Of a stretch of DNA of 64,000 nucleotides, positions 1-64,000 are shown piece after piece. The DNA lies in contig NC_007575.1 of the NCBI RefSeq assembly GCF_000012965.1, positions 2,046,001 through 2,110,000 of the forward strand. Direction: 5' to 3'. Each line of letters opens with the position of its first letter. The stretch's first letter is position 1. The stretch is from Sulfurimonas denitrificans DSM 1251. GTDB lineage: Bacteria; Campylobacterota; Campylobacteria; Campylobacterales; Sulfurimonadaceae. The notes under the pieces were generated by a model. It saw nothing but the letters and a program-made list of their open reading frames with translations, did not search any database and was not told where the DNA came from. A program made the position numbers and the translations under genes.

Positions 1-310
1 CTTTGCCTTGATTTTTTGCAGCTAAAGTTGCTTGACAAGCCAGATAAGTGGAGAGTTTAGGCGTGCATTTTATCCAAAAATCATGATTGAATTTAGTTCC
101 TACAACCTTCTCAATCTGATACCAAATCGCTTGAATTTTATCTCTAAATCCTTGCTCCATAGGCTCATCACTATGAGGTGCCAAACCACCAGCAACATAC
201 ACAACTTCAACATTTGAAGGCAAACCTTTTTTAACTTTTTTAAAAGTATCTCTAAAAGCGTAGCACCAAGAGCACATAGGGTCATAAACATAGTATAAAG
301 TATGAGTCAT
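1..310 (-). CDS. DsbA-family thioredoxin-fold protein, partial (C-terminus off the window)
   Basis: Reading leftward from an ATG at 310, the frame is open to the window edge (about 103 residues). The N-terminus carries a Y-D-P-M-C-S-W-C motif at about residues 9-16, a CxxC thiol-disulfide active site in the position used by DsbA/FrnE-type oxidoreductases. There is no signal peptide, so the protein is probably cytoplasmic. A strong AGGAGG ribosome binding site lies 8 bases before the ATG, which fixes the start. The substrate cannot be told. The family also holds 2-hydroxychromene-2-carboxylate isomerases, but the intact CxxC favours a disulfide reductase or isomerase role. Confidence 0.75.
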   Translation of the reverse strand, partial: MTHTLYYVYDPMCSWCYAFRDTFKKVKKGLPSNVEVVYVAGGLAPHSDEPMEQGFRDKIQAIWYQIEKVVGTKFNHDFWIKCTPKLSTYLACQATLAAKNQGK

Positions 311-470
311 AATTAAGCACCTCCTATATTTTACTCGATTATATAGTAGTAGGCTTTATTATAAGTTAATATTTAATTTGATGTTCTGTAGCTTCTTTAG
401 TCCTAAAGTTCCATTTGTGGATACTTGCATTTGATATTACGCACTAAAACTAAGATAGACTCTTTTTTTG

Positions 471-489
471 TATCGGAACTATATTTGCT
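471..489 (+). promoter_or_regulatory. Candidate sigma-54 (RpoN) promoter
   Basis: The sequence TCGGAACTATATTTGCT contains GG at 475-476 and GC at 487-488, separated by exactly 10 bases. This is the -24/-12 spacing of RpoN promoters, with the preferred TTGC at -12. It lies 36 bases before the ATG at 524, so the transcript would begin near 500. In Campylobacterota RpoN mainly drives flagellar genes. This is a pattern match only. Confidence 0.5.
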
Positions 490-523
490 TCTTATTTTTA
501 CTTAAAAATATAGAGGAGCTATC

Positions 524-1000
524 ATGGATGTAGGAACTACTTATCTAAACAATACAAATATGACACAGAGCTTTCAAACAAAAGAAAACAGGGGCTCTAA
601 AGTTGATTCTGAGCAAAAATTTGAAATTCCATATACACGAGAAGAGGAAAAAGAGACTAAAGAGTCGCAAATGGATGGCGCTCTTGCAGATTTTCTAAAA
701 AAACTTCGTGAAAAAGGTGCTGCAAAATTTTTAGCAGATTTAAATAAAGAAAAAATAGAAGCACTTGTTCAAGAGTATAAACAAAAGCTCATAGACAATA
801 TGGGTGACTCTCCTGAGGCTTTGCAAGATATAGCAAAACTAGTAGAGGCTTTTAAGGCGAAACTTGTAGAAGAGATGAAAGAGAAGATGGAAGATGAGAT
901 AAAAACTGCCAAATACAGACTTAACGGAAATACTCTCTTAGAGACTCATCTAAATTCGCAAAAGAGAGCTACACCGCTAGAAGAGTTGCTAAAGTTATAG
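524..1000 (+). CDS. Unknown helical protein behind a sigma-54-like promoter
   Basis: This 158-residue protein is not recognised. Residues 1-50 are polar and look disordered. Residues 50-135 are rich in Lys, Glu, Leu and Ala and probably form long amphipathic helices. There is no signal peptide, membrane segment or cysteine. A GAGGAG ribosome binding site precedes the ATG. The gene stands alone, with a divergent DsbA-like gene to its left. The RpoN-type promoter suggests, but does not show, a link to the flagellar regulon, since small RpoN-dependent proteins of unknown function are known in Campylobacter. Any function given here would be a guess. Confidence 0.7.
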   Translation: MDVGTTYLNNTNMTQSFQTKENRGSKVDSEQKFEIPYTREEEKETKESQMDGALADFLKKLREKGAAKFLADLNKEKIEALVQEYKQKLIDNMGDSPEALQDIAKLVEAFKAKLVEEMKEKMEDEIKTAKYRLNGNTLLETHLNSQKRATPLEELLKL

Positions 1001-1033
1001 TTCAACAAATTAAATCCGATTTAGATACTATGA

Positions 1034-1063
1034 TATAATTGCATGACATGTAATACAAAGGAG
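1034..1063 (+). promoter_or_regulatory. -10 box and ribosome binding site of the toxin-antitoxin operon
   Basis: A perfect TATAAT sits at 1034-1039 and an AAAGGAG ribosome binding site at 1057-1063, six bases before the antitoxin ATG at 1069. No clear -35 box is seen. Such operons are usually repressed by their own antitoxin, but I see no strong palindrome here. Confidence 0.5.
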
Positions 1064-1068
1064 ACAAA

Positions 1069-1278
1069 ATGCTTTCAATACGACTTGAAAATAGCATGGA
1101 AGCGCAGTTAAATGCACTTGCAGAAGCAACAAAACGACCAAAGAGTTTTTTTGTTAAAGAGGCTTTGAGAAACTATCTTGATGATATGCAGGAGTATTAT
1201 GAAGTGCAAAAACGCTCAAACGCAGAGGATAGAAACCTTATAACACTTGAGGAGCTAGAGAGAGCGCTTGAGTTATAA
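1069..1278 (+). CDS. RelB/CopG-type ribbon-helix-helix antitoxin
   Basis: This 69-residue protein starts with the strand MLSIRLENSMEAQLNALAEA, followed by a KSFFVKEALRNYL helix. That is the usual order of a ribbon-helix-helix DNA-binding domain (about residues 1-45). The acidic tail to residue 69 would be the part that wraps the toxin. It overlaps the following RelE-like gene by 11 bases, so the two are translationally coupled. By family precedent it neutralises the toxin and represses the shared promoter. RelB, StbD and CopG-like antitoxins cannot be separated by eye. Confidence 0.8.
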   Translation: MLSIRLENSMEAQLNALAEATKRPKSFFVKEALRNYLDDMQEYYEVQKRSNAEDRNLITLEELERALEL

Positions 1279-1525
1279 ACTCTTGATTGATGACAAAGTC
1301 ATTAAAGATTTAAAACAAATTGATAAGTTGTGGCAAAAGAAAATTATAGAAGTCATTAAAACAAAGCTTGTAGAAAATCCACATCTTGGGAAACCTCTCG
1401 TAGGTAATCTCTCCCCTTATTATCGTTTACGAGTTTTTGATTACAGGGTTATTTATGAAATAAATGATGATGAAGTAGTTGTAATTGTCATTAAAATTGG
1501 GCATCGTAAAGATATTTATAAATAG
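1268..1525 (+). CDS. RelE/ParE-family toxin
   Basis: This 85-residue basic protein has the compact RelE fold pattern. An N-terminal strand leads to the helices KVIKDLKQIDKLWQKKIIEV, then G-K-P-L-V-G-N-L, a Y-R-L-R-V-F-D-Y-R-V-I-Y-E strand pair, and a final strand ending I-G-H-R-K-D-I-Y. The last motif is characteristic of RelE-type ribosome-dependent mRNA interferases. Translation must start at the TTG at 1268, inside the antitoxin's last codons, because no upstream start fits. The rare start codon and overlap should keep toxin below antitoxin. ParE-type gyrase inhibition is the alternative. Confidence 0.8.
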   Translation: MSYKLLIDDKVIKDLKQIDKLWQKKIIEVIKTKLVENPHLGKPLVGNLSPYYRLRVFDYRVIYEINDDEVVVIVIKIGHRKDIYK

Positions 1526-1555
1526 AATTTTAAGAAAAGATGCATTAAGTTTAGG

Positions 1556-1711
1556 TTAGCCGAAAAAGAAGCTTCCCGTTTTTCCTGCAAGTTGATAATC
1601 GTCATGTTTCTCTAAAGTCATTATTTCTTTTACCGCTCCCGACATGATAAAACTCATAAACCCCGAGAGCAAAAGGGATTGAACCTGATGAAGATATTTT
1701 ACTGAAATCAT
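1556..1711 (-). pseudogene. Relic of a class D beta-lactamase-like (OXA) gene
   Basis: A 51-codon frame starts with an ATG that overlaps the helicase stop (ATGA). Its product begins ISVKYLHQVQSLL, continues VKEIM and DDYQLAGKTGS, and stops after FFFG. The order IS..QV..L, then VKE about 25 residues on, then a y.L.gKTG box matches the C-terminal half of OXA-type class D beta-lactamases, where KTG is the third active-site motif. The N-terminal SxxK and SxV parts are absent, as is everything after the KTG strand. The likeliest reading is a gene remnant between relE and the helicase. A genuine small coupled gene is possible but less likely. Confidence 0.45.
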
Positions 1712-4506
1712 TTTTTTCTATACCCTCTGTTACTCACTCCTTGTCCTGCATAGTTTTTCTTAAAACATGCCTGACAGATTCCATAAGGGGAGTTTGGCGG
1801 AAGAGGTGCGCTACACATTCTGCACTTGGTGGCGAGTTGGCTCTGTTGGAGAGTATTTTCTATAAACTTATTTAGCACTCCTCTTGAAGCTCTTGCTCTG
1901 TTGGCATCGATAAAAAAGTCGCTAAATCTGTAACTCAGCCAGAGATAGAGTGAAATTTCTTTTACCATATCCTCAGCGCGGAGTAACTCATCTGTTGTTT
2001 GCGCATACGCACCGCTTAGCACTGGTGCGACATAAGCAACAGGCATATTTTTTTCTAGTGTGTTTAGATAACTCTCAAAAGCGCTTACTATATATGGCGA
2101 TTTTAAGGTCATAGGCGCACAAGCAAGGTGGTATTTTGTAACTAAATCCAAATTATAGGTATCTACAAGAGTTGAGATTTCTAACATGTCATCCAAATTT
2201 GTTGCCACGAATGGACCGTCAAACTCCATATTTTTTACAAAAAACTTTAAAATCTCATGCAGTGATTTCTCTTCTAGAATAGTTCCGACAAGTTTGATGT
2301 GGTCTAAGTTTGCCATCACTCTAAAAGGTATGGTTATACTCTTTGCCTCTTTGTTAAAGTTTTTCTTTATGATGTTTAAGACGTCGCCGCTAAGCGCCCC
2401 AACATAGCCCTTTTCATGGAGCCCATATCTTCCCGCACGACCAGAAATCTGATGTATTTCACTTGGTATAAGCGTTCTGTCATTTACTCCATCAAACTTC
2501 TCTGCTTTTGAAAAAAGTATGGTTTTTATAGGTAGATTCATACCCATTGCAATAGCGTCCGTTGCGACAAGAACCTGTGTCTCGCCTGAGCGAAATCTTC
2601 TTGCTTCCTCACGTCTAACCTCTGGGGAGAGGTTGCCATAAACAACGCTTACGCTAAAGTGTTTTGAAAAAACTTGCTTGAGTTTTAAGACATCTTTTCT
2701 GCTAAAAGCTATTATCGCTGTATTTGCTTCTACATCTTTCTCATGCGTTGGAGAGTCTAAGAGAATAAGAGGATTTTTTCTCTCAAACTCTATGATTTCA
2801 AGCTCTTCCCCTAGATACTCTGCTAGTGCTATAATTGCCTCTTTTGCGTTTATGGAACCTGTCATGATAATCTCTTTTGCTGGTGCGCCAATGATAGCAT
2901 TTGCCCATGCCCAGCCACGGTCTCTATCATCTAGCATCTGCACCTCATCGATTACACAAACGTCCACATCAACATCAAAATTTACCATCTCAATAGTTGA
3001 GCTTATGTGCGTTGCATCTTCATCAACTATCTGCTCTTCTCCAGTTATCAAAGATGCGCTTATACCATCATCTCTCAAATCCTCATAACCCTCTAGTGCT
3101 AAGAGTCTAAGCGGAGCAAGGTAGTAGCCAGTATCTGCGCTCTTTAGTTTCTGCATAGCTTGATATGTTTTACCGCTGTTTGTAGGTCCTATGTGAAGAG
3201 TCAATTTTCTTCGCATATCTCTTGCAAGTGGAAAAAGATTTTTAAACTCTCTTATAGTTCTCGCTAAGAGCTCATATCTCTGCTTTTTGGCTATCTCTTC
3301 TGAAATTGAGTAGATAAATCTCTTTACACTTTTTCTAGCTATCTTTGGCGATAGATTGAGTGAAGCACTTAGAAGCTCTAAGAGTACATCATAAACCTTG
3401 TCATAAAGCACTTCATTACTAAGGTGTAAAAGCGTGGCGTAAGATCTGCACTCATCAACCAAAGAGGTTAAGTCATTTAAAAAATGCTCTTCATGCTCTT
3501 TTTTAAACTCCTCTATTGTGGCGCTAAAATCTACATTTTCGCCCTTCCAAATATCTTCTAGCAGAGAGTTTAACTCTATATGTACTTCAAGAGTGTATAG
3601 TTGTTCCCTATTTGAGTGTGGCAGTTTTACGCTTTGAGGTAGCAAAACAAGCAACTCTTCATCACTTATATCTATCTCTACTTCCCCAAGCGCTCCATTA
3701 ACAACACTATGAATAACGCTCTCTTTTAGCATAGGATAAGAGAGTTTGCTCTTTGGCGGTACAACTCTTAGCGCATGTAAAATCTCTTTTTGGCTTAGAT
3801 GTGGATGCGGGTCTTTGAGGTTTTTTATGAAACTATCTATCTCTTGCTGTTTTTTAAGCGTTGAGAGCTCTTTTGCTTTTTCTATCTCGTTTGATAACTC
3901 ATCTTCATCGCCATCTCTTAGATGCTCATACTCAAATGTTTTTGTGTTGAGAGTTAATATTTTATGAAAATTTTGCCCAAAGAGTGCGTACTTTAAAGAG
4001 GCGTTAAACTCTATGGAGTCATCTATATCAAAAACGCCATCAACTCTCTTTTGGAGGCGCTCTTTTTTAAAACTAAAGCGAATATGAGAGAGCTTTGACT
4101 CCATCTTCTCGATTGTTATTTTTTTGCTTCTAACATCACTAAAGGCTTCATGGAGGGCTTTGGCCTCTTGCTCAATAACATTTAACTCAGATATAAGAGA
4201 CTCTATCTTCTCATTTCTCTCTAAACTCGGCTCGACTCTGCTTGTTGCTTTATAGACTGTGCCATTGTGCGCAAAGAAGTTAAAAATATCTACTCTAATA
4301 TCACTATCTGCTTCACTCCAGAGCACTCTTGCCATCTTTAGAAGCATATCTTGACTTTTTTCTATATCATAAATTCCAAGATAGTTAAAAAGTTCGCTTA
4401 GTGTTTGCGTACTTACTCTTGCAACACCAACATCAAAAGGGTCATCATCAAAATATTTCTTGATTTTTTGGTTTATTTTAGAGTTTTTCTTATTTTTCTT
4501 TGCCAT
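1708..4506 (-). CDS. Suv3-like DExH-box RNA helicase with C-terminal zinc finger
   Basis: This 932-residue protein has an N-terminal region of about 420 residues that I do not recognise, then a superfamily 2 helicase core. Walker A is GPTNSGKT near residue 435, the DExH-type box reads V-I-D-E-V-Q near 522, and motif VI reads QISGRAGRYG near 685. GPTNSGKT and DEVQ are the form seen in mitochondrial Suv3 helicases, which unwind RNA for a degradosome. The C-terminus (about 893-915) has CRMC...CQAC, a four-cysteine zinc finger. The motifs are intact, so it should be active. RNA turnover is inferred from the family. It is the last gene before the OXA-like relic. Confidence 0.85.
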   Translation of the reverse strand: MAKKNKKNSKINQKIKKYFDDDPFDVGVARVSTQTLSELFNYLGIYDIEKSQDMLLKMARVLWSEADSDIRVDIFNFFAHNGTVYKATSRVEPSLERNEKIESLISELNVIEQEAKALHEAFSDVRSKKITIEKMESKLSHIRFSFKKERLQKRVDGVFDIDDSIEFNASLKYALFGQNFHKILTLNTKTFEYEHLRDGDEDELSNEIEKAKELSTLKKQQEIDSFIKNLKDPHPHLSQKEILHALRVVPPKSKLSYPMLKESVIHSVVNGALGEVEIDISDEELLVLLPQSVKLPHSNREQLYTLEVHIELNSLLEDIWKGENVDFSATIEEFKKEHEEHFLNDLTSLVDECRSYATLLHLSNEVLYDKVYDVLLELLSASLNLSPKIARKSVKRFIYSISEEIAKKQRYELLARTIREFKNLFPLARDMRRKLTLHIGPTNSGKTYQAMQKLKSADTGYYLAPLRLLALEGYEDLRDDGISASLITGEEQIVDEDATHISSTIEMVNFDVDVDVCVIDEVQMLDDRDRGWAWANAIIGAPAKEIIMTGSINAKEAIIALAEYLGEELEIIEFERKNPLILLDSPTHEKDVEANTAIIAFSRKDVLKLKQVFSKHFSVSVVYGNLSPEVRREEARRFRSGETQVLVATDAIAMGMNLPIKTILFSKAEKFDGVNDRTLIPSEIHQISGRAGRYGLHEKGYVGALSGDVLNIIKKNFNKEAKSITIPFRVMANLDHIKLVGTILEEKSLHEILKFFVKNMEFDGPFVATNLDDMLEISTLVDTYNLDLVTKYHLACAPMTLKSPYIVSAFESYLNTLEKNMPVAYVAPVLSGAYAQTTDELLRAEDMVKEISLYLWLSYRFSDFFIDANRARASRGVLNKFIENTLQQSQLATKCRMCSAPLPPNSPYGICQACFKKNYAGQGVSNRGYRKK

Positions 4507-4535
4507 TAAAGCGGCTCCATGTCAGGATAATATCT

Positions 4536-5705
4536 CTATGAGTCACTATTGAAAATATCTCTTGTATAAACTTTCTCTTTTATATCCATGATGTTTTCGT
4601 TTAATCTGTTTGCCACCACAACATCACTTATTGCCTTAAACTCATCTAAATCTTTGATAACTCTTGAGTTGAAAAACTCACTCTCTTCAAGCACTGGTTC
4701 ATATATAACAACCTCTATACCTTTGGCCTTTATACGCTTCATAATCCCTTGAATAGCACTGCTTCTAAAATTATCGCTTCCGCTCTTCATCACAAGTCTA
4801 TATACACCCACTATCTTAGGTTTTTTCGCCAAAATGCTATCTGCTATAAAATCTTTTCTTGTGCTGTTTGATTTTACAATTGCCTCTATCATATTTGAGG
4901 GTACGTTTGAGTAGTTTGCCAAGAGCTGTTTTGTATCTTTTGGAAGACAATACCCGCCATATCCAAAAGAGGGATTGTTGTAGTGCGTACCGATTCTAGG
5001 GTCTAGTCCAACGCCCTCTATAATCTGTTTGGTATCAAGACCATGTGATTGTGCATAAGAGTCAAGCTCATTAAAATAGGCTACTCTCATGGCGAGATAG
5101 GTGTTTGCAAATAGTTTTATCGCCTCAGCTTCTGTTGAGTCCGTAAAGAGAATAGGTATATCTTTTTTGATTGCACCTTGCGCTAAGAGTTCTGCAAAAA
5201 TTTTAGCTCTCTGGCTCTGTTCGCCAACTATGATGCGGCTAGGATAAAGATTATCATGGAGGGCTAATCCTTCTCTTAAAAACTCAGGAGAAAAGATGAT
5301 ATTTTGGGTTTTAAATTTCTCCTTTAGGCTATTTACATATCCAACTGGAACGGTTGATTTTATGACCATAACAGCATCTGGATTTATACTCAAAACATCA
5401 GCAATTACATACTCAATAGATTTTGTGTTAAAGTAATTTGTCTGCGTATCATAATCGGTAGGCGTTGCGATGATGACATAAGTAGCGCCAATGTATGCTT
5501 CTTGTTTATCTAGTGTCGCTCTAAAATTTAAATCATCACGCACTAGATACTCTTCTATCTCTTTATCTTCAATGGGAGAGATTTTTTTATTTAGCATTTC
5601 AACTTTTTGAGGGATGATATCAAGAGCAACGACTTCATTGTGTTGAGATAAAAGAATCCCATTACTTAAGCCCACATATCCTGTTCCTGCTATCGCTATT
5701 TTCAT
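4536..5705 (-). CDS. ugd: UDP-glucose 6-dehydrogenase (nucleotide-sugar dehydrogenase)
   Basis: This 389-residue protein would oxidise UDP-glucose to UDP-glucuronate with two NAD+. The N-terminus is a Rossmann fold ([12 protein letters not shown]). KSTVPVGY and FSPEFLREG follow, and the catalytic Cys lies in [14 protein letters not shown] near residue 250. The C-terminal UDP-binding domain is complete. Its length matches the short 388-residue enterobacterial type. It is transcribed divergently from the next gene and ends 29 bases before the helicase, so the two may be cotranscribed. Another nucleotide sugar is possible, because the family includes UDP-ManNAc and GDP-mannose dehydrogenases. 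The role would be in surface polysaccharide precursors. Confidence 0.88.
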
Positions 5706-5832
5706 CTTTTGTGCCCTTTTATAATATTTCTTATTCTATAAAATTTCTACTTTAAAGCGACTTACAAAGGCGTATCTTAGCCTTTTAGCGCTAAAATATT
5801 TTTATAAAAATTTATTATAAAAAGGTTTTAAA

Positions 5833-6276
5833 ATGGTGGCTTATTTTAAAGATGCGCAGAGTGATATTTTGGCATACAGAGAAAAACTTCAAAAAAACAA
5901 TATGGTTATAGATAAAACAAATCTTCTTTTTTTAAATCTTATTTTGGATATTTTGGACTATTTAGGTACAGAAGATGGTGATAAACTTGATGAACTTTGT
6001 GAGTACAATGTTTTGACAATGAGAGGAGAGTTTGATGAAGTTATCAAAAATGATGCAATAAATGAGAAAGCCCAAGCCGTTTTACTTACATTTTTTCTAC
6101 GCATTGCCAAAGAGATGGAGATAAAATATAAAGTCATAGAAAACGAACATCTAAAAAAACTCTACTCTCTTGTAACATCAAAAGATTTTAAATACCCAAC
6201 CTATATAAAAAGTCAAAAATATTTTGCTCTTGAGAATATGCCTGATAATATCAAAAGAATGCTCTACATGAAGTAG
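5833..6276 (+). CDS. Unknown soluble protein
   Basis: This 147-residue protein is not recognised. It is mostly helical by composition, rich in Leu, Lys, Glu and Asp, with no signal peptide, membrane span, cysteine cluster or metal motif. A weak AAAAGG ribosome binding site precedes the ATG. It stands alone between the divergent ugd and the convergent aldolase/SDR gene, only 6 bases from the latter's stop codon. A short inverted repeat (AAAGGC and GCCTTT, 5766-5785) lies in the region between this gene and ugd. Codon use matches the neighbours, so it is probably a native gene. Confidence 0.65.
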   Translation: MVAYFKDAQSDILAYREKLQKNNMVIDKTNLLFLNLILDILDYLGTEDGDKLDELCEYNVLTMRGEFDEVIKNDAINEKAQAVLLTFFLRIAKEMEIKYKVIENEHLKKLYSLVTSKDFKYPTYIKSQKYFALENMPDNIKRMLYMK

Positions 6277-6282
6277 ATAGGA

Positions 6283-8244
6283 TTATATTATCCTATCACT
6301 TCCGCCATCTATTGCAACTTGAGCACCTGTTGTTTTTGCAAAAGGTTTTCCTGCCATTGCGCAGACAAGTTCTGCTACATCGTTTGAGCAAATTTCAGTC
6401 TTTAAAACATTGTTTGTTTTATACTCTTCAACACTCATTTTGTAAGCTTTTGCACGATTTGCCAAAACCTCATCACTCCAGATAGCTGTATCAAAAACTG
6501 CATGTGGATGGAGTGTATTTACTCTTACTCCAAACTCTCCAAGCTCTAACGCAGCAATACGTGCGAGTTGAGTCTGTCCTGCTTTTGCAACTGAGTAAGC
6601 AGCCGCACCTTTACCAGGAGCTGGAAAATTCTTAGAAGCCACCATAACTATACAAGGCTCAACTCCTAACTTTAAAAATGGTGCGCTATATTTTAGAAGC
6701 TTTTGGTGTGAGGTAAGATTTATATCCATACTTCTTTGCCAATTTTCATCACTTAACTCATCAAGATTTTGGCTCGGTGTGAAAATTCCAGCGTTACTTA
6801 CAACTATGTCTATTCCGCCAAAACTTTTAACAGTTTTTGAGATTGCGCTTTGGATGTCATCACTGCATGTAAGGTCACATCTAATACCTATCGCATCGGC
6901 TCTGTTAAAGATTCTCTCAACATCTGGATTTATATCAAGAGCAACAACTGCCGCACCTCTCGCATTTAACATCTTAGCAATTGCTAGACCTATACCACTT
7001 GCCCCTCCAGTTACAAGAGCTATTTTTCCACTAAACTCAGATGCTTTTGCTCCGCTTTTTAGTTTTGCTTGTTCAAGAGACCAGTACCCTACTTCAAAGA
7101 TTTTAGCAGGGCTTAGTGCTCTATATCCGCCAAGTTTCTCAGCCCTTAGTATTGCTTCATAAGTGTGCTCATTTATATCTTTGATAATATTTGCATCTTT
7201 TGCATTTTCCCCAAAACTAAGTGCTCCTCTGCCTCTTAAAATCGCATAATTTGGCGCAGGATTTAACATCGTCTCATCTGTTTTATTTGCTTCAAAATAG
7301 TCTCTATACGCTTTTACATAGTTTGCCAAATCACTCTTAAAATCATCTCCCAAAATAGATGGAATTCTCTTTGTTCGTATAACATGGTCTGGCGTTAGAG
7401 GTCCTTGAGTGGCAATTTTATCGATATTTTGTTTTGAGAAGTGAAGTGCTAAATCACTATCGTTAAAGATTGAGATAGTTGCTTTTCCCTTTAAACTAGA
7501 GACTTCCTTGCGAATTTTTGCAAGAGTAAGAGTCTCAATGTTAGCACTGCTTTTTTCTACATGTAGCTGTGCTCCATTGTCTTTTAGATACTTCTCTGCC
7601 ATATCCACAAGCTCTATGGTTTTCTCATACGACTCTTTTGCCTCATTACTAAATGTAAATAGCCCATGATTCATAAGAACCATTCCCTCTAATTTGCTCC
7701 AGTCAACTTCTTTTGTCATCTCATAAACCAGTTTTGCAAGAACAAATCCAGGCATAATGTATGGGATAACCAAAACACTATCTCCATAAATCTCCCTGAT
7801 TTTATCTTCACCACCCTCTGTATTTGTAATGGTTACAACTGCATCAGTGTGAGTGTGGTCAACAAACTTAAAAGGGATAATCGCATGCAGTATCGCTTCA
7901 ACTGATGGGTTTGGTGCGGATGGATTTGTCATGGAGAGTCGTTGGTACTTTACCATATCTGTATCGCTTAACTCTTTTAACTCTGCCATTTTAAGAAGCA
8001 TCTCCATTTTTACAGGAGCAAAACCCTCAGCTTCAATGGTTGCCAAATCCCATCCGCTTCCTTTTACATACAAAATCTCCTCTACCTCACCAAAAAGGTT
8101 TGTTGCAGTTGATTTTACAGAAGTATTTCCGCCACCATGCAGAACCAAAGAGCTATCTCGCCCAAGCAGTCTTGAGGTATAAACCCTCAAATCCAAGTCT
8201 GTTTTATAATTTTGCGCTTCTTTGTTATCCCATAAACTTTTCAA
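6283..8244 (-). CDS. Bifunctional class II aldolase / short-chain dehydrogenase
   Basis: This 653-residue fusion has a class II aldolase (RhaD/FucA) domain over about residues 1-400. It shows HGGGNTSVK, the zinc ligands of HTHTD, and NHGLFTF. An SDR domain follows (about 405-653) with TGGASGIG for NAD(P), SNAGI, a Ser in V-M-V-A-S, and YSVAK as the catalytic Tyr-Lys pair. The architecture is that of rhamnulose-1-phosphate aldolase/lactaldehyde dehydrogenase fusions. Here it is the last gene after mtnK and mtnA (4-base gap). I therefore infer cleavage of 5-methylthioribulose-1-P or 5-deoxyribulose-1-P to DHAP plus an aldehyde that the SDR half reduces or oxidises. Rhamnose use is the alternative, but no rhamnose genes are nearby. 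Confidence 0.82.
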   Translation of the reverse strand: MKSLWDNKEAQNYKTDLDLRVYTSRLLGRDSSLVLHGGGNTSVKSTATNLFGEVEEILYVKGSGWDLATIEAEGFAPVKMEMLLKMAELKELSDTDMVKYQRLSMTNPSAPNPSVEAILHAIIPFKFVDHTHTDAVVTITNTEGGEDKIREIYGDSVLVIPYIMPGFVLAKLVYEMTKEVDWSKLEGMVLMNHGLFTFSNEAKESYEKTIELVDMAEKYLKDNGAQLHVEKSSANIETLTLAKIRKEVSSLKGKATISIFNDSDLALHFSKQNIDKIATQGPLTPDHVIRTKRIPSILGDDFKSDLANYVKAYRDYFEANKTDETMLNPAPNYAILRGRGALSFGENAKDANIIKDINEHTYEAILRAEKLGGYRALSPAKIFEVGYWSLEQAKLKSGAKASEFSGKIALVTGGASGIGLAIAKMLNARGAAVVALDINPDVERIFNRADAIGIRCDLTCSDDIQSAISKTVKSFGGIDIVVSNAGIFTPSQNLDELSDENWQRSMDINLTSHQKLLKYSAPFLKLGVEPCIVMVASKNFPAPGKGAAAYSVAKAGQTQLARIAALELGEFGVRVNTLHPHAVFDTAIWSDEVLANRAKAYKMSVEEYKTNNVLKTEICSNDVAELVCAMAGKPFAKTTGAQVAIDGGSDRII

Positions 8245-8248
8245 TATC

Positions 8249-9328
8249 TTATCCTCTAAACTTTTCTTTTATTTCATCAAAATTTGCTCTGCAAACACCT
8301 TTGTTTGTTATAAGAGCGCTTATTAGCCTTGCTGGAGTTACATCAAAACCATAGTTTTTGGTAGGGGAGTCCTCTGGTGTAATTCGCACTCTGCGCAAAA
8401 CTCCATCTTCATCCACTCCTCTTATAAACTTAACCTCATCGCCACTTCTCTCTTCAATTGGTATCTCTTTTACGCCATCTTTTATCTCAAAATCAAAAGT
8501 AGAAGCGGGGATTGCCACATAAAAAGGAACTCCGTTATCATGAGCTGCGAGTGCTTTTAGATAAGTTCCTATCTTGTTCGCCACATCTCCATTTGCACTT
8601 ACTCTATCAGCCCCAACGATTACCATATCCACCTCGCCTCTTTGCATCAAAAGTCCGCCCATATTATCAGCTATGATAGTATGCTCTATCCCCTCTTTGG
8701 ATAGTTCCCATGCAGTAAGTGAAGCGCCTTGATTCCTAGGGCGTGTCTCATCAACCCAAACATGAACATCAATTCCTCTTCTTTTTGCTTCATAGATTGG
8801 GGCTAGTGCTGTTCCCTCATCTATTACTGCCAACCAACCTGCATTACAGTGGGTTAAGATGTTTATGCGAGTTTTATTTTTTTGCTTTAGTATCTCTTCT
8901 ATAATCTCACAGCCAAACTCAGCTATTTTTTGGCTCTCAAGCGCTTCAGCATCATTTAGTTCTATCGCAAAAGATCTTGCATCTTCAATTAAGTTTGCAG
9001 AGGCGCTTAAAAGCTCCATCATCTTATCCACAGCCCACATAAGGTTTATAGCAGTTGGACGAGACTCTCTAATAAGCAAGGCTTTTTCTTTAAGTAGCTC
9101 ATAGTCTCCCTCAACCTCCATCGCTGCTATATAGATTCCAAAAGCCGCAACACTTCCTATAACTCCAGCCCCGCGAACTGTCATATTTTTTATAGCAGTT
9201 ACAACTTCCTCAGTTGTAGTTAGATGCCTTGTATCATAGATAAAAGGAAGCAATCTTTGGTCAATTACCTCTAAACACTCATCAAAAAGATCATCATTTA
9301 GCCACAGCGCTTTGTAGTTACCTTGCAT
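8249..9328 (-). CDS. mtnA: S-methyl-5-thioribose-1-phosphate isomerase
   Basis: This 359-residue protein has the usual length for MtnA, a member of the eIF2B-like family that converts methylthioribose-1-P to methylthioribulose-1-P. RGAGVIG near residue 53, the active-site Cys in THCNAG, and the catalytic Asp in ADRVSANGDVANKIGTY are all present. Its start overlaps the mtnK stop by 11 bases and its stop is 4 bases from the aldolase/SDR start, so the three genes form a tight operon. The remaining methionine-salvage genes (mtnB, C, D) are not here, which favours a disposal shunt over methionine recycling. Confidence 0.92.
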   Translation of the reverse strand: MQGNYKALWLNDDLFDECLEVIDQRLLPFIYDTRHLTTTEEVVTAIKNMTVRGAGVIGSVAAFGIYIAAMEVEGDYELLKEKALLIRESRPTAINLMWAVDKMMELLSASANLIEDARSFAIELNDAEALESQKIAEFGCEIIEEILKQKNKTRINILTHCNAGWLAVIDEGTALAPIYEAKRRGIDVHVWVDETRPRNQGASLTAWELSKEGIEHTIIADNMGGLLMQRGEVDMVIVGADRVSANGDVANKIGTYLKALAAHDNGVPFYVAIPASTFDFEIKDGVKEIPIEERSGDEVKFIRGVDEDGVLRRVRITPEDSPTKNYGFDVTPARLISALITNKGVCRANFDEIKEKFRG

Positions 9329-10538
9329 CTCTTAATATCTCCAATATCTCATCACAATTTTGTATAGTTTTATAATTCATCAAAAACTCCCTTGCTATCT
9401 TCAGCACCAAAGCCTCAGCCTCAGCTCTTAAGAGTTTATCGCTTATCCCTCTTATCTCTTCTACCCCAGCAACGCCATACACTCTTCGTGCTGCTTCACA
9501 TCCAGCAAAACCGACACTATCACGAAATACATCTCTTATAAATTTCTTTTTATACGCTTCAAGTGCAGCCTTATCCATATATCCATCTACTAAGAGTGCA
9601 GAATTTTTGGACTCACTCCAAAAATCTAAAAACTTAGCTTGAAACTTTGCCAAAAACTCTTTTATGCTTAAAAGAATCCACTCTCTATACTCATCATCTC
9701 TGCTTACAACTGAGTGATAAACATAACTGCTAACAAAGTTTGCCAACAGTACACCTAAATCGAAACCAAAAGGTCCAACAAAAGCAAATTCAGGGTCAAT
9801 GACACACGCTTCTTTCTCATTAATCATAATTGAACCAGTATGTAAATCTCCATGTAGAAGTGCATCATTTTGAGTCATAAACTTATATTTTAACTCTAAA
9901 ATCCTCTCTTTAAGCTCCATATCCAAAAAAAGTCTTTTTGCATTTTCGTCATCTTCCATGTTGATATTAGTCTCATGCTCCATAAAAGCAAAGCTAAAAA
10001 CCAAATCTTCACTTAGTTTGCATAACTCAACATTAGAGTTAAATCTATCAATAAGCGCTCTCTTCTCAGAGCTGCTTAAGTGCAAAGATGAAGTATAAAA
10101 AAGTGTTGCAGCCATAAAAGTAGATATCTGCTCACTAAATTTTTTATACTCTACTTTATCCAAAAGACCTTTTCTCATAATTACATGTGAGTCCAAATAC
10201 TCCATGACTACCAAACTCATACTTTCACTTGAGTGATACACTTTTGGAATAAAACTAGGAAATATGGAATAAAATTTTTGCAACGCCCGTATCTCATAGT
10301 TCATTCTCTCTCTACTAAGAGCAAACTCTTCACCAACGCAACGCAGATATGGAACAGCCTGTTTTAAAATAAGAGCTTTTTGTGTATCTTTGAGCGAACT
10401 TATTTTATATACAAAATTTAAGTTCCCATCACCTATTTCATCGGCTTGCAGCTCATCTTCACCAAAGTAACTCATAACACTATTTACATCTAAGATATAC
10501 TCTAAAACAGTTAACTTATCTAATTTTTTATAGTTCAT
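9318..10538 (-). CDS. mtnK: Methylthioribose kinase-like protein
   Basis: This kinase of about 406 residues belongs to the aminoglycoside-phosphotransferase-like fold. The catalytic loop reads LLHGDLHTGS and the metal-binding motif reads VIDPEFAFVGP. Both are in the MtnK form (DPE in place of the usual D-x-D). It would phosphorylate 5-methylthioribose at C1. I place the start at the ATG at 10538, preceded by an AGAGGG ribosome binding site. A TTG six codons upstream is in frame, but would put that site inside the gene. It is the first gene of mtnK-mtnA-aldolase/SDR. 5-Deoxyribose could be a second substrate. Confidence 0.85.
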   Translation of the reverse strand: MNYKKLDKLTVLEYILDVNSVMSYFGEDELQADEIGDGNLNFVYKISSLKDTQKALILKQAVPYLRCVGEEFALSRERMNYEIRALQKFYSIFPSFIPKVYHSSESMSLVVMEYLDSHVIMRKGLLDKVEYKKFSEQISTFMAATLFYTSSLHLSSSEKRALIDRFNSNVELCKLSEDLVFSFAFMEHETNINMEDDENAKRLFLDMELKERILELKYKFMTQNDALLHGDLHTGSIMINEKEACVIDPEFAFVGPFGFDLGVLLANFVSSYVYHSVVSRDDEYREWILLSIKEFLAKFQAKFLDFWSESKNSALLVDGYMDKAALEAYKKKFIRDVFRDSVGFAGCEAARRVYGVAGVEEIRGISDKLLRAEAEALVLKIAREFLMNYKTIQNCDEILEILRDAR

Positions 10539-10637
10539 AATCCCTCTTGTAATCAAAAATTTTCATATAAAATATTTTACATTTTAGAAAAATTGTAGCA
10601 TAATTAGAGACGACATTTATCAGTTAAGGGGCTATTT

Positions 10638-10838
10638 ATGGGATGGACATGTCAACATGATTATAATGGTTACTGTAAACTTATCAAAAAACCATGCGTT
10701 CCTGGCATGAAGGGTTGCATTCTAAAGAGTAGCGAGTACATCTTTAGCACAGGCTCTTATGAAGAGGACAAAAAAGCACAAGAGGCAAAAGAGCCTAAAG
10801 AGGAGATAGACTTCTGTGCATTAGCTAGGAGTAACTAA
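10638..10838 (+). CDS. Small cysteine-rich protein
   Basis: This 66-residue protein has four cysteines in its first 27 residues, spaced C-x7-C-x6-C-x6-C (C5, C13, C20, C27), with a fifth near the C-terminus. The regular spacing suggests a bound zinc or a small Fe-S centre. The rest is charged and probably disordered. An AGTTAAGGGG ribosome binding site precedes the ATG. Its stop codon overlaps that of the convergent gene. I recognise no family. It is divergent from mtnK, and a role linked to either neighbour is not shown. Confidence 0.7.
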   Translation: MGWTCQHDYNGYCKLIKKPCVPGMKGCILKSSEYIFSTGSYEEDKKAQEAKEPKEEIDFCALARSN

Positions 10839-11530
10839 TCCCAAAACTCAAGTGGGTTAGGATATGAAAAATCATATCCCAACTCGTCTATAATTTTTTT
10901 AGCCAAGACTCTGCGTTTTGAAAATCCTTCAAAAGCTCCTATTTCTTTGTTGTGTTTCTTACTATTTTTTTGATGAATTTCTAAGCGTGTAGGGTGATTT
11001 GGTGCAACAAGATTGTAAATCCCGCTATTTACTTCTACATGTAATATTTTATTTATGATTGCTATGACATCATCTCTGTGGATATAGTTTACAAATCCAT
11101 CACTAAAAGCAGTAGCGCTCTTCCATACTCCGGCAACTCTATCGCTTCCCATCAAACCACCGAGTCTCAAAATAAGAACTCTCTTCCTTTGAGCCAAGAG
11201 CAAATCCTCTGCCTCTTTCATCAATGAGCCTTTTGTGATAAGAGCGCTCTCATCCACATCTTCATCAAACTCTCTATAAACCGAGATTGAACTCATTAAG
11301 ATAATATCAGAAGCTGAATTTGTTAATGTTGCTATTTTTTGAACTGTATCTAAATAGTTCTCTTTTGTGTGAATAGCGATAATTACAATATCGCTTTGCC
11401 AAAAAGAGGAGTTATCAAGAGTGTTTTCTCGTGAAAAACACTCTACACTAAAACTCTTTTGTAGCTCTATAGAGAGAGGTTTTCCAAGCCAGCCACAGCC
11501 AAGGATACCTACACTTTTACTTTTGCTCAT
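10835..11530 (-). CDS. NAD-dependent epimerase/dehydratase-like (YeeZ-type) protein
   Basis: This 231-residue protein opens with GILGCGWLGKPLSIELQ, a Rossmann nucleotide-binding loop in the form typical of YeeZ-like extended SDR proteins. A hydrophobic strand with IIAIHTKENY and an S-S-I-S-V-Y segment follow. The Y-x-x-x-K catalytic pair of true epimerases is not clear, so the enzymatic role is open. It is the last gene of a chain running from the fused siroheme decarboxylase through three small membrane genes, and it overlaps the preceding gene by 14 bases. Confidence 0.7.
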   Translation of the reverse strand: MSKSKSVGILGCGWLGKPLSIELQKSFSVECFSRENTLDNSSFWQSDIVIIAIHTKENYLDTVQKIATLTNSASDIILMSSISVYREFDEDVDESALITKGSLMKEAEDLLLAQRKRVLILRLGGLMGSDRVAGVWKSATAFSDGFVNYIHRDDVIAIINKILHVEVNSGIYNLVAPNHPTRLEIHQKNSKKHNKEIGAFEGFSKRRVLAKKIIDELGYDFSYPNPLEFWD

Positions 11531-11819
11531 TTTTAGATTTATTTACGTTGTAGCTCTTTTTAATTACAACCATCTCATATATAGAAACTTCAGGCATCGA
11601 TTCTTCAATTAGCTTATCAGTATCACTAAAAGCACCTTTCATCTTCTCTATCTCCTTATATCCAGCAGGCTTTACTTCGCTTGTCGCCAAACCAAAACTT
11701 CCTGCCCAAAAAATAAGCAGCATTAGCCAAATCGTTTTTTTAGACCCTGTATAAACACCAACAAAATGAAATGCCACACTTAAAAGCACAGCTATAATTA
11801 AAATAATACTCAAACTCAT
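11517..11819 (-). CDS. Small membrane protein in the heme d1-linked operon
   Basis: This 100-residue protein has two hydrophobic segments (about residues 3-24 and 29-45) and then a charged soluble tail. The positive residues between the spans (GSKK) suggest a short cytoplasmic loop, with the tail outside. I recognise no family. Its ATG overlaps the stop of the 53-residue gene before it (ATGA), and its end overlaps the epimerase-like gene, so it is translationally coupled on both sides. Its place in an operon behind a heme d1 gene and an FNR-type box suggests a denitrification or respiratory-assembly role, which is inference. Confidence 0.65.
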   Translation of the reverse strand: MSLSIILIIAVLLSVAFHFVGVYTGSKKTIWLMLLIFWAGSFGLATSEVKPAGYKEIEKMKGAFSDTDKLIEESMPEVSIYEMVVIKKSYNVNKSKNEQK

Positions 11820-11977
11820 TTTACTAAACTCTCTCCTCTTGGTTTAATGTCAACTCCAGTTCCCTCAAACATTTTGCTACTTAATTTTTCTACACCCAAC
11901 GTTCCAAGAAGCATCAACAAAGATATAGCCAGAAGAAAAAATAGCGCTAATGCGTATCTTTTAAAGGTCGCTTTCAT
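11816..11977 (-). CDS. 53-residue single-span membrane protein
   Basis: The short frame runs from ATG at 11977 to TGA at 11816. The product begins MKATFKRYALALFFLLAISL, giving a positive N-terminus and one hydrophobic helix (about residues 8-29). A tail containing V-E-K-L, M-F-E-G-T-G-V-D-I and PRGES follows. Both ends use ATGA stop-start overlaps with the neighbouring genes, which is strong evidence that it is translated. I recognise no family. Small one-span proteins of this kind often accompany oxidase or reductase assembly genes. Confidence 0.7.
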   Translation of the reverse strand: MKATFKRYALALFFLLAISLLMLLGTLGVEKLSSKMFEGTGVDIKPRGESLVK

Positions 11978-12381
11978 TTGCTTTTGTTCTCATCAACATA
12001 AACATCTTCACTACCTATCCAATCTACACATCTTGAGCTATGAAAATCTCTCTCATACTCATCATGTTTAAATAGGTGATCTTCAAGTCTCCAGCCTAAG
12101 CTTTGAGATAGGAGTACTGATTTTGAGATTGTTCTGTGCATTTTGTTCTCACAAATAACAGTCTCTCCATTGTTAAAAATCTCTTCAACTCCATTTATTC
12201 TCTTAATTGTAATTGTATAGTGAAGCCCAATTAATATAGAAATAGCAATCAAAACACCTAGCATACCCTTCTTAAAAGCACCCTTTGGCATAAAATCTCT
12301 TGTCGTTACAACTACAGTAATAACCAAGAAAAAAACTCCTATAACTAAATAAACCGCTTCTAACTCTAAAAAAAGTCCCAT
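11974..12381 (-). CDS. Membrane protein of unknown function next to siroheme decarboxylase
   Basis: This 135-residue protein has two predicted membrane helices (about residues 8-27 and 40-57) and a soluble C-terminal domain with two cysteines (E-N-K-M-H near the first, S-S-R-C-V-D-W at the second). No family is recognised. It starts 18 bases after the fused NirD/L-type gene and its stop overlaps the next ATG. It is thus the first of three small membrane genes in the unit controlled by the FNR-like box at 13463-13476. The Cys-containing domain could bind metal or heme, but no CxxCH motif is present. Confidence 0.65.
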   Translation of the reverse strand: MGLFLELEAVYLVIGVFFLVITVVVTTRDFMPKGAFKKGMLGVLIAISILIGLHYTITIKRINGVEEIFNNGETVICENKMHRTISKSVLLSQSLGWRLEDHLFKHDEYERDFHSSRCVDWIGSEDVYVDENKSK

Positions 12382-12399
12382 ATCTATTCCTTAATATTA

Positions 12400-13398
12400 T
12401 TAATTGCTATATTTACTTTCCCAAGCTTCAAACTCAGGAGTAAAATACTCTATTCTTACTTTTTTAAACTCTCTTGAGCTGTAGAGTGGCATGTGAGATT
12501 TTGAGTCAATCTCAGAAGCCATCTCTTCTATAATCGAGTTTGTCTCTTGCTCACTTTTGCCATGAACCATAGTGAAAAGGTTATATGGCCAATTTGAATA
12601 TTTTGGGCGAAGATAGCAGTGAGACACTGCGCTAAATGCTGCAGCTCTCTCTCCAATTGCTTCACCTTTTTCTTCATCTACATCCCAGACAACCATAGCA
12701 TTTGCACTAAATCCTGCTTTTCTATGGTTTAGGATTGAAGCAAATCTTCTCATAACTCCAGCTTCTTGAAGCTCGTCTAAAATTTTGAAAAAAGTATCAT
12801 AATCAATATTTAACTCTTCTATTATCGCCTTAAATGGCTCTTGTATCATCTCTATATCATATTGAGCCGCTCTAATTATTGCATGATGAAGCGGAGTAAG
12901 TTCAATTTCTGTATGTTTTACCTTTTTAACTTCCTCTTTCTTCTCATCTTTTCCTGTCGTATTTAGTTTAACATTTATCTTAAATAGTTTAAGCGTTGGA
13001 AGCATAATATAATCCTCAGCTCCTGTTGCTTCAGCCAATACTTCAACTGTTCTTTCTAACCCAAGCTTAGAATTTGGAGCAACTGCCAGCGTAAACCAGA
13101 TATTGAAATCGTGATTTCTCTCATAGTTGTGTGAAATTCCAGGATGAGAATTGATGATTTTTACAGCATCACTTATTTTATCTGCTGGAATTTTAAATGC
13201 CACCAAAGAAGATACATAGCCAAGTCTTTTAGTATCAAAGATAGCTGATGTTTGACGTATGATATTAGCTTTTTTTTGCTCTTGTAATATAGCAAGGACT
13301 TCATCTTCACTCATGCCTAATTCATCTGCTATAACCTTAAATGGTCTATCAACCAAAGGAAATTTCTTTTGAATACGCGATAATATTTCATCTTTCAT
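12400..13398 (-). CDS. Fused siroheme decarboxylase (NirD/NirL/NirG/NirH or AhbA-AhbB type)
   Basis: Two AsnC/Lrp-like halves are joined by a Lys/Glu-rich linker near residues 155-170. The first half has HNYERNHDFNIWFT and the second has SHCYLRPKYSNWPYNLFTMVHG, the paired motifs of the two subunits of siroheme decarboxylase. The enzyme converts siroheme to didecarboxysiroheme on the way to heme d1. I choose the ATG at 13398 (332 residues). A TTG start at 13452 would lie upstream of the predicted promoter. AsnC-type regulators are the superficial alternative, but the tandem decarboxylase motifs and the nir context decide. It heads an operon with three small membrane genes. Confidence 0.88.
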   Translation of the reverse strand: MKDEILSRIQKKFPLVDRPFKVIADELGMSEDEVLAILQEQKKANIIRQTSAIFDTKRLGYVSSLVAFKIPADKISDAVKIINSHPGISHNYERNHDFNIWFTLAVAPNSKLGLERTVEVLAEATGAEDYIMLPTLKLFKINVKLNTTGKDEKKEEVKKVKHTEIELTPLHHAIIRAAQYDIEMIQEPFKAIIEELNIDYDTFFKILDELQEAGVMRRFASILNHRKAGFSANAMVVWDVDEEKGEAIGERAAAFSAVSHCYLRPKYSNWPYNLFTMVHGKSEQETNSIIEEMASEIDSKSHMPLYSSREFKKVRIEYFTPEFEAWESKYSN

Positions 13399-13434
13399 AT
13401 ATAGTACTATCCATTTCTTTAATAAATTTATTCG

Positions 13435-13476
13435 ATTGTAATCTAATTTCAATTAATCTTAGTTGATTTCTATCAA
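13435..13476. promoter_or_regulatory. FNR/DNR-type box between divergent heme d1 genes, with leftward -10
   Basis: TTGATTTCTATCAA at 13463-13476 is a perfect TTGAT-N4-ATCAA dyad, the site of FNR, DNR and NNR-type activators. On the minus strand a TACAAT -10 box lies at 13440-13435. A box centred at -41.5 would give a start near 13428, 30 bases before the decarboxylase ATG. On the plus strand, TA-rich sequence near 13495-13504 could be the -10 for the gene at 13540. One site may thus serve both directions. Confidence 0.75.
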
Positions 13477-13539
13477 CAAGAGATTTTAAAAAACTATGAT
13501 ATTATATCGCTCAACTAAAGAGACAAAAAAAGAGATGAT

Positions 13540-14106
13540 TTGAGCTATTTTCCCGCCTTTTTAAACCTTGAAGATAAAAGAGTCCTACTTGTTGGCGGCG
13601 GAGTGGTTGCCTACACAAAACTCTCTCATCTTTTGGACTTTACCTCAAATATCTCTATAATTTCGCTGGATTTATCTAGTGAAATTAGAGCGCTATCAAA
13701 AAAGAAAAATCTACATGTGATGCAAAGAGCTTATAGCAAGGGCGATATAGCAAATTTTGATATTGTGATTGTTGCGGTTGATAACATTTCTCTACAAGCA
13801 GAGATTTTTGAGGAGTCAAAACGTTATAATTGTTTATGCAGTTGTGTTGATTCTACAAAATATACTCATTTTATATTTGGTTCTTATATAAAAAAAGATG
13901 ATTTAACCATCGCAATATCAACATCTGGATCATCTCCTGCGCTCGCAAAGCAGTTAAAAAAATATTTTTTGAAGTTGATTCCCTCTGATATAGGTATTTT
14001 TTTGCAAGAGATGAAAATATTAAGAGAGACTTTGCCAAAAGGCAAGGAGAGAATGCAAATGCTCCAAAGAAGAGCAGAAGATTATATGAAAAAATGGAGT
14101 AATTAG
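13540..14106 (+). CDS. Precorrin-2 dehydrogenase / siroheme synthase N-terminal-like
   Basis: This 188-residue protein starts with LEDKRVLLVGGGVVAYTKL, the NAD-binding loop of Met8/SirC and the N-terminal half of CysG. The SCVDSTKYTHFIFGSYIKKDDLTIAISTSGSSPALAKQLK region of that family follows. It should oxidise precorrin-2 to sirohydrochlorin and may insert iron. Together with CobA/NirE downstream it supplies siroheme for heme d1. The start is a TTG at 13540, because the nearby ATG is out of frame and stops at once. It is divergent from the siroheme decarboxylase and one base-step from the next gene. Confidence 0.85.
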   Translation: MSYFPAFLNLEDKRVLLVGGGVVAYTKLSHLLDFTSNISIISLDLSSEIRALSKKKNLHVMQRAYSKGDIANFDIVIVAVDNISLQAEIFEESKRYNCLCSCVDSTKYTHFIFGSYIKKDDLTIAISTSGSSPALAKQLKKYFLKLIPSDIGIFLQEMKILRETLPKGKERMQMLQRRAEDYMKKWSN

Positions 14107-14487
14107 ATGAACATAAAAAAAGCTTTAATATTTGGGTTTTTCACAGCCTTTTTAATACTAGGAGTTGTCTCAATGCAGCGTGCCATGCCAGATTCTAAAG
14201 AAGATCGCATATACCTTGCTATAAAAGAGTATAGTCCCTATATTGTTGAAAAAAGAATTGGCGGACTCACTATTTTAGATAAAAGAGACGATAAAATAAA
14301 AGAGAAACCTGACTCAAGTGACTTTTATCATAGACTTGATGAACTGGAAAAAGCGTGGGGTAAAACACACTTAATTGTAGAGAACAATGAGCTTATAATA
14401 ATGGGTGAGAACAACCAAAGCAAAGCTAGAATTATGATCGAAAATGAAAAAGAGAGAGCTTTTCTTAAGAAGTTTTTTGGAATTTAA
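14107..14487 (+). CDS. Unknown membrane-anchored protein
   Basis: This 126-residue protein has an N-terminal hydrophobic segment (about residues 5-23, after a MNIKKA start) that is probably an uncleaved membrane anchor. A charged domain of about 100 residues follows, with no cysteines. The ATG directly follows the stop codon of the precorrin-2 dehydrogenase gene, so the two are cotranscribed. The last codon overlaps the stop of the convergent MFS gene. No family is recognised. A role near siroheme or heme d1 handling is suggested by position only. Confidence 0.65.
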   Translation: MNIKKALIFGFFTAFLILGVVSMQRAMPDSKEDRIYLAIKEYSPYIVEKRIGGLTILDKRDDKIKEKPDSSDFYHRLDELEKAWGKTHLIVENNELIIMGENNQSKARIMIENEKERAFLKKFFGI

Positions 14488-15704
14488 ACTTCCAAAGCAG
14501 TCTCTTTGAGCTTAAGCGAGAAAAGTAACGCCATAAATAAGACTCCAAGTGATAATGAGTAGAGTAGCGTATAGTTAAAAAAGTGTAAAATTACCCCTCC
14601 TAAAATTGAGAAAAACATCCCTAAAGATACAATATTCATCTGAAGAGCTATATAGACAGGTCTTTTGTCTGCTGGTGCAATTTTAAGTATTAGATTGCTA
14701 GAAGCTATGCGGTTTCCATCCATTGATGCCCCAACTAAAAAGAAAATTAACATGTACTCATAAAGCGAAGATGCACTAAAAGCTAAAGTTATTGCAAGAA
14801 TTTGAGCAAGAATTGCAACTTTTGCGGTAAGCACATTCTTTCCACGTCCGCTGAGATTGCCCCATAAAAAATTACTAAGCATCGCTCCAACCATCTGTGT
14901 TGTTATAAGCCAACCAATTGCCACACCATCTAAATCTATCTTTTGCTGTGCATCAAGGATAATAAAAGGCAGAGCTATTAAGTATCCGTAAGCTAAAAGA
15001 AAAGTAGTGACTTGAATTTGAAAGTTTTTATCTGCCTTTAAAATAACATAAGAGTTTTTCAAAAATTTGCCAAAACTACTCTCTTTTTTTGAGACTTCCT
15101 CTTTGATAGGCTCCTCGACTAAAGAGAAAGATATATATCCGAGTGCCATGATAAAAGAGCTAATTACAAAAAGATATCCATAGCTTTGTGGAGCTTCAAA
15201 TGACTCTAATATCCAAGCAGCTAACGCTCCACTTAATAGCCCACCTAGCGCACTAAAGAACTGGCGATACGCCATAGTCTTGCCACGAAACTTATGAGTA
15301 AATATTTTTGCCATAATTTCTCTAAAATATATAGCAGCAAAGCCTGCGCTAAAAGAGAAGATGAAAAGCCCCAGTCCTATTGAAAAAAGAGTTATATTAG
15401 GGTAATTCTCACCAAAAATGATAATTGATACCCCTATGAAAAACCATGAAAAAAATCTTACAAAAAAGATTCTGCGAAGGTATGGCATCATCAGCTTGTA
15501 GCTCTGAGCGTGAAAAGCGGCAAAGAGCTGAACCATAACTGCTCCACCTCTAAGAAGAGAGGCGAAAAATCCAACGAGCATGGAGCTTCCCCCAAAATAG
15601 TTTACAATAAGAGGCAGGATTGTGGATGGTTCGGCGATTGTTGTTCCAATTGCTAAAAAGAAACCATGTAGAATGTTTTTTACATGGCTTGAGAATTTAT
15701 CCAT
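14484..15704 (-). CDS. Major facilitator superfamily transporter
   Basis: This 406-residue protein has about 12 hydrophobic segments and a central charged loop near residue 200 (EEPIKEEVSKKESSFGKF) between the two six-helix halves, as in MFS carriers. KFRGKTMAYRQFF sits where the loop 2-3 type motif is expected. No substrate motif is recognised. Its start overlaps the TrpD2-like gene by 8 bases, so they share a transcript. Its stop overlaps that of the convergent unknown gene. Nitrate/nitrite carriers of the NarK type have signatures that I do not see, so I give no substrate. Confidence 0.8.
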   Translation of the reverse strand: MDKFSSHVKNILHGFFLAIGTTIAEPSTILPLIVNYFGGSSMLVGFFASLLRGGAVMVQLFAAFHAQSYKLMMPYLRRIFFVRFFSWFFIGVSIIIFGENYPNITLFSIGLGLFIFSFSAGFAAIYFREIMAKIFTHKFRGKTMAYRQFFSALGGLLSGALAAWILESFEAPQSYGYLFVISSFIMALGYISFSLVEEPIKEEVSKKESSFGKFLKNSYVILKADKNFQIQVTTFLLAYGYLIALPFIILDAQQKIDLDGVAIGWLITTQMVGAMLSNFLWGNLSGRGKNVLTAKVAILAQILAITLAFSASSLYEYMLIFFLVGASMDGNRIASSNLILKIAPADKRPVYIALQMNIVSLGMFFSILGGVILHFFNYTLLYSLSLGVLFMALLFSLKLKETALEV

Positions 15705-16593
15705 TTAATTTTTCGTAAGCTTCTTCAATTGTATTTGCTTTTTGTGCAACAAACATGAAAACAGCAGCATTTAGACGTGCTAATTTTAAAAACTCATCAG
15801 ATGGATTGTTAACTTGCTCTATTGACTCCTCAAGAGTTATCTTCTCCCAAGATTTTGTATAATTTATACCAAAATATTCAGGATCTATTATCATCTCTTG
15901 GACATCTTCTCCATTTACAAGCCATAATCTACCCTTACTAAAGAGTTCTGGCGTTCCTTCATTGCCTTGAATAAGCGCAAATCTTTTATATTTGTCTGAA
16001 AAAACTTCTACATATTTTTTTACATAAGGCTTATGAAAAACCCCAGTAATTGCAAATTCGCTAGAAGCAACTCTTGTTAATTTTTCAATAGTGTTAATAC
16101 CTGTACGAAGCCCTAAACGCATGCGCATCTGCGTTAAATCATGCATCTCTTTAAAAAAATTGGCTCTATCAAAATAGTGAATATTTTTATTTAACTCAAT
16201 ACTTGTTGCTACCTCTTTAAGCGTAATTCCAGCTTTAGCAGGTGCCAAATCATCGCCAACTACAACAAGCTCCAGCGCAGACTCTTTAAGCACTTTTGCT
16301 ACAAGAGGGAAAATAAAAGGATTGTTTGCTTTTCCATCGAATGGATATCCAAGTTCTATAGAGTTTGCAACAGGAGCTCTTTTTATAAAACCATCACAAG
16401 CATCAACAACCCCTCTAAACTCATCAGTTGTCTCTGGCTTAAGTCGCCACCCTAGCAAAAAAGCAGCTGCTTGTTCTGGATGAACCTCTTGCTTTAATAT
16501 TTGCTCCATCATATCCTTTGCCTCTGCTTGAGTCAAATTTCTATTGCCTTTTTCGCCTGTTCCAACCGCATGTATATACTTAAAAAAATCCAT
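15697..16593 (-). CDS. TrpD2/YbiB-like glycosyltransferase-family protein
   Basis: This 298-residue protein resembles anthranilate phosphoribosyltransferase. It has an N-terminal helical part with GTGEKGNRNLTQAEAKDMM and AAAFLLGWRLKP, then an alpha/beta domain with a D-G-K-A-N-N-P phrase in place of the usual glycine-rich loop. TrpD2 proteins share the fold but do not make tryptophan, and several bind nucleic acid. The protein is shorter than TrpD (about 340), and no trp genes are near, so tryptophan synthesis is unlikely. It is cotranscribed with the MFS gene. Confidence 0.7.
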   Translation of the reverse strand: MDFFKYIHAVGTGEKGNRNLTQAEAKDMMEQILKQEVHPEQAAAFLLGWRLKPETTDEFRGVVDACDGFIKRAPVANSIELGYPFDGKANNPFIFPLVAKVLKESALELVVVGDDLAPAKAGITLKEVATSIELNKNIHYFDRANFFKEMHDLTQMRMRLGLRTGINTIEKLTRVASSEFAITGVFHKPYVKKYVEVFSDKYKRFALIQGNEGTPELFSKGRLWLVNGEDVQEMIIDPEYFGINYTKSWEKITLEESIEQVNNPSDEFLKLARLNAAVFMFVAQKANTIEEAYEKLNG

Positions 16594-16722
16594 CTTTTCT
16601 CTTTACTTTTATAATATTTTAGTTCGTATAATATAATGATTTTATTAAAATGAGATAACAAAACTGCTCTATTTTTTCAAAAGAAGATTTAATTGTAAAT
16701 TTTTAATTTTAAGAAGATTTTC

Positions 16723-16743
16723 TGCCTAGCTGAGTGCTAGACA
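16723..16743 (-). terminator. Hairpin after the lipoprotein gene
   Basis: Read on the minus strand, TGTCTAGC and GCTAGGCA form an 8-base stem (one G-U pair) around a 5-base loop, 22 bases past the lipoprotein stop. The following run (GAAAATCTTCTT) is only moderately T-rich, so termination would be weak. A direct repeat AAGAAGATTT at 16681-16690 and 16711-16720 lies beside it. Confidence 0.4.
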
Positions 16744-16764
16744 AAAATTATAGAAGATTAAGGA

Positions 16765-17169
16765 TTAATGCTTTTTAGAATCTTTTTGTAACTCATCTAC
16801 AATTGCAGATCTCAATGCATCTAAATCACTTTGTGGCAACTTGTTTTTATTACACATAATGTGCTCTTTTGCAACTGTTATTGTAGTAGCGTATGTTTCT
16901 GAACCAATCATTTTCTCAGCAATAATAGCATTTGCTTTAAACTCAGTCATTCTCCATCCCTCTTTCTTTCCAGCACGCTCTATTGAGTCTAAAACGCTTT
17001 TATGATTAAGATTTCCTATATATATAGCTGTTTTACAAACCGTTGCATCACCACTCTCCATATTAGCTTCCATACCATTATGACTCGAAGATCCTCTTGT
17101 TGCGCTACAACCACTCATTAATGTTAGTGCTGCAATAGTTACAACAGCAATTGATACAATTTTTTTCAT
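16765..17169 (-). CDS. Putative lipoprotein
   Basis: This 134-residue protein has a lipoprotein signal: MKKIVSIAVVTIAALTLMSG is followed by C, with the lipobox L-M-S-G-C at residues 17-21. The mature part is small and contains a second pair of cysteines (T-V-C-K and I-M-C-N) that could form a disulfide. It should be exported and lipid-anchored. No domain is recognised. A CCCCTT sequence before the ATG reads as AAGGGG on the coding strand and is a good ribosome binding site. The gene is divergent from the small membrane gene that begins the nor region. Confidence 0.72.
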   Translation of the reverse strand: MKKIVSIAVVTIAALTLMSGCSATRGSSSHNGMEANMESGDATVCKTAIYIGNLNHKSVLDSIERAGKKEGWRMTEFKANAIIAEKMIGSETYATTITVAKEHIMCNKNKLPQSDLDALRSAIVDELQKDSKKH

Positions 17170-17295
17170 ACCACTCCCCTTATTCTTTCAGATGATTTTT
17201 TATAAAATTAATTCTATCATTAAAAAATTAATTAATCAATGATATAATAATAGAGATAAAATGAAATTTAAATTTAATATTAAGAGTTTACGAAA

Positions 17296-17490
17296 ATGAC
17301 GATTCAGGATTTAGTAATAATTGGTGTAATGAGTGTTCCTATGTTAATGTTCTCAATTTTTCCAGGTATTTGGGTTAGTGACTATCTTGAAGAAAAATAT
17401 GAGTTCCAAGAGAGACAAAAACGCGCAGCACTAATTGCCACAACTATGCTCTTTGCCTTTACTATATCAACTCTTCTACACTTCATCTGA
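17296..17490 (+). CDS. Small two-span membrane protein upstream of nor
   Basis: This 64-residue protein has two hydrophobic helices (about residues 7-27 and 44-63) joined by a charged loop (SDYLEEKYEFQERQKRAA). No family is recognised. It lies 200 bases upstream of the nor operon and is separated from it by the FNR-like box, so it is probably on its own transcript. The ribosome binding site is poor. Its coding nature rests on a clean amphipathic pattern and start, and its function is unknown. Confidence 0.6.
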   Translation: MTIQDLVIIGVMSVPMLMFSIFPGIWVSDYLEEKYEFQERQKRAALIATTMLFAFTISTLLHFI

Positions 17491-17606
17491 AATATAATAA
17501 AAATATATATAACTAACAAACTAAATTTATATGTTTTTTTCATTAATGTTTCATTAAGTTACATAAATTATAAAACAAACCTTAATTTTTTAATTACATA
17601 AAAAAA

Positions 17607-17648
17607 TTGATATAAATCAACTACTTTTAAAGTAATTCAGACTAAACT
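17607..17648 (+). promoter_or_regulatory. FNR/DNR-type box and -10 of the nor operon
   Basis: TTGATATAAATCAA at 17607-17620 is a perfect TTGAT-N4-ATCAA dyad. A TAAACT -10-like box sits at 17643-17648, so a start near 17655 would place the dyad at -41.5, the class II activator position. The first gene of the operon starts at 17691, after a GGAG ribosome binding site. Activation under low oxygen or NO by a CRP/FNR-family protein is inferred. The rest of the 200-base gap is AT-rich and holds nothing else I can name. Confidence 0.8.
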
Positions 17649-17690
17649 TCTCTTGATTCTGAAAAATTATACAAACTTAGGAGAAATAAA

Positions 17691-18017
17691 ATGGTTGATG
17701 GAGTTTTAATGTCGCAAGATATTCTTGTAGATGATTTTTTGACAATCTTTGTCTCTTCTACTCTTGTATTGATATTTGGAGGATTCTATGTTGGTATATA
17801 TACGGCTATAAAAGTTAACCTTCTAAAAAAATGGATGATGCCTCTTGGCTACTTTTTTTGGATTTTGACTGCTTATTGTTTGTATTTGATGGGAAGTTTG
17901 ATGCATGTAAATGAACTTACAGCTAAAGCTTTAGTTGTTGCTGCTATTGGTTTGTTACTACTGCCACATGCAGTCTATTACATGCAAGATCATGTTCATC
18001 AAGAAAATGAACATTAA
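17691..18017 (+). CDS. Membrane protein, first gene of the nor operon
   Basis: This 108-residue protein has three predicted membrane helices (about residues 18-37, 46-64 and 75-93) and ends in a His-rich tail (Q-D-H-V-H-Q-E-N-E-H). It is not a known Nor subunit that I recognise. It starts the transcription unit behind the FNR-like box and is 39 bases upstream of norC. The position resembles accessory genes such as norE or norH in other denitrifiers, but similarity is not evident. The tail could bind metal. A role in NorCB assembly or stability is inferred. Confidence 0.7.
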   Translation: MVDGVLMSQDILVDDFLTIFVSSTLVLIFGGFYVGIYTAIKVNLLKKWMMPLGYFFWILTAYCLYLMGSLMHVNELTAKALVVAAIGLLLLPHAVYYMQDHVHQENEH

Positions 18018-18056
18018 TTTTTATATATATTAACCCATAATTTATAGGAGGGTATA

Positions 18057-18743
18057 GTGGCTAAAAGATCCGTATGGAGTGATAATCGCTTCTGGCAACG
18101 CACAGCAGCTTGGATTACAGGTTTTGCTTCAGTTTTACTTATTTGGTTGACATTTGATACAAGTGCGCAAATATCGATGGGTACTGATGCAGACATACAA
18201 AATGGTGTAACAAAAAGGGTTCCAGGACCTACTGTTATTAATTATAAAATCACTTATGAGATGAATAAGAAACGTCAGCATGAAATTCCAGTAATTGGTG
18301 GAATGAACGCAGAAGGAACTTCAGCTTTCCAAGAAAAAGAGAAATTCTTTGGTAGAGATGACTGGTCTGAACAAGAGGCTGGCGAATTACTTCACCTTGG
18401 TAAATTAGCTTCTCAAACTAAAAACTGTATGAATTGCCATACTTTACTTGGAAATGGTGCATATTATGCTCCAGATTTAACAAAAGCTTGGTTAGATCCA
18501 GCATGGGGACCTGAGGGTTCAATGATGGGAATGACGAGTAAAGAGACAAAAGAAGAAGCAATGGCTGAATTCTTACAAAACCCGTCTCAATACCCGACAC
18601 ATGCTCGTATGATGCCAAACCTTGGTATTACTGCTGAAGAGGCTAAGGGTCTAGTTGCTTTCTTAAAACATATGGCAACAATAGATACAAATGGTTTCCC
18701 AAGAAACTTTGGAAAAATTCAAGGAGCAGTAAATGGCAAATAG
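18057..18743 (+). CDS. norC: Nitric oxide reductase cytochrome c subunit
   Basis: This 228-residue protein carries one N-terminal membrane helix (about residues 17-37) and a periplasmic cytochrome c domain with the heme motif CMNCH at residues 124-128. An M-M-P-N-L-G-I segment near residue 184 probably supplies the Met ligand. It delivers electrons to NorB. The start is a GTG at 18057 with a TAGGAGG ribosome binding site. NorC is usually about 150 residues, so the section of about 70 residues between the helix and the heme domain is extra. It overlaps norB by 11 bases. Confidence 0.93.
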   Translation: MAKRSVWSDNRFWQRTAAWITGFASVLLIWLTFDTSAQISMGTDADIQNGVTKRVPGPTVINYKITYEMNKKRQHEIPVIGGMNAEGTSAFQEKEKFFGRDDWSEQEAGELLHLGKLASQTKNCMNCHTLLGNGAYYAPDLTKAWLDPAWGPEGSMMGMTSKETKEEAMAEFLQNPSQYPTHARMMPNLGITAEEAKGLVAFLKHMATIDTNGFPRNFGKIQGAVNGK

Positions 18744-20157
18744 TTATTTAAAATCTGAATCTAAAAAGTTAGCAACATGGTACTTTACAGTTGCTGCAAC
18801 TCTTTTTGGAGCACAGTTACTTTTTGGTCTTGTAGCAGCTATCCAGTATGTTATGCCAGGTTTCTTATTTGAAATACTAGATTTCTCTGTAGCTAGAATG
18901 TTACACATCAATGCACTTGTTGTATGGATGGTTTTTGCAATGTTTGGTTCTGTTTATTGGTTATTACCTGATGAAACTGGTATTGAAACGGTTGGTATCG
19001 GTATGGGTAAACTCCTTTTCTGGGTATTTACTGCAGCCGTAACTGTTGTTGTTCTTGTATATCTATTCATTCAAGTTGGACCTGCTGATGAAACATCAAT
19101 CTGGTTTATTCATGAAGGTCGTGAGTATATTGAAGCACCACGTTGGGCTGACTTAGGTATTACTGTTGTTGCACTTGGTTTCGTTGCAAACCTTTTCATG
19201 ACAGGTATGAAAGGAAACCGCTCTGGTATCGTAACTGTTCTTATGGCAGACATGATTGCTTTTGCTGGTCTTTACTTAACAGGTATGTTCTATACTGACA
19301 ACATTTCAGTTGATCAATTCTGGTGGTGGTGGGTTATTCACCTTTGGGTTGAAGCTACATGGGAAGTTTTTGTTGGTGCAATTGCTGCTTATGGTTTAAT
19401 TACTATGATTGGTGCACACCGTAAAGTTGTTGAAATGTGGTTATGGATCGAAGTATCAATGTTATTTGGTTCTGGTATCCTTGGTCTTGGTCACCACTAC
19501 TTCTGGATCGGTACACCTGAGTACTGGTGGGAAATTGGTGCTCTTTTCTCTGCGTTAGAGCCACTTCCACTTGTTGCTATGTTTATCCACGTTCTTTATG
19601 ACTGGGGAAAAATGCAGGGCGAAGAAGATGCAAAAGGACAGGAAATTTCTGTTATTACAAACAAACCAGCATTTACATGGTTCGTTCTTAATGCATTTGG
19701 TAACTTCTTAGGTGCTGGTATCTGGGGATTCTTCCACACATTACCACAAGTAAACCTTTATACGCACGGAACACAGTTTACATCTGCTCACGGACACTTA
19801 GCGTTCTTTGGAGCTTATGCAACTATTCTTGTTGGTATGATGTATTTAGCTGTTCAAGGTAAAAACGGTATTAAAGTACTTAACAATACAAAATCAACTG
19901 TCTGGGCTACTAGCATGATTGTTGGTGGTGTTGTTGGTATGACTGTTGCACTTACAATTGCTGGTTACTCAGATGTTATTATATCTCGTGCACAAATGGG
20001 TGCTACTTGGGCTGGTTACTTTGATGCGCAGGGAACAACTTGGTTGGTACAAGGAATGGTATGGAGACTACTAATGGGTGTTGTTACATTTGTAGGTTTC
20101 CTATTCCTAGCTAAAGATTTATTGAGTATCGGTAAAGCTACTCACCACGTAAGATAA
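18733..20157 (+). CDS. norB: Nitric oxide reductase catalytic subunit
   Basis: This 474-residue polytopic protein belongs to the heme-copper oxidase superfamily and reduces NO to N2O. The expected metal-binding segments are present: the low-spin heme His in MLHINALVVW, IHLWVEATWEVF and GHHYFWIG for the heme b3/FeB site, and HGHLAFFGAY near the C-terminus. The length fits a two-subunit cNOR and not the longer quinol-fused qNOR. Arg is encoded largely by CGT and Gly by GGT, unlike most neighbours, which suggests strong expression. Confidence 0.95.
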   Translation: MANSYLKSESKKLATWYFTVAATLFGAQLLFGLVAAIQYVMPGFLFEILDFSVARMLHINALVVWMVFAMFGSVYWLLPDETGIETVGIGMGKLLFWVFTAAVTVVVLVYLFIQVGPADETSIWFIHEGREYIEAPRWADLGITVVALGFVANLFMTGMKGNRSGIVTVLMADMIAFAGLYLTGMFYTDNISVDQFWWWWVIHLWVEATWEVFVGAIAAYGLITMIGAHRKVVEMWLWIEVSMLFGSGILGLGHHYFWIGTPEYWWEIGALFSALEPLPLVAMFIHVLYDWGKMQGEEDAKGQEISVITNKPAFTWFVLNAFGNFLGAGIWGFFHTLPQVNLYTHGTQFTSAHGHLAFFGAYATILVGMMYLAVQGKNGIKVLNNTKSTVWATSMIVGGVVGMTVALTIAGYSDVIISRAQMGATWAGYFDAQGTTWLVQGMVWRLLMGVVTFVGFLFLAKDLLSIGKATHHVR

Positions 20158-20168
20158 GGAGAGATAAG

Positions 20169-20333
20169 ATGAATGCAATGTTTGAACCATTCGTAGATGT
20201 AGTACCAAGTTTTTTTGGTACATTGTCTCAAGGTCCATTGACTCTAACTATTTTCTTGCACACTGTAATTATTCTTCCAATGTTTTGGATTTATAAGCAA
20301 GAAAAAGCTCGTTTAGAGCAAGAGGGTAACTAA
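20169..20333 (+). CDS. 54-residue membrane protein at the end of the nor operon
   Basis: A short frame opens 11 bases after norB with a GGAGAG ribosome binding site and an ATG. The product starts MNAMFEPFVDVVPSFFGTL, has one hydrophobic helix (about residues 23-41, ending in M-F-W-I-Y-K), and ends in a charged tail K-A-R-L-E-Q-E-G-N. Its codon use matches norB. Small one-span subunits are known in other heme-copper enzymes (CcoQ-like), and this may be an equivalent for NorCB. No family is recognised. Confidence 0.7.
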   Translation: MNAMFEPFVDVVPSFFGTLSQGPLTLTIFLHTVIILPMFWIYKQEKARLEQEGN

Positions 20334-20350
20334 GTATTTGAAGCGTCATC

Positions 20351-20403
20351 AGGGCCCAATAGGGCCTTGAGTTTCAATTATGTTTCGGGTCCAATAGGAC
20401 CTG
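20351..20403 (+). promoter_or_regulatory. Tandem hairpins with compensated base pairs between nor and nirS
   Basis: Two copies 35 bases apart fold into the same 7-base-pair hairpin with loop AATA. Copy one is GGGCCCAATAGGGCC (20352-20366) with an outer A-T pair, and copy two is GGGTCCAATAGGACC (20387-20401) with an outer C-G pair. The copies differ at two stem positions and both changes keep pairing (A-T to C-G, C-G to T-A). Neither is followed by a long T run. They may be an RNA processing or stability element, an attenuator, or a paired protein site in front of nirS. Confidence 0.7.
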
Positions 20404-20433
20404 TAATTTGTCTATTTTAGAAGGAGAAATAAA

Positions 20434-22074
20434 ATGAGATTAAATAAATTAGTATTATCGGTAGCTGCTACTGCAGTTGTTGGTTCAGGCATGCTTGTAC
20501 AAGCAGCTGGTTTTGATGCTGAGAGTGTTTTTGAGAAAGAGTGCCAAGGGTGTCATGGTCCTAACCTAGAGGGTGGTGTTGGTTCTGATTTACGTCCTGC
20601 TGTTACTGCTAAGAAAAACTCTTATGAGTTAGCTGAAACAATTTTGAATGGTAAAGCTGGTACAGCAATGCCTTCATTTAAAGATAAGATTTCTAAAGAT
20701 GATGCTGATAAAATGGTTGATTATATTCAACACTTTAAAGGTAGAGTAATTAAGCAATTAACTCTTGATACAGTTAAAGCTGCATGGAAACCTTTAAATG
20801 ACAGAATGGCATTCTTTACAAAGTATCCAAATGCTGTTGATGTTAAGAAAAATACAGATATCTGTTTCGTAACTGAGCGTGATGCTGAGCGTGTTGCATT
20901 CGTTGATGGAACAAGTGGTAAAATACTATCTAAGCACCCTGCAGGTTTTGCGGTTCACGTAACTGTTACAAACAAACGTCAACCTCGTTATGCTTACTCA
21001 ATCTCTCGTTCAGGTTTAGTAACAATGTTTGACTTAAATACTCCAGGTCAACAAAAAATTGCTGAAGTTCAAGTTGGATCAGACTCTCGTGGTCTTGCAG
21101 TTTCTCCAGATGGAAAATACCTAATGGCTGGAAACTATGTTCCAGGCGGTGCTATTCTTCTAGATGCTATGACTCTTGAGCCTTTAAAAGTTTATCCAAC
21201 ATCAAGCGTTATCAAACCAAATGGTGATATTGATTCATCTCGTGTAGCTGGTATTTTTGATACTCCATATGGTCCTTATTTTGCATTTGCACTTAAAGAT
21301 GGTGGTCACGTTTATATCGTAGATTACTCTAAGCCAACTTTCCCAATCGTTGGAGATATTCCAAATATTGGAGATATTCTTCATGATGGTTTCTTAAATG
21401 AAGGTAAAGAGATTGGTCGTTACCTATTTATCGCTTCTCAAGGAAGTGACGTTGTTGGTGTTGTAGACTTTAAAACTAAATCTTTAGTAACTAAAATCTA
21501 TACAGGTCCAGCATCTAAGCCACACCCAGGTCAAGGTTCTTCTTGGTATAACGAAACTCTTGGACAACAACTTGGAGCAACAGTTAACATGAACTTAGGT
21601 CAAGTTACAATTTGGGATGATCACTTCGATGTTATCCGTCAAATTCCAACAGGTGGTGGTGGATTGTTCGTTGGAACATCTGAGCATACTCCATTTATTT
21701 GGGCAGATAACGTTCTTGGTGGTTCAGATGTTTGGAATCAAGTTCACTTGATTAACAAGCAAACTCTTGAACTAGACAGAATCATTACTGTTGGAACATC
21801 TGAGGGCACTGTTACAGATCCTGTAACTCACAAAGTACTTTACAAATGGGAAGTTCCAACTGTTAAAGATGATAAAGGTGCTGCTATAACTCCTCGTATT
21901 CTTCACGCTGAGCCAGCAAATCACGGTCACTGGACTATGATTTCTGAGTGGAATGCTGGACGTATCGGTATTTATGAAGCTAAAACAGGTAAATTTGTTA
22001 AATACATCACTGGTTTAACAACTCCTACGTTTACTTACTCTATCGAGCACAGACAAACTATTCCAGGTGCATAA
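20434..22074 (+). CDS. nirS: Cytochrome cd1 nitrite reductase
   Basis: This 546-residue periplasmic enzyme reduces nitrite to NO. A signal peptide (about residues 1-25, ending V-Q-A-A) is followed by a cytochrome c domain with CQGCH at residues 37-41 and then an eight-bladed d1-heme propeller. Repeats such as FVTERDAERVAFVDG and LAVSPDGKYLMAGNYVPGG are typical, and HAEPANHGHW near residue 490 matches the conserved His region of the d1 pocket. The length is normal for the family. Strong AAGGAG ribosome binding site and CGT/GGT-biased codons point to high expression. It is followed by a terminator. Confidence 0.96.
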   Translation: MRLNKLVLSVAATAVVGSGMLVQAAGFDAESVFEKECQGCHGPNLEGGVGSDLRPAVTAKKNSYELAETILNGKAGTAMPSFKDKISKDDADKMVDYIQHFKGRVIKQLTLDTVKAAWKPLNDRMAFFTKYPNAVDVKKNTDICFVTERDAERVAFVDGTSGKILSKHPAGFAVHVTVTNKRQPRYAYSISRSGLVTMFDLNTPGQQKIAEVQVGSDSRGLAVSPDGKYLMAGNYVPGGAILLDAMTLEPLKVYPTSSVIKPNGDIDSSRVAGIFDTPYGPYFAFALKDGGHVYIVDYSKPTFPIVGDIPNIGDILHDGFLNEGKEIGRYLFIASQGSDVVGVVDFKTKSLVTKIYTGPASKPHPGQGSSWYNETLGQQLGATVNMNLGQVTIWDDHFDVIRQIPTGGGGLFVGTSEHTPFIWADNVLGGSDVWNQVHLINKQTLELDRIITVGTSEGTVTDPVTHKVLYKWEVPTVKDDKGAAITPRILHAEPANHGHWTMISEWNAGRIGIYEAKTGKFVKYITGLTTPTFTYSIEHRQTIPGA

Positions 22075-22082
22075 TTAGCACT

Positions 22083-22107
22083 TTCTCTCCCTATTTTAGG
22101 GAGAGAA
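22083..22107 (+). terminator. Terminator hairpin after nirS
   Basis: TTCTCTCCCTA and TAGGGAGAGAA form a perfect 11-base stem with a TTT loop, nine bases after the nirS stop. The following stretch is pyrimidine-rich (TCTTCTATCTACTTCTT) rather than a pure T run. The hairpin separates nirS from the heme d1 operon at 22264 and may also protect the nirS mRNA 3' end. Confidence 0.75.
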
Positions 22108-22263
22108 CCCTCTTCTATCTACTTCTTATTATTTTAAATAAATAAATTTTCTTTATATACTCATAACTTTATAATAAACGATAAAATCACTCTTTTTTGA
22201 CATTTATAAGCCATAATTCAAGCTTAATTTGGTTAAAATAAAAAGAAAATAGAAAGAGAAAAT

Positions 22264-22569
22264 ATGAATATAAAATTACTAGTCATGCTATTACTTGCTT
22301 CATTTTTATCTGCACAGAACTCAGAAGGTAAGAGAGTTTTTGAAACATATTGCTGGGGTTGTCATCATCAAATTTCAGAAGCATTTGGTCCTCCATTCAA
22401 AGAAATCGCACAAAACAGATCTCTAGAGGAGATAAAAGCTTACATAATTGATCCAGAATCTATGTATAAAGCATTTGGATATAAAAGAACTGTTATGACA
22501 AAGCTAAAATTAACTGATAAAGAGAGAGAAGATATAGCTGCGTACATTCTCTCATATAAAGGCAAATAG
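22264..22569 (+). CDS. Periplasmic class I c-type cytochrome (NirC/cytochrome c55X-like)
   Basis: This 101-residue protein has a short signal peptide (about residues 1-17, L-L-A-S-F-L-S-A) and one heme motif CWGCH at residues 30-34. V-M-T-K-L near residue 78 offers a Met ligand. Its size and its place directly in front of nirJ fit NirC, the c-type cytochrome implicated in heme d1 maturation or electron transfer to NirS. It ends immediately before the nirJ ATG. A weak GAAAGAGAAA ribosome binding site precedes the start. Assignment to NirC over NirM is by context. Confidence 0.85.
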   Translation: MNIKLLVMLLLASFLSAQNSEGKRVFETYCWGCHHQISEAFGPPFKEIAQNRSLEEIKAYIIDPESMYKAFGYKRTVMTKLKLTDKEREDIAAYILSYKGK

Positions 22570-23691
22570 ATGTTTAGATTATCAAATCTTCTCCATTCAG
22601 TCATAGAAAACAAACCAGAGAGAGTTCTTAATGGTTCTATTGCTATATGGAATTTTACAAACCGTTGCAACTTGTCTTGTCTGCACTGCTACTCAAAATC
22701 AACACTTGATGAAGTAGATACGCTCACAACTGCTCAGATAAAAAAAACGATTTTAGAGATGAAAGAAAATGGTGTAAAATTCATTATTTTTTCTGGAGGA
22801 GAACCTCTTACTAGAAAAGATCTCTTTGAAATAGCAGATTTTTGCAAAGATAACTCAATCATAACTTATCTTTCAAGCAATGGCTTATATTTTACAAAGG
22901 GTAACGTAAAACGTATAGTTGATACTTTTAACTATGTAGGTATAAGCATAGATGGTGATGCGCCGACACATGATTATTTTCGTGGCTTAAAAGGCGCATT
23001 TACTGAAACGCTTAAGGCTGTTCGTATTGCTAATGAGCATGGAGGCAAAGTCGGTATTCGTTTTACAATAACAAAAGATACGCTTGGCTCTTTGGAGTAT
23101 ATTTTTGATTTAGCAGAAAAAGAGAATATATCTAAAATCTATATCTCTCATCTAGTCTATTCTGGACGTGGACTTGATAACTTGAAGATGGATTTATCAA
23201 AAGAGCAGAGAAGAAAAAGTGTAGAGTTTATTCTAGATAAAGCCTTTGAGTATTATGAAACAGGCAGAGAGATAGAGATAGTAACTGGAAATATGGAGCA
23301 AGATGCAATACTCTTTTTAAATAGATTTACTTTAAAATATCCACATCTAAAAGAGAAGATGAGAGAGCGCCTTGTTTCGTGGGGCGGGAACAGTGCTGGA
23401 CGCAAACTATTGAACATAAACAGTGAAGGTGACGTACGCCCAGATCCGTTTTTTCCACTTACTGTTGGAAATATCATAGAGGAAAATTTTGGCGATATTT
23501 GGCAAAGCGGTGAGCTACTTAATCAGCTTCGTATCCACCCAAGAGCGCAGATAAGCGGTATTTGTGCTTCTTGTGAGCAGATAGATATCTGTAATGGTGG
23601 TTCAAGATCAAGAGCATATGCTATAACGGGTGATTTATGGAGTGAAGATCCATCATGTTATTTAACTGAGCAAGAAAGAAGGAGAAGTTAA
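22570..23691 (+). CDS. nirJ: Heme d1 biosynthesis radical SAM protein
   Basis: This 373-residue protein has the radical SAM cluster motif CNLSCLHC near residue 35, a G-G-E-P sequence for SAM binding near residue 78, and a C-terminal SPASM-like region with GICASCEQIDICNGG plus a later Cys that would hold a second 4Fe-4S cluster. NirJ removes propionate side chains from the didecarboxysiroheme-derived intermediate on the way to heme d1. AhbC/AhbD of the heme b route have the same folds, but the position between the cytochrome and nirF decides. It overlaps the nirF ATG by one base. Confidence 0.92.
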   Translation: MFRLSNLLHSVIENKPERVLNGSIAIWNFTNRCNLSCLHCYSKSTLDEVDTLTTAQIKKTILEMKENGVKFIIFSGGEPLTRKDLFEIADFCKDNSIITYLSSNGLYFTKGNVKRIVDTFNYVGISIDGDAPTHDYFRGLKGAFTETLKAVRIANEHGGKVGIRFTITKDTLGSLEYIFDLAEKENISKIYISHLVYSGRGLDNLKMDLSKEQRRKSVEFILDKAFEYYETGREIEIVTGNMEQDAILFLNRFTLKYPHLKEKMRERLVSWGGNSAGRKLLNINSEGDVRPDPFFPLTVGNIIEENFGDIWQSGELLNQLRIHPRAQISGICASCEQIDICNGGSRSRAYAITGDLWSEDPSCYLTEQERRRS

Positions 23692-24827
23692 TGTATATTA
23701 GCAAATTTTTAGTAAGTATTTTTTTAGTGGCTTCTGTTGCTGGGATTGTCCAAGCAAAAGGTGTGAATCCTGTGCTTGCATCAATTAAAGATGAAGAGAA
23801 AATTTTTGTAGTTGAGAGAGAGAACAACTCTCTTGGAGTAATCGAACAAGGCATGACAAAAGGTCATATAGAAGGCATGCACGACATGAATCATGGAGTT
23901 GTAAAATTTTATGACAATGATGGTTATGTAATATCTCGTGATGGATATATAATAAAATTCGACCCACAGAGTGAGAAAATTTTAAAAGCGTACAAAACAA
24001 GTGACAGTGCAATTGGCTTTACGGTTGAAGAGAACTACATTGCAGTAGCAAACTACGCTAAAAAAAGCGTTGATATACTTGATAGAGATTTAAATCCAAT
24101 AAAATCTTTTGAAACGGATTCTAAAAATGTTGGAATCAAAAAATATAAGAATTATCTTGTTTTTTCTCAAATGAATAATGACAAAATAACTGTATTAAAA
24201 GATAAAAATGAGGGCAAAGGTCTTCCAGACTTTGAAATATTCAAAGAGTTTGAAAACGTCGGTGTTATGCCATTTGATGCAATGATAAAGAACAATAACT
24301 TCATAACTGGATTCTTTAAAAGTAACTTCTTTGGTGTTGTAAATCTTGACACTATGGAGTACTCAAAAATAGACATTTTGCTAGAAGATAGAAAGCCTGT
24401 ACTGAAAGTTCCCCACTTTGGTTTTTGGAGTATAAGTGAAGGAAATGTTTTTATTCCAGCGGTTGGAAACAATAAGGTTTTAGTATATACATCTGACTTT
24501 AAATTTGTTAAAAATATTGAAGTAGAAGGTTTACCAGTTTTCACGGCTTTAAGTCCTGATCAAAAGTATATGGCAGTTACTTTTAGCGGAGACAAATTTC
24601 CAGTTCTTCAAATTATAGATACAAAAACTCTTGAAGTTATTAAGAGATTTGAATTTGATGGCAAGGTTCTACATGTAAGATGGTCTGATGTACGTCCTAA
24701 TCTCTACGTATCTGTAAATGACACAAATAAAGTGGCAGTGATAAACACTAAAGAGTGGTATTTGGCTCGTGAGATGTTTGGTATTAACAAGCCATCAGGC
24801 ATATTTTTATATAAAGAGGCAAAGTAA
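23691..24827 (+). CDS. nirF: Heme d1 biosynthesis protein NirF
   Basis: This 378-residue protein has the propeller fold related to the d1 domain of NirS but no cytochrome c domain. A signal sequence (about residues 1-22, IVQAKG) is followed by KIFVVERENNSLGVIEQG and by HDMNHGVVKFYDNDGYVISRDG. This His-containing region is typical of NirF and is implicated in dihydro-heme d1 handling. No lipobox is seen. It starts at the last base of nirJ and ends on the cobA start, so the operon is very compact. NirN, which is longer and has its own heme c, is excluded by size. Confidence 0.9.
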   Translation: MYISKFLVSIFLVASVAGIVQAKGVNPVLASIKDEEKIFVVERENNSLGVIEQGMTKGHIEGMHDMNHGVVKFYDNDGYVISRDGYIIKFDPQSEKILKAYKTSDSAIGFTVEENYIAVANYAKKSVDILDRDLNPIKSFETDSKNVGIKKYKNYLVFSQMNNDKITVLKDKNEGKGLPDFEIFKEFENVGVMPFDAMIKNNNFITGFFKSNFFGVVNLDTMEYSKIDILLEDRKPVLKVPHFGFWSISEGNVFIPAVGNNKVLVYTSDFKFVKNIEVEGLPVFTALSPDQKYMAVTFSGDKFPVLQIIDTKTLEVIKRFEFDGKVLHVRWSDVRPNLYVSVNDTNKVAVINTKEWYLAREMFGINKPSGIFLYKEAK

Positions 24828-25567
24828 TGGGTAAAGTTCATCTAACAGGAGCTGGTCCTGGAGATATAGAGCTGCTTACAATTAAAGCACTAAGAGTGAT
24901 TAAAGAGGCTGATGTTATTATTTACGATCGTCTTGCAAATCCAGATATTTTGCAAGAGGCAAAAAACGGATGCGAATTCGTTTATGTTGGCAAAGAGGAT
25001 GGCAGACACATCGTTCCTCAAGATGATATTAATGAAGTTATCTATCAAAATGCACTAAAACATGAAAATGTTGTACGTTTAAAAGGCGGTGACCCTTTTG
25101 TGTTTGGGCGTGGCGGAGAAGAGGCACTATACCTAAGAGACAGAGGCATCTCTTTTGATGTAATTCCAGGGATAACTTCAGCAATAAGCGCACCTGCTTA
25201 TGCTGGTATTCCTGTAACTCATCGTGGCGTTTCTGTAAGCTTTAGGGTTGTAACTGGGCATGAATCTCCAAACAAAAAAGAGTCTCAGATTCCTTGGGAG
25301 ACATTTAAAACAGATGATACGATAGTCTTTTTAATGGGCTTGCACAATCTTCCAAAAATTAGTAAAAAACTTATGGAGATTGGCAAACCAAAAAATTATC
25401 CATGTGCTGTTATTTCAAAAGGGACTACAAAAGAGCAAAGTGTTGTTGTAGGTACTTTAGAGGATATAGTTGCAAAAACGAAAGATGTTCCAACTCCTGC
25501 GCTTATAGTTGTTGGTAGAGTTGTTGAACTTAGAGAACAGCTACAATGGTTTGAGGGAAATGAGTAA
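24827..25567 (+). CDS. cobA: Uroporphyrinogen-III C-methyltransferase (CobA/NirE)
   Basis: This 246-residue enzyme would add two methyl groups from SAM to uroporphyrinogen III to give precorrin-2. The N-terminus VHLTGAGPGDIELLTIKALR is the SUMT signature, and KGGDPFVFGRGGEE, PGITSAISAPAYAGIPVTHR and a C-terminal PALIVVGRVV are conserved. It is a stand-alone SUMT without the CysG dehydrogenase half, which is encoded separately at 13540. In the nir context it is equivalent to nirE. It overlaps the kinase gene by 8 bases. Confidence 0.93.
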   Translation: MGKVHLTGAGPGDIELLTIKALRVIKEADVIIYDRLANPDILQEAKNGCEFVYVGKEDGRHIVPQDDINEVIYQNALKHENVVRLKGGDPFVFGRGGEEALYLRDRGISFDVIPGITSAISAPAYAGIPVTHRGVSVSFRVVTGHESPNKKESQIPWETFKTDDTIVFLMGLHNLPKISKKLMEIGKPKNYPCAVISKGTTKEQSVVVGTLEDIVAKTKDVPTPALIVVGRVVELREQLQWFEGNE

Positions 25568-27086
25568 GCTTTTAGACACATCCGAGGCTATACTAATTGC
25601 ACCAAATATCTATTGGGTTGGAATGCACTTAAAAAATGACCCTTTTCAATGCCACCCTTATCTAATCAAAAATGGAGATGAATCTATCTTAATAGATCCA
25701 GGCTCCATGATTGAATTTGATGAAACTGTTAGAAAAGTAAAAACTCTAATGGATATGAAAGATATAAAATATATTATCCTTCATCATCAAGACCCCGATT
25801 TAGCAGCTGCTGTTCCTGAGATAGAAAAACTTATAAACAGAGATGACCTGCTAATAGTAACCCACTCAAGAATGTCTCTTTTAGTCAAACACTACCTTAT
25901 AAAATCCAACTATTATGAGATAGATAAGATGGATCATAAACTAGTAACATCGAGTGGTTTTAGACTTGATTTTCTTACCACTCCATACTGCCACTCTCCT
26001 GGAGCATTTGTAAGTTATGAGCCAACCTCAAAAACTCTATTCTCAGGAGATATTTTTGGAGGAATTGAAGAGTCTTGGGATTTTTATGCAGATGAAACAT
26101 ACTTTTTAAAAGCTAAACTTTTTCATCAAGAGTATATGCCCAGCAAAGATATTTTCAACTATGCACTCGCTAAGATAGAAAAACTCGACATTGAGCTTAT
26201 CGCCCCGCAACACGGCTCTATAATAGAGAAAAAGTACATAAATAAGCTGATTCAAGATATGAGGGAGCTTGATTGTGGATTGTATATTGAAGAGAAATAT
26301 AATCGTGAATTAATAGATACAATAAAAGAGCTTCAACAAAAAGAGATAGCGCTAAAAGAGCGCGATTTACTAATTTTTGAGCAATCAAAAAGAGCAGAAA
26401 TAGGCGAGATGATTGGTAACATTGCACATCAGTGGCGCCAACCATTAGCAATAGTAAATACTTCAATAGCAATACTCCAAGAAAAAAACAGAGCCTCCTC
26501 TCTTAGCAAAGAAGAGCTCTTTGAAAAACTAGAAAAAATTGAAAAACGCATTATATACATGTCAGAAACAATAGAAGATTTTATGAGTTACTATAGTCCA
26601 GACAAAGAGAAATCTTGGTTTAAAATTTGTGATGCAATAGAGAGAAGTCTTGATATAACAAATTTACAAAAATCAAACACTCATGTTAAAGTAAATCTGC
26701 TTATTACAAATGAATATAAAATTTTTGGATTAATAAATGAGCTTGTACAGGTATTAGTCTCCATAATCTCTAACATAAATGACATAATTAAAATAAAAAA
26801 TTTAACAGATGTGAAAATTACTATTTCTATATATAAAGATGATAATTATATAGTCATCTCAATCGCTGATAATTGCGGTGGCATAGAAGATATTAACCTA
26901 AAGAAAATATTTGACCCTTACTTTACTACAAAACACAAATCAATAGGGACTGGTCTTGGACTGCATATAGCAAAAATGATTGTTGAAGATAATATGCAAG
27001 GTTATTTAAGTGCAAAAAATCTATATAATGAAAAAAATGAAAAAATTGGTGCAGAATTTACTATAAAGGTAAAAAATGAAGATTGA
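25560..27086 (+). CDS. Histidine kinase with flavodiiron/ODP-like metallo-beta-lactamase sensor
   Basis: I start this gene at the ATG at 25560 (508 residues). Residues 1-245 are a metallo-beta-lactamase fold of the flavodiiron (FprA/ODP) type. The candidate diiron ligands are H76, D78 and D80 in HHQDPD, H145 in CHSPGAF, D164 in SGDIFGG and H218 in APQHGS. The spacing agrees with flavodiiron proteins (H79, E81, D83, H146, D165, H226), with Glu replaced by Asp and the seventh ligand His replaced by Leu. There is no flavodoxin domain. A coiled linker follows, then HisKA with H290 in HQWRQPL, and HATPase with DNCGG and GTGLGLHIAK. It lacks a membrane span, so it is a cytoplasmic gas or redox sensor. 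Confidence 0.85.
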   Translation: MSKLLDTSEAILIAPNIYWVGMHLKNDPFQCHPYLIKNGDESILIDPGSMIEFDETVRKVKTLMDMKDIKYIILHHQDPDLAAAVPEIEKLINRDDLLIVTHSRMSLLVKHYLIKSNYYEIDKMDHKLVTSSGFRLDFLTTPYCHSPGAFVSYEPTSKTLFSGDIFGGIEESWDFYADETYFLKAKLFHQEYMPSKDIFNYALAKIEKLDIELIAPQHGSIIEKKYINKLIQDMRELDCGLYIEEKYNRELIDTIKELQQKEIALKERDLLIFEQSKRAEIGEMIGNIAHQWRQPLAIVNTSIAILQEKNRASSLSKEELFEKLEKIEKRIIYMSETIEDFMSYYSPDKEKSWFKICDAIERSLDITNLQKSNTHVKVNLLITNEYKIFGLINELVQVLVSIISNINDIIKIKNLTDVKITISIYKDDNYIVISIADNCGGIEDINLKKIFDPYFTTKHKSIGTGLGLHIAKMIVEDNMQGYLSAKNLYNEKNEKIGAEFTIKVKNED

Positions 27087-27765
27087 AAAAATTAGAGATA
27101 TATCCATTTTGCTAGCCGAAGATGAGAGTGAACTTCGTGAACTTTTACATGAGTATTTGCAACTGTTTTTTGGCAGAGTTTATGCCGCTACCTCAGGAGA
27201 TCAGGCGTATGATATCTACAAACAAAAAAAGCCAGATATTATAATCACAGACATAAGTATGCCTAACCTTGATGGTTTAGAGATGATAAGCAAGATAAGA
27301 GAGAGCGACAAAGAGACAAAAATTATAGTCATGAGTGCGCACTCTGAGCAAGAGAGGCTTCTTCTTGCTATTAAGCTAAATCTTGAGTCATATCTTATTA
27401 AGCCCATAAAAACAGAAGCTTTGAAGACTATTTTACTCGATATTGTAAAACACCTTAGAGAGAAATCTCGCCGCACTTATGTTACAGAAAACATCTATTG
27501 GGAACATGAGACAAACACACTTTGGGGAAATTCAAAAGAGATAAAACTAAGAAAAATGGAGAGTATGCTTTTAAAACTCCTATTTTCAAGACCAAATGAG
27601 ATTTTTTCCACAAAAGAGATTTTTGATTATCTACATGAAACAAAAAATGACAAAGAATTTTCAGTTCACGCAGTTACCTCTCTTATGAAAAGGTTACGCG
27701 CAAAACTTCCTAATGAAGTTATTCACAATATTTATGGTTCAGGATATAAGATAATTCCTATTTAG
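27076..27765 (+). CDS. OmpR-family response regulator, partner of the ODP-like kinase
   Basis: This 229-residue protein has a receiver domain (about 1-125) with the acidic pair E-D near residue 16, the phospho-acceptor D59 in IIITDISMPN, and the conserved Lys in LIKPIKTEA. A winged-helix DNA-binding domain follows (about 135-229), ending HNIYGSGYKI, the usual last strand of OmpR/PhoB regulators. It overlaps the kinase gene by 11 bases and is the final gene of the cytochrome-nirJ-nirF-cobA operon. By context it should regulate nir or nor genes. Its stop overlaps that of the convergent Sel1 gene. Confidence 0.9.
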   Translation: MKIEKIRDISILLAEDESELRELLHEYLQLFFGRVYAATSGDQAYDIYKQKKPDIIITDISMPNLDGLEMISKIRESDKETKIIVMSAHSEQERLLLAIKLNLESYLIKPIKTEALKTILLDIVKHLREKSRRTYVTENIYWEHETNTLWGNSKEIKLRKMESMLLKLLFSRPNEIFSTKEIFDYLHETKNDKEFSVHAVTSLMKRLRAKLPNEVIHNIYGSGYKIIPI

Positions 27766-28463
27766 TACTTATCTAGTTCATACTTTTTATAGAGAATTTT
27801 TGCCTCTTTATTGCCACTGTTTATTGCTCTATTTGCCCACTCTTTAGCTTTTTTAAACTCTTCTAATTCACAATATATCTGTGCAAGAACGTAGTATGAA
27901 CTCTCATCGCCAGCTGCTGCACTTTTTTCAAACCACTTTGATGCTTCATCAAATTTTAGAAGTTGCATGTAGATATGTCCTACATTTTGAGCGGCGCCAA
28001 CATGACCACTGGTTGCTGCTTTATCAAGAAGTTCTACTGCCTTTGGAACACTCAAATCAACTCCATCACCTTTATAGTACATAAGCGCTAAATTGTATTG
28101 TGCATTTATATTGTTTTGTGCTGAGGATTTACTCAATAACTCAAAAGCTTTTTTACTGTTTTGCTCTACATTATTTCCTTTTAGATAAAACATTCCCAAA
28201 TCATACTGTGCATTTGCATCTCCGCTTTGAGCTGATTTCTCAAGCCACTCAAGAGATTTCTTTAAATCTTTTTGCACTCCTAAGCCCATTGCATAAAGAT
28301 AACTTAATGCGCTTTGAGCTTTAGAATCGCCCTCTTTTGCGCTTTTTTCATAGAGCTTAAACGCTTCTGTATAATCTTGCTTTTTAAATGCTCTTAGCGC
28401 TTCATCACTATTTGCCTCTAGTGTGAATAACGAAAAAATTACTGCTACTATAAACTTAAACAT
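27762..28463 (-). CDS. Sel1-repeat (Hcp-like) exported protein
   Basis: This 233-residue protein has a signal peptide (about residues 1-18) and then a series of roughly 36-residue Sel1/TPR-like repeats. Typical copies read A-L-S-Y-L-Y-A-M-G-L-G-V, then A-Q-Y-D-L-G-M-F-Y-L-K-G and A-Q-Y-N-L-A-L-M-Y-Y-K-G, with the last repeats more degenerate. Helicobacter Hcp proteins share this layout but carry a disulfide-linked Cys pair in each repeat, which is missing here. It is likely periplasmic, in protein-protein binding. The partner is unknown. Its stop shares bases with the response regulator stop. Confidence 0.8.
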   Translation of the reverse strand: MFKFIVAVIFSLFTLEANSDEALRAFKKQDYTEAFKLYEKSAKEGDSKAQSALSYLYAMGLGVQKDLKKSLEWLEKSAQSGDANAQYDLGMFYLKGNNVEQNSKKAFELLSKSSAQNNINAQYNLALMYYKGDGVDLSVPKAVELLDKAATSGHVGAAQNVGHIYMQLLKFDEASKWFEKSAAAGDESSYYVLAQIYCELEEFKKAKEWANRAINSGNKEAKILYKKYELDKY

Positions 28464-28535
28464 CTTTGTCCTTATAAAAATTAGTATGGCTATTATACAT
28501 AAAGAGGTAAAACAGACACCCAGATTTATCTTTTG

Positions 28536-29753
28536 TTATATATTTTTACGCTTTAAGCACTCATCAACAATTTTTGCAACAACCAAATCAGAAGTGACAT
28601 TCAATGCTGTTCTTGCCATATCTAAAATTCTATCTACTGCAATAATTAACGCTATATATTCCAAAGGCAAACCAAACTGTTTGAGAATAACAATGAGCAT
28701 TACCAAAGAGGCACTAGGCAGGGCTGCAACTCCTACACTAAGAGCCACAACACTCACACCTAATAGTAACTGTTCAAAAAGCGTTAAATCAACTCCAGAT
28801 AAGTGCGAGATATAGAGAGTTGCTATTGTCAAATATGCAGCTGTGCCATCCATAGAAATTGTCGCACCAAGAGGAAGAACAAAAGAGGCATTTTTTTTAT
28901 CAACTCCGCCAACTTCTTCAACAACACGCATGGAAACAGGAAGAGTAGCCATACTAGAAGCTGTAGAAAATGCCATAATAGGAGCTTCACGTATCGCACT
29001 TAAATATTTAAACGGATTTATACGAGAAAAGAAAAACAGAAGAGCAGGCAGCGTAACAACTGCATGAAAAAACAGAACAGCTAAAACCATTAAAAGATAC
29101 TTCCAAAGACCAATTATTACATCTACTCCTTGATTAGCAACCACATAAGAGATAAGGCTAAATACTCCAATGGGAGTTAGTTTTATAACCCACTGTGCTA
29201 TTATAAGCATTGCATCCATTACGCCAGTAAAAAAATTAACCATTTCAAGCTCTTTTTGTTTAGCTACATGTAAAGAAGCTACTCCAAAAAGGGATGCAAA
29301 AACAATAATAGGCATCATTGATCCCTCTGAGAGAGAGTGAAATATGTTTGTGGGAATAAAGCTCAAAATCATGCTCTTAAATGAGAAAGATGCTAGCTCT
29401 GAAGCTTTTGCATACTCTAAACCTTCAACTGCGACAACCTCGCCAAGAGGCACTAAATTCATAGCCATTACCGCAGCAAATACAGCAAGCGCTGTTGTTA
29501 AAATATAAAGAGCAATAACTCTTGCCCCAATATCTCTAAGGCTTTTTAAATCGCCTAACCCAACAATTGATACATATATACTAGAAAAAACGAGAGGAAC
29601 AACGAGCATTTTTAAAAAACTTATAAAAATCTCTCCTATAATTTGTTGCCCTAGTGCAAGTTGTGGTGCAAATACTCCAAAAAGAACTCCTAAGACTATA
29701 CCCAAGAGAACCAGAGTATTTGTAGTAGAATATTTTTTTATTTTTTTTACCAT
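28536..29753 (-). CDS. Dicarboxylate/amino acid:cation symporter (DAACS)
   Basis: This 405-residue membrane protein has the glutamate-transporter pattern. Six N-terminal helices are followed by the Ser-rich reentrant segment MAFSTASSMATLPVS, the substrate region FVLPLGATISMDGTAAYLTI, a second hairpin with ALPSASLVML, and the conserved VDRILDMARTALNVTSDLVVAKIVD near the C-terminus. It is of the GltP/DctA class, with glutamate, aspartate or C4-dicarboxylate as possible substrates. The D-R-x-x-D-x-x-R-T-x-x-N segment is complete, so the protein should be functional. It is 13 bases from mgtE upstream and may be cotranscribed. Confidence 0.9.
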   Translation of the reverse strand: MVKKIKKYSTTNTLVLLGIVLGVLFGVFAPQLALGQQIIGEIFISFLKMLVVPLVFSSIYVSIVGLGDLKSLRDIGARVIALYILTTALAVFAAVMAMNLVPLGEVVAVEGLEYAKASELASFSFKSMILSFIPTNIFHSLSEGSMMPIIVFASLFGVASLHVAKQKELEMVNFFTGVMDAMLIIAQWVIKLTPIGVFSLISYVVANQGVDVIIGLWKYLLMVLAVLFFHAVVTLPALLFFFSRINPFKYLSAIREAPIMAFSTASSMATLPVSMRVVEEVGGVDKKNASFVLPLGATISMDGTAAYLTIATLYISHLSGVDLTLFEQLLLGVSVVALSVGVAALPSASLVMLIVILKQFGLPLEYIALIIAVDRILDMARTALNVTSDLVVAKIVDECLKRKNI

Positions 29754-29766
29754 TCTTTTGCTTTAG

Positions 29767-31095
29767 CTACAACAACATATATGTTGCTAATCCTAAAAAG
29801 CTGAAAAAGCCTACGACATCAGTTACTGTTGTAAGTATAACAGCGCTTCCAATTGCTGGGTCTATCTCCATTTTTTTTAAAAATAGCGGTATTGCTGCAC
29901 CAAAAAAACCTGCGATAAAAAGGTTAATTATCATACTAAGCGCTATTACTAAGCCTAACATCTTTATGCCAAACCATATAGATGCTATTACGCCCATAAC
30001 TATTGCAAAGACAAGCCCATTCATAAGTGCAATAAGAACCTCTTTTTTTATAATTCTCATCGCATCACCTTGAGAAATATCACCAAGAGCCAACTGCCTT
30101 ACCACTACCGTTAGTGTTTGTGTACCTGCATTCCCGCCCATAGAAGCAACAATTGGCATTAAAACAGCAAGAGCAACCATGCTCTGCAATGTTTCTGAGA
30201 ACAGACCAATAACTAGTGAAGCAAAAATAGCAGTTAGAAGATTTATCCCAAGCCATGAAGCTCTTTTTTTACCTGCCTTGTAAACCTCATCATACTCTTC
30301 TGCATCATCGTCAACTCCAGCAAGGTTATACATCTGCTCGGTTGCATGTTCGTTTATAATATCGTAAATATCATCTGATGTTATACGACCAAGTAAAACC
30401 CCATAAGCATTTACAATAGGCATAACTGAGAGATCGTACTCTTCAAAGTAGCGAACAACATCACGGATATTTTCTCTATCTTGAGCTTTCTTTGGCTCAA
30501 AACTATCTTCGCTATCATCTATATTTTCAATCAAAGTTTTTTTAAAATCAAAAATCAGCAAATCATCTAAACCAATAGTATATAGAAGTTTTCTATCGCT
30601 GCTTGTAATAAAAAGATTTTGAATATTTTCTATATGTTTTGCACGCCTAAGTTCTGCAAATCTCTTTATTACATCATGTACTACCTCATTTCTATCAGCA
30701 GTAAAAATTTCAAGCTGCATATATGCGCCAGCTTCATTATCGTTATAGGTCTGAAGCTTTATAATCTCTTTTTTATCATCTTCATGTAGAGTGTCAAAAA
30801 CTTGCGAAGCGATATTTTCATCAATATCTTCAAGACCTTGTAAAAAATCCACTTGGTCATCTGACTCAAGCTCTCCTACCGCATGTCCTAGTTCATCAAT
30901 ACTTAAATTTTCAACAACATCATCAAAATATCTATCAGGAAGGGCTAACGCTACATCACCAATTAAATCTTTTGGAATAAGTTTTAGCGCAGCAGCAAAA
31001 TGACTATCATCAAGCTGTTTTAATATTTTTGCTATATCAGATGGATGCATCTCACTTAATTCGTGAGCGTTTAAATACTCTTCTAATTTATTCAT
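29767..31095 (-). CDS. mgtE: Magnesium transporter MgtE
   Basis: This 442-residue protein has the MgtE order: an N-terminal acidic superhelical domain (HPSDIAKILKQLDDSHF, LEDIDENIASQVF), two CBS domains (about residues 130-250, with SVMPIVNAYGVLLGRITSDDIYDII), a connecting helix, and five membrane helices from about residue 275. The pore segments PIVASMGGNAGTQTLTVVVR and AVILTTVTDVVGFF are present. The acidic cytoplasmic parts sense Mg2+ and close the channel. Its length is normal. It has no close upstream neighbour and precedes the DAACS gene by 13 bases. Confidence 0.94.
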   Translation of the reverse strand: MNKLEEYLNAHELSEMHPSDIAKILKQLDDSHFAAALKLIPKDLIGDVALALPDRYFDDVVENLSIDELGHAVGELESDDQVDFLQGLEDIDENIASQVFDTLHEDDKKEIIKLQTYNDNEAGAYMQLEIFTADRNEVVHDVIKRFAELRRAKHIENIQNLFITSSDRKLLYTIGLDDLLIFDFKKTLIENIDDSEDSFEPKKAQDRENIRDVVRYFEEYDLSVMPIVNAYGVLLGRITSDDIYDIINEHATEQMYNLAGVDDDAEEYDEVYKAGKKRASWLGINLLTAIFASLVIGLFSETLQSMVALAVLMPIVASMGGNAGTQTLTVVVRQLALGDISQGDAMRIIKKEVLIALMNGLVFAIVMGVIASIWFGIKMLGLVIALSMIINLFIAGFFGAAIPLFLKKMEIDPAIGSAVILTTVTDVVGFFSFLGLATYMLL

Positions 31096-31233
31096 AATTG
31101 TCTATTTAAAGAGGTAAAAATCAACATAAAAACTATTTTTTTCATTTTAAATCTTTTTTTTATTTATCTAGCGTATTGTAACATCAATATAAGAGTTTTT
31201 TAAATAGTTAAAATCAAACTAAGATTTATTTAA

Positions 31234-31719
31234 TTACCCCTCTATCGCCATTTTTAACTCCTCTTTTGTAGAGACAAATCTTATCTCTTTTACTTTTTCA
31301 TCTTCTATATAAAGCAGTGTTGCTTTTGCTTCTCGAGTTGGAATAATAGCTTCAAGCTTATCACCATAATAGAGATATATGGGATGTTTATATTTTTGAA
31401 GTCTTGGAAGTGCTACTATCTTTGCTATAATCTTTGGCATCTTATGAACATCCGCAATAAAAACAGCGTTGTAGCTTAAGAGATAGAGTGAATCTTTAGT
31501 ATCTAAATACTCATTGATAACTGCGCTTATGTCTTTTTCAAAAGCTATTATTATGAGTTTTATATTTTTTGGTATTTTTATCTCCTCTGCACTTGGAGTC
31601 TCATATACAACACCCTCCAACTCTTTAAGTGACAAGTTTACAGCAGCAATCTCTGAGCCAAAGAGTGTTGCAGTAATGATTAAGAGTGATAAAAAATTAT
31701 TCATGTACAATGATAACAT
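31234..31719 (-). CDS. Unknown exported protein, possibly thioredoxin-like fold
   Basis: This 161-residue protein starts with a hydrophobic signal-like segment (about residues 7-22, LSLLIITATLFG), so it is probably periplasmic. Alternating strands and helices follow (IKLIIIAFEKDISAVINEYL, YNAVFIADVHKMP, ATLLYIEDEKVKEIRFVST), which resembles a thioredoxin-like order without a CxxC. No catalytic motif is seen. A second in-frame ATG at 31704 is equally plausible, because neither start has a good ribosome binding site. The 138 bases upstream to mgtE are AT-rich, with nothing recognisable. Confidence 0.65.
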   Translation of the reverse strand: MLSLYMNNFLSLLIITATLFGSEIAAVNLSLKELEGVVYETPSAEEIKIPKNIKLIIIAFEKDISAVINEYLDTKDSLYLLSYNAVFIADVHKMPKIIAKIVALPRLQKYKHPIYLYYGDKLEAIIPTREAKATLLYIEDEKVKEIRFVSTKEELKMAIEG

Positions 31720-31801
31720 TTTAGATTAAAACTTCTCTCTGTTAAGCAGATTATCCATCTTAACAAATTATAATACTACCATCTCGCACTCAAGGATACT
31801 T

Positions 31802-32395
31802 ATGGTAAAACACTTTAGCTTGGTAGTTATCTTATCTCTTGTTCTTGTATTTTTTTCAGGTTTTTGGTCTGGAAAAAGTGAAAAAGAGATTAAAGAAGAC
31901 AATACCAAAGAGAGGGTTGAGCGCATAAAAACAAGCAATGATACACTAGAACTTCTTTATAAATATGCCCCTGAAGCTAGAAGTATGGTTCTTCGCTCTT
32001 ATGGGTATGCAATATTTAGCAATCTTGGAGTAAACCTTACTCTACTCTCAGCAGAAGGTGGAAAAGGTATGGCTCATAACAATAAAACAGGAGTAAATAC
32101 CTACATGAACATGGGTTCTGGAGGTCTTGGATTTGGGCTTGGCATTAAAGATTTTAGAGCTGTTTTTCTATTTGAAAATAAAAGAGTCTATGATAATTTT
32201 GTCAATCATGGATGGGAAGCCAATGCTCAAGTTGATGTAACTGCAAAATATAAAGATAATGGCGTCTCTATAAATGCCGCTGAAACGGTTGCTTTTGGGA
32301 TAAGACTCTATAAACTTACACAAAATGGTCTAGCACTTCAAGCAACAGTACAAGGTACGAAATATTGGAAAGATAAAGAGCTTAACAAATACTAA
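31802..32395 (+). CDS. SYLF/Ysc84-like lipid-binding domain protein
   Basis: This 197-residue protein has an N-terminal hydrophobic segment (about residues 4-21), likely a signal or anchor. A domain with ARSMVLRSYGYAIFSNLGVN, a glycine-rich stretch NMGSGGLGFGLGIKD, and F-R-A-V-F-L-F-E-N follows, as in SYLF (Ysc84) proteins, which bind phosphoinositides in eukaryotes and are of unknown role in bacteria. An AAGGA ribosome binding site precedes the ATG. It stands alone between a divergent unknown gene and a DUF3015-like gene, and should reside in the periplasm or at the inner membrane. Confidence 0.78.
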   Translation: MVKHFSLVVILSLVLVFFSGFWSGKSEKEIKEDNTKERVERIKTSNDTLELLYKYAPEARSMVLRSYGYAIFSNLGVNLTLLSAEGGKGMAHNNKTGVNTYMNMGSGGLGFGLGIKDFRAVFLFENKRVYDNFVNHGWEANAQVDVTAKYKDNGVSINAAETVAFGIRLYKLTQNGLALQATVQGTKYWKDKELNKY

Positions 32396-32453
32396 TATTT
32401 AGTTAAGCAAACTAATCCTACAATTGCTTTATCTTAATTTCAAAGGATATTTT

Positions 32454-32900
32454 ATGAAAAAAATTTTAGTTAGTATTGCTGCTGTTGTAGCTTTAAGTTC
32501 AGCTGTAATGGCAGGTGTTAATTCTCAAACTGGTTGTGGCTTAGGTTCTGTAATAATCAAAGATGATTCAAGTGCTGTATTATTGGCACTTCAAGCTACT
32601 ACAAACGGTACTTCAGGAAACCAAACATTTGGTATCACTTCAGGAACTCTTGGTTGTAAAAAAACTCAATTCGTTATGAATGAGAGAGCAGAAGAGTTTG
32701 TTGCTTCAAATATGGATCAACTTGCAAAAGAGATTGCTCAAGGTCATGGCGAGAGTGTTGACACTTTAGCAGAACTTTTAGAAGTATCTGATAAGGCAAC
32801 TTTTTCAGCTTCACTTCAAACAAACTATAATAACATCTATGCAACTCAAAATGCAAAAATGGCTGATGTTTTAGACAATATCTCTACAACTTCTCTTTAG
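32454..32900 (+). CDS. DUF3015-like exported protein
   Basis: I start this gene at the ATG at 32454 (148 residues). It has an AAAGGAT ribosome binding site and gives a clean signal peptide (MKKILVSIAAVVALSSAVMA). The mature part begins with GCGLGSVI and later has a Q-T-F-G-I-T-S-G-T-L-G-C segment. The two cysteine regions and the Q/G/T-rich strand pattern match the DUF3015 family, whose function is unknown. It is followed by a good terminator. Small size, strong signal peptide and terminator point to an abundant periplasmic protein. Confidence 0.8.
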   Translation: MKKILVSIAAVVALSSAVMAGVNSQTGCGLGSVIIKDDSSAVLLALQATTNGTSGNQTFGITSGTLGCKKTQFVMNERAEEFVASNMDQLAKEIAQGHGESVDTLAELLEVSDKATFSASLQTNYNNIYATQNAKMADVLDNISTTSL

Positions 32901-32905
32901 TAAAC

Positions 32906-32938
32906 AATCAAACGGATGGATTTTCATCCGTTTTGATT
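32906..32938 (+). terminator. Rho-independent terminator after the DUF3015-like gene
   Basis: CAAACGGATG and CATCCGTTTTG pair in a 10-base stem around a GATTTT loop, with outer AAT and ATT also complementary. It lies 8 bases after the stop codon at 32900. The T-rich 3' arm makes it a plausible intrinsic terminator. Confidence 0.75.
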
Positions 32939-32950
32939 AAACTCACTCTT

Positions 32951-32964
32951 AGGAATATCCAATT
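32951..32964 (+). promoter_or_regulatory. Candidate ribosome binding site and ATT start of the DUF4105 gene
   Basis: The ATG at 32986 has no ribosome binding site and gives a leader without a positive N-terminus. In the same frame, eight codons upstream, ATT at 32962 follows an AGGA by 7 bases. It yields (M)LNRLSLLMIFLSLFLEASSQ, a textbook signal peptide. A stop codon (TAG) lies just before it, so no earlier start is possible. ATT starts are rare but known (infC, pcnB). Confidence 0.45.
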
Positions 32965-32985
32965 TTAAATCGTCTCTCCCTCTTA

Positions 32986-34788
32986 ATGATTTTTTTGTCT
33001 CTTTTTTTAGAAGCTTCTTCACAACTATATAAACAAAAAGCAGATGAGTTAAATTTAGCTGACTCAAAGTATTGGAAAATCCTTCTACATGTAGAAAATG
33101 GCGTCAGCCAGATTGATGATGAGAGATTTTTTCTCTCTAAAAGTGGTAAAGTAGATGCTAAAAGTGAGCTATATGCCACAATAGATGCTCTCTTAAATGA
33201 GAAAGTTTTTGATGATAATGCAACTGCATGTAGATTTCCAGCAAGAGCTGCTTGGTTACAGGAGGAGTTGAGGGAGATAAAACTGCCTGAAGTTACATGT
33301 AACGAATATGACAAAATTATCTCAAGATTAGACCCAAAATCAGTCACACTTGTTTTTCCTTCCGCTCATATAAACTCTCCAGCTTCTATGTTTGGACACA
33401 CTTTTTTGCGCATAAATTCTGAGTACGACTCTAAATTGCTCTCTTATGCCGTAAACTATGCAGCAGATGCTAATCCAAATAAAGAAAACGGAGTTATTTT
33501 TGCTATAAAAGGACTCTTTGGAGGATATTTTGGCAAATACTCTCTGCTCCCTTATTACGATAAATTAAAAGAGTATAGAGATAGTGAACAAAGAGATATT
33601 TGGGAGTATGATTTAAATTTGACTGAGGAAGAGACTCTTAAGATGGTTCGCCATATTTGGGAGCTCAATGATACACAATCTTACTACTACTTTTTTACAG
33701 AAAACTGCTCTTACAATATGCTCTGGTTTTTAGAAGCTGCCAGACCTTCTATTGATTTGAGAAAATACTTTACATACCAAGTTATACCACTTGAGAGTGT
33801 TCATGCTGCAAATAGTGAAAATATCATCACAAAGAGTTCATATAGACCCTCAAAAAGAACTCTGCTTCTAAAATATGAGGAGCTGCTTGATAAAAGATAT
33901 ATTTCACTCCCTTTCTTGTTGATAGATTCAAAAATAACTCCAATTTCTATCGTTGAAGATGCAAAGATTGAGTCTCAGCAAAAAAAATATATACTTGAAT
34001 CATCCATAGAGCTCTTAGAGTATAACTTCAGTAAAAGCAAGATAACTAAAGAAGCATATCTACAACTTTTTCATTCACTCTCTATTGCGAGGGCATCTCT
34101 TGGTTTGGGAGAGAAGATAGAGATTAAAACTCCTGCAAATCCTCTTCAAAGCCATCAAGCCATAAGAGCAATGATTGGTGCTGGGGTAAAAGAGGGTAAA
34201 ACAGTTGGTTATTTAGGTCTGCGAAGCGCTTATCATAGCTTAGAAGACAGTAATTACGGATTTTTAAGAGGCACTCAAATTGAATTTTTAAATATTGAAC
34301 TCTCCTACTCTCAAGATAAAATAGATCTCGAAGATGCAACTATTTTATCTATTGTCTCACTTGCACAGCGCTCATATTTTTTTGAGAACTTATCATGGAG
34401 AACTAAATTTGGATGGGATAGAGATTCACTAGACTCTAATGCAAACTTTATGGGCACTGTTGGTGTTGGTTTTAGCTGGGGAAATGAGTTAGGTTACAGC
34501 TACATAATGGCGGACCCGCTATTTTATGTCGATGATGGCTTTAAATCAGCCATTGGAGGCTCTATTGGATTTGTTATTGATAAATACAGTTTTATGAGCA
34601 CAAAAATGGAGCTGACAAGAAGATACTATGATGTTGGAGAAGCGCAAAATCTCTTTGGAGTAGCACAAAGCTTTAGACTCTCTAAAAATATGCAACTTAG
34701 GGTTGATTATGATTTTAAGCAAAGGGATGACAGGGCAAAAGAGAGACAAGAAAGAAGCTTAAAGTGTTACTTTAATTACTATTTTTAG
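32986..34788 (+). CDS. DUF4105 (Lnb N-terminal periplasmic domain) protein
   Basis: This protein has at least 600 residues. The central part (about residues 100-260) has FPSAHINSPASMFGHTFLRI, where a Ser-His pair and a G-H-T-F-L-R-I motif lie in the pattern of DUF4105/Lnb periplasmic domains, and YYYFFTENCSYNMLW, which supplies a conserved Cys. These are features of a papain-like cysteine hydrolase of unknown substrate. The C-terminal third looks like outer-membrane beta strands (YSQDKIDLEDATILSIVSLA, ending YFNYYF with a terminal aromatic). It is probably periplasmic and anchored in the outer membrane. The true start may be an ATT at 32962. Coordinates use the first ATG. Confidence 0.8.
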   Translation: MIFLSLFLEASSQLYKQKADELNLADSKYWKILLHVENGVSQIDDERFFLSKSGKVDAKSELYATIDALLNEKVFDDNATACRFPARAAWLQEELREIKLPEVTCNEYDKIISRLDPKSVTLVFPSAHINSPASMFGHTFLRINSEYDSKLLSYAVNYAADANPNKENGVIFAIKGLFGGYFGKYSLLPYYDKLKEYRDSEQRDIWEYDLNLTEEETLKMVRHIWELNDTQSYYYFFTENCSYNMLWFLEAARPSIDLRKYFTYQVIPLESVHAANSENIITKSSYRPSKRTLLLKYEELLDKRYISLPFLLIDSKITPISIVEDAKIESQQKKYILESSIELLEYNFSKSKITKEAYLQLFHSLSIARASLGLGEKIEIKTPANPLQSHQAIRAMIGAGVKEGKTVGYLGLRSAYHSLEDSNYGFLRGTQIEFLNIELSYSQDKIDLEDATILSIVSLAQRSYFFENLSWRTKFGWDRDSLDSNANFMGTVGVGFSWGNELGYSYIMADPLFYVDDGFKSAIGGSIGFVIDKYSFMSTKMELTRRYYDVGEAQNLFGVAQSFRLSKNMQLRVDYDFKQRDDRAKERQERSLKCYFNYYF

Positions 34789-34794
34789 AATCTA

Positions 34795-35490
34795 TTACTT
34801 TAGCTCTACAAGGTAGCCATCAGATATTTTTTTGAAACTATATTTGTAATGTCCATCAAGTTCAACTACAACTCTATAAAATTTATCGTGGTTTCCAACT
34901 CTTATCTCTGTGAAAATAGAATCAATATTTTTTCTAATGTAGTTTTTTACCTCTGCATCACTTTTAAAATCTATAACTATTCTGTGTGGATTTGCTAGTA
35001 AAAAATTTCTTATCGATTCATGTTTTGTTGTAAGCTTTAGAGTTTTTCCAGATACTAATATTGATAGATATTCAAGTGCTACATTGTCAGTGCAAAGTGC
35101 CTTTGTTTTTCTGTCTTGCGAGACTTTTATCTCTGGTTTTACATCTTTTTTTACTTCAACAATGCTCTTTTTTTCTTCACTCTTGGTTTCAACTTGAGGT
35201 TGTGAACTGTTTTGAGATATTAAAATAGGAAAATGCCAATCTATAGAGTTATCTAAATTAATGCTTTTTCTCTCAATAGAGCCATCAAGATTTTTATACT
35301 CTATCGTAACTTTTTGCAGTATTCTAGCTTGATTAGGAATAGAGATTGAGGCCTTATTGAGTGGTGGTTTTGAACTATCTTCATTTGTTGTTAGGACAAT
35401 ATCTTTCTCACCCTCAGAAGGGAAGAATGGGTTTTCACGAGCATTTAGTGTTAAAAATAGTAAAGTAAAAATCAATAAAACTTTAATCAA
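34795..35490 (-). CDS. AMIN-domain exported protein
   Basis: This 231-residue protein has a signal peptide (about residues 1-17, LTLNA) and then a low-complexity linker rich in Lys, Glu and Ser. The C-terminal domain (about 135-231) has LTTKHESIRNFLLANPHRIVIDF, then I-D-S-I-F-T-E-I-R-V-G-N-H and V-V-E-L-D-G, the AMIN pattern that localises proteins to peptidoglycan or secretins. In Campylobacterota a similar gene sits next to the FtsB-like gene and eno. No amidase domain is attached. It probably marks sites of cell-wall work. It is the last gene of the recA-eno group. Confidence 0.82.
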   Translation of the reverse strand: MIKVLLIFTLLFLTLNARENPFFPSEGEKDIVLTTNEDSSKPPLNKASISIPNQARILQKVTIEYKNLDGSIERKSINLDNSIDWHFPILISQNSSQPQVETKSEEKKSIVEVKKDVKPEIKVSQDRKTKALCTDNVALEYLSILVSGKTLKLTTKHESIRNFLLANPHRIVIDFKSDAEVKNYIRKNIDSIFTEIRVGNHDKFYRVVVELDGHYKYSFKKISDGYLVELK

Positions 35491-35533
35491 AACAACCCCT
35501 AAATATATTTACATGTATTATAGCAAGTAGTTA

Positions 35534-35812
35534 CTATTTTGCAGAAATCTCTTTTAGCTCAAAATACTCTCTTTGAAGTTCTGCATTTTCAGCCTTAAGC
35601 CTCTCTATCTCTGTTTGGAGATGGTTTTGATAATCACTCAAACCCATATAAACTTGTAATGAATTCTCTCCATAAAGAAGTAATCCAATATAAACACCAA
35701 TACTCAAAACTAAAATAAGAAGCAGAGAGAACTTTGAAAATGATAGACCAAGGTATCTCTGTATGATACTCTGTTTATCTTCATATTGCTCAAAAAGTTC
35801 CTCTTTACTCAT
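35534..35812 (-). CDS. FtsB/DivIC-like septum formation initiator
   Basis: This 92-residue protein has a short cytoplasmic N-terminus (about 25 residues), one membrane helix (about 27-48, SKFSLLLILVLSIGVYIGLLLYG, quoted in part) and a periplasmic coiled coil (HLQTEIERLKAENAEL). That is the layout of FtsB/DivIC, which joins FtsL and FtsQ in the divisome. It lies between eno and the AMIN-domain gene, a conserved epsilonproteobacterial arrangement. It starts 8 bases after eno ends. FtsL is the alternative, but it normally has a different neighbourhood (mraW). Confidence 0.8.
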   Translation of the reverse strand: MSKEELFEQYEDKQSIIQRYLGLSFSKFSLLLILVLSIGVYIGLLLYGENSLQVYMGLSDYQNHLQTEIERLKAENAELQREYFELKEISAK

Positions 35813-35820
35813 AATAGCTC

Positions 35821-37089
<1,269 letters not shown>

Positions 37090-37143
37090 CTAACCACCTC
37101 TTTTGTATTAAGTATATTATTTTATCATTTTTTTATAGTGAAT

Positions 37144-38181
37144 TTATAAATCGACATCTTCTATATCTAAGCTGTCCATTGTCATAAGATCACCTAAGCC
37201 CATAGCTGCTTTAATCTTCTCTTCAATTTCATGTGCCAACACTTTGTCTTCCATAAACTTAGCTTTAACATTTTCGCGACCTTGACCTAGCTTTGTCTCT
37301 CCATAAGAGAACCAAGCGCCACTTTTGTCAATGATATCAAGTTTTACGCCATAGTCAACAAGTTCACCCTCTTTTGAGATTCCCTCTCCAAACATTATAT
37401 CAAACTCTGCTTGACGAAACGGAGGAGCAACTTTATTTTTTATAACCTTTGCTTTTACACGATTACCAATCTGACTCTCACCCTGCTTAAGCGATGCAAT
37501 ACGTCTGACATCAATACGAACAGAAGCGTAAAACTTTAGAGCATTTCCGCCTGTTGTAGTCTCAGGAGAGCCATATCCCATCATTCCTATTTTCATACGA
37601 ATCTGGTTTATGAAGATAACTGTACAGTTCATCTTATGAAGTATGCCTGTTAATTTACGAAGTGCTTTTGACATTAGTCTTGCTTGAACACCAACGTTTT
37701 GGTCGGACATTTCGCCCTCTATTTCAGATTTTGGAGTAAGAGCTGCAACAGAGTCAATTACTATGAGGTCTATTGCGCCACTTCTTGCAATAGTCTCAAC
37801 AATATCTAGTGCTTGCTCGCCATAATCTGGTTGTGATACAAGAAGATTATCAACATCAACACCTAGATTTTTAGCATACCCAACATCAAGTGCATGTTCT
37901 GCGTCTATAAAAGCACAAACTCCGCCAGCTTTTTGGCACTCTGCTGTTATTTGAAGAGCTAAAGTTGTTTTACCAGAACTCTCAGGTCCATATATCTCAA
38001 CAACTCTACCTTGTGGTATTCCACCTATTCCAAGAGCTAAATCAAGTCCAAGAGAACCTGTACTAATTGACTCTATTGGCATTATCTCTTTATCGCCAAG
38101 TCTCATAAGAGCGCCTTTGCCAAATGCCTTATCAATCTGTTTCATCGCCAAGTCTAGTGATTTTTGTTTATTTGCGTCCAT
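37144..38181 (-). CDS. recA: Recombinase A
   Basis: This 345-residue protein is the DNA strand-exchange ATPase. Walker A reads [11 protein letters not shown] near residue 65, and the Walker B strand reads [12 protein letters not shown]. Loop L1 ([22 protein letters not shown], residues about 153-174) and loop L2 ([19 protein letters not shown]) are intact. The C-terminal acidic tail ([10 protein letters not shown]) is also complete. No SOS box is evident upstream. That fits Campylobacterota, which lack lexA. The upstream gap of about 200 bases to the GGDEF/EAL gene is AT-rich and would hold both promoters. Confidence 0.98.
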
Positions 38182-38382
38182 TTTAGGCTCACTTTATAGT
38201 AAATTTAGACTTATTATATGACAATTGAACTCTTTTACTAAAAAATATTGCAAATTGTCATATTAATTTTTTTTATGTAGAAAAAACTTGCATAACTTAA
38301 TGTGATTTTACCTTTTTTTTGTTAAAACATTGTTTATTGTGTACAATAACAGATTAATATCTCTTCGTAATAAGGTTATAAA

Positions 38383-40695
38383 TTGATATCAAAAAAAGAG
38401 CTTAACTTTTTTTCACCCAAACCTCTAATTTTAATATCAATTATTTGGTTAGTTGTCGGTTTCATTTTTATAACCTCTAAAGTAGAAACTCTAAAGAGTG
38501 AAAAATATCAAAATTTAACTACAGAAGCGCATGACAAACTAAAAACACTTATTAATGAGAAAAAAGAGGCTCTTTTGTTTGTAACGCTCCCTTTGGCAAA
38601 CGATATACTAATCAAAGAGGCTCTGGCAAAAAGAAATATACAGAGATTAAATCTACTCAAATTTTCAGACAATCTAAGTAAAAACACATCTTTAAAAGGA
38701 ACTTGGTTTCAACTTATATCCTCAGATGGTAAAAGTTTTTATAGAAGCTGGATAGACAAGAGAGATGATGACCTCTCCCTTATACGAGATGATGTAGCAG
38801 AGATGATAAGAAATCCACATGTAATATCTTCAATCAGTGCTGGCATCTTTGATATAACTTTCAAATCTATGGTGCCAATTTATAAAAACGATAATTTTAT
38901 TGGCTCAATTGAAGCTATTTCTAACTTTGATTCAATAGATCTAAAAATGAGAGATGCTGGGTATGAAATCATCTTTTTAGCAGATAAGAAGTACAAAAAG
39001 CTCTTGATTGAACCATCAAAAAAGACATTTATCTCAGATTACTATGTAGCAAATTCAAACTATAATAAAGAGCACTTTGAGATTGTAAAAACTAAAGGTA
39101 TAACTCATTTTCTAAATGAGATGCCCTTTCATGTAAATGAGGAGAAAAATAAGCTTATAAGTACTTATCATCTTATGGGAGTTGATGATAAAGAGATTGC
39201 TTATTTTATTATATTTCAAGATTTAGACGCTATTGATTTTAGCTCTATCTCCAGAGTAAGGGATAGTTTGATTTTCTTTTTATTCTCGTTTTTTGTTTTC
39301 TTGATTTTACTCTCCTTCTACATCTATTTTACAAATGAGAGAAGAGAGATACAACAAAGAAATATAAATTTACAAAAAAAAGTTCAAACAGCGGCTAATG
39401 AGCTTGAACATCTATCTCGTCATGACCATCTAACAAATCTTCCAAATAAAACGTTACTTATAGATAGGCTAGAGCATAGCATAAACGTAGCAAGCAAAAA
39501 TGGACAAAAAGTATCAATTCTATTTTTGGACCTTGATAGATTTAAAGAGATAAATGATACTTATAATCATGAAGTAGGCGATAAACTTCTACAAGATATC
39601 TCTAGAAGATTAAAAAAATTAATAAAAGAAGAAGACACTATCGGAAGATTTGGCGGCGATGAGTTTATTATCATACTAAATAATTCAAACGAGACACAAA
39701 CAGTTGAAGTTGTGACAAATATCATGAGTGCTATGAGTGAACCTTTTAACGTAAATAAGGTTAAACTTCATACAACTTTTAGCATTGGTATAAGTATTTT
39801 TCCTGATGATGGAAATAGTAGAGATATCTTAATTAGAAATGCTGATACCGCCATGTACGAGGCGAAGAGTAACGGTAAAAATAGATACCAATTTTATGAC
39901 AAAAAAATGACAGAGCTGGCTTTTGAGAGAACTACTCTTGAGAGCAACCTAAGAAAAGCAATTCAAAACGAAGAGTTTGAGGTCTATTTTCAGCCAAAGA
40001 TAGACGCTAGAGTTGATAAAGTTATAGGTCTTGAAGCACTAATTCGTTGGAATCATCCAGAGCTCGGACTTATTCCACCAGTGAAATTTATCCCTTTTGC
40101 AGAAAATATTGGACTTATTATAGAGATAGATAGATGGATGATGAGAGAGGCTGCTGCACAAGTTCTCTTATGGAAAAAAGAGAATATTGTGTGCGGAAAG
40201 CTCTCTATAAACGTATCAGCAAAACAGTTAGAAGACGATAATTATGTAGAGTTTTTAAGTCAAAAAATAAACGACATAGGAATTGACCCTAAAGATTTAG
40301 AGATAGAGATAACAGAGGGGCTAATTATGAAACACAGCCTACATGTAACATCTACACTCAATGCTATTCGAGAGCTTGGGATATCTATCTCTGTTGATGA
40401 TTTTGGAACGGGTTACTCATCGCTGTCGTACCTAAAACGTCTTCCGATAGATAAATTAAAAATTGATCGCAGTTTTGTAAAAGATTTACCACATGATAAA
40501 GATGATATTGCAATTGTTAAAACAATTATTGCTCTAGCGAATAATCTCTCCTTAGAGCTAATTGCTGAGGGTGTAGAGACTAAAGAGCAGAGAGATTTTC
40601 TTCTAAGTGAGGGTTGCCATAATATTCAAGGTTACTTCTACTCTAAACCCTTAAAAGTGAATGAATGTAGGGAGTTTTTACTCAATTACATGTAG
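38383..40695 (+). CDS. Membrane-bound GGDEF/EAL cyclic-di-GMP protein
   Basis: This 770-residue protein has a membrane helix (about residues 14-33), a periplasmic sensor domain of about 240 residues that looks like a dCACHE-type fold, and a second membrane helix (about 290-313). A GGDEF domain follows with FLDLDRFKEIND and RFGGDEFIII. The EAL domain has EALIRWNHPELG, INVSAKQLE, EITEGLIM, and DDFGTGYSSLSYLKRLPIDKLKID. Both active-site motifs are intact, so it may make and break cyclic-di-GMP. The start is a TTG at 38383. It is divergent from recA. The periplasmic ligand is unknown. Confidence 0.92.
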   Translation: MISKKELNFFSPKPLILISIIWLVVGFIFITSKVETLKSEKYQNLTTEAHDKLKTLINEKKEALLFVTLPLANDILIKEALAKRNIQRLNLLKFSDNLSKNTSLKGTWFQLISSDGKSFYRSWIDKRDDDLSLIRDDVAEMIRNPHVISSISAGIFDITFKSMVPIYKNDNFIGSIEAISNFDSIDLKMRDAGYEIIFLADKKYKKLLIEPSKKTFISDYYVANSNYNKEHFEIVKTKGITHFLNEMPFHVNEEKNKLISTYHLMGVDDKEIAYFIIFQDLDAIDFSSISRVRDSLIFFLFSFFVFLILLSFYIYFTNERREIQQRNINLQKKVQTAANELEHLSRHDHLTNLPNKTLLIDRLEHSINVASKNGQKVSILFLDLDRFKEINDTYNHEVGDKLLQDISRRLKKLIKEEDTIGRFGGDEFIIILNNSNETQTVEVVTNIMSAMSEPFNVNKVKLHTTFSIGISIFPDDGNSRDILIRNADTAMYEAKSNGKNRYQFYDKKMTELAFERTTLESNLRKAIQNEEFEVYFQPKIDARVDKVIGLEALIRWNHPELGLIPPVKFIPFAENIGLIIEIDRWMMREAAAQVLLWKKENIVCGKLSINVSAKQLEDDNYVEFLSQKINDIGIDPKDLEIEITEGLIMKHSLHVTSTLNAIRELGISISVDDFGTGYSSLSYLKRLPIDKLKIDRSFVKDLPHDKDDIAIVKTIIALANNLSLELIAEGVETKEQRDFLLSEGCHNIQGYFYSKPLKVNECREFLLNYM

Positions 40696-40760
40696 AATTT
40701 ATGCTTATTTAGTTAAAATCAAGTTTACGTTTTAATCTCTTAGAGGATGGTATAGATACT

Positions 40761-41624
40761 TTGAAAAAGACGCTTATTGCTCACTCACCAGATGCTGATG
40801 ATATCTTTATGTACTACGCTATAAAGTTTGGCTGGGTTGATATGGAGGGCGTTATATTTGATAATATAGCTGAGGACATTCAAACACTTAATGAAAAAGC
40901 TCTTGATGGAGTTTATGAGATAGTAGCTATCAGTTTTGCTCTGTATCCTCACATAAGAGACGATTATGCCTTGCTTAAAACTGCTGTTAGTTTTGGGGAT
41001 GGATACGGACCAAAGGTTATAAAAAGAAAGGGTGTGACCCTAAAGCGTAATTTCAAAGTTGCTCTTAGTGGAGAACACACAACAAATGCTATGCTCTTTC
41101 GTATAGCCTATCCAGATGCACGAATAACTTATATGAACTTTTTAGATATAGAACAAGCTGTAATAGAGGGCAAAGTTGACGCTGGAGTACTTATTCATGA
41201 GAGTATTTTAACTTACAACAGCGAGCTTGAAGTTGAGCGTGAAATGTGGGATATCTGGCAAGAACTCTCAGGTGGAGGTCTGCCACTTCCTCTTGGCGGA
41301 ATGGCGATTAGCCGCTCTATACCATTAAATAAATCTATTGCGTATGAAGAGACTCTAACAAAAGCTGTACATATAGCAAGAGAGCACAAACATAAGCTCT
41401 CCCAAATGCTCCTAGAGAGATCTTTGGTGCGAATAGATGCACCAACATTAGATAAGTATCTTGAGCTATATGCCAATGATGACTCTATTGCGTTAAATGC
41501 TATGCAGTACAAAGCAATAAACAAACTCTTTGAGATTGGATATAAAAGCGGTTTCTATAATACACCTATAAGTGTTGAAGATTTTATGATACCTAGTGAA
41601 TATAAAAACTTGAGAAACTCATAA
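40761..41624 (+). CDS. mqnD: 1,4-dihydroxy-6-naphthoate synthase-like (futalosine menaquinone pathway)
   Basis: This 287-residue protein starts IAHSPDADDIFMYYAIKFGW, the HSPDADD motif of MqnD, which releases 1,4-dihydroxy-6-naphthoate from cyclic dehypoxanthine futalosine. It has a periplasmic-binding-protein-like fold, a conserved G-D-G-Y-G-P, and an L-P-L-P-L-G-G segment. Campylobacterota use the futalosine route, so the call fits. MqnA shares the fold but lacks HSPDADD. The start is a TTG at 40761, and the gene overlaps fliQ by one base, so quinone and flagellar genes share a transcript. Confidence 0.87.
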   Translation: MKKTLIAHSPDADDIFMYYAIKFGWVDMEGVIFDNIAEDIQTLNEKALDGVYEIVAISFALYPHIRDDYALLKTAVSFGDGYGPKVIKRKGVTLKRNFKVALSGEHTTNAMLFRIAYPDARITYMNFLDIEQAVIEGKVDAGVLIHESILTYNSELEVEREMWDIWQELSGGGLPLPLGGMAISRSIPLNKSIAYEETLTKAVHIAREHKHKLSQMLLERSLVRIDAPTLDKYLELYANDDSIALNAMQYKAINKLFEIGYKSGFYNTPISVEDFMIPSEYKNLRNS

Positions 41625-41890
41625 TGGAGGCAAAGCTAATTACTCTTGGCATTGACACTTTTAAAGTAGCTCTTATGCTAGCTCTTCCAGGGCTTTTAGT
41701 CGGTATGTTTATCGGTTTGGCAGTTAGTATATTTCAAGCTACAACTCAAATCAATGAGATGACTCTTAGTTTTATCCCAAAAATTGTCGGTGTAGCTATT
41801 GTAATTATTTTAACTATGCCTTGGATGTTAAATGTAATGATAGACTTCACAACAGAAGTGTTTAATATGATGCCAACCTTTGTAGAATAA
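41624..41890 (+). CDS. fliQ: Flagellar biosynthesis protein FliQ
   Basis: This 88-residue protein has two membrane helices (about residues 15-36 and 53-72) and the conserved FQATTQINEMTLSFIPKI segment of the export-gate subunit FliQ. Length and motif are typical. FliQ assembles with FliP and FliR in the flagellar type III export apparatus. The start overlaps mqnD and the end overlaps the murB start, so the three form one operon. fliQ-murB adjacency is known in Campylobacter. The type III secretion homologue SctS is excluded by the context. Confidence 0.93.
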   Translation: MEAKLITLGIDTFKVALMLALPGLLVGMFIGLAVSIFQATTQINEMTLSFIPKIVGVAIVIILTMPWMLNVMIDFTTEVFNMMPTFVE

Positions 41891-42702
41891 TGAAAAAACA
41901 GAGTATTAACTTCTCTAAATTTTCTTCAATAAAAATTGGTGGCTCTTTTGATGTCTCTATTTTAGAAGATTGTTCCACCCCCTATGAAGATAGCTACTTA
42001 ATTGGCTCATGTAACAATATTTTAGTAGGCACAAATCCCCCTCCTCTTCTTAAACTCTCTAAAAAATATGATTTTATTAAGATTGAAAATAACACTCTTA
42101 AAATTGGGGCTGCAACTCCATCTGGTAAAATTGCCTCCTTTTGTAAAAAAAACAATATAGCAAACTTTGAGTTTCTCTCGCATCTTCCTGGAACACTCGG
42201 CGGACTGGTCTTTATGAACGCTGGGCTAAAAGAGTACGAAATTTTTAACAACCTTATCTCTATCACTACATGTAAGGGCGATTTTTTAAAAGATGAAATA
42301 GAGTATGGCTATAGATTTACAAATATAAAAAGCCCTATTTTAGAAGCTACATTTGAGTTAGAGAGTGGATTTTTAAAAGAGAGGGTAGAACTATTTAAAA
42401 AAATGCGCCAAAATCAACCATCAACTCCAAGTGCTGGAAGTTGCTTTAAAAATCCAAAAGGCGATTATGCTGGCAGACTAATTGAAGCAGTTGGATTAAA
42501 GGGTTTAAGCGTTGGTGCTATGGAGTTTAGCAAAGAGCATGCAAACTTTTTAGTAAATCATGGAGATGCTACATTTGATGATGCAATCTACCTTATACAA
42601 GAGGCACAAAGAAGAGTTTTAAATGAGTTTGGAATTTGGCTTGAGTGCGAAATAGTGATTTTAGATATTAGATATATGATGGAATTTAAAACACCAAACT
42701 AG
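41890..42702 (+). CDS. murB: UDP-N-acetylenolpyruvoylglucosamine reductase
   Basis: This 270-residue FAD enzyme reduces UDP-GlcNAc-enolpyruvate to UDP-MurNAc in peptidoglycan synthesis. IKIGG is near residue 15, LSHLPGTLGGLVFMNAG supplies the FAD-binding part, and RQNQPSTPSAGSCFKNP carries the conserved Ser-Cys-F-K-N-P region. The C-terminal ANFLVNHGDA segment, with the A-N-F-L-V-N motif, is also present. It is shorter than E. coli MurB (342), as is usual in epsilonproteobacteria (type II). It starts on the last base of fliQ and ends in a terminator that overlaps its stop. Confidence 0.93.
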   Translation: MKKQSINFSKFSSIKIGGSFDVSILEDCSTPYEDSYLIGSCNNILVGTNPPPLLKLSKKYDFIKIENNTLKIGAATPSGKIASFCKKNNIANFEFLSHLPGTLGGLVFMNAGLKEYEIFNNLISITTCKGDFLKDEIEYGYRFTNIKSPILEATFELESGFLKERVELFKKMRQNQPSTPSAGSCFKNPKGDYAGRLIEAVGLKGLSVGAMEFSKEHANFLVNHGDATFDDAIYLIQEAQRRVLNEFGIWLECEIVILDIRYMMEFKTPN

Positions 42703-42715
42703 AGTGTTTGATGTT
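42690..42715. terminator. Terminator between convergent murB and nifU
   Basis: AACACCAAAC and GTTTGATGTT form a 10-base stem with one mismatch and the loop TAGAGT, which contains the murB stop codon. On the plus strand the stem is followed by TTTTAAAAAAATT. It sits 10 bases from the end of nifU, so it may also stop transcription from that side. Confidence 0.65.
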
Positions 42716-42724
42716 TTAAAAAAA

Positions 42725-43699
42725 TTATATAGGAAGAACTCTGATTTTTTTAGATAGTTTCTCTTTTAGTGTTGCTTCTATAGCATAGAGAGTTCCTGTT
42801 GCAGAACTTGCACAACCATTACATGCACCTAAATATCTGATATAAACATCTATATACTCATCGCTTGTTTTTACATCGATAACTTCCATATTTCCGCCAT
42901 CCATAATTAAAAACTGACGAACATTCTCATCTACAACAGCATCTATTGCTTTGATTTTTTGCACTAAAGTCATTGCTTCAAAGCTTCCGCTACCTCCTGC
43001 ATCTGCTGCAGCTTTCATCTTCTCTTCATCCATCTCACGACGAGTATCGGCTAAAATATCCACTAAATAGTACTCCCTTTTTTCATGTCCACCAGGTCTT
43101 ATACAACTCTTACAAAAGCCGCCTGCTTTTGTGTAGTCTGTTATCTGCTCGATTGTTGTTAAATCATTTAATCTGATTACCTCTTGGAGAGTTTTTAAGC
43201 TAACACGAGCACACTCGCAAACTATAATCTCCTCCTCAAAACTCTCAGAATCAACTCCAAGATAAAGAGATGCTGCTTTTTTTATAACATCATAAGCCAT
43301 AACAGAACAGTGCATTTTTTGTGGTGGAACAGCCGGAATCTCAGGGCTATCTCTAAGAGCAAATTCAACATCAATATTTGTAATTTTTACAGCCTCTTGA
43401 ACCTTTTTTCCAATACAGAGTTCAGTCATGATGTCAGAGCTAGCTATCGCTGTTCCACATCCAAAACTCTTAAATTTAGAGTTAACAATAATATCTGTCT
43501 TTGGATCAACTTCCCAGTAAAGACGTACAGCATCCCCACAACTCTCAGCACCAAAATCAGCAACAATAAGTTTGTTGCCATGAGAAAGAGCTTCAGCTTC
43601 AGTTATCTCACCTTGATGATTTGGGTTGTTCATAAGAGTTGTTACTTTATTTGAGTAAGCATCCCATAAAGAAGCGCCCAATAAATCATTTTTTGCCAT
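42725..43699 (-). CDS. nifU: NifU-type Fe-S cluster scaffold, three-domain
   Basis: This 324-residue protein has the full three-part NifU order. The N-terminal IscU-like domain has the ligand Cys residues in CGDAVR, FGCGTAIASSD and MHCSVMA. A central 2Fe-2S domain (about 155-205) has CECARVS and GFCKSCIRPGG. The C-terminal Nfu domain has GACNGCASSATGTLYAIE. Campylobacterota use NifSU as the main Fe-S assembly system even without nitrogenase, so it probably serves general cluster synthesis, including denitrification and radical SAM proteins here. It follows nifS after a 146-base gap that holds inverted repeats. Confidence 0.93.
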   Translation of the reverse strand: MAKNDLLGASLWDAYSNKVTTLMNNPNHQGEITEAEALSHGNKLIVADFGAESCGDAVRLYWEVDPKTDIIVNSKFKSFGCGTAIASSDIMTELCIGKKVQEAVKITNIDVEFALRDSPEIPAVPPQKMHCSVMAYDVIKKAASLYLGVDSESFEEEIIVCECARVSLKTLQEVIRLNDLTTIEQITDYTKAGGFCKSCIRPGGHEKREYYLVDILADTRREMDEEKMKAAADAGGSGSFEAMTLVQKIKAIDAVVDENVRQFLIMDGGNMEVIDVKTSDEYIDVYIRYLGACNGCASSATGTLYAIEATLKEKLSKKIRVLPI

Positions 43700-43758
43700 A
43701 ATATAATCCTTTAATATATTTCATAAATTCAAGGAGACTTTTTTCCCTGATTTGTACG

Positions 43759-43824
43759 CAAAAGGAACTAGTCCCTTTTGCTCCGCTAGCCGCTACGTCA
43801 CTGAAGCTTGACACGAAAGTGTCA
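43759..43824. repeat. Two inverted repeats between nifS and nifU
   Basis: The first (43759-43780) is a 22-base near-palindrome, CAAAAGGAACTAGTCCCTTT followed by TG, with one mismatched pair. The second (43809-43824) is TGACACGAAAGTGTCA, a perfect 6-base stem with a GAAA tetraloop on the plus strand, followed by TTGTTTTT. On the minus strand, in the nifS-nifU transcript, they could fold as two hairpins in the gap and set the ratio or stability of the two messages. They might also mark a terminator for plus-strand transcripts. Confidence 0.55.
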
Positions 43825-43845
43825 GATTGTTTTTAACTAATGTGA

Positions 43846-45063
<1,218 letters not shown>

Positions 45064-45093
45064 TTACCTTACTTTATTTAGTTTTTTTTAATT

Positions 45094-45110
45094 AAGACAA
45101 ATTTTGTCTT
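45094..45110. promoter_or_regulatory. Perfect inverted repeat upstream of nifS
   Basis: AAGACAAA and TTTGTCTT flank one central T, giving a 17-base perfect dyad 34 bases before the nifS ATG (which is on the minus strand). This is where a repressor operator would overlap the start of transcription. I recognise neither a Fur box nor an IscR box. The regulator is unknown. Confidence 0.45.
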
Positions 45111-45221
45111 CTTTGTATTTGTTATCATAATAGGTTTGTTATTACGATATGCTTAAATAGAATTATACTTATACATCATTTAAGCTATAATTATAGTTAA
45201 TAAAAAAACTAGGAACAGTTC

Positions 45222-45725
45222 ATGTGCAATTTTAACCAACAAAATGATGAAACAAAAGCATTTATACATCTGCTTATAACAAAATGTGCTCAAAGTGTCG
45301 GTGGAGCAAACTTTCTTTTAGGTTTAGTAGAAGCGATAAAGGAGAAAAAGCCTAACGCTTTGATAGATAGTGCATGTAAAGTTGACTCAAAAGAGCTTAA
45401 AATCAGTTGGAATAAAATAGTTTTCAAAGATAAATTTGACGTTTTAGAAGATGCTTTGCGTTCACACAAAAGCTCAGAGAGTAAAAATTTTAATATACTT
45501 GATAATGAGAGTCAAAAAAAGAGAAAGAAAATTTTAAATATGGTTAAAACGCTTGCACCTCTTGAGTTTAAAGTTATCACAAAGGGTGCTCTTAGTGAAG
45601 AAGGATTTGATTTTAAAATATTTGAAACGTTAAATGAAGATTCTGTAACTATAAATCCTATCTTCTCAGCACTCTTTTTTTGCTCAACTGAGTACTTTAA
45701 AAAAGCCCTTAAATATGAAATTTAA
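45222..45725 (+). CDS. Unknown protein divergent from nifS
   Basis: This 167-residue protein is not recognised. It begins MCNFNQQNDETKAFIHLLIT, has one other Cys cluster (K-C-A-Q, D-S-A-C-K) and a final FFCSTEYFKKALKYEI. It is soluble, without a signal peptide, and has four or five cysteines scattered over its length. The two near the N-terminus (C2, C23) and C48 could bind a metal, but the spacing is not diagnostic. It is divergent from nifS across a 160-base gap and its stop overlaps the convergent pseudouridine synthase. An Fe-S-related role is only positional. Confidence 0.65.
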   Translation: MCNFNQQNDETKAFIHLLITKCAQSVGGANFLLGLVEAIKEKKPNALIDSACKVDSKELKISWNKIVFKDKFDVLEDALRSHKSSESKNFNILDNESQKKRKKILNMVKTLAPLEFKVITKGALSEEGFDFKIFETLNEDSVTINPIFSALFFCSTEYFKKALKYEI

Positions 45726-46408
45726 AGAGAGATTTCTCTAAACTCTGAGGGTTTTAAATCCTCTACACTAAAATCTCCAAAACTAGCTCTATGTAGTGCT
45801 GTAACTCTATTTCCAACAGAAGCAAACATTCTCTTTACTTGATGATATCTCCCCTCACAAATTTCCACTCTTACATGTATGGGTCCAATCACCTCCATTT
45901 TGGCTGGTAGTAGAGGTTTTTTCTCGCCATTTAAGAGAAGCTCTCCGCTTGCAAAAATCTCTGCCTCATCTCCTCTTAAAGCTTGTGCGAGCGTTACCTC
46001 ATATATTTTTGTAACTTCACTCTTAGGGCTTGTTAGCTTATGATTTAAAGCACCATCATCACTAAGTAAAATTGCACCTGTTGTATCTATGTCGAGTCTG
46101 CCAATTGTTGATACTTTTGGATTTCTTCTTTGCCATCTTGGTGGAAGAAGTGAGTATATAAGCACGCCAGAATCGCTATGTGAGCAGACAACACCATGAG
46201 GTTTGTTCATAAGAATAACTAACCGCTCTGCATCTAAGAGCTCGCCATTTACTCTTATCTCTGAGTGGTGAACTTTTTTGGTTACATCAAAAATTCTCTC
46301 ATTATAAACAGAAACATTATTTGTTGTTAAAAATCTCTTTGCTTCACTTCTTGTGCAGTATCCAAGACTTGAGAGATGTGCATCGACTCTTTTTAGGCTA
46401 TTTTGCAT
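45722..46408 (-). CDS. Pseudouridine synthase, RsuA/RluB family
   Basis: This 228-residue protein starts with an S4 RNA-binding domain (RVDAHLSSLGYCTRSEAKRFL) and continues with a catalytic domain. VVCSHSDSGVLIYSLLP and STIGRLDIDTTGAILLSDDG carry the conserved Asp of the GRLD motif. The motif YEVTL and the C-terminal C-E-G-R-Y-H-Q-V-K-R-M-F-A-S-V-G are family hallmarks. It isomerises a uridine in rRNA. RsuA (16S U516) and RluB/RluE/RluF (23S) cannot be told apart by eye. Its stop codon overlaps that of the convergent gene. Confidence 0.9.
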   Translation of the reverse strand: MQNSLKRVDAHLSSLGYCTRSEAKRFLTTNNVSVYNERIFDVTKKVHHSEIRVNGELLDAERLVILMNKPHGVVCSHSDSGVLIYSLLPPRWQRRNPKVSTIGRLDIDTTGAILLSDDGALNHKLTSPKSEVTKIYEVTLAQALRGDEAEIFASGELLLNGEKKPLLPAKMEVIGPIHVRVEICEGRYHQVKRMFASVGNRVTALHRASFGDFSVEDLKPSEFREISL

Positions 46409-46510
46409 GTATATCTTTTTTTGAAAATTGTATCTTCTATGCTATGAAAAGTATATTAAAAAGGGCTTTAACGTGGCTAGAAACTACATGTTAATAGCCA
46501 CTCATATTTT

Positions 46511-49500
46511 TTATAATTTTTTTGCTACAAATTTATGATACAAAATTGGTAAAAGGACTAGAGTCAAAAAAGTTGATGAGACTAACCCGTTTATAACAAC
46601 TATAGCTAGAGGCTTCTGTATCTCTGAGCCTGGTCCTGTTGCAAAGAGCATCGGAATAAGTCCAAGAGCTGCAATAAAAGCTGTCATTAAAACAGGTCTA
46701 AGTCTTCTTAGTGAACCTTGAATTACTAGCTCCTTTGAATCTTCTACGCTCCCTTGTAGTTTGTTAAAGTACTCTAACATCACGACTCCATTTAAAACTG
46801 CAATACCCATAAGTGCAATAAACCCAACACTCGCTGGCACGCTCATATACTCCCCAGTATAGTAAAGCCCATAAATTCCACCAATAAGAGCAAATGGTAT
46901 ATTTAATAAGACTAAAAAAGCTTGCAAGGAGGAGTTAAATGTTACAAAAAGTAAAATAAAAACAAGAACGATACTCAGCGGGATTACGACAGAGAGGCGC
47001 TTTGATGCTCTTTGTTGGTTTTGATACTCACCTGCGTACTCTACAAAATAGCCTTGAGGAAGTTGAAGTTTTGTATCTATCAAAGAGCTAAGCTCATTTA
47101 CAAATCCTACCAAATCTCGCCCTACTACATTTGTCTGAACAAGACTCTTTCTCATGGTGTTTTCATGGTCAATCTGCACTGGACCTTGTGTCATTTTAAA
47201 CTCTACAAGCTCATTAATCTCTACACTCTGCCCACTACCCAGCACATATTGTAAATTCATGTTCTCACTCATGCTTGTTTGAAGAATTTTATCTCCTTTT
47301 ATCATCAAAGGAATGCGTCTTAAATCTTCTTGGATGATTCCAACTTCTATTCCATCAACGCTGGCTTTTAGGTAGTTTGAGAGTTCATCTTTGTTTACTC
47401 CAAGTCTTGCCATTGCTTCATCTTTAAACTCAATTTCCCAGTAGGCAACTCCTTCATTAGCTTTTTTATAGACATCGCTACTGCCTTTGATAGATTCTGT
47501 TATTTTGACTACTTCTTTTGCTATCTCTTCTAATTTTCCTGTGTCACCACCATAGATATTTACAACTATATCTCCTCTTGAGCCACTAAGCATTTCAGAC
47601 ACTCTCATAGCTATAGGCTGAGTGAAGCTGTACTCAATACCTACAAACTCGTCTAAAATCCTTCTAAACTCATCAAGAAGCCACTCATTTGATGGCACTC
47701 TCCACTCATCTTTTGGTTTTAAGACTAAAAAAGTATCTGTATCATTTAAGCCCATGGGATCTAGTCCTATCTCATCACTTCCGCCACGAGCTACTATGGA
47801 GAGAACCTCTGGGACTTCTCTCATAATGGCTTGTTGTATTTTCAAGTCAATATCACGACTCGCCTCAAGTGAGATAGAGGGGTTTTTCTCTATACCGATG
47901 ATGACATTTCCCTCATCAAGAGATGGCATGAAAGTCTTTCCAACCCCCACGTAAGCTACAACTGCCGCTATCCATAAAATCCCGACCGCCACAAAGAGGC
48001 TATTTTGATGAGAGAGTGAAAATCTCAAAATCTTCTCATATCGCTTCTCTAAAAAAACCATCAAAGCAACTGGTTTTTGTGGAGCTTTTTTTAGTACATA
48101 AAAACTCACAACAGGTATAAAAGTAAGAGCAAGTATTAACGACGAAGTAAGTGCAAATACTATGCTCAGAGCAACTGGAACAAAGAGTTTTCCCTCTAAA
48201 CCCTCTAACGTTAGCAGTGGTAGAAAAACTATGATGATGATTAAAATCCCAGTAAAAACTGGAGTTGCAACCTCTTTTGCCGAGCTCATAACCACACTTA
48301 GTTTTGAATCATCTTTATACTTTTCATCATGTAAATGCTCTGCAATGTTCTCAACCATAACAACCCCAGCATCCACTAACATTCCAATAGCAATTGCGAG
48401 TCCTCCAAGACTCATAAGATTTGCACTGATACCAAAATAACTCATAGCAATAAAAGTCATCATAGCGGCAAATGGTAAAATTATCGCTACACTAAAAGCT
48501 GATGCGAAACTCCCCAAAAACAGATACAAAACTATAATAATAAGTGCCATAGCCTCCAGGAGTGCCTTTGTAACTGTATTTATAGCTTTTGAAACTAAAT
48601 CTGAGCGGTCATAAAAGATATTTATTGTTGTACCTTTTGGCAGCTCTTTTTCTATGCTTTTGAGTTCAGCTTTTACTCTTTTTAAAACTCCTGAAGTATC
48701 AACTCCCTTTCGTGAGAGAATTAAGCCCTCAACCGCCTCTTCTTTGCCATCTTTTGTTACAAACCCACCTCTTGTGAGTGAACCTATATTTACCTCGGCA
48801 ATATCGCTAATTCTGACATCTCTTGCATCTTCATTTTTTATAATAAGGGTTGAGATATCTTCGAGATTTTTAAGTCTTCCCTCAGTTCTTATGAAAAGGC
48901 TCTGCTCACCTATAGAGAGTCTTCCGACACCCTCATTTTTGTTATTTTTACTAAGAGCACTTTGAAGCATATCCACTGTGATTTTATATAACTTCATCTT
49001 TGCAAAGTCAGGAGTCACCTCATAGGTTTTTACATATCCACCCAAAGCGTTTGTATCTGCAACTCCATCAATAGAGCGGATTCTTTTGTTTATAACCCAA
49101 TCAAGAAGTGTCCTCTTTTGCATCAAATCAAGCGTATCGGACTCTATCGTAAACATCAAAACTTCACCAAGAGGTGTAGTGATGGGAGCAAGCCCGCCTG
49201 AAACATTCTCTGGTAGAGTATCTTTGACTTCACTAAGTCTTTGTGCTACTTGCTGTCTTGCCCAGTAGATATCAACCCCATCTTCAAAATCAATAGTGAT
49301 ATCGCAAATTCCGTACTTTGCAAGCGAGCGCACTATAAGTTGTTTTGGAATACTTTGAAGATTCTGCTCAACTGGAATCATTACGCGAGACTCCATCTCA
49401 GCGGGTGTCATTCCTGAAGATTTTAGTATGATTTTTACTTGTGTTGGTGCCACATCTGGATAAGCATCTACTGGTAACTTTAACATAGAAGATGCCCCAA

Positions 49501-49576
49501 AAATAAAAACTGCCATAGCCACCAAAAGAGTTAAAAATCTTTGAGAGAGTACAAAATTTATTAGTTTCTCACTCAT
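46511..49576 (-). CDS. Heavy-metal efflux RND pump (CusA/CzcA type)
   Basis: This 1021-residue protein is an inner-membrane RND permease with two large periplasmic loops and 12 helices. LPVDAYPDVAPTQVKI near the start, VFLPLLTLEGLEGKLFVP, FMPSLDEGNVIIGI and IGLDPMGLNDTDTFLVLKP are hallmarks of the heavy-metal (HME) branch rather than drug pumps such as AcrB. GIAVLNGVVMLEYFNKL matches the fourth-helix region. Cus-type Cu/Ag or Czc-type Co/Zn/Cd specificity cannot be settled here, because methionine ligands would need an alignment. It is cotranscribed with the adaptor gene (8-base overlap) and a TolC-like outer channel. Confidence 0.93.
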   Translation of the reverse strand: MSEKLINFVLSQRFLTLLVAMAVFIFGASSMLKLPVDAYPDVAPTQVKIILKSSGMTPAEMESRVMIPVEQNLQSIPKQLIVRSLAKYGICDITIDFEDGVDIYWARQQVAQRLSEVKDTLPENVSGGLAPITTPLGEVLMFTIESDTLDLMQKRTLLDWVINKRIRSIDGVADTNALGGYVKTYEVTPDFAKMKLYKITVDMLQSALSKNNKNEGVGRLSIGEQSLFIRTEGRLKNLEDISTLIIKNEDARDVRISDIAEVNIGSLTRGGFVTKDGKEEAVEGLILSRKGVDTSGVLKRVKAELKSIEKELPKGTTINIFYDRSDLVSKAINTVTKALLEAMALIIIVLYLFLGSFASAFSVAIILPFAAMMTFIAMSYFGISANLMSLGGLAIAIGMLVDAGVVMVENIAEHLHDEKYKDDSKLSVVMSSAKEVATPVFTGILIIIIVFLPLLTLEGLEGKLFVPVALSIVFALTSSLILALTFIPVVSFYVLKKAPQKPVALMVFLEKRYEKILRFSLSHQNSLFVAVGILWIAAVVAYVGVGKTFMPSLDEGNVIIGIEKNPSISLEASRDIDLKIQQAIMREVPEVLSIVARGGSDEIGLDPMGLNDTDTFLVLKPKDEWRVPSNEWLLDEFRRILDEFVGIEYSFTQPIAMRVSEMLSGSRGDIVVNIYGGDTGKLEEIAKEVVKITESIKGSSDVYKKANEGVAYWEIEFKDEAMARLGVNKDELSNYLKASVDGIEVGIIQEDLRRIPLMIKGDKILQTSMSENMNLQYVLGSGQSVEINELVEFKMTQGPVQIDHENTMRKSLVQTNVVGRDLVGFVNELSSLIDTKLQLPQGYFVEYAGEYQNQQRASKRLSVVIPLSIVLVFILLFVTFNSSLQAFLVLLNIPFALIGGIYGLYYTGEYMSVPASVGFIALMGIAVLNGVVMLEYFNKLQGSVEDSKELVIQGSLRRLRPVLMTAFIAALGLIPMLFATGPGSEIQKPLAIVVINGLVSSTFLTLVLLPILYHKFVAKKL

Positions 49577-50627
49577 CTAAATGCTCCAAAGCACTAAGGA
49601 GTGCGGAAGTTGAACTTGAAACAACTTCATCACTCTCACTTAAGTGCGCTTGTATAACATAGCTCTGAGGGCTCTCTTTGAGTATCAAAACGCTGAGCGG
49701 CTCATATCCATTTGAGACTTTTTTAAAGATTAATGCCCTGTTTTGCTCGTAAACTAAAGCGCTCTTAGCAATTTCAAATGCACCCTCTACGCTCTTTTTT
49801 ATCTTTGCAAAATAGACTCTATTTATCATTACATCTTTTGCATCTTCTATGATTGCTCTAACGCCAATGGATTGTGTCTCTTCATCTGCTATATTTGAGA
49901 TGGCTACGATTTTAGCGCTTTTGTCTTCAAAGTAGCATCTATCTCCAAGAGCTATATTTTTTGCAATATCAATAGGTACATGTAACTCCAAATATCTCTT
50001 AGAATCAGCAAAAATTTTCATCATAGTTTTGCTTGAGTCCACCTTCTCTCCGACATTAACATCTATTGAATCTACTAGAGCGTCTCTTGGTGCTAAGATA
50101 GTTATTGACTCTATAAGTTTATGCGTTTCTCTTACTCTCTTTAGCATTGAAGTATCAAAGCCACTTATAAGAAGTTCACCCTCACTTAACTTTACCCTTA
50201 TCTCAGAGTTTAGTCTCTCCTTTTGTGATGCAAATAGATTTTTTTGTGAGATGATGCCCTCATGATAGAGTTTTTCATCTCTTTGATAATTTTTAAGCGA
50301 GTTTTCACTCTCTAAGAGAGCGTTGATATAATCTTTTTGAAGGTTTAAAAGCTCACTGCTTCTTATTGAGAGAAGCTTATCTCCTCTCTTTACATGTAGT
50401 AACTTTGTAACAAATATATCTGTAACAACCGAGTCAACTGCCAGCCCGATAGATATGATATCTTTTGCATCTAAAGTAACTTTTGCATTGTATGCCCCAA
50501 ACTCTATACTTGTTGCTTTTTTAACCTTTGTAGTTTTGATACCTAAATCATCTTGCTGTTTTTGGCTCATCTCAATAGTTGCAAAAAGGCTCAAACAAGC
50601 AACACTTAATAGTAATAATATTTTCAT
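49569..50627 (-). CDS. RND periplasmic adaptor (CusB type)
   Basis: This 352-residue protein has a signal peptide (about residues 1-16, LLLSVACLSLFA) and the barrel-sandwich/coiled-coil layout of membrane fusion proteins. A beta part comes first (V-V-T-D-I-F-V-T-K-L-L-H), then a long helical hairpin (LQKDYINALLESENSLKNYQ), then HKLIESITILAPRDALVDSI and the beta-barrel domain. It joins the RND pump to the outer-membrane channel. No extra N-terminal metal-binding module, such as the CusB Met-rich segment, is evident. It starts where the TolC gene ends. Confidence 0.88.
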   Translation of the reverse strand: MKILLLLSVACLSLFATIEMSQKQQDDLGIKTTKVKKATSIEFGAYNAKVTLDAKDIISIGLAVDSVVTDIFVTKLLHVKRGDKLLSIRSSELLNLQKDYINALLESENSLKNYQRDEKLYHEGIISQKNLFASQKERLNSEIRVKLSEGELLISGFDTSMLKRVRETHKLIESITILAPRDALVDSIDVNVGEKVDSSKTMMKIFADSKRYLELHVPIDIAKNIALGDRCYFEDKSAKIVAISNIADEETQSIGVRAIIEDAKDVMINRVYFAKIKKSVEGAFEIAKSALVYEQNRALIFKKVSNGYEPLSVLILKESPQSYVIQAHLSESDEVVSSSTSALLSALEHLDE

Positions 50628-51805
50628 AATTTTCCTCTCATATCAGCTTTTTTATAAAATTCAAAAAGCTCATTATAATAATCTTTTTTTATCTCTTGAA
50701 GCTCTATCGTTGTATTTGAATATGACCTTGTAGCATCAAGAAACTCTAAAACACTACTATGCCCCTCATGTAGAGATTTTTTAGCCAAATCTTTTAACTC
50801 CAAACTCATGGGCAAAATCTCCTCATCAAGCAAAACAAACTCCTCATAAAGAGTTCTTAATTTTTTCTTCGATGCCATAAGAGAGTTTTGTATCTCGATT
50901 GTGAGCGCATCTTTTTTGGCAAGGAGTGAAGCACTTTTATGTAGATATTCAGCTCTTTGTGTCTGGGCTTTTGAACTTAGAAAATCAAGTGGAATATTGA
51001 GTCCAAATGTATAACGATTAGCACTTAGCTCTTTTTCATAAAGTAGCTCATAACTAATAGCGCTTAGTGCTGAATTGTGTAAATCATAAAAAGATTTAGC
51101 CTCTTTTTGCTCATAAGAGAGCTCTTTTATGAGAGAATGTTCATCAACTCTCCCTAACTCTATCTCTTTTGTAATTTTCATCAAATCATTACACTCTAAA
51201 TCTCGTATTTCAAGGCTCTCAACTGCCTCTTGAAGATTTGAGAGTTCTGATATATACTCTCTTTTATAAGTCTCTACTCTCTGCTTTGTTTTTGCTAAGT
51301 CTAACTTATTAAAAAGTAGCTCTTTTTTTGAAATCTCTCCAAATTCATAAGCTTTGCGTAGTTTAGAAAAACTCTCACTCTGCTCATCATAAACTCTTTG
51401 CAAAGATTGACTCATCTCTTTTGATGCACATGCTTGATGATATATTTTTTCTATATCAAGAGTCAAAACATCAATAGCATAAACTGCACCTTGCTCTATT
51501 GCTCTACTCTTTGCTTCTACCGCCGCATATTTGTTGCTGTTTGCAAAAGGGTGTGCTATTTCTTGAGAGACGCCAATGGCGTACTCTGAACCTTTATTGC
51601 CACTCTCATCAGCGTGAGATATATTTAACCCTAAATATGGTGCATCATAACTATTTATTAGCTCTGCGTGAGCAATATCTGATTTAGTCTGCTCTTTCAT
51701 TGAAGTTACTCTTTTGCTCTTTTTAAATGCTTCTGTTATCTCGCTTAGATTTTGCGCAAATAAATTTATAGAGACAAAAATGAGTAAAAATATTTTTACT
51801 TTCAT
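50624..51805 (-). CDS. TolC-family outer-membrane channel (CusC type)
   Basis: This 393-residue protein has a signal peptide (about residues 1-17, SINLFA) and the two long repeats of TolC-like channels. Helical parts are HAELINSYDAPYLGLNISHA, SVAFELGEISKKELLFNKLDL-like segments and KSLHEGHSSVLEFLDATRSY, the last a classic TolC motif region. It is slightly short for the family (about 420-490). The gene begins the pump operon after the 99-residue leader gene and overlaps the adaptor start by 4 bases. It is the exit duct for metal efflux. Confidence 0.88.
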   Translation of the reverse strand: MKVKIFLLIFVSINLFAQNLSEITEAFKKSKRVTSMKEQTKSDIAHAELINSYDAPYLGLNISHADESGNKGSEYAIGVSQEIAHPFANSNKYAAVEAKSRAIEQGAVYAIDVLTLDIEKIYHQACASKEMSQSLQRVYDEQSESFSKLRKAYEFGEISKKELLFNKLDLAKTKQRVETYKREYISELSNLQEAVESLEIRDLECNDLMKITKEIELGRVDEHSLIKELSYEQKEAKSFYDLHNSALSAISYELLYEKELSANRYTFGLNIPLDFLSSKAQTQRAEYLHKSASLLAKKDALTIEIQNSLMASKKKLRTLYEEFVLLDEEILPMSLELKDLAKKSLHEGHSSVLEFLDATRSYSNTTIELQEIKKDYYNELFEFYKKADMRGKL

Positions 51806-51844
51806 AGTTTTACCTTTTTTAAAATTTTTAGTTTATAAAAAAAG

Positions 51845-52144
51845 TTATGAGAGAGGGGGTCTTTGCAAAACAGGATTTATATTTGAGCTTAGGCTAATAA
51901 TCATGTTTGAAGGTGGGGTGTCTAGGAGTTTTGTCTCTATAAAAAGAGTCTCTTGGAGGTTAACGTTAAAGATGTTGTGGATGGTGTCATGAATCTTGAT
52001 TTGCATCTCTGCTTTGTCGCAGACTTTATAACTAACTTCGCATCTTGTATCTTGATGGATATCCTGCACAACATAGTCATGCACTATAAAAAAAGCAAAA
52101 GTAATAAGTAGTAAAGCTACAACCCTGTTTTTAATCATCTTCAT
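51845..52144 (-). CDS. Small exported protein leading the metal-efflux operon
   Basis: This 99-residue protein has an N-terminal hydrophobic helix (about residues 8-22, signal or anchor) and then a stretch with several possible metal ligands: HDYVVQDIHQDTRCEVSYKV, a second Cys (V-C-D-K), and IKIHDTIHNIF. Two Cys and four His in about 40 residues are unusual and would suit metal sensing or capture. The end is polar. It starts the TolC-CusB-CusA transcript with a 39-base gap. No family is recognised. I infer a periplasmic accessory metal-binding role. Confidence 0.7.
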   Translation of the reverse strand: MKMIKNRVVALLLITFAFFIVHDYVVQDIHQDTRCEVSYKVCDKAEMQIKIHDTIHNIFNVNLQETLFIETKLLDTPPSNMIISLSSNINPVLQRPPLS

Positions 52145-52225
52145 AATGGGACAATTTTACACAAAAATCTATTATAAGAGTGTTAAGATTTAAAGCTAAA
52201 TAAAAGATTTCTGTTTTAACGTTTT

Positions 52226-52975
52226 TTAAATAGATAGTCCTTTTTTATTATCAAACACACTCACGCAATTTCTTCCACTTTTTTTTGCCATATACAGAGC
52301 TTCATCTGCCTCATTAAGAACACTGTTTATGTCACAACCTTTTTTACCAAAACTAAGCCCTATTGATATGGTAATATTTACATGTTCACACTCAAAAATA
52401 CTATTTTGAATCTCTTCTCTTATCTTCTGAGCTTTTTGTACTATATTTTCTTCTGAGATATCACTGCAGATAATTACGAACTCTTCTCCACCATAACGAC
52501 ACAAAATATCTGCATCTTGCGTTAGATATTTTAGTCTAAGAGCCAGAGATTTTAAAATACAATCCCCAGCCAAATGTCCTATCGTGTCGTTTATCTCTTT
52601 AAACTTATCTATATCTATAAATATGACTGCAAACATACTATTTTCTTTTTGCAAAATATTAAATTTCTCTAAAAAATCGTTTAAATAATGGCGATTATAA
52701 AGCCCTGTTAATCCATCTGTAAAAGCGTAATTATGAGCTTTTATATTTATTTTTTTTAAATCCTCTCTTAAGCTTAAAAACAATAATAAAGTAATTATAA
52801 GGGCAGATATTATAGAAAAAACAGCCTCTTGAATAAAAAGCATATAGGAGAAGTCACTTCTGAGTAAATCTTGGTTAATAATCAAAGTTCTTATAATTGA
52901 GAGCACTACTAATGCTACCAAAACAGTAACAGCTGTTCTTAAAATCAAACTTTTTTTCTCTTTATTGTTCATCAT
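52226..52975 (-). CDS. Membrane diguanylate cyclase (GGDEF)
   Basis: This 249-residue protein has two membrane helices (about residues 13-30 and 47-67), no large sensor domain, and a GGDEF domain with DGLTGLYNRHYL, FIDIDKFKEINDTIGH and the active-site loop CRYGGEEFVII (GGEEF form). It should make cyclic-di-GMP. The terminal SIGLSFGKKG...ADEALYMAKKSGRN part is complete. A short periplasmic loop suggests it reads membrane state or a partner. It follows the AraC-like gene in the same orientation (18-base gap), so the two probably form an operon. Confidence 0.88.
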   Translation of the reverse strand: MMNNKEKKSLILRTAVTVLVALVVLSIIRTLIINQDLLRSDFSYMLFIQEAVFSIISALIITLLLFLSLREDLKKINIKAHNYAFTDGLTGLYNRHYLNDFLEKFNILQKENSMFAVIFIDIDKFKEINDTIGHLAGDCILKSLALRLKYLTQDADILCRYGGEEFVIICSDISEENIVQKAQKIREEIQNSIFECEHVNITISIGLSFGKKGCDINSVLNEADEALYMAKKSGRNCVSVFDNKKGLSI

Positions 52976-52993
52976 GACTTTATTGTCTCTTTT

Positions 52994-53836
52994 TTAGATT
53001 GAGTGCTTTTGAGCTCTTTGCATCTGGTATAACAAAATTTTATTATTTGTAACATCTTCAAAAACCACACTTGGACTTGCACCAAAAAATTTTTTAAAAA
53101 CAGAGTTCATATGTGAATAATCACTATATAGATACTCCATCTCGTTAAATCCGCAATCATCTTCTATGTAAGCGAGTACTGTCTTGCAAAACTTTGAGAT
53201 ATAGATAAAATTTTTAGGTGTAAATCCGATGTTTCTTTTAAATTCTCTCTCAAGTTTGCTTCTGCTGCAACTAAACTCTTCAAGAAGATGTTTTACACTT
53301 ACTTCAAAACGGTATATATTTATAATCTTATCCATAACATCTTGTATGCACATGCGAGTATTGTTACATGACTTTTGGAGCCTATCTAGAGCATCATTGA
53401 GATATTTAAGTTCAGCTTCCACGCACTCATGAGTATATAACTGACTAAAATACTCATCAATTATATTCTCTTGGATTTCTAAAAAGCACTTATTTAAAAT
53501 AGTTGCATCTCTATTAAAGAGTTTGTAAAATCCAATTGGCGTAAGTTCTGCCATTATTAGTGGAAGTTTTACACTTGAGGCTAAGCTCTTATCGTAGAGT
53601 TTAAATTTTTTTATCTTGTTATTTTTAATGCTGATGGAGTAGTTTTTTGGAATATGAAATCTTTTATCCTCATTATAAATTTTGATATATCCATCAAACC
53701 CTCTATTAAATATTATAAAGTTACACCCATTTGGTAAAAACAGTAACTTTTCTATGCCCTCTAAAGAAGTCACTACAACATACTGTCTAACTACATCTTT
53801 CAGCTCTATTGCTGAAGGAAAAACATCATATATCAT
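52994..53836 (-). CDS. AraC-family transcriptional regulator
   Basis: This 280-residue protein has an N-terminal ligand-type domain (about 1-160) that resembles the DUF6597/AraC-binding fold, then a C-terminal AraC helix-turn-helix pair (about 185-265). The HTH reads LLEEFSCSRSKLEREFKRNI and GFTPKNFIYISKFCKTVLAY, then GFNEMEYLYSDYSHMNSVFK and KFFGASPSVVFED. The second HTH has a degenerate F-x-D-x-S-H-x-x-R pattern. It is divergent from leuC, with the GGDEF gene behind it. The inducer and targets are unknown. The nearby efflux operon, or leuC, are candidates. Confidence 0.85.
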   Translation of the reverse strand: MIYDVFPSAIELKDVVRQYVVVTSLEGIEKLLFLPNGCNFIIFNRGFDGYIKIYNEDKRFHIPKNYSISIKNNKIKKFKLYDKSLASSVKLPLIMAELTPIGFYKLFNRDATILNKCFLEIQENIIDEYFSQLYTHECVEAELKYLNDALDRLQKSCNNTRMCIQDVMDKIINIYRFEVSVKHLLEEFSCSRSKLEREFKRNIGFTPKNFIYISKFCKTVLAYIEDDCGFNEMEYLYSDYSHMNSVFKKFFGASPSVVFEDVTNNKILLYQMQRAQKHSI

Positions 53837-53985
53837 ATTACTACCATTGTTTAATTTATGGTTAATAATATCCCTATTGTTGAATCTTTCCCTTGTATTA
53901 AATCGTCAAAAGTACTTATTTAGCGCCAATTTTAATTCTTAAATGTTATAATCGCAAAAATTAATTATTGGTACAAAGGTATATT

Positions 53986-55245
53986 ATGGCGCAAACTATA
54001 ACTGAAAAAATATTTTCACAGCATGTTGGAAGAGCAGTTTTTGCAGGGGAGATTATCCGCTGCAATATAGACATGGTAATCGGGAATGATATTACAACTC
54101 CAATCTCTATAAAAGCTTTTGAAGATAGCGGTGCTACAAAACTTGCAAATCCTGATGGTTTTTCTATCGTCCTTGATCACTTTATTCCAGCAAAAGATAT
54201 AGCAAGCGCAAATCAGGCGAGAATCAGCCGTGATTTTGCAAAAAAATACTCTCTTAAAAACTTTTTTGATGAAAAAGATATGGGGATTGAACACGCACTT
54301 CTTCCAGAAAAAGGTCTCGTTGTCCCTGGAGATGTCATCATCGGTGCAGACAGCCATACGTGTACTCATGGTGCACTCGGGGCATTCTCCACTGGTATGG
54401 GGTCAACTGACCTAGCATTTGCCATGATTACTGGGGGAAACTGGTTTAAAGTTCCAGAGTCTATCAAAGTAAACCTAAGCGGAAAGCCATCAAAATATAC
54501 AACTGGCAAAGATATTATTCTAGAGATTATCCGCTTAATCGGTGTTGATGGCGCCCTTTATAAAACATTGGAGTTCACTGGAAGCACAATTGAGCATCTT
54601 AGTATTGATGATAGATTTTCAATGTGCAACATGGCGATTGAAGCTGGCGCAAAGAGCGGAATAGTTGCTTATGATGAGACAACTAAAGCATTTTTAGCTG
54701 ATAAAAACTTAGCAAGAGAACCTCGTATCCACTACTCAGATGCTGATGCTTCTTATGTTCAAATATTAAATATAGATGTTGCTTCGCTTGACCCAGTTAT
54801 CGCTTATCCATTCTTGCCATCAAATGGGCACAGCGTTGTTCAAGCTCAAAAAGACAATATTAAAATAGATCAAGCCTTCATTGGAAGCTGCACAAACGGA
54901 AGACTAAGTGATCTTAAAGTTGCTGCAGAAATTTTAAAAGGCAAAAGAGTACATCCCGATGTTCGTCTTATAGTAACTCCTGGAACGCAGATGATATTAA
55001 GAGAAGCAAACAAACTCGGCTACATTGACATAATTGTAGATGCTGGTGGTGTTGTGAGTAACCCTACATGTGGAGCTTGTCTTGGTGGGTATATGGGGAT
55101 TTTAGGAGATAATGAAGTTGCTATCTCAACAACAAATCGTAATTTTGTAGGCAGAATGGGCTCAAGAAGTTCAAAAGTATATCTGGCAAATTCAGCTGTT
55201 GCAGCAATCTCTGCGATAAAAGGTTACATTACAGACCCAAGATAA
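53986..55245 (+). CDS. leuC: 3-isopropylmalate dehydratase large subunit
   Basis: This protein has about 419 residues and isomerises isopropylmalate in leucine synthesis. ADSHTCTHGALGAFSTGMGST, GSCTNGRLSDL and TCGACLGGYMG provide the three Cys of the 4Fe-4S cluster. The size fits the short archaeal/bacterial type (HACN-like) rather than the 466-residue E. coli enzyme. I use the ATG at 53986, which has an AAAGG ribosome binding site. A TTG six codons upstream is in frame, but would include that site. leuD is not adjacent. Homoaconitase-like activity is the alternative. Confidence 0.9.
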   Translation: MAQTITEKIFSQHVGRAVFAGEIIRCNIDMVIGNDITTPISIKAFEDSGATKLANPDGFSIVLDHFIPAKDIASANQARISRDFAKKYSLKNFFDEKDMGIEHALLPEKGLVVPGDVIIGADSHTCTHGALGAFSTGMGSTDLAFAMITGGNWFKVPESIKVNLSGKPSKYTTGKDIILEIIRLIGVDGALYKTLEFTGSTIEHLSIDDRFSMCNMAIEAGAKSGIVAYDETTKAFLADKNLAREPRIHYSDADASYVQILNIDVASLDPVIAYPFLPSNGHSVVQAQKDNIKIDQAFIGSCTNGRLSDLKVAAEILKGKRVHPDVRLIVTPGTQMILREANKLGYIDIIVDAGGVVSNPTCGACLGGYMGILGDNEVAISTTNRNFVGRMGSRSSKVYLANSAVAAISAIKGYITDPR

Positions 55246-55330
55246 TTAAATAGGTTATATAATTTGGTACCACTCCATTGCTTTAAGGGTACCTCTGTTA
55301 CAATTCCAAAAACGTAAAGGAAGCAAAAAA

Positions 55331-56377
55331 ATGAGAAAATTACTACTTATCCCAGCCCTTCTATTAGGCACTGCTGTTGTTGCACAAGAGTACAATTATG
55401 AGATTACACCTGTAATTGGAACAATGATTCCTGAGGGAAATTTAAAGTTAGACAACCAATTTTTAACTGGTGTAGAACTTCAATATAATGGTTTTGATGC
55501 TTTAATCAAGCCTGAACTAAGTTTCCTTTTCACAAACAATGCTGATTATAAAAACTCTAATATCACTACAGATATTTACCGTATAGCTCTAAATGGTGTT
55601 TATGAGTACAAATCAAACTCTCTCTTTACTCCATTAGCAAAAGTTGGTGTTGGATATGAGGCACTTGAAAATAACTTTGCAGGCAATAGAGATAGCGTAT
55701 TTTTTGATGCTGGTGTTGGTGCAAAAGTTGCATTGGCAGAAAATATAGCTTTAAAACTTGAAGCTGTTTATATGTTAAAAAACAACAATGCTAGATGGGA
55801 TAACAATTTAGCACTTCTTGCTGGTGTAAATTTTGCATTTGGACCAAAAGCTCAACCAGTTGTAGCTCCAGAGCCAGTTGCAGCACCTGCTCCTAAACCA
55901 GTACCTGCGCCAGCTGTAGTTCCAGCACCTGCTCCAAAACCTGTTGATGGCGATGATGATAAAGATGGTGTACTTAACTCAATAGACAAGTGCCCAAAAA
56001 CACCTATTGGACATAAAGTTGACAAAGATGGCTGTTCAGTTCTTGTTGACCTTCATATTAACTTTGACACAGCTTCTTATAAAGTTGATAATGCTTCAAT
56101 GCCAAAAGTAAAAGAGTTTGCGGAGTTCTTAAAAGATATGCCAAATTATAATGCAAAAATTGTTGGTCATACTGATAGCGTTGGAAGCGATAAAGACAAC
56201 CAAAAATTATCAGAAAATAGAGCAAATTCAGTTAAGACTCTTATCGTAAAAGAGGGTATTGATACTAAAAGAATTACAACTGAGGGCAAAGGAGAAAAAT
56301 CTCCTATCGCTACAAATGATACTAAAGAGGGCAAAGCTCAAAACAGAAGAATAGAAGCAGAGTTAATTAAAAAATAA
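55331..56377 (+). CDS. OmpA-family outer-membrane protein with calcium-type repeats
   Basis: This 348-residue protein has a signal peptide (residues about 1-19), an eight-strand-like beta-barrel domain (about 20-175), a Pro/Ala linker ([17 protein letters not shown]), and a thrombospondin type 3-like segment, [22 protein letters not shown]-terminal OmpA/MotB domain follows with [33 protein letters not shown] and NRRIEAEL. The last domain binds peptidoglycan. It is an abundant porin-like structural protein of the outer membrane. An AAAGGAAG ribosome binding site fits. It overlaps the mobA start (TAATG). Confidence 0.92.
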
Positions 56378-56958
56378 TGCTCTTTGACACCCCTTGCATT
56401 ATTTTTGCAGGTGGCAAATCGAGCCGAATGGGAGAAGACAAAGCTCTTCTTCCTTTTGGCTCATATGACACTCTAGTGGAATTTCAACTTTATCATCTTA
56501 GTAAAATATTCAAAACTGTATATATCTCATGTAAAGAAAAATCAAAATTTAACTTTGAAGCTGCCTTTATAGAAGATATTAAAACTCTACCTCTTTATGC
56601 TCCTACTGCTGGATTTATATCTGTTTATAACCATTTAAAATCAGATAATTTTTTTGCCATAAGTGTTGACACTCCTTTTATCACTCGCTCTATTATAGAA
56701 AAGTTATTACATGTAGATAAAAATACACACGATGCCACAATTGCTAAAGTGAATGGATTAATACAACCAATGTGTGGAGTTTACCACCGCTCTTTGAGTG
56801 AAAAATTCTCTCAAATGCTCCAAAATAACAGTCATAAACTGGGCTATTTACTAAAAAATTCAAATACTTTTTATGTAGAATTTGAAGATGAAAAATCTTT
56901 TTTTAATCTAAATCATCCTCACGAATACCAAGAAGCGCTTGCTCTTTTAAACTCTTAA
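56377..56958 (+). CDS. mobA: Molybdenum cofactor guanylyltransferase
   Basis: This 193-residue protein starts [20 protein letters not shown], the GTP-binding G-G-x-S-x-R-M-G-x-D-K motif of Mob[16 protein letters not shown] and a conserved C-G-V-Y-H-R follow. It attaches GMP to molybdopterin to make MGD for DMSO-reductase-family enzymes such as nitrate reductases. The length is normal. It starts on the last base of the OmpA-like gene's stop. The closely following moaC (71 bases) supports a cofactor role. Plain nucleotidyltransferases such as CTP-specific forms are less likely. Confidence 0.88.
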
Positions 56959-57029
56959 ATCTCAAAGAGTTATTTATCAACTATTTGATATAATATTTAC
57001 TTAAGCAAATTATAAAAAAATGAGAAAAT

Positions 57030-57500
57030 ATGAAATTAACACACTTAGATGAGAAAGATAGACCAAAAATGGTTGATGTCTCAGACAAAGAACAAACTAC
57101 TAGAGTCGCAGTTGCTAGTGGCATTATTGAGATGAGCCAAGATGCTTATGATGCTATTGTAACTCAAAAAACGAAAAAGGGTCCAGTTCTTCAAACAGCG
57201 GTAATTGCGGCGATAATGGGGAGTAAAAAGACAAGTGAGTTGATTCCTATGTGTCATCCTATAAATTTAAGCGGCATTAATTGTGATGTAGAAGAGTTGC
57301 CAGAACTTCCAGGATTTAAACTTAGTGTAACTGCAAAATTAACAGGTCAAACTGGAGTAGAAATGGAAGCGTTAACGGGGACAAGCATAGGACTTTTAAC
57401 AATTTATGACATGGTAAAAGCGATAGACAAAGGGATGGTTATACGTAATATTCAACTAGAGGAAAAAGCAGGAGGAAAAAGTGGAGATTTTAAACGCTAG
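57030..57500 (+). CDS. moaC: Cyclic pyranopterin monophosphate synthase accessory protein
   Basis: This 156-residue protein has the typical MoaC motifs: [18 protein letters not shown] near the start, [19 protein letters not shown] for the substrate pocket, and [27 protein letters not shown]. MoaC acts with MoaA to convert the GTP-derived intermediate to cyclic pyranopterin monophosphate, the first molybdopterin step. The C-terminus [13 protein letters not shown] is complete. It overlaps the next gene by 20 bases, so they are cotranscribed. moaA is not in the window. Confidence 0.96.
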
Positions 57501-57750
57501 AGATGAAAAACTCTCTCTTGAGTATCCATGCGACTGGTCATATAAACTAATTGCTAGTGAAGTAGAAGCTCTAAAACAAGCCATTAGAGATGTTATTGAT
57601 GAGAGAGAACATAAGCTCTCTCACTCAAAAAACTCTAAAGGCGGTAAATATGTAAGCATGAATTTAGATATGCTTGTTCACAATGAAGATGACAGAAATT
57701 TCATCTATGAAGCCTTAAAGGCACATCAAAATATAAAAATGGTACTTTAA
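57481..57750 (+). CDS. DUF493 (YbeD-like) protein
   Basis: This 89-residue protein contains [20 protein letters not shown] and a final H-Q-N-I-K-M-V-L. The C-terminal half has [25 protein letters not shown], the pattern of the DUF493 family (E. coli YbeD, an ACT-like fold). It starts with a GTG at 57481 inside the moaC C-terminus, and an AGGAGG ribosome binding site within moaC lies just upstream, which supports that start. YbeD was suggested to bind lipoate-related partners but has no established function. It is followed by the 323-residue gene after 12 bases. Confidence 0.82.
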
Positions 57751-57762
57751 AAGGAGTCTAAA

Positions 57763-58734
57763 ATGGGTTTGAGTGAATTGAAAAATATAGAGTTTAACAA
57801 ATTAAATCTGCATGAAGTTAAAGAAACAATACAACATGTAATAGATACAAAAACGAAAAATCTGCATGACGCTCTCGCAGAGCTTCTTTTGCAAAAAGAG
57901 CTTCTTGAGAAGAGTATTCAAAAGAAACATAGTGAACTACAAGAGGCAAAATATGCTATTTTTAATGAGGTAGAGTCGATGATAGACAAAAATGATGTGC
58001 AAACTCTATCTAAACTTCATCAAGCCAAACTTCAATCAATTGACCTTTTTGATATTTTAAGTGAAACTGTCGAGGGCGCAATTATTACAGCACTAGAGGA
58101 GTCAAAAGATTCTGAAGCAAAAAATATGATTGAAGAGATTATCAGAGAGCTTACATTTCAAACTATTAAAGAGGGAACACTAAACACTATAAGAGTAAGA
58201 AAAATCCTCTCAACCATACTTCACTCAAGCATAGATATAGCAGAGGCTTCTCCAAATCTCTCCGAAGATATCTTGGATGCAACTCTAAGAGGCATGAGAG
58301 CTGGACTCTTTGAGTCTATAGATAGATTTAAGAAGAGACTTGCCTTTATGCCACTTGAAGCAAAACATATACTAATAGAAGACTATGATACTATTATGGA
58401 GGATTTAAATCAGACCGATACGCTCTTTTTACAAGTTGTTCAGACACAAGCAAATGAGAGCAGTTTGGCTATTAGAAAAATTCTACTTGAGCTTAACAAA
58501 AAAATGCATTATGATCTTGAAGAGCTAATCTATATCTCAAAAGAGACCGCACAAGTTATGAAAGAGAGATTTTCCCAACTTGCAAAAAAAGCTGTTAAAA
58601 GAGCTGATTCTGCCCTAAAATCAGAAACGGCAAAAGAGGCAAAAAGAATGGGAATCCAAGCTTGGGGAGTTGCAAAAACAGCTCTTAGCAGTGCCATCAA
58701 AACAGCTAAAAGCAAGATAGAGCCTAAAGAGTAA
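57763..58734 (+). CDS. Unknown long helical protein
   Basis: This 323-residue protein has almost entirely helical composition, rich in Glu, Lys, Leu and Ile, with heptad-like segments (HDALAELLLQKELLEKSIQK, ILSETVEGAIITALEESKD). There is no signal peptide or cysteine. The C-terminal 60 residues are Lys/Ala-rich (KKAVKRADSALKSETAKEAK) and look DNA- or membrane-surface-binding, like apolipoprotein-type repeats. I recall similar proteins in DUF6781 only faintly, so I give no name. An AAAAGGAG ribosome binding site precedes the ATG. A short hairpin AGAGTA-ATC-TACTCT follows the stop. Confidence 0.7.
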   Translation: MGLSELKNIEFNKLNLHEVKETIQHVIDTKTKNLHDALAELLLQKELLEKSIQKKHSELQEAKYAIFNEVESMIDKNDVQTLSKLHQAKLQSIDLFDILSETVEGAIITALEESKDSEAKNMIEEIIRELTFQTIKEGTLNTIRVRKILSTILHSSIDIAEASPNLSEDILDATLRGMRAGLFESIDRFKKRLAFMPLEAKHILIEDYDTIMEDLNQTDTLFLQVVQTQANESSLAIRKILLELNKKMHYDLEELIYISKETAQVMKERFSQLAKKAVKRADSALKSETAKEAKRMGIQAWGVAKTALSSAIKTAKSKIEPKE

Positions 58735-58788
58735 TCTACTCTATTTGCTCTTTATAACTTACTATTTGAATTATCTAAGGTGATTATG

Positions 58789-59865
58789 TTACTTCTTATA
58801 ATAAGTTAAAACTCCACTCATCTCAGAGCCCATATTTAAAAGAAGCATATCAGCAATAACTAATGCCGCCATAGCTTCACATACTATCGTTCCACGAATT
58901 GCAACACATGGATCATGACGACCTTTTAGCGAAAAATCAACCTCTTCATCTCTACATGTAATAGTTTGTTGCTCTTTGAAAATTGATGGCGTTGGTTTAA
59001 AGTAAACATTCATAACAATATCTTCGCCATTGCTAATTCCGCCAAGTATCCCGCCTGAGTGGTTTGTTACAAAGCCATCTGCTCTTATAGCGTCATTGTT
59101 TATAGAACCTTTAAGGGAAGCGCTTAGTATGCCATCTCCAATCTCAACAGCTTTTACCGCATTTATACCCATCATAGCATCTGCCAAGACAGCATCCATT
59201 TTATAGTATAGCGGTTGCCCAAGCCCAACTGGAACACCTTTAATGAGAACCCTTGAAACTCCCCCAACTGAATCATGTTCATTTTTAGCCCTTAAAATCG
59301 CCTCTTTTTGTGCCTCTTCTTTGGTAGAGTCAAGTGCATAGATTATGCTTTTTTTTGCTGATTCATAGTCAAACTCTAGTGACTTTATCCCATCAACTTC
59401 ACAAATCCCGCTTTGCACTTCAATGCCTAACTCTTTGAGCATAAGTTTTGCAACAGCCCCACCAGCAACCCTTGCAGCTGTCTCTCTAGCAGAACTTCGC
59501 CCTCCTCCTCGATAATCTCGCAAACCATATTTGTGAAAATAGGTAAAATCAGCATGTCCAGGACGAAATATATCTTTTATATTTGAGTAGTCTTTAGATT
59601 TTTGGTTTGTGTTATAAATTATCATTGCTATTGGTGTTCCAGTACTTTTGCCCTCAAAAACACCGCTTAATATCTCAACTTTGTCATCCTCTTTTCTTGC
59701 TGTTTCAAACTCACTCTTGCCAGGTTTTCTTCTATCTAGCTCAGCTTGAATAAACTCTTCATCTATTAAAAGACCTGCTGGAACACCATCTAAGAGGCAT
59801 CCAATAGCTACTCCATGAGACTCTCCAAAAGTACTAATTTTAAATTTTATTCCAAAACTATTCAC
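58789..59865 (-). CDS. aroC: Chorismate synthase
   Basis: This 358-residue enzyme makes chorismate from EPSP using reduced FMN. STFGESHGVAIGCLLDGVPAG is the first signature and DYRGGGRSSARETAARVAGG the second, with NHSGGILGGISNGEDIVMNV near residue 250. The final RHDPCVAIRGTIV and the C-terminus are intact. It starts with GTG at 59865, in a TAGTG overlap with the rnc stop, so the two are coupled. The aroC-rnc-rnhA order is conserved in Campylobacter. The length is normal. Confidence 0.97.
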   Translation of the reverse strand: MNSFGIKFKISTFGESHGVAIGCLLDGVPAGLLIDEEFIQAELDRRKPGKSEFETARKEDDKVEILSGVFEGKSTGTPIAMIIYNTNQKSKDYSNIKDIFRPGHADFTYFHKYGLRDYRGGGRSSARETAARVAGGAVAKLMLKELGIEVQSGICEVDGIKSLEFDYESAKKSIIYALDSTKEEAQKEAILRAKNEHDSVGGVSRVLIKGVPVGLGQPLYYKMDAVLADAMMGINAVKAVEIGDGILSASLKGSINNDAIRADGFVTNHSGGILGGISNGEDIVMNVYFKPTPSIFKEQQTITCRDEEVDFSLKGRHDPCVAIRGTIVCEAMAALVIADMLLLNMGSEMSGVLTYYKK

Positions 59866-60545
59866 TACACATCTCCCTTTAGTATCTTCACCGCCATCTC
59901 TGCGGCTTCTTGTTGAGCTATTTTTTTGCTCTTACCAATGGCTCTTGCGTACTCTTTGCCCTCAATAATTACCGCAACTTCAAACTCTTTTTTATGATCA
60001 GGTCCACGGCTTGCAACTACTATATATTCTGGAGTCTCACCAAATCTAGCTTGTGTTAGCTCTTGAAGAGTTGTTTTATAATCTCTAAAGAGAGAGTCTA
60101 GTGAAATCTCCTGATAGTTCCTCTCAATTATCCCTATGGCTATAGGTTTTACAATATCAAGTCCTGATTCAAGATATATGGCTCCAATCATAGCCTCAAA
60201 AGCGTTTGATAAAAGTGATGCTTTCTCTCTTCCGCCATTATTCTCTTCTGCGTTTGAGAGGTAGATATACTCACCTAAATTAATAGATCTAGCCAGTCTC
60301 TCAAAGCCATCTTCATTTACAAGAGCAGCTCTTATCTTCGAGAGTGTTCCCTCATCAGAAGATGCAAATTTAAAAAAAAGATACTCTCCTACTATCAAAT
60401 CCAAAACAGCGTCACCTAAAAATTCTAGTCGCTCATTATCGTAGGGCTGTTTGTGACTCTTATGTGTCAGCGCTTCGATAATGAGCTTCTGGTTTTTAAA
60501 CTTATATCCCAAAATCTCTTCTAATGCCTCTATGTTTTTACTCAT
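59865..60545 (-). CDS. rnc: Ribonuclease III
   Basis: This 226-residue protein has the RNase III domain (about residues 1-150) with the signature [20 protein letters not shown] near residue 36 and the second conserved acidic pair in [18 protein letters not shown]-terminal double-stranded RNA-binding domain (about 152-222) follows, with [17 protein letters not shown] and [19 protein letters not shown]. It cuts double-stranded RNA in rRNA and mRNA processing. The catalytic Glu/Asp residues are all present. It overlaps rnhA by 4 bases. Confidence 0.96.
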
Positions 60546-60973
60546 TTTTTTGCCTCTTTAATTTTTAGAGCTTCATTTTTTGCCAAAATATCGCATCTCT
60601 CATTTTCAACATGCCCATCATGCCCTCTAACCCATATCGCATTTATCTTATGACCTTTTGATACTGCTATATACTCTCTCCACAAATCTGGATTTTTTAT
60701 ATTTTTAAAATCTTTTTTTATCCAACTTCCAAGCCACTCATTTATACCCTTTACAACATAAGAGGAGTCTGATACTATATCAACAGCACATGGCTCTCTT
60801 AGCGCCCTTAAACCCTCAATAACTCCCAATAGCTCCATTCTATTGTTTGTTGTATGCTCCTCTGCTCCAGAGATTTCTCTCTCTTTGTCTCCAAAGCGTA
60901 AAATTACACCATACCCTCCAGGACCAGGGTTTCCAAGTGCGCTTCCATCACTGAAAAGAGTTATTTTCTTCAC
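60542..60973 (-). CDS. rnhA: Ribonuclease HI
   Basis: This 143-residue protein has the four acidic RNase H residues: Asp in [17 protein letters not shown], Glu in [12 protein letters not shown], Asp in [13 protein letters not shown], and a final Asp in [15 protein letters not shown], which also includes the His loop. The handle region with W-I-K-K is present. It removes RNA from RNA-DNA hybrids. The start is a GTG at 60973. It overlaps the TPR gene by 26 bases at the start and rnc at the end, so it is part of a tightly packed operon. Confidence 0.96.
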
Positions 60974-61994
60974 TAAAATCCTTATGATAATCTTTAACTA
61001 GAGATAGTTCTGCTCTTGAGGTGCCTATTGTATGACAGTTGCTGCAACGATGAAATGCAAAAGGAAAAACAATCTTACAGCTGTTGCAGATATATTCAAA
61101 TCCAAGAGTTGCATCTGCTCTTTGCTCAAGATTTATCAAAATATTAAGCTCAAAAACAGAACTTGAAGTTGCCTCTTTTATGTACCCTTTTGCACTATAT
61201 AGCTCTTTTAAAAACCCATTTTGCATAATGATATTAAAATCCAAATCTTTTTTCTCTACACTCCATAAAATATCAATAAGCAACTCACTCTTTGAAGCAT
61301 CAAAATTTTTCCACGCAACTTTAGGATTTACCCTAAATAGATACTCAAATATAAGATATGCGAGAAGATTCGAACTCTTATATATCTTAAGCAGCGCATC
61401 TACTTTTTCATCAGTTCCTAGCTTTAAAGAGTTTAAAATAAGAAGAATATTAAGATATGTACTCTCTAATAAAACATCTTTTTTAAGCTCTTCAAGAGGC
61501 TCTAAAACTTCTATCGCCTCTTTGTAGTTTCTCATCTGTTCATATACTAAAATCAGATAATTTAACGCTTGAGGAGTTCGTGGATTTGTCTTTAGAATTT
61601 CCAGAAATATAACTCTTGCACGCTCTAAAAATCCAGCTTTGAAGTAAGTTTTACCAAGAAGAAAAAGTGTCTCTCTATAGTTTGCTTTATCACCTACTTT
61701 TAGAAGTTCTGCGTATATTTCTATACACTTTTCATAATTGCCACTTTTTGCATAAGAATTTGCTAGTAAAAACCAAGATTTCTCAGAGAGTTCACCTTTT
61801 GTTATAAGCACTTTTAGCTCATTTTGAGAGGGCAGAGAGTGAAACTGTTTTAAAAAATTGTCTAAGTGCTTATAATCCTCTTTTTTCTTATACTTATTAA
61901 ACCAGTAAGAGAAAAAAGTTACAACAAAAACCAGAACAAAAAAGATTATTATCCCAAAAAGCGGGTCTTTTGACTCTATAAAAAAAGCATCCAT
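60948..61994 (-). CDS. Membrane-anchored TPR protein with a zinc-ribbon end (LapB-like layout)
   Basis: This 348-residue protein has an N-terminal membrane helix (about residues 12-34), a TPR array of about 220 residues (GNYEKCIEIYAELLKVGDKA, YRETLFLLGKTYFKAG, TPQALNYLILVYEQMRNYKE) and a C-terminal pair of CxxC motifs (CNSCKIVFPFAFHRCSNCH) forming a rubredoxin-like zinc ribbon. The same layout as LapB/YciM suggests a scaffold for envelope synthesis or proteolysis, but the sequence match to LapB is not strong. It precedes rnhA, as in Campylobacter. It starts one base from the 155-residue gene. Confidence 0.8.
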   Translation of the reverse strand: MDAFFIESKDPLFGIIIFFVLVFVVTFFSYWFNKYKKKEDYKHLDNFLKQFHSLPSQNELKVLITKGELSEKSWFLLANSYAKSGNYEKCIEIYAELLKVGDKANYRETLFLLGKTYFKAGFLERARVIFLEILKTNPRTPQALNYLILVYEQMRNYKEAIEVLEPLEELKKDVLLESTYLNILLILNSLKLGTDEKVDALLKIYKSSNLLAYLIFEYLFRVNPKVAWKNFDASKSELLIDILWSVEKKDLDFNIIMQNGFLKELYSAKGYIKEATSSSVFELNILINLEQRADATLGFEYICNSCKIVFPFAFHRCSNCHTIGTSRAELSLVKDYHKDFSEENNSFQ

Positions 61995-62461
61995 CAGTTG
62001 TAAACCACTATGCCATAATCATTTTTTAGATTGTAAAATGTACACTCAGGACCGATGTCAAGATCTTTTATCTTTGCAAGTTGAATTATTGAATCTTTAT
62101 TTACTTTTATGCCAAACTCTGTGAAGAATTTTTTAATATTTACAAACTTTACATCTTCTACAAATTTATATTCAAACTCTTTGTGTAGTCTCATCTTCTC
62201 GTATGAGAAGAGATGTTCACTTACATGTAACTGATCTGAAGCGTACTTAATTGGAAGATGCCCAGACAAATCTGTCAATATATTTTCAATATGTTCATAC
62301 TTTTGCGGAAGAGTTCTTTTTTGGATAAAAAGGTATTTATTGTTTAGTTTTAGATTTGGAGTATTTTTCCAATATCTGTAAGTAGGATTTGAGAGCCCTA
62401 ACTTTGAAGAGACTTCTCTCCAGAGCCAGTAAGAGTTGAGTTTGCTTGGCAGATGTGACAC
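61994..62461 (-). CDS. Unknown soluble protein upstream of the TPR gene
   Basis: This 155-residue protein is not recognised. It starts from GTG at 62461 with an upstream GGAG. The first 60 residues (LNSYWLWREVSSKLGLSNPTYRYWKNTP) may be a helix-turn-helix or winged helix. The residues near 90-130 alternate helices and strands. There is one Cys near the C-terminus. It ends one base from the TPR gene and is likely its cotranscribed neighbour. I cannot give a function. A DNA- or peptidoglycan-binding role would be conjecture. Confidence 0.6.
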   Translation of the reverse strand: MSHLPSKLNSYWLWREVSSKLGLSNPTYRYWKNTPNLKLNNKYLFIQKRTLPQKYEHIENILTDLSGHLPIKYASDQLHVSEHLFSYEKMRLHKEFEYKFVEDVKFVNIKKFFTEFGIKVNKDSIIQLAKIKDLDIGPECTFYNLKNDYGIVVYN

Positions 62462-62531
62462 TCTTAGGCTCCTTTATTAGAGATTATAATTTTAATTTAT
62501 TATATACTTTTTTAGTTAAAAAGAGTAGTCA

Positions 62532-63578
62532 TTAAAATACTGCAACAACCCACTTTGTTATAAAGTATCCGCCAACCATAAGCCAAGCAAACATTAAGCC
62601 CGCTGTGTAGATAGGAGCTAAACCAAGCCCTTTGAATTTTGCAAAAATAGTTCCCATTCCAAGTGCGGTCATTGCCATTGTAAGTAAAAAGGTATCTATT
62701 TCGTTGATAATATCTACAATATTTTGAGGAACAACTCCAAGTGAGTTAAATCCCGCCATACCTATAAAGTAAACCGCAAACCAAGGGATAACAAGTTTAA
62801 CTGTGCTAGCCTCTCCTCCGCTTCTCTTAGCACTAAAAGAGAGGTAAATTCCTAAGATGATAAGCATTGGAGCTATCATAATAACTCTTGTCATCTTAAC
62901 GATAACTGCCGAGTTTGCCATCTCTGCACTTGCATTTAATATTGAAGCTGGAACCGCAACAACTTGAGCTACCTCATGTATTGTTCCTCCAACATAAATA
63001 CCAAACTCTTTAGCATCCATATCGAAAAAGCCTACATTATAGAGTGCTGGATATAAAAACATAGCTATTGTTCCAAAAAGAACAACCATAGAAACCGCAA
63101 CTGCTGTTTTATGCTCTTCTGCTTTTAGTACAGGCTCTGTTGCTAAAACCGCTGCAGCCCCACATACTGAAGCTCCTGCAGCACTTAACATTGAAGTGTC
63201 TCTATCCATTTTAAAGAGCCTTTGCCCTGCCCATGTTCCGAGTACAAAAGTTGTTGAGAGCATAATTAAAGAGACCATGAACCCCTCAACTCCGACCTCA
63301 GCAATCTGCTGGAAAGTAATACGAAAACCATAAAAAACTATAGCAAATCTAAGTATCTTCTTACCACTAAATGTGATACCGCTGCCCCACGCTTTTGGAG
63401 TGTTGTTATGCAGAGTATTTGCATAAAATATACCGATAACTATACCGATAACAAGAGGTGAGATTCCAAGAGATTTAACAAACGAAATATCAGCAATCAT
63501 AGTAGCCGCAGCTGCAAAAATTGCAACAAAGATTACCCCGTTTATCGTGCCCTTTCTATTCGTTGGTGAAAATGCCAT
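62532..63578 (-). CDS. YeiH-family putative sulfate exporter (PSE)
   Basis: This 348-residue protein has about ten hydrophobic helices. LGISPLVIGIVIGIFYANTL near residue 33, ASVCGAAAVLATEPVLKAE near 140 and YVGGTIHEVAQVVAVPASIL near 200 are typical of the YeiH/UPF0324 family. The role is assumed from a distant sulfate-exporter link (PSE). In a sulfur oxidiser it may export sulfate, but that is inference from metabolism. A GGAGCC ribosome binding site precedes the ATG. The gene is single, with AT-rich flanks. Confidence 0.85.
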   Translation of the reverse strand: MAFSPTNRKGTINGVIFVAIFAAAATMIADISFVKSLGISPLVIGIVIGIFYANTLHNNTPKAWGSGITFSGKKILRFAIVFYGFRITFQQIAEVGVEGFMVSLIMLSTTFVLGTWAGQRLFKMDRDTSMLSAAGASVCGAAAVLATEPVLKAEEHKTAVAVSMVVLFGTIAMFLYPALYNVGFFDMDAKEFGIYVGGTIHEVAQVVAVPASILNASAEMANSAVIVKMTRVIMIAPMLIILGIYLSFSAKRSGGEASTVKLVIPWFAVYFIGMAGFNSLGVVPQNIVDIINEIDTFLLTMAMTALGMGTIFAKFKGLGLAPIYTAGLMFAWLMVGGYFITKWVVAVF

Positions 63579-63664
63579 TTTGGCTCCTTATCTTAAAAAA
63601 AAAGACGCAATTGTAACAAAAAAAATTATAAAAACCCTATCTACTTTTAGTATATAATTTATTT

Positions 63665-63698
63665 TAATCTCTATTTTATCTCTATCTTATCTCTATCT
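63665..63698. repeat. Short tandem repeat, 11-base unit
   Basis: Two exact copies of TATCTCTATCT (63677-63687 and 63688-63698) are preceded by a diverged copy (TAATCTCTATTT). The array spans the stop codon of the DUF748-like gene. The unit is not a multiple of three, so gain or loss of a copy would change the C-terminal end of the protein. Confidence 0.6.
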
Positions 63699-64000
63699 TA
63701 AGAGTTGATTTAACCCACTGCTCTTTTGAGTCACTTCTTGCTTTTGTCTCCTCTTTTATCACTCTTGATTTCTCTATGTTTTTTGTTTGAATGAGGTAGT
63801 TTGTTAGAGTTTCTGCTCTTGTCTTTGCTAAGGCTATTAGCTCTTCATCGTTCACATTTTGCATCTGCGTACACTTCTCAAAAAGAGCCTTTTGATACTC
63901 TAATTTAAATAGTTCTTTTTGATATTTCTTCTCAATCTCACTCTTTAAGAGAGTTATATTTTGATTTCCTAAAAATTTAGAGCATATTGACTCAACTGTG
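63682..64000 (-). CDS. DUF748-like (AsmA-type) protein, C-terminal part
   Basis: The frame is open from the right window edge to a stop at 63682 (about 105 residues). The visible end has S-E-I-E-K-K-Y-Q-K-E-L-F, a conserved DEELIALAKTRAETLTNYL, then V-I-K-E-E-T-K and a terminal V-K-S-T-L-K-I-E-I-R strand. This L-A-x-x-R-A-E-x-x-x-x-Y-L pattern near the C-terminus is typical of DUF748 proteins, large periplasmic AsmA-like envelope proteins. The start and most of the gene lie outside the window. The stop is inside an 11-base repeat. Confidence 0.6.
   Translation of the reverse strand, partial: TVESICSKFLGNQNITLLKSEIEKKYQKELFKLEYQKALFEKCTQMQNVNDEELIALAKTRAETLTNYLIQTKNIEKSRVIKEETKARSDSKEQWVKSTLKIEIR

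Follow-up and report, generated by a model that had tools for sequence, protein, structure and literature searches.

NirS produces the toxic gas nitric oxide, which is removed by Nor, and denitrification in redoxclines and at vents is to a major part carried out by Sulfurimonas. Stem-loops that act by selective RNA processing and stabilization (SRPS) are found in pufBALMX and in cggR-gapA of B. subtilis. Another set has been described for the cip-cel operon of C. cellulolyticum (PMC4423207). With regard to small RNAs (sRNAs), CJnc190 of Campylobacter jejuni, a member of the same phylum as Sulfurimonas, blocks the ribosome-binding site of its target, ptmG (PMC8687705). Denitrification sRNAs have also been reported, namely DenR in Paracoccus, which is thought to work through a regulator (PMC8139620), and PaiI in Pseudomonas, for which experiments ruled out that it controls nirS translation directly (PMC8139620; PMC5703892). 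We found no direct action of an sRNA on nirS translation in the open-licence papers searched, including a 2021 review (PMC8139620), and our search of the open-licence literature returned no Sulfurimonas sRNA or start-site map.

The nor-nirS junction analyzed here resembles these systems in part. As in the SRPS cases, a stable, structure-conserved stem-loop is located between two genes of one operon, in the intercistronic gap of an operon with products needed in unequal amounts. However, the hairpin described here holds its distance to the downstream start instead of the upstream stop, pairing of a second RNA is predicted alongside, and the system is known from sequence. In contrast to CJnc190, the candidate sRNA would target nirS, comes from an unrelated locus, and belongs to a 3' UTR downstream of a small-peptide ORF, with a 24-nt pairing that covaries across species. 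The common ground with DenR and PaiI is denitrification, but for the RNA described here, direct pairing with nirS is indicated. By these comparisons, the hairpin is a new case of the conserved intercistronic stem-loops, and the candidate sRNA is a new RBS-blocking sRNA with a new target. We consider it likely that this junction works as an RNA control region with two parts, placed where the nirS segment of the message begins.

The window, a stretch of 64,000 nt, corresponds to positions 2046001-2110000 of the single-contig genome of 2,201,561 bases. All features of the operon are on the + strand. The order begins with an FNR/NnrR-type box (TTGATATAAATCAA, 17607..17620, an exact pattern match), which is likely the promoter element of the nor-nirS operon, and continues with an ORF of 108 aa without a Pfam or NCBIfam family (17691..18017), the gene for a norC-like cytochrome c subunit (18057..18743; PF00034), and that for a norB-like nitric oxide reductase subunit of the COX1 family (18733..20157; PF00115, E 1e-52). 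A conserved membrane-type ORF of 54 aa (20169..20333), which matches no family in Pfam or NCBIfam, lies between norB and the hairpins. These are followed by the nirS Shine-Dalgarno sequence AAGGAG (20421..20426) and nirS itself (20434..22074), which encodes a cytochrome cd1 nitrite reductase of 546 aa (PF02239 and PF13442). The nirS and nor genes appear to share one message. A second perfect FNR/NnrR-type box (TTGATTTCTATCAA) is present at window positions 13463-13476, before a gene starting at 13540 whose product is siroheme/heme d1 pathway-like.

A preliminary description of the sequence had reported two hairpins in front of nirS, and they are real as described: they begin 35 nt from each other, each has the loop AATA, and their stems differ at two pairs (A-T/C-G and C-G/T-A) that both stay paired. 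Hairpin 1 has the core AGGGCCC-AATA-GGGCCTT at 20351-20368, and two further pairs, one of them G-T, extend it to a 9-bp stem at 20349..20370 (TCAGGGCCC-AATA-GGGCCTTGA). Hairpin 2 (CGGGTCC-AATA-GGACCTG, 20386..20403) has 7 bp, including one G-T, and its base is 30 nt upstream of the nirS ATG. A repeat search detected the corresponding 23-nt direct repeat with 78% identity. The 119 nt from 20332 to 20450 fold with -38.3 kcal/mol (z = -4.9), a value equaled by none of 200 shuffles. Elsewhere in the genome, the hairpin motif has one match only, with 1 mismatch. The Rfam entry freshwater-2 RNA (RF02980) is similar in that a CAAUA-loop hairpin is likewise followed by AAGGAG and AUG; membership was rejected, as the score of 23.8 bits came mainly from the ribosome-binding site and was below the gathering score of 49.9 bits. 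Similar strong dyads, GCAAAAGGGACTAGTTCCTTTTGC and GCAAAAGGGAGTTGTTCCTTTTGT, were noticed at window positions 43700-43845 and at L108:15396-15499, where they belong to a longer common intergenic repeat.

NirS relatives were found in 98 of 200 genomes of the family, and nearly all relatives that carry a name are Sulfurimonas. The DNA upstream of nirS was read for 90 loci, 78 with the 54-aa ORF before nirS and 12 without it. Hairpins of -8 kcal/mol or better between positions -72 and -18 of nirS were present in 71 of the 78 nor-nirS junctions and in none of the 12 stand-alone nirS genes (p = 2e-10). The usual state is a single hairpin, often capped by UUCG or CUCG, so that the tandem arrangement is not the norm that it had seemed to be: two hairpins occur in five genomes only, the window's own and its closest relatives. 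Based on sequence, fold, and alignment, hairpin 1 is a lineage-specific extra copy, and hairpin 2 is the counterpart by position of the near-universal nor-nirS hairpin.

The preliminary description had argued from the paired differences between the two copies that selection keeps the fold or the dyad symmetry and had proposed a comparison of related nor-nirS gaps. Two copies in one locus with two paired differences are by themselves weak evidence. The evidence between species is strong and concerns hairpin 2 only; the stem of hairpin 1 is invariant in all five genomes that have it and hence without covariation. Within the tandem group, hairpin 2 is altered at most pairs and remains 97% paired, with double changes at 5 of its 7 pairs. 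Among 20 genomes picked for equal geometry, a choice that eases alignment and leans toward hairpins that pair, pairing is intact in every one of the 120 cells of the 6-bp core, and 5 of the 6 pairs have double changes. The number of double-changed cells was 17, compared with 5.1 in shuffles (none of 500 as high), and slid controls lost the signal. When RNAalifold was left to choose its own structure, it returned the same hairpin. Variants of stem and loop among the relatives include GGGCC-UUCG, GAACC-UUCG, GGUAUUGACUC, and CGGAUCU-AAAA. The fold z-scores of single genomes are modest (median of -2; 30 of 69 gaps unexceptional) because shuffled short GC-rich gaps also fold well. In four loci of the family genus g7 (L049, L053, L055, and L072), a long inverted repeat (AGACTAAGGTCTATC...GATAGACCTTCGGTCTA) and more hairpins, possibly a small mobile element, widen the nor-nirS gap to 181-194 nt.

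While selection on the fold of hairpin 2 was thus borne out, the same comparison speaks against dyad symmetry as a regulator site. The spacing of the tandem inverted repeats, 35 nt or about 3.3 helical turns, would suit DNA operators for a transcription regulator. However, stem sequences and loop lengths vary freely while pairing, including G-U pairs, is kept, and an FNR-type box is found at the operon start instead. A transcription factor operator was rejected, since no half-site is kept and the stems diverge with pairing intact, and we regard this explanation as highly improbable.

In the 63 genomes with a single hairpin, which share ancestry and do not represent 63 independent cases, the distance from the hairpin to the nirS ATG is 28.0 +/- 2.1 nt. 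The distance from the upstream stop to the hairpin is 8.9 +/- 7.4 nt in the same genomes. The steady distance to the nirS start and not to the upstream stop indicates that the hairpin serves nirS, in agreement with its original assignment to this gene. In one genome (G073), nirS has neither nor genes in front nor a hairpin, and a promoter region comparable to that of the operon lies directly before it. Consequently, the hairpin seems dispensable where nirS is the first gene. The structure of the hairpin is kept by compensatory change, its position is fixed, and it is tied to the operon context.

The bare presence of a hairpin says less. In a sample of 464 kb of the own genome (the window and 20 further stretches), 31 of 120 co-directional gaps contain hairpins of -8 kcal/mol or better, mostly without T runs, so that hairpin presence and a missing T run are weak arguments; the case rests on conservation and position. 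The statement that the hairpins are not plain terminators holds, but its T-run argument is weaker than it seems. A terminator scan flagged both hairpins via their T-rich tails (2 found versus 0.3 expected). These tails, GTTTCAATTA and TAATTTGTCT, are without a T run, and an intrinsic (Rho-independent) terminator was rejected, as no U run directly adjoins the stem. It is possible, though rather unlikely, that the hairpin is a 3'-end element of the nor message, such as a weak or Rho-assisted terminator or attenuator or a barrier to 3' exonucleases, that cuts nirS transcription relative to nor. The scan result, the location of the hairpin close behind the last nor ORF in many genomes (0-39 nt), and the rarity of T runs at the gene-end hairpins of this genome are compatible with such an element. 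The fixed position relative to the nirS start and not the nor stop is not, only scattered T residues occupy the first 8 nt past the stem, and a strong terminator in front of nirS would be odd.

A purely translational function, in which the hairpin keeps the U-rich standby region and the Shine-Dalgarno sequence free or fences off ribosomes from the upstream ORF, seems to us equally doubtful. The fixed distance of 28 nt is just the footprint of a 30S subunit or an sRNA, and the predicted openness of positions -24..-1 is slightly higher with the hairpin (0.498) than with the hairpin deleted (0.488). However, this is an effect of 1 percentage point, for which a role as an accessibility element or insulator was rejected, and stand-alone nirS genes do without a hairpin. 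Our preferred reading is that the hairpin acts on the RNA, probably in processing or stability, as the boundary of the nirS end of the message. Present only where nirS trails the nor genes, this stem-loop (hairpin 2, with hairpin 1 as an extra) is fixed before the nirS ribosome-binding site and would most likely shield the 5' end that cleavage leaves on the nirS segment, and thereby separate the output of nirS from that of nor. The genome encodes an RNase J-type protein, a 5' exonuclease.

Control of nirS translation had been suggested for the hairpins, but a candidate sRNA pairing site of 24 nt (CTATTTTAGAAGGAGAAATAAAAT, 20412..20435) between hairpin 2 and the nirS start could not be seen in the preliminary description. 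The site includes the Shine-Dalgarno sequence and reaches into the nirS start codon as far as its U. It is the perfect antisense of the 3' UTRs of two distant peptide genes of the same genome, at about 27.86 kb and 1771.8 kb of G000:C1 on the opposite strand relative to the match and just behind a 43-aa peptide ORF. The candidate sRNA locus is hence apart from its target and complementary to the target's ribosome-binding site. Its predicted transcript (...AUUUUAUUUCUCCUUCUAAAAUAGG-loop-CCUAUUUUAG) consists of the 24-nt antisense followed by a hairpin, with the arm CCTATTTTAG at both loci (about 27.9 kb and 1771.8 kb). The sRNA types were grouped into class A (UUUAUUUCUCCUUCU) and class B (UUUAUUCUUCCUCCU), and antisense 3' UTRs were found as 39 copies in 30 genomes. 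No Rfam family matches the sRNA. In the own genome, no further antisense site was found within 3 mismatches. The predicted duplex with nirS has -44.7 kcal/mol, compared with -16 to -32 for other starts of the region. The sRNA also matches, in part, the start region of the 108-aa ORF (TAGGAGAAATAAAATG). When the genus was searched with the junction, short matches to TCTATTTTAGAAGGAGAAATAAAAT were found outside nirS as well, two of them in the own genome. Two other near matches to AAGGAGAAATAAAAT at 705 and 1668 kb were rejected as targets, being identical repeat copies and not gene starts.

The 3' UTR of each genome was compared with the nirS start of the same genome. At sites of the window type, perfect pairing extends over 22-24 nt in most genomes and over 11-19 nt in a few. 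Genome G064 has one compensated change (CUGUUUUAG/CUAAAACAG), with the 3' arm of the sRNA hairpin changed too, and G097 has a 20-nt pairing with three compensated transitions. Genomes with variant sites of their own pair over 12 nt (G105) or 13 nt (G075, G159, G138, and G194). Among 15 distinct pairs, 19 double-changed cells were counted at 11 of the 24 positions, some of them outside the Shine-Dalgarno core; dealing whole sRNAs to other genomes gave 6.7 such cells, and none of 2000 shuffles reached 19. The registers were set by the core match, which biases percent paired upward; a fairer yardstick is the count of double changes relative to shuffles. Across 62 genomes, own pairs were better than permuted pairs (0 of 10000). 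When only the variant genomes were considered, run length again exceeded the permutations (0 of 10000), but duplex energy did not differ significantly from them (p = 0.19). The two RNAs have thus undergone compensatory changes.

That the complementarity between nirS and the peptide genes simply reflects a strong ribosome-binding site of a common type, without regulation, is very unlikely in our view. AAGGAG pairs with any C/U-rich stretch, and the 3' UTRs of many peptide paralogues lack a match to nirS. However, the perfect 24-nt match is unique in the genome, the matched changes across genomes extend beyond the Shine-Dalgarno core, and G073 retains the antisense without the peptide. Hairpins are present also in genomes whose peptide genes lack the nirS antisense, and hairpin and sRNA are therefore separable; since G073 in turn has the sRNA without the hairpin, a single inseparable unit was rejected.

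In the own genome, one 43-aa peptide ORF, MKKVILAITIMLGALQADSVVKYDVQETNTPISKPNHPNTDIY or a relative, precedes each antisense segment, and one copy presumably sits between rpsU and dnaG. The secreted peptide has no match in Pfam or NCBIfam. Peptide relatives occur in 71 genomes (E <= 1e-6), and nirS is present in 64 of these (odds ratio of 26, p = 3e-19). The DNA upstream of the two own loci is conserved and includes a dyad across the -10 region (TAAATCNGATA..GATTTA), which a search for other genes in the own genome located at the two sRNA loci only. An FNR-type box is present at one of the two own copies and at 19 of the 39 antisense copies overall, 19-20 nt upstream of the -10 region in 18 of those 19. 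In G073, the -10 region is joined straight to the antisense and hairpin, with the promoter kept and the peptide ORF missing.

Perfect complementarity, covariation of the two RNAs, and co-occurrence with nirS together connect the sRNA to this gene, and since the pairing would cover the Shine-Dalgarno sequence and the first two bases of the start codon, a block of ribosome binding is the natural reading. This previously undescribed, trans-acting sRNA thus very probably lowers nirS translation. It would be carried in the 3' UTR of the 43-aa secreted-peptide mRNA, or, in G073, would stand without the peptide, under an FNR/NnrR-type promoter similar to the operon's own. Its single-stranded AUUUUAUUUCUCCUU is predicted to pair with the nirS Shine-Dalgarno region, with the free 5' part UUUUAUUUCUCCUU starting the pairing; the sRNA hairpin, which can open onto nirS because its 3' arm has nirS sequence, would then open and extend the duplex, block ribosome binding, and lower NirS. 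Hfq was not found in the genome. With a conserved hairpin and an sRNA acting on nirS, the cell could set NirS and Nor apart, and the cross-species covariation supplies ready-made swap mutants for sRNA and site.

More tentatively, all parts might be joined in a dual-function RNA. An FNR/NnrR-controlled mRNA would encode the 43-aa secreted peptide, which co-occurs with nirS, and the 3' UTR of this mRNA would be an sRNA that caps NirS synthesis by covering exactly the 24 nt from the fixed leader hairpin to the start codon. The hairpin would combine with the sRNA-target duplex into one processing site, nitric oxide production would be held down relative to the nitric oxide reductase of the same message, and paralogues with other 3' UTRs would constitute an sRNA family aimed at other genes.

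Peptide paralogues such as L285, L286, L293, and L294 have the same promoter and 5' UTR and different 3' UTRs (e.g., TTTATACTCCATCC...GGATGGAG) that do not match nirS, and these divergent 3' UTRs may be sRNAs for other targets. The 5' UTR of the peptide genes (L161, L162, and relatives) contains a small hairpin, AGAGCGTAATGCGCTCT / AGAGGGTAACGCTCTCT, with both sides changed between paralogues. Two genomes, G135 (L298) and G071 (L299), encode a relative of the secreted peptide at a distance of about 3.5 kb downstream of nirS, and this location suggests that the peptide itself has a function linked to NirS.
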